Positions 1 to 25,165 of a stretch of 25,165 nucleotides of DNA are shown piece by piece. The DNA is from a virus. The stretch is from IMG/VR virus record IMGVR_UViG_3300046370_000237, positions 1-25,165 of that record; one strand, given 5' to 3'. Under the pieces are notes generated by a model. It had not been told where the DNA came from and made no database searches. It saw only the letters and a program-made list of their open reading frames with translations. Within the stretch, counting starts at the first letter, position 1. Each line of letters begins with the position of its first letter. The position numbers were made by a program, and so were the translations under genes.

Positions 1-1508
1 GCAGGTAAACCCTCTTCATCCGTAGCCTGTTCAGAGATAACTGCGCCATCGCTATTCGTTACTTGAACAACACGGTCTGACGTAGAGGGTTTCTCGGCAC
101 TGTATCCAAGCGCCACAGCAAGAATGGCTGGCGTAGCACCGCCCTTCACTACCTCTTGTGCCACATCAAAAGTTTTAGCGACGATAGTGCCCTTGCCTGG
201 GACAAAAGCCACGTAGCCTTCTTGCCCATCAATCGTTACTTTTTTAACGCCTCCTCGACGGGTTGCGCCATACGCAGGCGTATCGCTTTCTATCCAGACA
301 GCCGTTTTGGTGCTGCTATCGTCATAGATAGCGCGCACCTGTGCATCCAAATCAGTCGATGATTCTGGGTTGGTCATACCACCCATGCCCATCTGCGCCT
401 GTGCATTGGAAACAAAGTTGACCGTGGCCTCTTTGCCTTGCTCAAACATCCCTCTGGCTCGGTCTCTCACGCCATCAGGGATGTTGTTTACTTCACGGAC
501 ACCACCAGCTGCTACAGAACCGGCACCTGCAAAGGCACCGCCACCAAAAAACGCTGCGAAGGCGGCTTCTCCAAGGCGCATCTTTCCTTCTTGAGCAGTA
601 AAAGACTCGTCCATCTGCGCACGGTTCAGGACAGCAAGACCCTCTTGCACAGTCTCAGTAGTCGCTTCTGTTGCACCGCCGCGAACAAATCCCGTACCAA
701 GGTCTTTGGCAAGCCGTCCCATGACGGTGCCTTCATTCCCAGCCGATAGCTTTTTGGCTCGGTTGCCTACCAGTTTCAGCAGAGCTATCTCACCACCTAC
801 GCCTATAGCGGCCTGAGGGGCACCGACTGCTAAGGCTCGAAGCGCGGTAAGGGGATCGTTTGGGTCTTGGCCGGACTCAATACCTTCGGAGAAGTTTTGC
901 CCAGACAGCGGTGCGAACTCAGCACCAAACGCGCCTGTAATAGCGCCACGCCTAGCGTCCTTCGCCAGACTGAACGCTGCGTCAGCAATCTCTTTTTGAT
1001 CGGGGGTAGCAGTATCTTTCGCCACATTTTCGAGCGACTCACGGACAATCTTCTTGGCTGCAAACTTAGAGCCTTCGGCAACACCCCTCGTAGCCAATGC
1101 AGCACCCGCACCGAAACCGGCACCAAGAACTGACGTGACCGCAAATGGCACCAGCTGACCTGTGCCTTTCGCAACCTGTGAAATAAACCCGCCAAACGTA
1201 GGTTCGTCGATGAACTCGCTGAACTGTTCTAAGTTGCCAAGAGCACCTGAAGCAAACTGCTGACCAATACGCGCTGACTCAAGATTGCGAGCCATCGCTT
1301 TCTCATCCCCGATAAGGCTATTGCCTAGCGCCTTAAAGTAATCAAGATCAGAGGACAAGCCCAATGCGCCTGCCTGCATACCGCGTTGGAAAGTTTCACC
1401 GAGGCCATAATCGCGCTCAGCATCTAGCGCTAGTTGCTGCTCACGCTTCGTTGGGCCGTCTTGTGGAGCAGAGGCAAGCTCAGCTATAAGGTTTTCAAAC
1501 CCTGACAT
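1..1508 (-). CDS. large probable internal virion / ejection protein (N-terminal part, cut by window edge)
   Basis: The minus strand is open without a stop from an ATG at 1508 to the left edge, about 502 residues with no end in the window. The start overlaps the stop of the upstream gene (TAATG). The protein has a charged, Gln-rich N-terminus (residues 1-50) and Gly/Ala-rich hydrophobic stretches (for example KGTGQLVPFAVTSVLGAGFG near residues 115-135, and again near 215-235 and 315-335), separated by Lys/Glu-rich helical parts. I recognise no catalytic motif. Position at the end of the virion block, after two smaller Ala/Gln-rich proteins, and the alternating amphipathic and Gly/Ala segments suggest an ejection protein that enters the cell with the DNA. 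This role is inferred; a large polyvalent-type protein with enzymatic domains further on, beyond the window, is an alternative. Confidence 0.75.
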   Translation of the reverse strand, partial: MSGFENLIAELASAPQDGPTKREQQLALDAERDYGLGETFQRGMQAGALGLSSDLDYFKALGNSLIGDEKAMARNLESARIGQQFASGALGNLEQFSEFIDEPTFGGFISQVAKGTGQLVPFAVTSVLGAGFGAGAALATRGVAEGSKFAAKKIVRESLENVAKDTATPDQKEIADAAFSLAKDARRGAITGAFGAEFAPLSGQNFSEGIESGQDPNDPLTALRALAVGAPQAAIGVGGEIALLKLVGNRAKKLSAGNEGTVMGRLAKDLGTGFVRGGATEATTETVQEGLAVLNRAQMDESFTAQEGKMRLGEAAFAAFFGGGAFAGAGSVAAGGVREVNNIPDGVRDRARGMFEQGKEATVNFVSNAQAQMGMGGMTNPESSTDLDAQVRAIYDDSSTKTAVWIESDTPAYGATRRGGVKKVTIDGQEGYVAFVPGKGTIVAKTFDVAQEVVKGGATPAILAVALGYSAEKPSTSDRVVQVTNSDGAVISEQATDEEGLP

Positions 1509-3406
1509 TAGCCTTTGTTAGCCTCTTCTGCGTCTTTTCTCGCTTGATTCAATTTAGCCGACTGCACCACCAGACTAGCTAAATTATCGTTTATACCTTT
1601 GAGTTGACCTATAGATATGGGCTTACCTACTGGTTTTCCTGCCTGCATGTAGATCAACTTCCCATCGCGTAGGAAAATATTCGACAAGTCAGCGTCGTAA
1701 TTGCCGCTAGGGTCTGGGTTAAACAACGCTCCGAGTGAAGCGAGTAACCCTGGACTCCCATCCTCCGCAAGCCCTTGGACTACAAAACTCACAGCTTGAT
1801 TCAAGGTAGGGGTTGTTTGCCCCCAAGCGGCGTAGTTTTTCGATGCCTTAAACTGTTCAATCGCTTGCAGCAGTTTAGGGAAGGTACGATTTGCCAAAGT
1901 ATTAGCAGACTGAACTGTAAGGCGTGCTGATGAGGCTAGCCCCGTTTCTTCATCTACCGGATAAATGGTATCTATAATTTCCTGTAGAGCTTCGTTTGCA
2001 ACCGTTGCACCACGCTGGCTTAACTTGTCAATCCATTGTTCCGAATCAAGTATTAGTCTGTCCCGTGTGTTCTGTATCTGCTGAGCTTTCATGGCAGCAT
2101 CGCCACGATCCGACACTCCGGTCTCAAGTAAGTTAATGAGCTTATCCCGTACTCCGGGCCGTTGCGCTGCCGGTGTAGATGCTGTGATGAAAGCATAGGC
2201 ATACGCCAGCTGGCGATCATCTAGCTTCACTAAGTCTTCGGCACTGTTAACCCCTTGAGCCTGTAAATTTTCAGCGGCGGCTTGTGCTATTTCAGGACTC
2301 AGCGCTAGCTTGTTGTCATCAACACCCTCGTCGATCTCGGCAATAGTTTTCCCTTCCACAACGGGCGCTGCTGCTTCCTCAACTTGAGCTGGTATCGGTG
2401 ATCCGCCGGAAGCACGGTTTCTACCCGCGAGCACCCTGCCCGTAATCCCTTTACCTTCAGGCTCCGGCTCCGACTCATCTTTAAGGCGTTGAATCTCTGC
2501 TCGCTTACGCTCTGCAGCACGCACGTTTGCACGAGATGTCCCTGTCTTACGGCCTTCGATAGCCGCCAATTCTTTTTCGAGCTTTGCTATCTGCGCGGAA
2601 TTGTCTTTGGGCGCGGGTTTAGCTGCTGACTCGGGATCTGGGTCACTTTGTGTTTTAGCCTGATCAACAACCTCTTCGGGTATAGGCTCTACACCTGCAT
2701 CAACGGCTAGCTTATTTATATTCTCGACTCGTTCCTCGTCAGTCTCTGAATTAGCGATGACTGCAGCAGCAGCCCTCTGTACTTCAGGGTTGCCTTCAAA
2801 AGCATCAAGAACCTGTTCGCCTTTTTGACCCGCGATCAAATCAAGTGAATTTTGATAAGAATTGAGATCGACGACGTTTTGGTTGTAGAGAAATCCATCA
2901 CGAGCATTGAAAGCAAGTCTGGCAAAACCGGCTAACTCGGTACCATCGAATTGCTTCGCAACAGAGGTATCTTCCGAGCTACCGTCAACAGTCAACACGC
3001 CGCGTGAACCGTCTTCATTGGCCCCGCCCACCGCATATCGCGTTACACCGTCTTCACCTTTGATTGATTTGAATTCATCAATCTGAAAGCCAGACGGTAC
3101 TCTCCTACCACTGCCGCGATTGGCTATTTGAATACCGAAGTCTTGCGCGGCTGCATCGCCCGCAGCTAAACGCTCATCAAAAGTTTTAGACAAGCTAAGC
3201 CTTCCGGTCTCAGGATCAGCCACAATGAAGCCTTCCCTACGACCCTGGTACATTAGTTTATTATCTGCCTCAACAAGCAAGCCTCTATCGAAGTTAGACT
3301 GCTCACGCGCACCCTGTTCTGCAGCTAAACGCCTATTAGTCTGGCGGTCAAAGTAACTACGAGACCTATTTGCGCCTCTCTGTAAGCCGTCTAAAATAGT
3401 CGCCAT
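1508..3406 (-). CDS. probable internal virion protein, 632 aa
   Basis: A long ORF starting MATILDGLQRGANRSRSYFD, with an AGG-type ribosome site 8-10 bases upstream. The N-terminal 30 residues are basic and Gln/Arg-rich, the middle (about 240-350) is acidic and Pro/Glu/Lys-rich, with a likely coiled coil near 270-315, and the C-terminal half is helical, Ala/Gln/Asn-rich with no membrane segment. I see no enzyme motif. It lies between two small Ala/Gln-rich proteins and the very large protein at the left edge, the usual place for ejection proteins in podoviruses. Function is inferred from place and composition only. The ATG overlap with the next gene suggests translational coupling. Confidence 0.8.
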   Translation of the reverse strand: MATILDGLQRGANRSRSYFDRQTNRRLAAEQGAREQSNFDRGLLVEADNKLMYQGRREGFIVADPETGRLSLSKTFDERLAAGDAAAQDFGIQIANRGSGRRVPSGFQIDEFKSIKGEDGVTRYAVGGANEDGSRGVLTVDGSSEDTSVAKQFDGTELAGFARLAFNARDGFLYNQNVVDLNSYQNSLDLIAGQKGEQVLDAFEGNPEVQRAAAAVIANSETDEERVENINKLAVDAGVEPIPEEVVDQAKTQSDPDPESAAKPAPKDNSAQIAKLEKELAAIEGRKTGTSRANVRAAERKRAEIQRLKDESEPEPEGKGITGRVLAGRNRASGGSPIPAQVEEAAAPVVEGKTIAEIDEGVDDNKLALSPEIAQAAAENLQAQGVNSAEDLVKLDDRQLAYAYAFITASTPAAQRPGVRDKLINLLETGVSDRGDAAMKAQQIQNTRDRLILDSEQWIDKLSQRGATVANEALQEIIDTIYPVDEETGLASSARLTVQSANTLANRTFPKLLQAIEQFKASKNYAAWGQTTPTLNQAVSFVVQGLAEDGSPGLLASLGALFNPDPSGNYDADLSNIFLRDGKLIYMQAGKPVGKPISIGQLKGINDNLASLVVQSAKLNQARKDAEEANKG

Positions 3407-3414
3407 GTGATTAC

Positions 3415-3996
3415 CTAAATAAACGCCGCAATTAACGCGGCACTCGCCAGCGTCCCAACTGTCTGATACGTCTGTGCCTTAGACTGAGCCCTTGCGTTTT
3501 TGTACGCTTGCTCTCTGGCACTTTGATCCGAAGCTGCACCCGCTAGTTGACTCTGAGATGCACGGTTTACGCCTTGACCGATGTTGATAAGATCCGAGAG
3601 CAATAGCTGATTTGCTTCACGCTGAGCAATGCGTGCGTCACTGAGCGCCTGAATAGACCCCAAAGTCGTGTTTCGATTCAAACTACGAGACTGGGCACGT
3701 TGCTGAGCAGGCGTCAGCTGACCGCCATAACGCGATACGTTACGTTGCGCTACTTGACCTGCTATCTGCCCTGCCATAGCGGAATCTTCACGCGCTGCGT
3801 CTATCAGCGATGTGTCTGTCCGAGCGCGTTCAATCTGCTCCAACTCAAAATCACGGTAGTCGCGCACGAAATCGTTGTACTCGCCCCGCGTAATCGCCGC
3901 GTAGGTCTGCTCTGGGTCTGTCACCTGAGGCAGACTACCGACTGCATCACTCTGCATCACAGCTGCCTGAGGATTGTCATTGCGTCTATGCCGCAT
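3415..3996 (-). CDS. probable internal virion protein, 193 aa
   Basis: The ORF starts MRHRRNDNPQ, and its ATG directly follows the TAG of the upstream gene. An AAGGGGG stretch at the end of that gene can serve as ribosome site. The protein is Ala/Gln/Arg-rich and almost all helical, with a hydrophobic Ala-rich C-terminal segment (QTVGTLASAALIAAFI). It resembles its upstream neighbour in composition and in the block with R-A-x-x-Q repeats, so the two may be distant paralogues. Small Ala/Gln-rich helical proteins just before large ejection proteins are typical of podovirus internal virion proteins. No enzyme motif is visible. The role is an inference; a tail-needle or neck component cannot be excluded. 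Confidence 0.75.
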   Translation of the reverse strand: MRHRRNDNPQAAVMQSDAVGSLPQVTDPEQTYAAITRGEYNDFVRDYRDFELEQIERARTDTSLIDAAREDSAMAGQIAGQVAQRNVSRYGGQLTPAQQRAQSRSLNRNTTLGSIQALSDARIAQREANQLLLSDLINIGQGVNRASQSQLAGAASDQSAREQAYKNARAQSKAQTYQTVGTLASAALIAAFI

Positions 3997-4563
3997 CTAG
4001 CCCCCTTGCAATGCGTCAAAAAAGCGAGTGCCAAAATTGTCTTTGCCCTCACCCGCTTTTCTCTGCGAATAAATATCGAAACCTGTAGCAGCGACATCTG
4101 CTATCGCTGCGTTACGAGCGCCTCTTACTTGCTGATTAGCCCTCGCTCGGTTTAATGCTTCGCTAGTAGCTAGGCGAGAGGCTTGCGCCATACCGCTTTG
4201 GGCGTCCGCTGCCTGACCGCGTGCGATGCCCAGCACGTTACTGCTGGCTTTGTTCTGAATGTTTTTAGCCGACGCATCGGCAACACCAAGCTGCCCACCG
4301 AGCGCCTGAGATAGCTCTCCAGCGCCGGACACATTCTGTGTCTGCTGGAACGTAGGCTGGGAAGTCAGCGCTTGCATGGTGTCTGCATTTGCCCGACCAC
4401 GAAGCGCCCGTCGATTATCGTCGGACTGAGACTGATCGCGCATTTCACGCAGCAGCGGTGCATAGTTCTGCTTAAAAAAGTCGTAGTTCGCTTTTGCTAC
4501 CGATGCAGATGCCTTCTCCTCGTCTGTCGCTTGGTATTCTTGTTTCTTCGGTTTGCTACCCAT
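3997..4563 (-). CDS. probable internal virion protein, 188 aa
   Basis: The ORF starts MGSKPKKQEYQATDEEKA. It overlaps the end of the upstream gene by 8 bases and runs directly into the next gene (TAG then ATG). A Lys-rich N-terminus is followed by a region with aromatic residues (NYDFFKQNYAPLLREM, about 27-42), then a long low-complexity helix rich in Ala, Gln, Ser and Arg (about 60-160) with repeated GxAxxA and RAxxQ patterns. The C-terminus FDIYSQRKAGEGKDNFGTRF is polar. Composition and location fit an internal virion protein. I do not recognise a named family. Confidence 0.75.
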   Translation of the reverse strand: MGSKPKKQEYQATDEEKASASVAKANYDFFKQNYAPLLREMRDQSQSDDNRRALRGRANADTMQALTSQPTFQQTQNVSGAGELSQALGGQLGVADASAKNIQNKASSNVLGIARGQAADAQSGMAQASRLATSEALNRARANQQVRGARNAAIADVAATGFDIYSQRKAGEGKDNFGTRFFDALQGG

Positions 4564-5017
4564 CTTCTAACCTATACCTGTAAACAACGTCTTCTATGTG
4601 CCAGCCCGTCGTGGTAAGCAGTGCCTTCATATCAGGCACCGTAGTTCTCACCTCTAACGCAACCGTTCCAACTTCATGCGCAACGCGCTTAAAAAAATCC
4701 TGATACTTAAGGACATTCTTTTGCCCTCTACGTTCTGACCAAGCCAGCCAGATATAGAAGGTCTTCTCGGATGTGAATCCATCCACCTCAATACTCGTAA
4801 CCACAAATCCTTCAGGCGCTTTCCAATAGATCGCATGACCCGCCACCACTTCGGCGTAGACATCCTCAGGTCTGAAAGACAGCTTCGGATGAGCCTGTAG
4901 GATTGCCTCGACACCAACACGGACGCGATCCCAGTCTTGACGAATATCACCAATAACTGGTTCATCCTCTGGAATACTTCGTTCTGGTAAGTCGATAATT
5001 TTTTCCGAGTCCGCCAT
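4556..5017 (-). CDS. GNAT-fold-like phage protein, 153 aa
   Basis: The start is taken at ATG 5017 (MADSEKIIDLP), preceded by AGGAAGG at good spacing; the ORF is also open from a TTG two codons earlier. The pattern of strands and helices (EVVAGHAIYWKAPEGFVVTSIE, then FYIWLAWSERRG, then a helix and RTTVPDMKALLTTTGWHIED) resembles the core of a GNAT acetyltransferase, where a GxG-type loop binds acetyl-CoA between strand 4 and helix 3. Here the loop (SERRGQKN) is not a clear Q/RxxGxG/A motif, so activity is doubtful. Small GNAT-like proteins occur in podovirus tail/ejection blocks. Its gene overlaps the upstream one by 56 bases. Confidence 0.7.
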   Translation of the reverse strand: MADSEKIIDLPERSIPEDEPVIGDIRQDWDRVRVGVEAILQAHPKLSFRPEDVYAEVVAGHAIYWKAPEGFVVTSIEVDGFTSEKTFYIWLAWSERRGQKNVLKYQDFFKRVAHEVGTVALEVRTTVPDMKALLTTTGWHIEDVVYRYRLEDG

Positions 5018-5642
5018 AGGCAACCTTCCTAGTCACTCTGGTTTCTGTTTGTCTGCCCCGCTTCTCCGCCTCGACAATGCCCTCGTTAAAGAGTGCGGAG
5101 TAAACCCCCGCACCGGCATAATCCGTCCACTCCCGCCCAGGGAGCCGCAACAAACGCAGCAAAGCACCGTTGATGATCGTGTCTCGGTAGTCATTCATAA
5201 CGTCGTTACTGCACGTCGTGGACGTGTGTGTGGGCTTCAAAATTGCCCGTATAAGCACCGCTGATGCCTTGGTTTCGTTTGGTACTGGGGCTAGATAAAA
5301 CAGGCTCTGTGACTGTTTTACGAAGTACTCAGGGGTGCTTTGATTCCCAGACTGCCGCCACTGTGGGAGCCGCTGCTCTAGTAGTGCCGACGTGATGGGT
5401 TCTAGGTCTTTGCCGTCGTAAGTCGCCCACAAAATCTCATGCACCACGGTGCTTGAGGGCGGCTCTAAGTCGTACTCGAATAAGTTTGCTATCGCCGTAA
5501 TCGGGTCTAGTTCAACCTGATAGACCTTTGCCTTTTCACACAACTCAATGGTGGCTGACCGGATGCTGTTTTCAATCAGCGTATCAGGACAGCTTGATAC
5601 CATCGGTATGATCTCTGGTAGCAACGACTCATAAGACGCCAT
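4962..5642 (-). CDS. probable head-tail adaptor / tail protein, 226 aa
   Basis: The ORF starts MASYESLLPEIIPMVSSCPD. The first 100 residues (paired helices, then a segment with YDLEPPSSTVVHEILWATYD) look like the helical-bundle plus strand layout of podovirus gp4/adaptor-type proteins, and the middle has YFVKQSQSLFYLAPVPNE, a strand pair often seen in such adaptors. The C-terminus is basic (RVTRKVAYGGLG). It follows the 234-aa adaptor-like gene with 3 bases between. The similar size and layout of the two neighbours suggests consecutive rings of the neck. Assignment rests on layout and context, without a diagnostic motif. Confidence 0.7.
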   Translation of the reverse strand: MASYESLLPEIIPMVSSCPDTLIENSIRSATIELCEKAKVYQVELDPITAIANLFEYDLEPPSSTVVHEILWATYDGKDLEPITSALLEQRLPQWRQSGNQSTPEYFVKQSQSLFYLAPVPNETKASAVLIRAILKPTHTSTTCSNDVMNDYRDTIINGALLRLLRLPGREWTDYAGAGVYSALFNEGIVEAEKRGRQTETRVTRKVAYGGLGKNYRLTRTKYSRG

Positions 5643-5645
5643 GTC

Positions 5646-6350
5646 TTACCCCTGCGCTTGCGAAGGCAGCGTTACATTTTGCTGCAGATCACTGTTAGGC
5701 GACGTGATGATGTCGATCTGGCCTTTACCAGTGACCGAATTGATGAAGAGGTTGTAATGCGTGCTGGCACGCTGAGAATTACCTGCATACTCGGCATCTT
5801 TGGTGTAGGCCCGAAACAGCGTGTAGTCCGCAACAGCATTAGCAAAAATGTCAGGGATCGCCAAGTTGTCACTCTGCGCGACGGTTGTCGGATTAGCGGA
5901 ATACACAATCTCTACATAAGCACTGCCTGCTACCCCTGGATACACATAGTAGTTACGCGGGTTCTGCTCATCGTAGACGTAATGTTTGATGATATTGGTG
6001 TGCGCTGCGTCACCACTGACAGTCGGATCATGCCAGTCAGGGGTTTGCGAATCCAGAATGTCTCTGGATACCAACCGTACTGATCGCTTGCCTGTACCAC
6101 CGGATGCAGCCGACATGTTACGCACGACACGTAACAGGCGATTCCCAACGGTGGGTATGTCCTGTTTTGTCCCTGTCGCCAAAGTAACCGTGGCATTTAC
6201 CGCGCTAGCATCTGGCTTGAGTAACGCAATCTCGCGCTGAGCGTCGTTCACAAAAAGCACCAACTCGCTGACAACAGGCCAGCGAATGCCGGTGGTGTCC
6301 TGCAGTATCGCCTGAACGCGATCAATAACGCTTTGAACGGTTACAGCCAT
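5646..6350 (-). CDS. phage adaptor protein (DUF6682-like), 234 aa
   Basis: The ORF starts MAVTVQSVIDRVQAILQDTT, with AGAGGTGAG ideally placed before the ATG. The N-terminal pattern VQ-ILQDTTGIRWPVVSELVLFVNDAQREI with KPDA shortly after is what I remember of the DUF6682 phage adaptor family of podoviruses. The middle carries RLVSRDILDSQTPDWHD and a strand-rich part (HYVYDEQNPRNYYVYPG), then a C-terminal helical bundle with DYTLFRAYTKDAEYAGN. The expected role is a neck ring between portal and tail. It sits between the head genes and the ejection proteins, as expected. Confidence 0.75.
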   Translation of the reverse strand: MAVTVQSVIDRVQAILQDTTGIRWPVVSELVLFVNDAQREIALLKPDASAVNATVTLATGTKQDIPTVGNRLLRVVRNMSAASGGTGKRSVRLVSRDILDSQTPDWHDPTVSGDAAHTNIIKHYVYDEQNPRNYYVYPGVAGSAYVEIVYSANPTTVAQSDNLAIPDIFANAVADYTLFRAYTKDAEYAGNSQRASTHYNLFINSVTGKGQIDIITSPNSDLQQNVTLPSQAQG

Positions 6351-6359
6351 AACTCACCT

Positions 6360-6707
6360 CTATGAGTTCAGTGCCTCTTGCCAAGCAGCTTCGCGTTCCG
6401 AAGTAGAAACTGTTCGGCCAGCGGCCTTGTTTACGACGTTAGCCTTTGGGCTACCGTCCGCTTTGAAGTTCTTCGGATCGCCGTCTTCGATCAGCTGCTC
6501 CATGATGGTGATCAAGTCGCTAGCGGTATCAGTTTCTTCCGGCTCCTCAACCACTGGTGCTGTAGAGCCTTTGGATTCTTTTGCGCCCATCTGCAGGGCA
6601 ATAAGACCAACTTCTTCGGATACCTCACGCTCTACACCAGCCGCAAACAGCACAACTGATCCGCTTGTCAACGCAACTCGAATGTCTTCACTTGAAGTAA
6701 CTTTCAT
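6360..6707 (-). CDS. small virion-associated protein, 115 aa
   Basis: The ORF starts MKVTSSEDIRVALTSGSVVL. A compact N-terminal part (about 1-45: beta strands with SGSVVLFAAGVEREVSEE) is followed by an acidic linker (VEEPEETDTASD, about 52-64) and a Lys/Asn-containing C-terminal half. I cannot name the family; the N-terminal part resembles small domains that appear next to N4-gp56-type capsid genes, which suggests a head stabilisation or completion protein. It starts 3 bases after the small basic ORF upstream and the ribosome site is weak (GGGTACTAACT before ATG), so translation may be coupled. Confidence 0.65.
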   Translation of the reverse strand: MKVTSSEDIRVALTSGSVVLFAAGVEREVSEEVGLIALQMGAKESKGSTAPVVEEPEETDTASDLITIMEQLIEDGDPKNFKADGSPKANVVNKAAGRTVSTSEREAAWQEALNS

Positions 6708-6709
6708 AG

Positions 6710-6838
6710 TTAGTACCCTGTTCTCCTGCTCCTAGCAGCCCTTCGTGGGGCAGAGGCCATACGCTTCTTTGGCTTCTTTGCCTTCTTTGGCATCCCTTTC
6801 TTCTTTACAGACGTGTTTTTCATTTTGTGATAAGCCAT
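6710..6838 (-). CDS. very small Lys/Arg-rich protein, 42 aa
   Basis: An ORF of 42 codons starting MAYHKMKNTSVKKKG whose ATG overlaps the stop of the upstream gene (TAATG), ending in TAA 3 bases before the next start. It is extremely basic: about 20 Lys/Arg in 42 residues, with KKAKKPKKR in the middle and RRAARSRR near the end. Such tiny poly-basic proteins close to the capsid gene may bind packaged DNA or RNA, like protamine-type peptides. Function unknown; it is supported by tight spacing on both sides rather than by similarity. Confidence 0.65.
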   Translation of the reverse strand: MAYHKMKNTSVKKKGMPKKAKKPKKRMASAPRRAARSRRTGY

Positions 6839-7257
6839 TACTTAGTCTCCGTTGTGTATCGCTTGCCGTTCCAAGTGAACGTCTTCTTGCCTGCTTTCTT
6901 TGCGTCAGAAAATGCACTTCGGAAGTTCTTTGCGGCGGAACTGTTTTTCGCAAACGTCTTGTACTCACCAGCGCGTGTCATCTTGCGGCCCGTAATCTTG
7001 CTCGCGGCTTGATTACGTGCTCGGCTTCCGGCACCTTTACTCGGAGTCTTACTTGCTGCAGCTGCTGTACGCGCTGCCTGATTCTTGGCCTTCGTCTTTG
7101 CGTTAGCTGCTTTTTTCGCTGCCGCTTTCTTGGCCTCCTCTTCTTTCTTCGCCTTCATCTTGGCGTCCATGCGAGACATCTGGTCACGCAAACGCTGTCG
7201 TCGACTAGAAGTTGCAGAAGTACTGCGGCCTCGCGCCATAGGTCTTTTCATTGCCAT
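6838..7257 (-). CDS. basic Lys/Ala-rich virion protein, 139 aa
   Basis: The start is set at ATG 7257 (MAMKRPMARGRS), because AGAGGAT lies just upstream on the minus strand; the open frame extends 16 codons further but into the terminator hairpin. The protein has an Arg/Ser-rich start, a Lys/Ala-rich coiled segment with repeated KKAAAKKAANAK-type blocks (about 35-65) and a C-terminal module SFRSAFSDAKKAGKKTFTWNG followed by KRYTT. The last module is a short phage motif (F-x-W-x-G-x-x-Y-T-T) seen at the ends of basic virion proteins. A DNA-binding or capsid-interior role is inferred. Confidence 0.75.
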   Translation of the reverse strand: MAMKRPMARGRSTSATSSRRQRLRDQMSRMDAKMKAKKEEEAKKAAAKKAANAKTKAKNQAARTAAAASKTPSKGAGSRARNQAASKITGRKMTRAGEYKTFAKNSSAAKNFRSAFSDAKKAGKKTFTWNGKRYTTETK

Positions 7258-7273
7258 TGGATAATCCTCTTGT

Positions 7274-7298
7274 AAAAACCCCCCTCCGAAGAGGGGGG
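7274..7298 (-). terminator. rho-independent terminator after the major capsid gene
   Basis: Read on the minus strand this is an 8-bp stem (CCCCCCTC / GAGGGGGG) with a UUCG loop, followed directly by five Us (7278-7274). It lies 18 bases past the capsid stop and just before the ribosome site of the next gene. A strong, mostly G:C stem with stable tetraloop predicts efficient termination, so the adaptor and ejection genes would depend on read-through or a separate promoter, giving the capsid gene the higher transcript level. Confidence 0.9.
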
Positions 7299-7315
7299 GA
7301 AGCACTGGGGAGAGC

Positions 7316-8473
7316 TTATTGGGCGGTGTCTAAGCAAATAACGCCGAAGTCCTCAACGCCACCGTTGTAGTCGCTGTGGTACTTAGGCTTGCGAAGACCG
7401 AAGATCTTGCCAATGGAAATACCGGCTTGATTTGAGTAGTCGAAGGTGTCTTCAACAACCTCAGGGTTACCGATGTCAGCCATCGCCAGAGCCTGAGCGC
7501 CACAAAACAGAGCGCGGGCACCAACGACGTCGGCGTTAGCACCCCACTTGTAGCCTGCGGCACCAGCGTTGCTCGAGCTACCCGACGTTGCACCAGAGGT
7601 GTCAAAAACGTGGCGGAACTCGTGGATCATCACGCCGTCTACCATCAAGCTGCTGGTTCCTGCGAACAAACCGTTAGCTGGCCCACGCACACCCGCATTG
7701 CGGACGTTAGCCAAGAAGTCGGAGTCGAGCTTCAGGTCTGCCATCTGCTGGGGGGTGACGAACATGTGGAAAGTCTCTTCGTTACCTGCGCCCCGTATTC
7801 CACGGATAAAGTTATCTTTGGCATAGGCTTTGAGGTTCACAATGTCGCGGTACGCGATCTTGTCAGCATCGGTAACAGCGGTGGTGTCACCAGCTGCAAG
7901 CGTTGACGTACCGCCAGCCACATCCACACGAAGGTGGCGGTTGGTGGTAGGCGCTGAGACATCTGACGCAAACTCAAGGTCAACCAGTTCCAGACCGGTG
8001 GTGCTGGACGTGGTACGCAGACCACCATTTGTCTTGAGCGTATAAGCAAGACCGGACAGAGTCAGGAACGCCAGCTGATCGATGCGATCCGCCATTGCGT
8101 AGGCGAGTGCGTCACGAGACTGCTCACGGAAGTTAACCACAGTCTTTTGGTCAGCCAGTCGACCAGCGATGCGGTTTGCGAAACGTAGCTGATCCAACTC
8201 AATGGTCAGATCGAATGCACGCAAGGCTTCTTCGTTGCCTTCTAGCGTGTTATCGCCGGTCACACCGTCTCCGGTCATGTCCGCCAGCAACGTGATAATC
8301 GCCTTCGTACCTTTCTCATTCTTGGTGAGTTCGGTGATCCGTTGGATCATGGCGTTTTGTCCAGTCCCTGCGAACTGGTTTACGAATGACATGTTGCGTG
8401 CAACTTGCCAAAACTCGCGGCTCCATGCCGTTAACTGCCCTGCTGAAAGGGTTCCAAAATTTGTTAAAGCCAT
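7316..8473 (-). CDS. major capsid protein (N4-gp56 family type), 385 aa
   Basis: The 385-aa ORF starts MALTNFGTLSAGQLTAWSRE with AGGAG 7 bases before ATG. The opening block (FGTLSAGQLTAWSREFWQVAR), a TELTKNEKG stretch, FVTPQQMADLKLDSDF in the middle and the ending (GGVEDFGVICLDTAQ) are typical of the N4-gp56 major capsid family (HK97 fold). It is in the usual position, downstream of portal, scaffold and a small basic protein. There is no sign of an N-terminal propeptide protease site, in keeping with a separate scaffold protein. A strong terminator follows at 7274-7298 and a 254-bp hairpin-rich leader precedes it. Confidence 0.93.
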   Translation of the reverse strand: MALTNFGTLSAGQLTAWSREFWQVARNMSFVNQFAGTGQNAMIQRITELTKNEKGTKAIITLLADMTGDGVTGDNTLEGNEEALRAFDLTIELDQLRFANRIAGRLADQKTVVNFREQSRDALAYAMADRIDQLAFLTLSGLAYTLKTNGGLRTTSSTTGLELVDLEFASDVSAPTTNRHLRVDVAGGTSTLAAGDTTAVTDADKIAYRDIVNLKAYAKDNFIRGIRGAGNEETFHMFVTPQQMADLKLDSDFLANVRNAGVRGPANGLFAGTSSLMVDGVMIHEFRHVFDTSGATSGSSSNAGAAGYKWGANADVVGARALFCGAQALAMADIGNPEVVEDTFDYSNQAGISIGKIFGLRKPKYHSDYNGGVEDFGVICLDTAQ

Positions 8474-8727
8474 TATTAGCTCCTGTAATCGAATACACTA
8501 AATTTCGTACAACATGTACGATATGTAGCCGTCTTCTGGAGCGGCTAATCCGTTTCCTCGTATCGTGAGGCGACGAACTAGCGTTGCTTTAACGAGGTAC
8601 GACCTCGGAAGGTTTAACGCCTTTACAGGCGGTGTTCGGGTTTAACGTGTGCGACACGATCTAATATCGTTTAGATGGACGATTTTTGGAGAATAGTACT
8701 ACGTATACGATTCTGCAAACTTTTTTC
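8474..8727 (-). promoter_or_regulatory. hairpin-rich leader before the capsid gene
   Basis: A gene-free stretch of 254 bp between the 97-aa gene and the capsid gene. It carries a tight series of inverted repeats: GTACA-N3-TGTAC (8507-8519), TAGCCG/CGGCTA (8526-8547), CCTC/GAGG (8556-8570), CGAGGT/ACCTCG (8593-8607), CGCCT/AGGCG (8618-8631), CGTGT/ACACG (8646-8658), ATCTAA/TTAGAT (8659-8676) and the palindrome CGTATACG (8702-8709). No stem is followed by a U-tract on the minus strand, so these are not simple terminators. No ORF with a ribosome site is seen. It may hold a promoter plus structured mRNA leader that stabilises or regulates capsid mRNA. Confidence 0.7.
8507..8519. promoter_or_regulatory. 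GTACA-N3-TGTAC palindrome (copy 1)
   Basis: Perfect 5-3-5 inverted repeat GTACAACATGTAC with C/G on both flanks, so the two half sites match over 6 bases. It lies 34-46 bases upstream of the capsid start. The same GTACA-N3-TGTAC frame occurs at 14553-14565, 16953-16965 and 23863-23875. Candidate operator for a dimeric regulator. Confidence 0.6.
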
Positions 8728-9021
8728 TCACCATTTGACGCGGTGTGACCAGTACCGAGCACTAAGTTTTGACGGTTTTGCGTCCTGTGCGTTGTGGCGA
8801 GCGTAATAACTCTTCTTTCGAGCCTTATCTTTGGCGGTTTTCGGGTTTTTACCCGCACCCCGCACGCCTTGCTGCCCAAATCTAATCAATTTCATTTCGT
8901 GGCCGACTGCTGCAAGCACCATGTGTGACTTAGTCGGGTGACTGGGGGTACGTTTTGGCTTATTTACCCCCTTCAACCCGTGTTTTTTCAGCAGCGCAGC
9001 CCTTCTATTTTCGTGTGCCAT
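8728..9021 (-). CDS. small basic conserved viral protein, 97 aa
   Basis: The ORF starts MAHENRRAALLKKHGLKGVN and is strongly basic. It has the blocks KRTPSHPTKSH, IRFGQQGVRGAGKNPKT, KARKKSYYARH and SARYWSHRVKW. I recall this pattern (KSH..., RFGQQG, a K/R-rich helix, YW...KW ending) from small conserved proteins of marine phages and some large DNA viruses of eukaryotes, where it has no settled function. Its place between scaffold and capsid suggests a capsid-linked or nucleic-acid-binding role. Spacing to the scaffold gene is 7 bases. Confidence 0.8.
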   Translation of the reverse strand: MAHENRRAALLKKHGLKGVNKPKRTPSHPTKSHMVLAAVGHEMKLIRFGQQGVRGAGKNPKTAKDKARKKSYYARHNAQDAKPSKLSARYWSHRVKW

Positions 9022-9028
9022 AGCAAAC

Positions 9029-10054
9029 CTACAGAATATCGCCCCGAAGCCGCTTCAATGTGGCCTCCGGTAGCGCGGCAAACTCCTCTTCAGTCATTGA
9101 AGCAACGTCTAATGTTTTCTCACCACGGTTAGCAGAGCTTTCCCCAGGCAGTTCAGGCGGTTGAGCCTCCGCTGCTTTGAGTTTTTTGCTTACTTGCGCC
9201 CGTTTTTTGGCTACTTCGTCTGCATTACCTGTGGGCACTTTGGTAGAGGCCAGTGCAGACTCTGTGTCTGATGTGGTTTCGGCCAGATCATAGCTCTTGA
9301 TCACAAAATTAGCCGCTTTTGACAGTGCATCTACCGCCCCAAAGCCTTGAGTCATGAACGCATCACGCAATTCGATGACTTCTTGGGTGTATTCGGCGTT
9401 GTAGACCTCGGAATTTTGGTCAAATACCGGAAAATTAGCCTCTAAATCGGCTGCTGCGCTCTGCAAAGCGGTTGCTTGCTGGCTTTGGGCCACGGTTTGC
9501 GTCATTTCTTGACGCATTTCAAAGGCTAACTGCTCTCTTTCGGCTTTTCGCATCTCTTGGCGCAGTGCTGCAGCCTTATCTGACTCGCCATCTAGCACCA
9601 AAGTCTGATACTCGACCTCTTTTGCTGCAAAATCGTAGTCGTCCGGCGCGTTTTCCTGCACTTCTTGGGCCGCTTTCATGTCATCCAGCTGCTTTTGCAG
9701 TGCTTTCTGCTTAGCAAGTACCTCATCAAGCCGTGACTTGGGCACCATCTTGGCTTTTTTCGGAGCTTCCTCTACGGGTTCTGGCTCGGGTTCGACTTCT
9801 TCGGGCGCTTCAGCGGTAGATTCTTCTTCTTCAGTATCCGGTTCAACCGATTCCTCTTCATCGCCTTCATCTTCTACCTCTGGCTCCGGCTCGTCTTCTA
9901 CTACCGCCTCTGTCTCTTGCACTTCTTCAGCAGCTTCCTCTTCTATTGGCTCTTCACCAAGGCCAAAATTCAAGTCGAGCTTCTCTTGCACCGGTTCAGG
10001 TGCATCAGCCCCAGGCATTACATCAAAGTTCACATCTTCCTGTTGCTCAGCCAT
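9029..10054 (-). CDS. capsid scaffold protein, 341 aa
   Basis: The start is taken at ATG 10054 (MAEQQEDVNFDVMPGADAPE), with AGGAG 7 bases before; one codon earlier is TTG. The first 110 residues are very acidic (long Glu/Pro/Val runs such as VEDEPEPEVEDEGDEEE), followed by a Lys-containing coiled coil (about 105-170) and a Gln/Ala-rich helical part (to about 270). Acidic, coiled-coil-rich, lying between portal and capsid gene: this is the standard profile of a scaffold that guides procapsid assembly and leaves or is destroyed before packaging. No protease motif is visible. Confidence 0.85.
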   Translation of the reverse strand: MAEQQEDVNFDVMPGADAPEPVQEKLDLNFGLGEEPIEEEAAEEVQETEAVVEDEPEPEVEDEGDEEESVEPDTEEEESTAEAPEEVEPEPEPVEEAPKKAKMVPKSRLDEVLAKQKALQKQLDDMKAAQEVQENAPDDYDFAAKEVEYQTLVLDGESDKAAALRQEMRKAEREQLAFEMRQEMTQTVAQSQQATALQSAAADLEANFPVFDQNSEVYNAEYTQEVIELRDAFMTQGFGAVDALSKAANFVIKSYDLAETTSDTESALASTKVPTGNADEVAKKRAQVSKKLKAAEAQPPELPGESSANRGEKTLDVASMTEEEFAALPEATLKRLRGDIL

Positions 10055-10063
10055 CAATAACTC

Positions 10064-12181
10064 CTATTGGGCATTACTTGTTTTCGCACCGGTCTGCATT
10101 GCTGTGGCAGCAATTCGTGCAGCGGCTGCAGTTTGTTGCTGATTTGTCCTAACTTGGTTTGTCAGGTCAGCAAGCTCTCTACGAAGTTGCAGTTCTTGCA
10201 TCTTCATTTCGATCTTTCCTTGCAGTTCAGCGATCTGAATGTCTGGCTCTGACGCCGTGGTCTGAGCTTTCGCCACATTGACAGCTGCTTCAGAACTGAT
10301 GCGCTGTACCTCGGCCTCCAGTTTCGCCAATTCAAGCTGCGCTTCTTGCATTTGCATCTGCTGAACCATCATCGCGGCCTCCATTTGCTCTGGCGACTTC
10401 TCAACGCCCGTCATCATGCGGATGCGCTTAGCAAGCTCGCCCTTCTTAGCAAGGTGCGAGTACTCAATGATTGCGTCATCTGGGATAGCGACACCGACTT
10501 GGCGCAGATTTAGCGCTTCTGCAAACTGCACCTCATCAAAGGAGTCACGAGCGGGGGCCGTGGCAACGACTACGTCGTACTCACCCAAGGTTAGATCGTT
10601 GATGATGTCGCCTTCAGGCGTCATCTGATTAATGACCATTGGCTCACGCGGCTTCAGCGGGTCTTCTTCATTCGTCACTTGAATAACACGAGTCTCGCTG
10701 TAAAAGGTCTGGATCAACTCCAGCATCTTTTCAGCCAAGTAGTGGCGGGTCTTACGCAAGTTATCCAGCGGCACCTGAATCATGATCGCGCCACGATTCT
10801 GCTTGGCACGGATAGCAATGCCCGATACCTCGGCGCTGTCAGTACCCAGCATCGATTCGTTGATGCCACTGATCGCTTGGATGTTTGCCGCAGCTTTCTG
10901 TCCGATGCGGTCTAGGCCAGTAGGAATCGTGTTTGCCTGAATTTTGGCTGGCGGATTCGTGCCACGGGCGTACTCAATAACCAACCCCGTCTCAGCACCG
11001 TGCTCCTCCAAGTCATCCGGTGTCATACCCACCAAAGACCCAGACTCCACCATCCAGCCACTGTTGGCGGTTGTGTTTACAATATGTAGCTCCTGACTGC
11101 TGATCTTGTTCAGCTGCTCCTGCGGAGAAAGCAGGTTTCGCACCATGCCAAACGGACGGCCACGGCGAAAATACGCAAAGTAAGGAACAATCGTGAAGCC
11201 AGCATAGGGCGACCAGTCGTCGTGTAAGACCACTTTGTCGCAGGTCACTGTCCAGCGAACCTTCTTTTGCATCTTACTGATCATCGAAAGCCCATACTTC
11301 TTGGCAAACGACTTCGCCTTACGCTCGTTCCATGCTTCCGGCACCGGACGCTGGTCACCTGTATCTGGATCAACGTAACACTGCACACGAGTAATCTTCT
11401 TATGCTGGCGCTCAATGACGCGCAGCGCTTTTACGTTGCGATAGTCATCGTCGTTGTAACCCGCCGAATGCAGGTAATCGTCCATCGACTCAGTGTCACC
11501 GTACCGAGTCTCTTCATACTCAACCGAGTCACGACCAAACGAGTTGCCGTTCTCCGCAATAAACTGCAGTTCTTCTGCCTTGTCCGCGCCGTACATCTCT
11601 TCGATGTCATCAAGCGTCATCCACTTGGTCTCGAAAATCTCGTTCCAAGTCTTGGGGTCATAGTCCTTAGCGTCTGGATCTAACAAAATATCCAGCGGGT
11701 CTTTTGCCGTGATGCGTATCTCACCCTCAACGTGGTCACTAAAGTCCATGCGCACGTCAAAGTATCCGCGACCGTCCATAATCAGACCGTCACTGAATAC
11801 CTGCTGCTCTACCCAGTCGAGCTTGTTGTTATCAGCAATCTGCATGTACAGCTTGTTCAACGTATGCGCGACTTCTTCATCCCCGCCACGGCGCGGCTTG
11901 AACTGGATGTCAGCACGGCGGGTAGACTGCTCGCCCAATACCGTGTTGATCGTCGGCAGAATCGTGTTGATCGTCAGCGCCGGACGCCCTTCAGAATCCA
12001 ACATCGATACGTCAGACAAATCCCACTGCTCACCCTGATAGAACGCATCACACTTTTTCGCCATGTTGATGTATTCAAGGTGACCGTTATCACGCGCACG
12101 GACATAGCGGTCATACTGTGTGCTCGCAATCTCCATCTCTTCGGATGGAGTCAGGTTTTTCATCTTTTTATGGTGGGCCAT
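10064..12181 (-). CDS. portal protein (P22 gp1 type), 705 aa
   Basis: A 705-aa ORF starting MAHHKKMKNLTPSEEMEIAS; the P22 portal is about 725 aa, so the length matches. The order is as expected: N-terminal helical part with QYDRYVRARDNGHLEYIN and FYQGEQWDLSD, a core with LTINTILPTINTVLGEQ, a middle with PFGMVRNLLSPQEQLNKISS, followed by NTTANSGWMVESGS, and SGINESMLGTDSAEVSGIAI. The C-terminal about 110 residues are a long Gln/Ala/Glu coiled coil, corresponding to the barrel part of P22-type portals. The portal forms the dodecameric DNA gate and docks the terminase. It follows the large terminase gene directly. Confidence 0.93.
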   Translation of the reverse strand: MAHHKKMKNLTPSEEMEIASTQYDRYVRARDNGHLEYINMAKKCDAFYQGEQWDLSDVSMLDSEGRPALTINTILPTINTVLGEQSTRRADIQFKPRRGGDEEVAHTLNKLYMQIADNNKLDWVEQQVFSDGLIMDGRGYFDVRMDFSDHVEGEIRITAKDPLDILLDPDAKDYDPKTWNEIFETKWMTLDDIEEMYGADKAEELQFIAENGNSFGRDSVEYEETRYGDTESMDDYLHSAGYNDDDYRNVKALRVIERQHKKITRVQCYVDPDTGDQRPVPEAWNERKAKSFAKKYGLSMISKMQKKVRWTVTCDKVVLHDDWSPYAGFTIVPYFAYFRRGRPFGMVRNLLSPQEQLNKISSQELHIVNTTANSGWMVESGSLVGMTPDDLEEHGAETGLVIEYARGTNPPAKIQANTIPTGLDRIGQKAAANIQAISGINESMLGTDSAEVSGIAIRAKQNRGAIMIQVPLDNLRKTRHYLAEKMLELIQTFYSETRVIQVTNEEDPLKPREPMVINQMTPEGDIINDLTLGEYDVVVATAPARDSFDEVQFAEALNLRQVGVAIPDDAIIEYSHLAKKGELAKRIRMMTGVEKSPEQMEAAMMVQQMQMQEAQLELAKLEAEVQRISSEAAVNVAKAQTTASEPDIQIAELQGKIEMKMQELQLRRELADLTNQVRTNQQQTAAAARIAATAMQTGAKTSNAQ

Positions 12182-12183
12182 AG

Positions 12184-13827
12184 CTAGGCACTCATTGCTG
12201 ATTTGGATTTGGGCGTAGCTGTCAGGTAGTCGAGCCGATCACGCCAAGAAGGTTCTTTGTAGACAGGAGCCTGATAGGAAGCGAACTCGGTCATCATCAG
12301 ACCCAGCCATGCCAGCGCGTCCACTTGGTCATCGTGTAACCCGTTTGGAAAACGCAGCATCTCTGCTACCAGCGGCCCAGAAAAAATAGCATCGCGTGGG
12401 AAATACACCATGCCCTGTTGCATACGACCTTGAATGGCACGCGCTCGTGCTTCTTTATCCCGACGTCCTGTCTTTAAGTCCTTTATGTATGCCTCGTACA
12501 ACCCGCGCTCTCGGATACGTTTCTCCAAAAACGGGCCAAGGGCCATCTCAATGTGACCCTTCTCTATGCCAATCATCGACGGTTTCCACTCTTCATAGAG
12601 ATCCAGAATCCGTTCAACAATCTCGAAGCCGTCAAACCGGCCCCGCACCACATCAACAATGAACAACTCGTCCGCATCGTTGACACCAATTACCATCCCG
12701 ACCGAGTAGTCGTTACGGTCATTCTTTCCAATCGCCAAGTCCCATGCGCAGTAGTAACGCATCTCGTCAAAGTCCACTTCTTCAGGCTCGTAGTACTGGA
12801 TCATCTGCCGAGTAAAGTAGTCACCGTCATCGGCAACCGGATTCTGCTGATACAGCGCCGACCAATCTCGTGGCCCAACTGCGCGCCGGATACGCTCGAG
12901 GGACTCAAAGTCATAGCGCTCTGGGTGCAGTGGCTCACCGGCATTGCGAAACTCTTCATCGTCCTCAGCTATCGCCGGATAACGCACCACTTCCCAATCA
13001 TCACCGCCGTCACCCGTCGCCTTTAATAAGCGGCCTGCGAGATCATCATCATGCCAACGAGTAAGAATGACCAAGACGCCGCCGCCTGGAGCCAAACGGG
13101 TGTAAGCCGTTGACGTATACCAATCCCAATTCGCGTCCCTATTATTCGAGCTTTCAGCATCTTCACGGTTCTTTACTGGATCATCGATTACGAGAACATG
13201 AGCACCTTTACCTGTGATACCACCACCAACACCAGCAGCAACGAAGCCACCGCCGCTAGTAGTAAGCCAAGCCTCCGCAGACTGTGACTCGGGATCGAGA
13301 CGAGTTTGGAAAGCTGTCTTGTAGCTCGGCTCTCTAAGGAGTCCGCGAACTTTTCGACTGAATCCCAAAGCAAGCGAACCTGAGTACGAGCACGAGATAA
13401 ACTCATGTTGTGGGTTGCGACCAAGGTGCCAAGCCGGAAACGCAATGCTCGCCAAAGTTGACTTACCGTGTCGCGGAGGTAAGAAAAGCATGAGTCGAGG
13501 CGACTCTTTTGCCACAACTTTCTTACTGAACTCTTCAAGCCGTCTACAGACATCTTTATGCACCCACCCTGCTTGATAATCGGGGCTAAAGCGCTCAACA
13601 AATGGCAGCAATCGCTTGCGTGTCAAAAACCGGAGCGCTAACTCTGCTTTCGCTTTCTCCTCTACAGACTGAGCAACCTGCTCTTCTTCTACTGGTGGTG
13701 CGGCAGCTGGGATCGCTTCGACCTCATCTGCCTTGCAGTACACACAAAAACCATCGCGTCCTGAATACAAAGTCTCGGGATGCAAGTTCTTGCACCGCTT
13801 ACATTCCTGCATCGGGACGTCATACAT
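12184..13827 (-). CDS. terminase large subunit (packaging ATPase and nuclease), 547 aa
   Basis: Start taken at ATG 13827 (MYDVPMQECK), which overlaps the stop of the small terminase gene; the frame is open 13 codons further. The ATPase domain has Walker A PPRHGKST (about 117-124), Walker B VLVIDD (about 211-216) and coupling motif VILTRWHDDD. The RNase H-like nuclease shows D363 in YYCAWDLAIGKNDRNDYS, E422 in GIEKG, and HDDQVDALAW near 498-507. Unusually, the N-terminus has Cys-x2-Cys (C9, C12) and Cys-x2-Cys (C28, C31), a probable zinc ribbon ahead of the ATPase, joined by an acidic Ala/Pro/Val linker. It cuts and pumps DNA through the portal. Confidence 0.95.
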   Translation of the reverse strand: MYDVPMQECKRCKNLHPETLYSGRDGFCVYCKADEVEAIPAAAPPVEEEQVAQSVEEKAKAELALRFLTRKRLLPFVERFSPDYQAGWVHKDVCRRLEEFSKKVVAKESPRLMLFLPPRHGKSTLASIAFPAWHLGRNPQHEFISCSYSGSLALGFSRKVRGLLREPSYKTAFQTRLDPESQSAEAWLTTSGGGFVAAGVGGGITGKGAHVLVIDDPVKNREDAESSNNRDANWDWYTSTAYTRLAPGGGVLVILTRWHDDDLAGRLLKATGDGGDDWEVVRYPAIAEDDEEFRNAGEPLHPERYDFESLERIRRAVGPRDWSALYQQNPVADDGDYFTRQMIQYYEPEEVDFDEMRYYCAWDLAIGKNDRNDYSVGMVIGVNDADELFIVDVVRGRFDGFEIVERILDLYEEWKPSMIGIEKGHIEMALGPFLEKRIRERGLYEAYIKDLKTGRRDKEARARAIQGRMQQGMVYFPRDAIFSGPLVAEMLRFPNGLHDDQVDALAWLGLMMTEFASYQAPVYKEPSWRDRLDYLTATPKSKSAMSA

Positions 13828-14344
13828 CAGAACTAGGTTCCAGATACGCGGTGTCCTTACCTGCAATCTTCAACAACTCTTCATCTGACATGCGCTCCAA
13901 CTGCTTGGGCGTGGCATCGATGTTGATGTGCCCCTGAGTTGCGTTCTCTGGGGCGGTCAGACCATGTAACTTAACCAGACTATCCACCGTGTTCTTCATT
14001 TCGGTAGCTGTGGCCGATGCGGTGTACGCATCCATGTACATGACATGAGCATTGGCACGAGTGAACTTAACGTCTTCACGCATCTGCTCACGAAAGTATT
14101 CCATTGCTTGTTTTACACGGGGGCGTTTGAGCGCGTCATATACCGCAGTCGAACTGGCATACCCCGCCCCGCGACCTGCGGCGGCGATGGTCATACCACT
14201 GAGTACTAACATCACGAGCTTTTCTTGCTGCACAGTCAGATCACCAATGTTCAAACCCATATAAGGCATATGGGACTCAAACTCAGTGACGTCAGTGATA
14301 GTGTTCAGGCTCTCTGATTGCGTCGATGACTTCTCCACGAACAT
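13820..14344 (-). CDS. probable terminase small subunit, 174 aa
   Basis: ORF starting MFVEKSSTQSESLNTITD. The part LTVQQEKLVMLVLSGMTIAA followed by AGRGAGYASSTAVYDALKR (about 36-75) is a helix-turn-helix of the kind used by small terminases for recognising phage DNA; then a helical, Met/Ala-rich segment (DAYTASATATEMKNTVDSL) for oligomerisation and an acidic tail (ERMSDEELLKIAGKD). It is next to the large subunit with a short overlap. The start is unsure: 14344 overlaps the gene before by 53 bases and its GAGG is directly next to the ATG; a later ATG at 14269 (MPYMGLNIGD) avoids the overlap but also has a weak ribosome site. Confidence 0.8.
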   Translation of the reverse strand: MFVEKSSTQSESLNTITDVTEFESHMPYMGLNIGDLTVQQEKLVMLVLSGMTIAAAGRGAGYASSTAVYDALKRPRVKQAMEYFREQMREDVKFTRANAHVMYMDAYTASATATEMKNTVDSLVKLHGLTAPENATQGHINIDATPKQLERMSDEELLKIAGKDTAYLEPSSDV

Positions 14345-14528
14345 CCTCGTCGAAAAATACGAATAACGGTGAGTTATGCTGTTGGCCTGCTGCCTGCACT
14401 TTAGCCAGTACTGTCGTGACCGAGATGTATTCCTCTACTTTTCGGCCATCGTAAACTAGGACTTCGTTGCCGGACGCAGACAAGCCCACACCTACAATGC
14501 AGTGATCCAAGCCCTCGATGGACATCAT
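14292..14528 (-). CDS. small protein before the terminase genes, about 78 aa
   Basis: A short ORF at the head of the leftward block. I chose the Met at 14528 (MMSIEGLDHCIVGVGLSASG), as AAGGTGAG is just upstream; the next Met (14525) has even better spacing, while the frame is open up to 14558, inside the 14553-14565 palindrome. The protein looks like a small alpha/beta domain: strands with IVGVGLSASGNEVLVYDG, helix KVQAAGQQ, strand PLFVFFDED and an end with EHYH. No family recognised. Being the first gene after the divergent promoter region and overlapping the small terminase, it may be expressed with the packaging genes. Confidence 0.6.
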   Translation of the reverse strand: MMSIEGLDHCIVGVGLSASGNEVLVYDGRKVEEYISVTTVLAKVQAAGQQHNSPLFVFFDEDVRGEVIDAIREPEHYH

Positions 14529-14552
14529 TCTCACCTTTGTCATGTGCGGATC

Positions 14553-14565
14553 GTACAAGGTGTAC
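14553..14565. promoter_or_regulatory. GTACA-N3-TGTAC palindrome (copy 2)
   Basis: GTACAAGGTGTAC, identical to copy 4 at 23863-23875, but placed so that the matching flanks (TA before, GAT after) read on the minus strand, toward the terminase genes. It is 25-40 bases upstream of the preferred start of the first leftward gene. Candidate operator at the head of the late block. Confidence 0.6.
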
Positions 14566-14569
14566 TAAT

Positions 14570-14796
14570 CATGCACAAGCAGTGAAAAAAATCTGGAAAA
14601 ATTTTTTTGAAAAATCTTTTCTGAATCGCTGAGCCATCATCTCCCTGTTCCCCAGCCGTCGTACCCCATCCCCCGATTCGCACATTGGAACCTTGTTTCG
14701 CATTAGATGTTTGGAACCTTGGATCTGGTACCCCCCCTCCTCGCTCACTCGTCGGGAGTCGGTTGTGTTGTTGTCATTAACCACAGGAGAAAAGAC
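14570..14796. promoter_or_regulatory. divergent intergenic region with A-tracts and a direct repeat
   Basis: Gene-free region between the two gene blocks. It holds A/T tracts at 14585-14591, 14597-14608 (A5T7) and 14610-14614, spaced about 10-13 bases apart, which should bend the helix, and an exact 11-base direct repeat TTGGAACCTTG at 14685-14695 and 14711-14721 (26 bases apart). A C-rich stretch follows at 14729-14738. It is the only place where leftward and rightward transcripts can both start, so promoters for both are expected here, but I cannot pick convincing -35/-10 pairs. No ORF with ribosome site is seen except the downstream gene's. Confidence 0.55.
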
Positions 14797-15006
14797 ATGG
14801 CACAAGCCAAAGTATCGATGGTTCGGGTAGGTAAGAAGAACAAGACAGCAATCTATGTTCAGTCAGCTTCCGGCAACGTATATCGCCTGCATCCGCAGAC
14901 AGTACGCGAGCAAGCCAAGTGTGGCCGCTCCATCGACCAGATCATCGCTCACATAACCAACCGAGCAACCATCAACACCAAGTTCTACACAAAGGTTAGG
15001 GGGTAG
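14797..15006 (+). CDS. first rightward gene, small basic protein, 69 aa
   Basis: Start at ATG 14797 (MAQAKVSMVRVGKKNKTAIY), preceded by ACAGGAGAAAAGAC; the frame is open upstream but only inside the C-rich regulatory DNA. It is basic and looks beta-rich (VSMVRVGKKNKTAIYVQSAS, then NVYRLHPQTVRE), with a helix CGRSIDQIIAHITNR. No family recognised. As the first gene of the rightward block it is probably expressed early; a small nucleic-acid-binding or host-directed protein is possible, but this is only a guess from position and charge. Confidence 0.75.
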   Translation: MAQAKVSMVRVGKKNKTAIYVQSASGNVYRLHPQTVREQAKCGRSIDQIIAHITNRATINTKFYTKVRG

Positions 15007-15011
15007 AGACA

Positions 15012-15269
15012 ATGTCACCTAACTACCAACAGTTCGCGACATATCGACATGAACCAAACGATGACCCCGAGACCTACTACAGTGGGCCTGAGGTATCCGG
15101 TGAACGCTACATAATCACCAACCCAAGCTGGAACAAAGCTCTATCCAGTTCAAGAGAACGTGTCCTTTCTGCAGAAACCTACCTCGAAAGTAAGTTCAAC
15201 TGCGAAGCTGTCCGCATCGAATGGGACGATCAGCTTTCCCTGCACACCTTTACCACCCTCAACTTCTAA
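15012..15269 (+). CDS. hypothetical protein, 85 aa
   Basis: ORF starting MSPNYQQFATYRHEPNDDPE, 5 bases after the gene before; the ribosome site GGGGGTAGAGAC overlaps the end of that gene. The N-terminal part is Tyr/Pro/Asp-rich and probably unstructured; the rest (RERVLSAETYLESKFNCEAV, then RIEWDDQLSLHTFTTLNF) looks like a helix followed by strands. No motif or family recognised. It belongs to a chain of closely spaced small ORFs (14797-15954) that ends at a terminator, so a single transcript is likely. Confidence 0.65.
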   Translation: MSPNYQQFATYRHEPNDDPETYYSGPEVSGERYIITNPSWNKALSSSRERVLSAETYLESKFNCEAVRIEWDDQLSLHTFTTLNF

Positions 15270-15282
15270 GGAGACCTCAACA

Positions 15283-15477
15283 ATGTTACGAGTACTAACA
15301 CTTTTAGTTAGCGGACCTGTTTGCATTCTACTGGCAGTCGCTGGACTCAACTGGCTTGGCTGGACAGTCAATCTTTCTTTCAACCCACTGCTGGCAGGAT
15401 CCCTTATCGGGGTTCTGTCATGCGTCATGGCCCTTGCATCATCATCACTTATAGGAGACCTAAACGATGATCAGTAA
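15283..15477 (+). CDS. small membrane protein, 64 aa
   Basis: ATG 15283 is preceded by AAGGAGACCTCAACA. The protein is mostly two hydrophobic helices: VLTLLVSGPVCILLAVAGL (about 4-22) and LLAGSLIGVLSCVMALASSS (about 36-55), with a short polar tail (LIGDLNDDQ). Two passes with both ends on the same side are likely. Its stop region overlaps the start of the next gene. Small early membrane proteins are common in phages and often act on the host envelope or in superinfection exclusion; there is no evidence here for a specific role. Confidence 0.7.
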   Translation: MLRVLTLLVSGPVCILLAVAGLNWLGWTVNLSFNPLLAGSLIGVLSCVMALASSSLIGDLNDDQ

Positions 15478-15709
15478 ATCAACCATTCTTGGACTCTTCA
15501 TGATCGGAACCGCAATCGGTTTCACACTCGCTAACCACTACTACATGCGTGAAGCCATGTACGCCGAAGACCTTGTCATCCCCGACAACTACATCTGCGT
15601 CAAGAACAAGTGGGAAGAACACCTCATCATATGTTCCGACGAAACACCGTTCTCACTGTGGTGGATAACACCCCGCACCGGAAGACTCGCAGCAGAAGGA
15701 GAATCCTAA
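15467..15709 (+). CDS. small protein with N-terminal membrane anchor, 80 aa
   Basis: ORF starting MISKSTILGLFMIGTAIGFT, with AGGAGACC upstream, overlapping the gene before by 11 bases. The first about 23 residues are one hydrophobic segment preceded by a Lys, so a signal anchor or signal peptide is likely, followed by a soluble part with YICVKNKWEEHLIICSDE (two Cys that could form a disulfide outside the cytoplasm) and a WW pair. A membrane-anchored or exported protein is the best reading. No family recognised. Confidence 0.7.
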   Translation: MISKSTILGLFMIGTAIGFTLANHYYMREAMYAEDLVIPDNYICVKNKWEEHLIICSDETPFSLWWITPRTGRLAAEGES

Positions 15710-15711
15710 TC

Positions 15712-15954
15712 ATGATCGCTAAACTAAAAGCCAAAGCACTGGCACTCAAGACTCAGTACGCAACCGAAGAGAACAAAGCCAAGGTCAAGGAACTCGGAGA
15801 CAAGGCTCTTCAATACGCCAAGGACAATCCATCCGACATCATGGTAGGTGTTATCACCCTCATGGTCATGGACATGGACGATTCACTCGAGTCTATCGAG
15901 CAATCAACTGACATCTCTGCATATGTAGACGCTGACGCATACTACAGACGCTAA
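15712..15954 (+). CDS. hypothetical Lys/Ala-rich helical protein, 80 aa
   Basis: Start at ATG 15712 (MIAKLKAKALALKTQYATEE) with AAGGAGAATCC upstream; the frame is open 34 codons earlier, in a different frame from the gene before. The first about 40 residues form an amphipathic Lys/Ala/Glu helix, then a hydrophobic Met/Val stretch (IMVGVITLMVMDMDD) and a polar tail ending YVDADAYYRR. A peripheral membrane or helical-bundle protein is possible. Last gene before the terminator at 15958-15982. Confidence 0.65.
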   Translation: MIAKLKAKALALKTQYATEENKAKVKELGDKALQYAKDNPSDIMVGVITLMVMDMDDSLESIEQSTDISAYVDADAYYRR

Positions 15955-15957
15955 CCT

Positions 15958-15982
15958 AAGGGGCCTTCGGGCCTCTTTTTTT
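15958..15982 (+). terminator. rho-independent terminator ending the first rightward gene chain
   Basis: Eight-pair stem AAGGGGCC / GGCCUCUU (one G-U pair) closed by a UUCG loop, followed by UUUUU. It begins 4 bases after the stop codon of the preceding gene. The UUCG tetraloop recurs in the terminators at 7274-7298 and 17664-17695. Confidence 0.9.
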
Positions 15983-16037
15983 ATACCAACGCTGGCTAAC
16001 GACGTGCCACTTGTGCCGTGACCCAACGACGTGCAGG

Positions 16038-16342
16038 TGTGTGTCATGTGTGTCACCTTCCGAAATTACATGGCACACAATTTGGCACACACTTAACTCG
16101 TTGATTCCATTAACAAAAGCACCAAATGTGTGCCATGTGTGACATGTGTGTTTACATTTTTCAACTTCGTTTTTTTACAAGTGTGTTTTTTTGATTTTTT
16201 GTTTAGGTCTAATAGACCCCTAAAATCATGACACACATGGCACACATTTCACTTTCTCTAGGCTAATCAATAACTTAGCCCTAATTCTAGGTGGCACACA
16301 ATCTGGCACACACCCACCGCTAGCTGGCACACATGGCACACA
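16038..16342. repeat. array of twelve 9-bp units in six pairs: candidate replication origin or operator array
   Basis: Inside the gene-free stretch 15983-16406. The unit is TGGCACACA or a one-to-two-base variant (TGACACACA, TGTCACACA). Reverse-strand units: 16038-16046, 16047-16055, 16127-16135, 16136-16144. Forward units: 16071-16079, 16083-16091, 16229-16237, 16238-16246, 16292-16300, 16304-16312, 16325-16333, 16334-16342. Every pair has 9- or 12-base spacing. Between pairs three and four is a T-rich tract (about 16150-16205), with a dyad GGTCT-AAT-AGACC (16206-16218) next to it, and a second dyad GGCTAA/TTAGCC (16261-16280). Iterons plus AT-rich DNA is an origin-like layout. Two AACGACGTGC repeats lie just left (15998-16007, 16025-16034). 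Confidence 0.75.
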
Positions 16343-16406
16343 TCTATTCGCTTCGCTCATAGAAGTCGGTGGTATTTGTACATTCAATTACTTTTAGGAA
16401 TACGTT

Positions 16407-16562
16407 ATGACCTTTCGTTTGTTTCTTGGGCTGTTGATCGCAGCAGCCCTATTCCCCGTAGTAATGGCCCTGTATTCAGTGCTGTTCTACGTACTCATCG
16501 GCGTGGCTGTTGTCGGCCTCGCTTACTTCACCATTAGATCAAGGAGAAAAACCAATGACTGA
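16407..16562 (+). CDS. small membrane protein, 51 aa
   Basis: ATG 16407 is preceded by TTAGGAATACGT. The protein MTFRLFLGLLIAAALFPVVM continues with a second hydrophobic part (SVLFYVLIGVAVVGLAYF) and a basic tail (IRSRRKTND). Two membrane helices or one long hairpin are likely, with the Arg/Lys tail in the cytoplasm. The last bases overlap the start of the next gene (8 bases). No family recognised. First gene after the repeat array. Confidence 0.65.
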   Translation: MTFRLFLGLLIAAALFPVVMALYSVLFYVLIGVAVVGLAYFTIRSRRKTND

Positions 16563-16713
16563 CGAAGCCCCTGCACTTTATGGATTCTTCCATGCACAGG
16601 GTGCTGCGTTTTACCCATCACTTGTTCATGCCAAGTTTGCTGTAAAGAAAGCTGGCCTAACTGAACACGAACTAATAACCCTTAGACCAAGGAGATCCAA
16701 TGAAAAATCCTAA
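16555..16713 (+). CDS. hypothetical protein, 52 aa
   Basis: Start at ATG 16555 (MTDEAPALYGFFHAQGAAFY), with AAGGAGAAAAACCA upstream inside the gene before. The protein has a strand-helix look: ALYGFFHAQGAAFYPSLVHA then KFAVKKAGLTEHELITL, ending in a basic RPRRSNEKS. No family recognised. It overlaps both neighbours by 8-14 bases, which supports its being translated as part of a coupled series. Confidence 0.6.
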   Translation: MTDEAPALYGFFHAQGAAFYPSLVHAKFAVKKAGLTEHELITLRPRRSNEKS

Positions 16714-16828
16714 AGCTCGTACCCTGTTTGTTGAAGCGTTAGCTGATGCTTATGACCACGGCAAACAGAACGATCCCATCGTGCAGCTTGTTCAGTCTCG
16801 ACTGATTGCCGCACACAAACACTCGTAA
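16700..16828 (+). CDS. very small protein, 42 aa
   Basis: ATG 16700 preceded by AAGGAGATCCA, good spacing. The peptide MKNPKARTLFVEALADAYDH continues as one or two amphipathic helices (DPIVQLVQSRLIAAHKHS). Overlaps the previous gene by 14 bases and is followed by AGGAGACGCT of the next. No family recognised; the ribosome site and tight packing are the support. Confidence 0.6.
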   Translation: MKNPKARTLFVEALADAYDHGKQNDPIVQLVQSRLIAAHKHS

Positions 16829-16840
16829 CTAGGAGACGCT

Positions 16841-17005
16841 ATGACCAGTGACTACGAACCTTTGAATTTGCACCGACAGCCTTGGCTTGATGTCGTTGAC
16901 CACGACTATTCAGAGCCAGAGCTTCCCTTTGACTTTCGTTTGGGGCAATCTAGTACATTCTGTACCATTTTGTCAGAAGCTGATTATTATGAGTCCTCAT
17001 TCTGA
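16841..17005 (+). CDS. small acidic protein, 54 aa
   Basis: ATG 16841 is preceded by AGGAGACGCT. The product is acidic and aromatic (MTSDYEPLNLHRQPWLDVVD, later DHDYSEPELPFDFRLG). Its 3' part contains the palindrome 16953-16965 and its stop lies in the loop side of the hairpin 16991-17011, so this end of the gene has to serve both as code and as regulatory DNA. No family recognised. Confidence 0.6.
   Translation: MTSDYEPLNLHRQPWLDVVDHDYSEPELPFDFRLGQSSTFCTILSEADYYESSF
16953..16965. promoter_or_regulatory. GTACA-N3-TGTAC palindrome (copy 3)
   Basis: GTACATTCTGTAC, flanked by TA before and CAT after, as in copies 2 and 4. It lies within the 3' part of the 54-aa gene, about 104 bases before the start of the 195-aa gene, and may therefore control an internal promoter for that gene. 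Confidence 0.5.
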
Positions 17006-17011
17006 GGACTC
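16991..17011 (+). other. 9-bp perfect hairpin across a stop codon
   Basis: GAGTCCTCA, loop TTC, TGAGGACTC; the stop codon TGA of the 54-aa gene starts the 3' arm. No U-tract follows, so termination is unlikely; RNA processing or protection of the 3' end are alternatives. A smaller stem (TGAGC/GCTCA) follows at about 17026-17040. Confidence 0.55.
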
Positions 17012-17053
17012 AGTCGGTTTCAATTTTGAGCATGACGCTCATCACTCAACTTA

Positions 17054-17068
17054 GGTACAGGAGGTACC
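17054..17068 (+). promoter_or_regulatory. ribosome site held in a hairpin loop before the 195-aa gene
   Basis: GGTAC-AGGAG-GTACC directly before the ATG at 17069. The Shine-Dalgarno bases form the 5-base loop and start of the 3' arm of a 5-bp stem. Compare 19935-19951 before the Ubl gene, which has the same core TACAGGAGGTA with different but compensating outer bases. Confidence 0.6.
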
Positions 17069-17656
17069 ATGACCAATTTTGACGCATCACAATCATTCAT
17101 CCCCGCCGCTGCTGCTGCACTGTCTGGCCGTTCTGGCAAGAAAGCCAAGCTAGCCAAACACATCGACAACTTTGAAGGTGACTTCGAGGATCGAGTGTTT
17201 CAAGCATACGCGCTGTCATTCGACGAGGACGCTACTTACTACCCCATTCAGATTCTTGGCTACGTGCAGGATCTGATGGACAAGGTTTGCTGGAACGCAC
17301 GTCGCGTACTCAAAAGCTATCACCTACCCGAAGAGGTGTACGGCTGCGACCCCACGGAGAAAGCTCGCGAGGAGACTGGTGTCTCTGTCGATGTAGAGCA
17401 TATCCAAGACGTGGTCGATGCTGACTTCAATACCCTCTACGTGATGACAGCAAACATGTTGCAGTGCGAAGAGGGCCTTGACTTCGAGTTGCACTACTTC
17501 AACCCATCTGAAGTCGTCGATGACGAGTGGGTTGAGGAGCGTACTTGCGACAGTTTCAGCGATGCCCAGATCCAGATGGATGACATCGTTGACAAGCTCA
17601 ACACCGTGAACCCAGTCGACGCTCTCGCTGCCATGCGAAAGCGTGCAGCCGCGTAA
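17069..17656 (+). CDS. acidic hypothetical protein, 195 aa
   Basis: ORF starting MTNFDASQSFIPAAAAALSG. A short Lys-rich segment (GRSGKKAKLAKH, about 20-31) is followed by an acidic body rich in Asp, Glu, Val and Tyr (for example FNTLYVMTANMLQCEEGLDF), ending in a helix NPVDALAAMRKRAAA. It has its own strong terminator (17664-17695) and the best ribosome site of the neighbourhood, inside an inverted repeat, so it is probably a highly and separately expressed transcript. I recognise no family. An abundant early acidic protein such as a host-protein inhibitor or single-strand-binding-like protein are possibilities, but no OB-fold signature is clear. Confidence 0.8.
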   Translation: MTNFDASQSFIPAAAAALSGRSGKKAKLAKHIDNFEGDFEDRVFQAYALSFDEDATYYPIQILGYVQDLMDKVCWNARRVLKSYHLPEEVYGCDPTEKAREETGVSVDVEHIQDVVDADFNTLYVMTANMLQCEEGLDFELHYFNPSEVVDDEWVEERTCDSFSDAQIQMDDIVDKLNTVNPVDALAAMRKRAAA

Positions 17657-17663
17657 CCACCAC

Positions 17664-17695
17664 GGGGAGATAGCTTCGGCTATCTCCCCTTTTTT
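17664..17695 (+). terminator. strong rho-independent terminator after the 195-aa gene
   Basis: Perfect 11-bp stem GGGGAGATAGC / GCTATCTCCCC with a UUCG loop, followed by six Us. It starts 7 bases after the stop. The strength suggests that downstream genes are read from another promoter or by read-through. Confidence 0.95.
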
Positions 17696-17736
17696 ATCCC
17701 ACGCCGCGAGGACGGTGTGCCTAGGAGACCAACAAC

Positions 17737-18141
17737 ATGACCATTGAAAAACTTATCCCACCTGTCAGCAAACAGCTGACCAAGACCATGCTCAAGAAAG
17801 GTTGCCCTGATTGCTTCAAAGAACTTGCTGCGCTTGCGCGGTGCATGGGCGTCAACTTTGATGAGATGGAGCGCGGCGACAAGCACGAGCTACCCCTTGT
17901 GTTTCTTGACGGCACCCGCACCACCATCCGCTTCAACGTGGTAGCAGGCAAAGGTGGCCGCAAAGACAAGCGATACAACATCCCTGCCCCTGTACTCAGA
18001 GCACAAGCTGAAGAAGGCGACATCATTGCCTTCACCATCGATTGGGACAGCAACGGCGACTGCATCTTATGCGTCAACGTGTCCCGTCGACCTGACTTAC
18101 GTCACCTAACCACTAACCCAATAGCCATGAGAACAGCATGA
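17737..18141 (+). CDS. hypothetical protein, 134 aa
   Basis: ATG 17737 preceded by TAGGAGACCAACAAC. The N-terminus has MLKKGCPDCFKELAALARCM (a Cys-x2-Cys pair and another Cys), followed by strands with LPLVFLDGTRTTIRFNV, a basic loop GKGGRKDKRYNIP and FTIDWDSNGDCILCVNV with a second Cys-x2-Cys. Four or five well-placed Cys suggest a metal site, but spacing is long. The stop overlaps the next start (ATGA). No family recognised. Confidence 0.75.
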   Translation: MTIEKLIPPVSKQLTKTMLKKGCPDCFKELAALARCMGVNFDEMERGDKHELPLVFLDGTRTTIRFNVVAGKGGRKDKRYNIPAPVLRAQAEEGDIIAFTIDWDSNGDCILCVNVSRRPDLRHLTTNPIAMRTA

Positions 18142-18497
18142 TCGTACTAGACGAACCTATCTATGTGCCTGAACGAGGCTACGTAGTAACTGAAGTCATG
18201 ACCATTGACTATGACCCTAGCCGCTACACCACCGCTGAAGATGCAGCGCAGGCTTTTCATGCGGCGCTAGTAGCAGCGATGGCTGACAGCGAGGGGTACT
18301 ACAACTATGACCCTGACATAGAAACAAGTCTCTTCGCACCAGACCGCACCGTTGATTACTCCGGCTCCAGCCATTGGTGTGTGCTGTGGGAATCAGGCCC
18401 GTATGAATGGGCCATCGGTGCGTCATGGCAAGTCCGCGGGCCTTGGGGTCACACCGAGCCTTACTACTCCTTCGACCTGCATTTCTACGAAGGGTAG
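18138..18497 (+). CDS. hypothetical protein, 119 aa
   Basis: ORF starting MIVLDEPIYVPERGYVVTEV, coupled to the gene before by ATGA. It is rich in Tyr, Trp and acidic residues (EGYYNYDPDIETSLFAPDR, then SSHWCVLWESGPYEWAIGAS and WGHTEPYYSFDLHFYEG), so probably a small beta-rich globular protein. No family recognised and no catalytic motif seen. Confidence 0.75.
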   Translation: MIVLDEPIYVPERGYVVTEVMTIDYDPSRYTTAEDAAQAFHAALVAAMADSEGYYNYDPDIETSLFAPDRTVDYSGSSHWCVLWESGPYEWAIGASWQVRGPWGHTEPYYSFDLHFYEG

Positions 18498-18501
18498 CTG
18501 C

Positions 18502-18717
18502 ATGAAGATCCACCGCGACGTGCCTATGCCTCGACGAAGCGAATCTATGCAGCGCGAAGAGTATGCATCGGCTGCAAAAGAAATGGAGATAGGTGATTGC
18601 GTAAAAACCGAAGACAACAAGACAACTGTCGGTGTGTTGCGTGCCCTTGAGCGTCTGGATAGACGCGGTAGCCAGCGCGTCAAAGACGGCGTGCTTTGGG
18701 TATGGAGAGTCGAATGA
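18502..18717 (+). CDS. hypothetical basic protein, 71 aa
   Basis: Start at ATG 18502 (MKIHRDVPMPRRSESMQREE), with AAGGGTAGCTGC upstream, 4 bases after the gene before. The C-terminal part (EIGDCVKTEDNKTTVGVLRAL, then DGVLWVWRVE) resembles a small winged-helix layout, with ALERLDRRG as possible helix; I cannot be sure. It ends in an ATGA overlap with the next gene. Confidence 0.65.
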   Translation: MKIHRDVPMPRRSESMQREEYASAAKEMEIGDCVKTEDNKTTVGVLRALERLDRRGSQRVKDGVLWVWRVE

Positions 18718-18956
18718 GTGCGCAACGTGTAAAAGCTGTTAGCAGAATACTTGAGCGATCAAACATCAGTGACTGGTCGCGCAAGTACTGGACGAAAGTA
18801 TTGACCCAGCTACTCCTAGCCGACTTTGAGGGTGAGTTAGTTTCTCACTCTGCAGGTCTGCCCCACCTGTGGTCAGCAACGGGGCATCCCTTAAAAGAAA
18901 AGTTATCTGGAGGACAGATCTATGACCGTGACAGAACTCAGAACACCGGAACGTAA
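18714..18956 (+). CDS. hypothetical protein, 80 aa
   Basis: ATG 18714 overlaps the previous stop (ATGA). The product MSAQRVKAVSRILERSNISD has an N-terminal helical half with basic residues (DWSRKYWTKVLTQLLLADFE) and a less ordered C-terminal part. The last 35 bases overlap the next gene in another frame, a longer overlap than elsewhere, so the C-terminal end may be fortuitous. No family recognised. Confidence 0.55.
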   Translation: MSAQRVKAVSRILERSNISDWSRKYWTKVLTQLLLADFEGELVSHSAGLPHLWSATGHPLKEKLSGGQIYDRDRTQNTGT

Positions 18957-19536
18957 AGCACCTGTCCCGAAGGCTGGTAGCTATGTTCACAGTATTTACG
19001 AAACCATTGATGCGCTTGGTGGCTCTGCTACTTGTGCAGAAGTGCGAGAGCTATTACCTGCAGCAGGTGGCAAGCAGTTCAAGACCAACAAAGACACACA
19101 CCATCATGTGACTTCGATTGCTAAATCGCTTGGCTACATTGTTTGTAACGATAAGTTCAGCACAAAATCAAACGCAAACATTACTGATGAACAGTATGGA
19201 CGTGCTGTGTATCGCATTGCTTCTGCTGAGCATTACGAAGCCATGCGCAAAGCAGGGCTAGCCCGAGCCGCTCAAAATCGGATACGGCGTGAACGAAAAA
19301 AGCAGAGATTAGAAGCACGACAAGCTGCAGGAGCAGAGCAATCTCGCATGAGCAACGCACTGCAAAAGCTCAAGGCAAAGAAGCCTGAGGCTGATACGCC
19401 TGCACCGGTTACTCCAGCAGTAACGCCGCCAACGGTAGCTCCGCAGCCACTGACTCGTACTGAGGTTGCTCTGATCACAGGCGCAGCGTGCTTCCTCTCA
19501 GTGTCGGTCTATGCCCTGCTGGAACAGCTGCTGTGA
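18922..19536 (+). CDS. wHTH-like DNA-binding protein with C-terminal membrane anchor, 204 aa
   Basis: ORF starting MTVTELRTPERKAPVPKAGS, preceded by TGGAGGACAGATCT. Residues about 20-100 (YVHSIYETIDALGGSATCAE, then THHHVTSIAKSLGYIV) look like a winged helix-turn-helix. A Lys/Arg/Ala-rich coiled segment follows (about 110-155), a Pro/Thr/Ala linker (ADTPAPVTPAVTPPTVAPQP) and a hydrophobic C-terminal helix (ALITGAACFLSVSVYALLEQ), which makes it a probable tail-anchored membrane protein. Its last codons overlap the GTG of the next gene. Combination of DNA-binding fold and anchor suggests a role in tethering DNA to the membrane or in membrane-linked regulation; that is inference. Confidence 0.75.
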   Translation: MTVTELRTPERKAPVPKAGSYVHSIYETIDALGGSATCAEVRELLPAAGGKQFKTNKDTHHHVTSIAKSLGYIVCNDKFSTKSNANITDEQYGRAVYRIASAEHYEAMRKAGLARAAQNRIRRERKKQRLEARQAAGAEQSRMSNALQKLKAKKPEADTPAPVTPAVTPPTVAPQPLTRTEVALITGAACFLSVSVYALLEQLL

Positions 19537-19877
19537 GTACTTGTCGGGTTTCATTCATCCCTGGCAATACCACCTCTTGCTCTTTCACCGAAGGTGAGTC
19601 GGTACTAGATGTGTTGCTGCGGAATAACTTAATGCAGCACGTCAATACCAATATTGGCAAAAACGATTGGCCTTCTAATGCGTCGATACAAGATTGGCAA
19701 AAACGATGCGTGTATGGCCCAAGCGATTACTGCGGTGATCCAGCCAATAACTTTGGCTTTGACCTGACCGTACTAGATGGCGACCGCATATTTATTAACA
19801 ACGGAGTTAAAGGTTTCCCTCGATGTTTTCCCCCCGACAAGTGGGATTACAAAACCAAATCAATCGTTACTGAATAA
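19533..19877 (+). CDS. second beta-grasp (Ubl-like) protein with insertion and C-terminal tail, 114 aa
   Basis: Start taken at GTG 19533, overlapping the stop of the gene before (GTGA), with GGA about 10 bases upstream. The first part CRVSFIPGNTTSCSFTEGES plus VLDVLLRNN aligns by eye with the Ubl downstream (FVKVGKVPGATTEVVLEQGA, TVAEAL): the same PGxTT, G-x-x-V and leucine positions. The last strands align too: TVLDGDRIFINNGVKG against DVLGDNSRLIVSDGAKG. Between them lies an insertion of about 40 residues (33-73) with Cys and aromatics, and after the Gly at 94 a 20-residue tail. This looks like a Ubl paralogue that would need cleavage after VKG to expose a terminal Gly. A 15-base direct repeat sits in the insertion. 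Confidence 0.7.
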   Translation: MSTCRVSFIPGNTTSCSFTEGESVLDVLLRNNLMQHVNTNIGKNDWPSNASIQDWQKRCVYGPSDYCGDPANNFGFDLTVLDGDRIFINNGVKGFPRCFPPDKWDYKTKSIVTE

Positions 19878-19883
19878 CCCCGT

Positions 19884-19917
19884 GCCGGACTGCAGTTTGT
19901 GACACCTGTAGTTCGGC
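19884..19917 (+). other. 12-bp RNA hairpin between the two Ubl-like genes
   Basis: GCCGGACUGCAG pairs with CUGUAGUUCGGC over 12 positions, two of them G-U, with a 10-base loop. As RNA it is a continuous stem, but as DNA it is an imperfect repeat. No U-tract follows, so a terminator is unlikely. It may stabilise the downstream mRNA or separate the expression of the two genes. Confidence 0.6.
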
Positions 19918-19934
19918 CCCCTCAACCCGTCACA

Positions 19935-19951
19935 CGATACAGGAGGTATCG
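19935..19951 (+). promoter_or_regulatory. ribosome site held in a hairpin loop before the Ubl gene
   Basis: CGATAC-AGGAG-GTATCG, a perfect 6-bp stem with the Shine-Dalgarno in the loop, 2 bases before the ATG at 19954. It shares the core TACAGGAGGTA with 17054-17068; the outer base pair is changed on both sides so pairing is retained. Confidence 0.6.
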
Positions 19952-19953
19952 GT

Positions 19954-20172
19954 ATGTCAGAGATATTCGTCAAAGTCGGCAAAGTCCCTGGAGCCACAAC
20001 CGAGGTGGTTTTGGAACAGGGCGCTACTGTCGCTGAAGCGTTATCCGCTGCAGGCATTGAGATCGGCAGCACCACTGAGATTAAGCTCAACGGTGCAGCA
20101 GTTTCACAGAGCGATGTGCTCGGTGACAACTCACGTCTCATCGTCAGCGATGGCGCTAAAGGCAACGGCTAG
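19954..20172 (+). CDS. ubiquitin-like modifier (MoaD/ThiS-type beta-grasp), 72 aa
   Basis: A 72-aa ORF starting MSEIFVKVGKVPGATTEVVL. The pattern is the beta-grasp: two strands (FVKVGK, TTEVVL), a helix after GATVAEALSAAG, strand TEIKLNG, short turn AVSQSDVLGDNS, and last strand RLIVSDGAKGNG. It ends in Gly, as needed for adenylation by an E1; the ending is G-N-G rather than the usual G-G. MoaD or ThiS for cofactor synthesis would end in GG and be next to cofactor genes, which are missing here. Followed by an E1-like, a JAB and an E2-like gene, so it is probably the modifier of that pathway. Confidence 0.85.
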   Translation: MSEIFVKVGKVPGATTEVVLEQGATVAEALSAAGIEIGSTTEIKLNGAAVSQSDVLGDNSRLIVSDGAKGNG

Positions 20173-20181
20173 ACCCTACCC

Positions 20182-20232
20182 ATTCGGCCATATCCCGAAT
20201 CACGTTCCCCGTCCGTGAGGCCAACGACGGGG
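20182..20232 (+). other. two small hairpins between Ubl and E1 genes
   Basis: ATTCGG/CCGAAT (20182-20200, 7-base loop) and CCCCGTC/GACGGGG (20207-20232, 12-base loop). The second is G:C-rich but followed by GTTCCTTTC, not a proper U-tract. They could reduce E1 levels relative to the Ubl, which is normally needed in larger amounts. Confidence 0.5.
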
Positions 20233-20260
20233 GTTCCTTTCAACCTGACTTGGAGGTCGT

Positions 20261-20947
20261 ATGCTATCAACCATACGCCATGACTCTGTGTTCCGTGCAT
20301 ACGATTACAAGGATTATCCAATCCATGTTGTCGGTGCCGGTGCTACTGGCTCGCGTGTCTTCATGTCACTTGTGGAGTTGGGCCTGACCAACCTGCATGT
20401 GTATGACTTCGACATCGTGGAGCCACACAATCTCGCTAACCAAGCGTACCTGCACCACCACATTGGCTTGCCCAAAGTCAAAGCGCTGCAGAACCTAGTG
20501 TCTCTCAAGCTCGGCGTGCCTGAAGACCAGCTGCCAATGCGCTTCATCAATGAACGTATTGACCAGCGTCAATTCGATGGCTTCCTGTTCTTGTTGACAG
20601 ACACGATGGCGTCTCGTCGCAAGATCATGGAGTCGCAGAACACAGGTGCCGACAGCATGTTGCTGCATGTGTTCGAGACACGCATGGCTGCTGCTCACGG
20701 CAACATCTACCACTTCTCCCCCGTCAACAAATCACAGCGCGATGCTTGGTTTGGTTCGCTCATCAGCGATGACGAGGGCGAAGTTTCTCTATGTGGTACC
20801 AGCATCTCTGTCGGTGCCACTGCCTCACTCATCGCAAACCTTGCGGTGTGGGAATTCATCAACTTCTTACTGGATGACGGCTGCGCTACAGCGCAACTCG
20901 ACGTCTTCTTCAAACCCATGTTGCTTTGTGCCAAGGAGGCTATATGA
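20261..20947 (+). CDS. E1-like ubiquitin-activating enzyme (ThiF-fold adenylation domain), 228 aa
   Basis: ORF starting MLSTIRHDSVFRAYDYKDYP, with TGGAGG before the ATG. It carries the E1/ThiF signature in order: glycine-rich ATP loop VVGAGATG (about 23-30), D49 and D51 in YDFDIVEPHNLANQ, K72 in GLPKVKA, D114 in LLTDTMASRR, and a closing helix CGTSISVGATASLIANLAVW at about 178-197 corresponding to the G-x-x-G helix before the end of MoeB/ThiF. C178 is the best candidate for a thioester Cys. The usual zinc-binding Cys pairs of MoeB/ThiF are missing and there is no extra domain, so this is a minimal E1. It would activate the C-terminal Gly of the Ubl with ATP. Its stop overlaps the JAB start (ATGA). 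Confidence 0.93.
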   Translation: MLSTIRHDSVFRAYDYKDYPIHVVGAGATGSRVFMSLVELGLTNLHVYDFDIVEPHNLANQAYLHHHIGLPKVKALQNLVSLKLGVPEDQLPMRFINERIDQRQFDGFLFLLTDTMASRRKIMESQNTGADSMLLHVFETRMAAAHGNIYHFSPVNKSQRDAWFGSLISDDEGEVSLCGTSISVGATASLIANLAVWEFINFLLDDGCATAQLDVFFKPMLLCAKEAI

Positions 20948-21738
20948 GCAAAGTTACTTACTGGTCGCAAAAGTCAGCGAGTTTCGACAGTTCGTCGATG
21001 ACAGCTGAGACCACACAGTTATTTGACTACGACTACCCTGACCCACCGATTGTTTATTACACGCCCGAGGTGGCCGCATCCATCGACTATCTTGTGCAGC
21101 AAGTCGGCACAGAGATTGGCTGGCTTGGCACTGTCGATCAATGCGAAGAGACCGGTAACTTCGAGGTCACTCAAATCTTTGTGCCCAAACAAGAAGTACA
21201 TGGTGCCGAGACGGACATCGATGCCGAAGCCATCTGTGAACTAGCGGTTCAGCTGGAAGAGCAAGGCATTGAGTCTGACAAGCTCATCTACTGGGGCCAC
21301 TCTCACGTCACAATGGGCGTCACGCCATCAGGGCAAGACGAACAACAGATCGAAGAGTTCTTGGAGAACGGCTGCAAGCAGTTCATACGTGGCATCTACA
21401 ACAAACTCGGTGACAGCAAAGTCGATGTGTATGACGTCGATAGCAACTGCGTACACCAGTGTGTCAAGAACATGGTGCGTCCGCAGCCTATGGCTGATGC
21501 GACTAAAAAACATCTCGACTCGCTCATCAAGCAGAACGTCAAAACCAAAAAGTACAAGCCGGTGGTCAAGGCCGCAGCGGGGTCAACGCTGGGAAAGTAC
21601 CCAGCCCAGCAGTCAATGTTCAACAGTCAAAACTATCCCGTCTATGGTCATACATACCCAAGCTACATTGATTACTACGATGCTGAGCGCGATGAGTACA
21701 ACGACAACATCAACAACCCTTGGTATTTCGAGGAGTAA
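20944..21738 (+). CDS. JAB/JAMM isopeptidase (Ubl processing or deconjugation), 264 aa
   Basis: Start at ATG 20944 (MSKVTYWSQK) with AAGGAGG at 20933-20939; the frame is open 6 codons further. The MPN/JAMM motif is complete: E57 in GTEIGWLG, then H119-x-H121 in YWGHSHVTMG and, at the canonical seven-residue spacing, S129 and D132 in TPSGQD. So a zinc-dependent protease of the RPN11/AMSH/JAB1 type, presumably active. The first 40 residues are Ser/Tyr/Asp-rich; the C-terminal about 65 residues are Tyr/Asn/Pro-rich and may be disordered. Acting next to a Ubl and an E1, it should cleave Ubl from targets or trim a Ubl precursor such as that at 19533-19877. Confidence 0.95.
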   Translation: MSKVTYWSQKSASFDSSSMTAETTQLFDYDYPDPPIVYYTPEVAASIDYLVQQVGTEIGWLGTVDQCEETGNFEVTQIFVPKQEVHGAETDIDAEAICELAVQLEEQGIESDKLIYWGHSHVTMGVTPSGQDEQQIEEFLENGCKQFIRGIYNKLGDSKVDVYDVDSNCVHQCVKNMVRPQPMADATKKHLDSLIKQNVKTKKYKPVVKAAAGSTLGKYPAQQSMFNSQNYPVYGHTYPSYIDYYDAERDEYNDNINNPWYFEE

Positions 21739-21740
21739 CT

Positions 21741-22718
21741 ATGCCTTACAAAATACGCAAACGTCTTGAGATTAATCGTGCTGCGCCAGCAATCAAGGCA
21801 GCACAAGATGAAGTAAAGAACTACGAGCGGAGGATTGAAACTCAACGCGCTGCCAGAACCAAATACAAACTAGACCTAGCGCCTCTGAAAAAAGAGTACC
21901 TTTGCCTAAGTAGCGTGCCAGATAAAAGCTGGCCTTTTCTGCAAGCAGCTGGCGGTTCTACAACGGTAGCTGGTCGGCTTAAAGACGAGACCATACGTGC
22001 GTTCAACCGTCTAGCGTCAGAGATAGAGGATACCGAATATCAAGTAGCGCGTTGTACGCGGAACATTGAAGCCATGCTTGGTGACATGCAGCAGGCTAAG
22101 TTTCGACTTCGCCGTGCCGAATCTATGCCTGACCCAATTGTCACACTGGACACCAACAAGCTCGACAGTGACCTGTCTGTTTGTGATGACTACGTTAACG
22201 GTTCGATCAAACTGAAAGTCGAAGAGTCCTTTTGGGTTGGTAGGGACACCTATCGCATCACGTATCAAACACCTGAACTGATTGCGCACTGTGCTCGTGG
22301 TCAAAACAAGCCTCGTGTGATCTCGCCCATCAATGTCGACATCACGATTGGTAATCGTATGCACTATATTCGGTTCCGCAGCGTCAGTGGCGTATCCAGG
22401 CGCTTCAGCGGCTGGGGAGGTAATGACCTTCTACATCCGCACATGCTTTCCGCATCTGAACCCTGCCTTGGTGACTTCAGTGGCTCTATCCAAGACGCCA
22501 GTGAGGACTACGACATCGTATCGCTCGTCACTCTTGTCGGCATGTTCCTGCGGCAGTTCGATCCAGAAGATGGTGCAGGTGGTCGGTTTTATAACTGGCC
22601 CGAATATGTGCCTGAGCCAGTGAGCTATATAGACAGGTACCCCCAATATGTCCCAGAGCACATCGATGAAGATCGCTGCGAGTCTGACTACGCCGACGAA
22701 TACGTAAGGAGTTATTAG
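21741..22718 (+). CDS. E2-like (UBC-fold) protein with N-terminal coiled coil, 325 aa
   Basis: Start at ATG 21741 (MPYKIRKRLEINRAAPAIKA) with CGAGGAG just before, overlapping nothing; the open frame extends 7 codons upstream. Residues about 10-130 are basic and heptad-like (a coiled coil, such as AQDEVKNYERRIETQRAART and later EIEDTEYQVARCTRNIEAML). The C-terminal half contains HPHMLSASEPCLGDF: H232-P233-x, then C242 ten residues after the His, then Leu, the same spacing as the HPN-x7-C-L active site of E2 enzymes. A further helix (VSLVTLVGMFLRQFDP) and a WPEY turn follow. Best read as an E2-type conjugating enzyme. Coiled coil may recruit targets. E2-like call is from motif and context. Confidence 0.8.
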   Translation: MPYKIRKRLEINRAAPAIKAAQDEVKNYERRIETQRAARTKYKLDLAPLKKEYLCLSSVPDKSWPFLQAAGGSTTVAGRLKDETIRAFNRLASEIEDTEYQVARCTRNIEAMLGDMQQAKFRLRRAESMPDPIVTLDTNKLDSDLSVCDDYVNGSIKLKVEESFWVGRDTYRITYQTPELIAHCARGQNKPRVISPINVDITIGNRMHYIRFRSVSGVSRRFSGWGGNDLLHPHMLSASEPCLGDFSGSIQDASEDYDIVSLVTLVGMFLRQFDPEDGAGGRFYNWPEYVPEPVSYIDRYPQYVPEHIDEDRCESDYADEYVRSY

Positions 22719-22900
22719 TGTTCGACAAAGCAATTCAATTTGTCCTGACCTTTCTGACCATCAAACAAATTCTGAACGAGGTAAACCGTGAAACAACTGG
22801 AGATGAAGCTGACGCTGGAGAACGAGGAGCTAGACCTGTTCACGGAGATAGCTCTACAAATACAGCAACACCTGAAGACTCTAGCCAACCAACAGTCTGA
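22718..22900 (+). CDS. small protein with amphipathic N-terminus, 60 aa
   Basis: GTG start at 22718, overlapping the stop of the E2-like gene; AAGGAG is 8 bases before. The first 25 residues (MFDKAIQFVLTFLTIKQILN) are hydrophobic-amphipathic and could lie on or in the membrane; the rest is hydrophilic, Glu/Asp/Ser/Thr-rich. From 22788 on it overlaps a second small ORF in another frame; the C-terminal part may be constrained by this. Confidence 0.55.
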   Translation: MFDKAIQFVLTFLTIKQILNEVNRETTGDEADAGERGARPVHGDSSTNTATPEDSSQPTV

Positions 22901-22922
22901 CGAAGACGAGGAGGACGAATGA
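22788..22922 (+). CDS. small acidic coiled-coil protein, 44 aa, overlapping the previous gene
   Basis: GTG start at 22788, preceded by CGAGG at 6-base spacing, in a different frame from 22718-22900, which it overlaps for 113 bases. The peptide MKQLEMKLTLENEELDLFTE continues EIALQIQQHLKTLANQQ and ends in a poly-acidic tail (SDEDEEDE). Heptad-like leucines suggest a short coiled coil. It ends in ATGA with the next gene, the same coupling seen elsewhere in this block, which supports translation. Confidence 0.6.
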   Translation: MKQLEMKLTLENEELDLFTEIALQIQQHLKTLANQQSDEDEEDE

Positions 22923-23203
22923 TTACCGCAGGCATCATCGCAGCAGCAGGCTTACTGTTTCTGCTATTCAAGTTCGGCATCCGCCGTGTCATTACCTACG
23001 ACATCTTCTTTGATGTGATGATCACCGGCATCTTGATGCTGTCACTCGCTGGCACGTTCAGCGGCATGATGGCTGCATTGTTCGGTGGTCTAATCGTATC
23101 GGTAGTACTATTCATTATGAAACGGACGATGCGCCACGAGAAGCTAAGCATCGTCAAAATCAAACGCTTTCCATACAGGAGGTTCGCATGGGTGGAGCAG
23201 TAG
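22919..23203 (+). CDS. small multi-pass membrane protein, 94 aa
   Basis: ATG 22919 overlaps the stop of the 44-aa gene (ATGA). The protein begins with a hydrophobic helix (MITAGIIAAAGLLFLLFKFG), has a second long hydrophobic stretch (TGILMLSLAGTFSGMMAALF plus GGLIVSVVLFIM) and a strongly basic C-terminal tail (KRTMRHEKLSIVKIKRFPYR), presumably cytoplasmic. Two to three membrane passes. No family recognised. The end overlaps the next gene by 16 bases. Confidence 0.7.
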   Translation: MITAGIIAAAGLLFLLFKFGIRRVITYDIFFDVMITGILMLSLAGTFSGMMAALFGGLIVSVVLFIMKRTMRHEKLSIVKIKRFPYRRFAWVEQ

Positions 23204-23688
23204 CAGAAACATATGAGGCCGTGAATCCGTGTGCCGAGTGCGGCTACGACCTCGGCCCTAACTACATCGAAGCCTACGACGGTGACACTTGTCCCGAGTG
23301 CGGTACTGAATTCGAGCGTACCAACGTAACGCCAGAGCCAACGCGCCGTCATGACGATACCGGAGCTCCTTGGGACGATGACGATGACGATGATCTTTCT
23401 ATGGCAGAACAGTGTGATCAGATGTTTGAAACCTACGACACTGTGCGGCTAGGTCTCTCTGAGGCGGTAATGGCTGACTCGTATGTGGAATTCGACTGGC
23501 CCACAGGTTGGAACTGGGGCTTTGTGAGGCATTGTAGAGTTTGTTGGGACTGCGTTGAGATCACATGGATTGATGGATCAGAGAGTTCACTAAGTAGACC
23601 TGAGTTAGATATAGATAACTCTACTATCGAAGCTCATGGAGGCTGGTCGATTACCAGTCCAGACGGAGAACTGTGGGATGAGCACTAG
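23188..23688 (+). CDS. zinc-ribbon protein, 166 aa
   Basis: Start ATG 23188 with ACAGGAGGTTCGC. The N-terminal 55 residues hold Cys-x2-Cys in NPCAECGYD and Cys-x2-Cys in DTCPECGTEF, 20 residues apart, a typical zinc ribbon. An acidic low-complexity linker (PWDDDDDDDLSMAEQCD) follows, then a domain with FDWPTGWNWGF, HCRVCWDCVE and WIDGSESS, with another Cys-x2-Cys. Such ribbons appear in phage transcription or replication modulators, but no named family is recognised. Its last 11 bases overlap the next gene. Confidence 0.75.
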   Translation: MGGAVAETYEAVNPCAECGYDLGPNYIEAYDGDTCPECGTEFERTNVTPEPTRRHDDTGAPWDDDDDDDLSMAEQCDQMFETYDTVRLGLSEAVMADSYVEFDWPTGWNWGFVRHCRVCWDCVEITWIDGSESSLSRPELDIDNSTIEAHGGWSITSPDGELWDEH

Positions 23689-23863
23689 CGACCCCATCTG
23701 CACACAGTGCAACAAAGAATGTGAACCAGTGATCTTGGAGTGGGATGAGCCTGTCGAGTTCTGGGGTATGCGAACCCTAGAAAAGTTGTACACGGTAGAC
23801 AGCCACTGCTGCCGTGCCGAGGTAGATCTCCCTAATAATTTTTCAATCCATGACTATAGTTAG
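23678..23863 (+). CDS. small zinc-finger-like protein, 61 aa
   Basis: Start at ATG 23678 (MSTSDPICTQCNKECEPVIL), in a different frame from the zinc-ribbon gene whose end it overlaps by 11 bases. It has ICTQCNKEC at the N-terminus and HCC at about residue 43-45, enough for a zinc site (Cys-x2-Cys and Cys/His pair). The middle is Glu/Trp-rich. The ribosome site is weak (TGTGGG), so coupling to the gene upstream is likely. Its last base is the first base of the palindrome at 23863. Confidence 0.6.
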   Translation: MSTSDPICTQCNKECEPVILEWDEPVEFWGMRTLEKLYTVDSHCCRAEVDLPNNFSIHDYS

Positions 23864-23875
23864 TACAAGGTGTAC
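23863..23875. promoter_or_regulatory. GTACA-N3-TGTAC palindrome (copy 4), near the polymerase genes
   Basis: GTACAAGGTGTAC, 6-18 bases before the ATG at 23881, directly after a -10-like TATAGT (23855-23860). No convincing -35 is seen. The same 13 bases occur at 14553-14565. The AAGG inside the site could also serve as ribosome site of the next gene, so a bound regulator or an RNA structure here could affect both steps. Confidence 0.6.
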
Positions 23876-23880
23876 GATTT

Positions 23881-24090
23881 ATGAAAGAAGAAGAATTCTT
23901 TGAGCTAAGCGATCAGGTGCAAGAGTCACTAGACCGTGACGTCAATTCCTATGATCGCTTGGTCTTTAACTTTGTGTGGCTCAAGACACGCCAGCCAGAT
24001 CTGTATGACGAGTTGATGCGCAACTTCGATCAGATGGAAGCCACTGTGTACGCACACCGACAGAAGCAGGATGCTAAGGATCTGTTCTAA
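23881..24090 (+). CDS. hypothetical acidic protein before the polymerase, 69 aa
   Basis: ORF starting MKEEEFFELSDQVQESLDRD, ending in TAA directly before the polymerase ATG. The protein is a predicted all-helical, acidic small protein (DRLVFNFVWLKTRQPDLYDE, then LMRNFDQMEATVYAHRQKQD). No family recognised. Close coupling to the DNA polymerase suggests a role in replication, which is only positional evidence. Confidence 0.7.
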   Translation: MKEEEFFELSDQVQESLDRDVNSYDRLVFNFVWLKTRQPDLYDELMRNFDQMEATVYAHRQKQDAKDLF

Positions 24091-25165
24091 ATGTTAGTAA
24101 CACTCGACTTCGAGACGTACTTCGATACGAAGGTCAGCCTGACCAAGATGACGACGATGGAGTACATCAAGCACCCTATGTTCAAAGTGTGGGGTGTCGG
24201 TATCAAGATCGACGACGGCCCAACCGAATGGTTTGGTGAAGACGAAGTCGAAGATGTCATTGATGACATCGACTGGGAGAAGGCACACCTGTTGTGCCAC
24301 AACACATCCTTCGACGGCTACATACTGACCCAGCTGTATGACGTGCGGCCTATGTACTACCTCGACACCGCAGCCATGTCGCGTGGGTGGTGGCCTGGGG
24401 AATCAGCATCGTTGAAAGAGACAGCCATACGCTGCTTTCCAGCAGACGATACCATGCGTAAAGGCGAGGAATTGGTAACAGCCAAAGGCACCTATGACCT
24501 GCCGCCTGACATCGAAGACATTATTGCAGACTACTGTATCCAAGACGTTGACCTGACTTACGCCATCTATCAGCAGTTGCTGCCTGACTACCCACAAAAA
24601 GAACTGGATCTCATTGATCTGACGTGCCGAATGTTCTGTGAGCCACGCCTGCATGTAAACACAGACAAGCTCGAGACATTTGTAGAGCAGGTACAAGCAG
24701 AATCAAAAGAGGCGATAGAGAACTCAGGACTGGAGCGTGCTGTGCTTGCCAGCAACAAGCAGTTTGCAGAGTGGGCTACGGAGCAGGGACTCACGGTGCC
24801 GGTAAAGAAAAGCCCTACTACCGGCAAGATGATACCGGCGCTCGGCAAAAACGATGCAGGCTTTCGCCAGTGGCAGGATCAAAACCCTGAGTACGCTCAC
24901 GTCTTTACAGCCAGAGAAGCAGTAAAGAGTCGGCTCAATGAAACAAGGGCACAGCGTTTCATCAACTGTGCCGGTGCGTGCGGCGGAAAGCTCCCCTCCC
25001 CCCTTCGCTATTACGCTGCGCACACCGGCAGGTTCGGTGGAACTGACAAGATTAACCTGCAGAACCTGCCTCGTGGCAGTCAGCTGCGCACAGCCTTAGA
25101 GGCACCCCCAGGTCACTATCTGTACGTTGCTGACCTATCGCAGAGTGAGGCACGAGTGTTGGCAT
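24091..25165 (+). CDS. DNA polymerase family A with 3'-5' exonuclease (cut by window edge)
   Basis: Open from ATG 24091 to the right edge, 358 residues. The exonuclease domain shows D6 and E8 in LDFETY, HNTSFDG with D75, and Y148 to D152 in YCIQDVDLT, so all exonuclease residues are there. Further on comes RYYAAHTGRFGGTDKINLQN plus LPRG, the fingers/thumb region of family A, and at the very end motif A YVADLSQSEARVLA with D348. Motifs B and C lie outside the window. This is the replicative polymerase of the phage. The start follows directly the stop of the 69-aa gene. Confidence 0.95.
   Translation, partial: MLVTLDFETYFDTKVSLTKMTTMEYIKHPMFKVWGVGIKIDDGPTEWFGEDEVEDVIDDIDWEKAHLLCHNTSFDGYILTQLYDVRPMYYLDTAAMSRGWWPGESASLKETAIRCFPADDTMRKGEELVTAKGTYDLPPDIEDIIADYCIQDVDLTYAIYQQLLPDYPQKELDLIDLTCRMFCEPRLHVNTDKLETFVEQVQAESKEAIENSGLERAVLASNKQFAEWATEQGLTVPVKKSPTTGKMIPALGKNDAGFRQWQDQNPEYAHVFTAREAVKSRLNETRAQRFINCAGACGGKLPSPLRYYAAHTGRFGGTDKINLQNLPRGSQLRTALEAPPGHYLYVADLSQSEARVLA

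Follow-up and report, generated by a model that had tools for sequence, protein, structure and literature searches.

A symmetric array of short repeats in a gene-free stretch of phage DNA is quite probably the phage replication origin, opened by an SF3 primase-helicase that would bind the repeat units with the help of IHF. The array lies in an IMG/VR record 25,165 bp long, analysed here at its full length (the window); the record covers part of the genome of a ~55-kb phage from a large uncultured marine family. The initial annotation had proposed a candidate replication origin resembling plasmid iteron origins. The origin reading is supported by the layout, which is kept across a divergent family, by the AT-rich core, by conserved IHF sites and by the company of PolA and an SF3 primase-helicase. 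The likeness to iteron origins stands, but an SF3 primase-helicase probably acts as the initiator, so that the closest models are the origins of SaPI elements and P4, not plasmid Rep origins.

Twelve 9-bp units arranged in six pairs occupy positions 16038–16342, all of them where the initial annotation had placed them, and the pair spacing it described is correct as well: the unit positions give a 9-bp step in four pairs and a 12-bp step in two, each at most 1.5 bp off a helical turn. Units start at 16038, 16047, 16127 and 16136 on the minus strand and at 16071, 16083, 16229, 16238, 16292, 16304, 16325 and 16334 on the plus strand. Eight are exact copies of TGGCACACA, three read TGACACACA and one reads TGTCACACA; the consensus TGRCACACA describes 11 of the units, the remaining one being a TGT variant. 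This consensus has 11 matches in the 25,165 bp of the window, all within the array and none elsewhere, and 100 dinucleotide shuffles of the window gave a mean of 0.72 matches and a maximum of 4. Several short, near-identical direct repeats, characteristic of iteron origins, are present here as 12 units in six tandem pairs. The features of the array and its surroundings are as follows:

15958–15985, plus strand: intrinsic-terminator-like hairpin with a T run, which parts the upstream plus-strand genes from the array
16038–16055, minus strand: pair 1, outer left, two copies of TGACACACA at a 9-bp step; many aligned arrays have this outer left arm
16071–16091, plus strand: pair 2, two copies of TGGCACACA at a 12-bp step (unit positions, shuffle test)
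16094–16106, minus strand: left IHF consensus site AATCAACGAGTTA, matching WATCAANNNNTTR
16127–16144, minus strand: pair 3, inner left arm, TGGCACACA and TGTCACACA at a 9-bp step
16145–16228, no strand assigned: AT-rich core, T-rich on the plus strand, 72.6% AT, a probable unwinding element
16229–16246, plus strand: pair 4, inner right arm, TGACACACA and TGGCACACA at a 9-bp step, inverted relative to pair 3
16265–16277, plus strand: right IHF consensus site AATCAATAACTTA, a perfect consensus match
16292–16312, plus strand: pair 5, two copies of TGGCACACA at a 12-bp step (unit positions, shuffle test)
16325–16342, plus strand: pair 6, outer right, two copies of TGGCACACA at a 9-bp step (unit positions, shuffle test)
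24091–25164, plus strand: N-terminal part of DNA polymerase A (PolA), cut by the record end, 97% identical to the PolA of the relative G014

Instead of loose repeats, the array consists of inverted arms arranged symmetrically. The two inner pairs, 3 and 4, repeat each other in inverted orientation (23 nt, 96% complementary) around the 84-bp core; pair 3, which is among the best-conserved parts of the aligned arrays, is followed by a degenerate third unit at 16145–16153. The GC content of the whole window is 51.3%, and by composition the core fits the adjacent AT-rich unwinding region that iteron origins have. Both dyads reported earlier in the middle of the array exist, but that at 16206–16218, GGTCTAATAGACC, is not kept in most relatives. 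The second dyad (GGCTAA...TTAGCC, 16261–16280) overlaps a perfect IHF consensus that had been missed. The strict IHF consensus, WATCAANNNNTTR, has only two matches in the 25-kb window, one per array flank, which places predicted IHF sites beside the putative unwinding region. Just left of the array is an exact 10-bp direct repeat, AACGACGTGC, at 15998–16007 and 16025–16034.

Arrays of the same kind were found when other phages were searched for the TGRCACACA unit. Two pattern scans of viral contigs yielded 96 loci, 66 of them distinct, and arms and core were delimited in 64 of the 66. Their cores are 71–121 bp long and lie between inverted arms; the mean AT fraction over the 64 arrays is 0.70 in the core, 0.52 in the rest of the array and 0.49 in the flanks. 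The position of the array is constant among relatives, with inverted tandem pairs on both sides of the AT-rich core. The strict IHF consensus occurs 40 times in the 20.2 kb of the 66 arrays and 31 times in 578 kb of surroundings, being 37-fold denser in the arrays; these counts do not amount to 66 independent observations, because some arrays come from close relatives, and the enrichment is clear in its effect size. At least one strict site is present in 33 of the 64 delimited arrays (left of the core in 27, right of it in 13); many arrays of the core family have no strict match, and the group-2 arrays have none.

TerL relatives without TGRCACACA carry another word in the same place, for example 12 copies of CCTGTTACA in G008. 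The replacement words in TerL relatives are CCTGTTACA, CCTGCTACA, CCTGCAACA, CTGTGACA, TTGGAACAA, CTGGTACAA, CTGCACACA, CGCGCACAA and GGACACACA, and additional relatives contribute TGGTACACA, TGGAACACA and TGTCACACC; aligned by their right end, nearly all unit words have the form NNNX-ACA. The copies change word together while position, arms and AT-rich core remain constant, as is expected of the sites of one cognate DNA-binding protein. Phages of a second lineage (group 2: G019, G022–G025), which have a different TerL, combine TGRCACACA arrays with PolA and a DUF5906 protein. In the cultured phage KPP25, twelve TCGTRACA units at 26,394–26,825 form inverted tandem pairs flanking an AT-rich core; no strict IHF consensus was found in this stretch. 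A paper on phage CRPAP1904 makes no reference to a replication origin. Aeromonas phage phiA008, which encodes a homologous helicase, has an intergenic AT-rich region that contains an IHF consensus (L393:2690–3240), and no obvious unit array appears in the part that was read.

Left of the array, the minus strand carries terminase, P22-like portal and capsid genes, and right of it the plus strand carries small early genes. The first larger gene after the array (17069–17656) encodes an acidic protein with no family match, which is found in all array classes tested and is often just ~30% identical between phages. The near-identical relative G014 (98% in TerL) continues beyond PolA into the SF3 primase-helicase, and PolA followed by the SF3 primase-helicase (DUF5906) is the order in the relatives, according to PolA and DUF5906 matches. 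Three relatives map as circles of 55–56 kb because their contig ends overlap, at different places. In these circles the block of early genes extends ~17 kb to the right of the array, with PolA at ~7 kb and the helicase at ~9 kb, then a PD-(D/E)XK nuclease and an SNF2 helicase; structural genes occupy the remainder on the opposite strand. A turn of the GC skew at 16,000–16,400, raised in the initial annotation as a possible sign of an origin there, is absent from the window, where the skew merely flattens. In the three circular relatives, the skew tracks the gene strand, is weak in two of the three and does not mark the array beyond this strand effect. Nucleotide searches with the array and with the whole window against named phages gave no match.

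The candidate initiator is the SF3 primase-helicase. The window ends before its gene, and for this reason the sequence was taken from the near-identical G014; the replicon-encoded protein matches DUF5906 with an E-value of 2.4e-19. DUF5906 was found in 20 of the 25 array-bearing records and in 3 of 19 controls, the controls being records in which the pattern hit only an isolated pair or a few units, and the five array records without it are fragments of 14–37 kb. By helicase, the nearest cultured relatives are Pseudomonas phages KPP25, phiR18 and CRPAP1904 (30.8% identity over 95%). A search of the genome collection with the helicase gave no bacterial match, and its matches among plasmids were confined to the helicase core. 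NCBIfam primase_Cterm (P4 family) matches the protein below threshold. The predicted structure (830 aa, pLDDT 83.5) is similar, according to Foldseek, to NrS-1 CTR (E 5.8e-22), poxvirus D5/E5 and SaPI5 PriRep1 (E 7.8e-8). In this model the last ~105 residues are predicted to follow the order helix–strand–helix–helix–strand–wing–strand, which is that of a winged helix. The isolated C-terminal model has no significant match in the PDB (best Z 4.1), and many of its weak matches are winged-helix proteins.

Covariation of the unit with the helicase C-terminus is suggestive only. Among 21 phages for which both the unit and the helicase are known, unit identity correlates with divergence of the helicase tail with a partial r of 0.23 (permutation P 0.005, phylogeny ignored) and with divergence of the winged helix with a partial r of 0.13 (P 0.09, phylogeny ignored); the other helicase domains show no correlation in the same permutation test of the 21 phages. 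A rule by which a single residue of the helicase C-terminus specifies X in the unit (Arg with X = C, Gln with X = T) was right for L301 and was dropped because it failed for L363 and L270. A gene of ~60 aa between PolA and the primase-helicase seemed to track the unit class and was also set aside: it encodes a CsrA homologue (NCBIfam csrA E 1e-9, under its cut-off; L218:8993–9172 in G002) and is found in nearly all relatives.

By analogy with studied initiators, the array may work as follows. A protein of the D5/NrS-1/SaPI5-Rep type, which has DUF5906 as its helicase core and whose gene lies ~9 kb rightward, shortly beyond the end of the record, would recognise the 9-bp units, probably by means of the winged-helix domain predicted at its C-terminus. 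It would fill the inverted arms, that is, the two inverted 18-bp tandem pairs that flank the ~84-bp AT-rich core, and the outer pairs would supply extra binding sites. IHF would bend the DNA on both sides and so bring the arms together; the core would melt, one helicase ring would load per arm, and the primase and PolA would begin synthesis. Replication would probably be bidirectional, since a helicase ring would load at each arm. IHF helps origins to open, and the pSC101 origin requires it (PMC4980987). Counting against the origin reading are the missing skew turn, the helicase gene lying ~9 kb off, the weak covariation between unit and helicase, the isolated C-terminal model with no significant PDB match and the many arrays without a strict IHF site.

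The main rival is a dense operator, in which the units would be bound by a phage regulator of early transcription or of lysogeny and IHF would serve as an architectural cofactor. The array sits between genes, with a terminator before it and a run of plus-strand early genes after it; paired sites near a helical turn would suit regulators too, and some relatives have genes for an HTH_3 regulator and an integrase. However, a search for sigma-70-type promoters gave no match in or near the array, G003 keeps the array although an HTH_3 gene and an integrase were not found there, and an operator has no need of inverted symmetry about a 70% AT core. We consider an operator unlikely. Slightly less likely still is an origin bound by another phage protein, such as the early protein of 17069–17656, with the SF3 helicase loaded secondarily. 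The place of this gene as the first larger one after the array, its presence in every array class tested and its fast divergence would suit such a binder; its product, however, is acidic and has no DNA-binding domain match, and its divergence is about equal between same-unit and different-unit phages. It was set aside as the unit-binding protein.

A packaging site (pac/cos) bound by the small terminase is improbable. Lambda cosB likewise combines repeats with an IHF site, and in the main family the array is ~2–3 kb from terL. However, TerS identity follows phylogeny and not the unit (72% for G008, with a different unit; 65% for G012, with the same one), the KPP25 array is more than 4 kb from terL, and the overlapping assembled ends of the three circular relatives fall at different places. 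A parS-like centromere of a phage persisting as a plasmid is very improbable: box repeats with IHF resemble in outline P1 parS, which has an IHF site and repeated boxes, and some relatives show no integrase, but a search of 11 array-bearing records found no ParB_N domain (PF02195), which gives a ParABS centromere no support, and six relatives do have an integrase.

The preferred reading, an origin opened by the SF3 primase-helicase, can be compared with several known systems. SaPI Rep and Cch2 of SCCmec use their C-terminal domain to recognise origin iterons. Both are regarded as helicases that load themselves, and SaPI Rep appears to act as two hexamers (PMC7581432). SaPI5 PriRep1, SaPIbov1 Rep and Cch2 resemble the proposed phage origin in pairing a self-loading initiator helicase with multiple short iterons, and the fold of SaPI5 PriRep1 is matched by the predicted phage helicase. 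However, SaPI origins lie just downstream of rep, whereas in the phage the helicase gene lies ~9 kb downstream of the array, and the phage differs further in its inverted 18-bp tandem pairs, flanking IHF sites, ~55-kb genome and own PolA. P4 alpha, like the phage candidate, unites primase and helicase in one protein, and its origin repeats are bound via a winged helix (PMC4234260); its primase is of the Toprim type, for which the phage protein gave no match, and its repeats differ.

The closest solved helicase structure to that of the phage is NrS-1 PrimPol. Directly after the SF3 primase-polymerase gene, NrS-1 has 11 GTTACACTT units containing TTACAC (L395:17060–17400), one of which overlaps the published primase recognition site TTTGGTTA; its authors propose primase recognition sites as the origin (PMC8718748, PMC7102993). 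Unlike the phage helicase, PrimPol is itself the replicative polymerase, and its repeats directly follow its gene, which the phage array does not; conserved inverted 18-bp pairs and IHF sites are features of the phage and are not established in NrS-1. Iteron plasmid origins with IHF (pSC101, R6K, P1) share iterons, an AT-rich unwinding region and an IHF site with the array. They use plasmid Rep initiators, DnaA and a host helicase, whereas the phage encodes its own SF3 helicase and has pairs inverted on both sides of the core. The Kochitakasuvirus phages (KPP25, phiR18, CRPAP1904) have a homologous helicase and a 12-unit inverted-pair array around an AT-rich core, differing in the TCGTRACA unit and in the greater distance from terL.

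Iteron origins and SF3 initiators are known already; new here are the symmetric inverted-pair layout with IHF sites, its conservation throughout a family of uncultured phages and the replacement of the unit words. We know of no identified replication origin in most uncultured phages. The architecture is recognisable and allows the putative origin to be placed by sequence, both across a large family of marine phages and among culturable Pseudomonas phages. We suggest tentatively that a family-wide origin has kept a fixed architecture while its 9-bp word (NNNX-ACA) was repeatedly replaced, which might give co-occurring marine phages mutually exclusive origin–initiator specificities. If this is true, these would be comparable to plasmid incompatibility groups, and word replacement could be driven by competition or by origin-hijacking satellites. 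What causes the unit word to change is a question that the arrays raise, and the replaced words would be a natural data set on how the DNA specificity of SF3 initiators changes.

Two further observations concern other parts of these genomes. Short repeats, TAAGCCTA, lie ~49 bp upstream of terL in L019, L152, L153 and L155, and CTAAAGCTAA repeats lie beside the terL start in G010 (46843–46900); both are possibly related to packaging. In the window, at 19954–21738, the gene of a small beta-grasp protein with a weak ThiS/ubiquitin-like match adjoins a gene encoding a ThiF/E1-like protein (Pfam E 4e-18). A third protein there, which has no Pfam match, contains, as judged by eye, an HxHx7SxxD stretch typical of JAB/JAMM proteases, and the three genes may represent a phage ubiquitin-like system.
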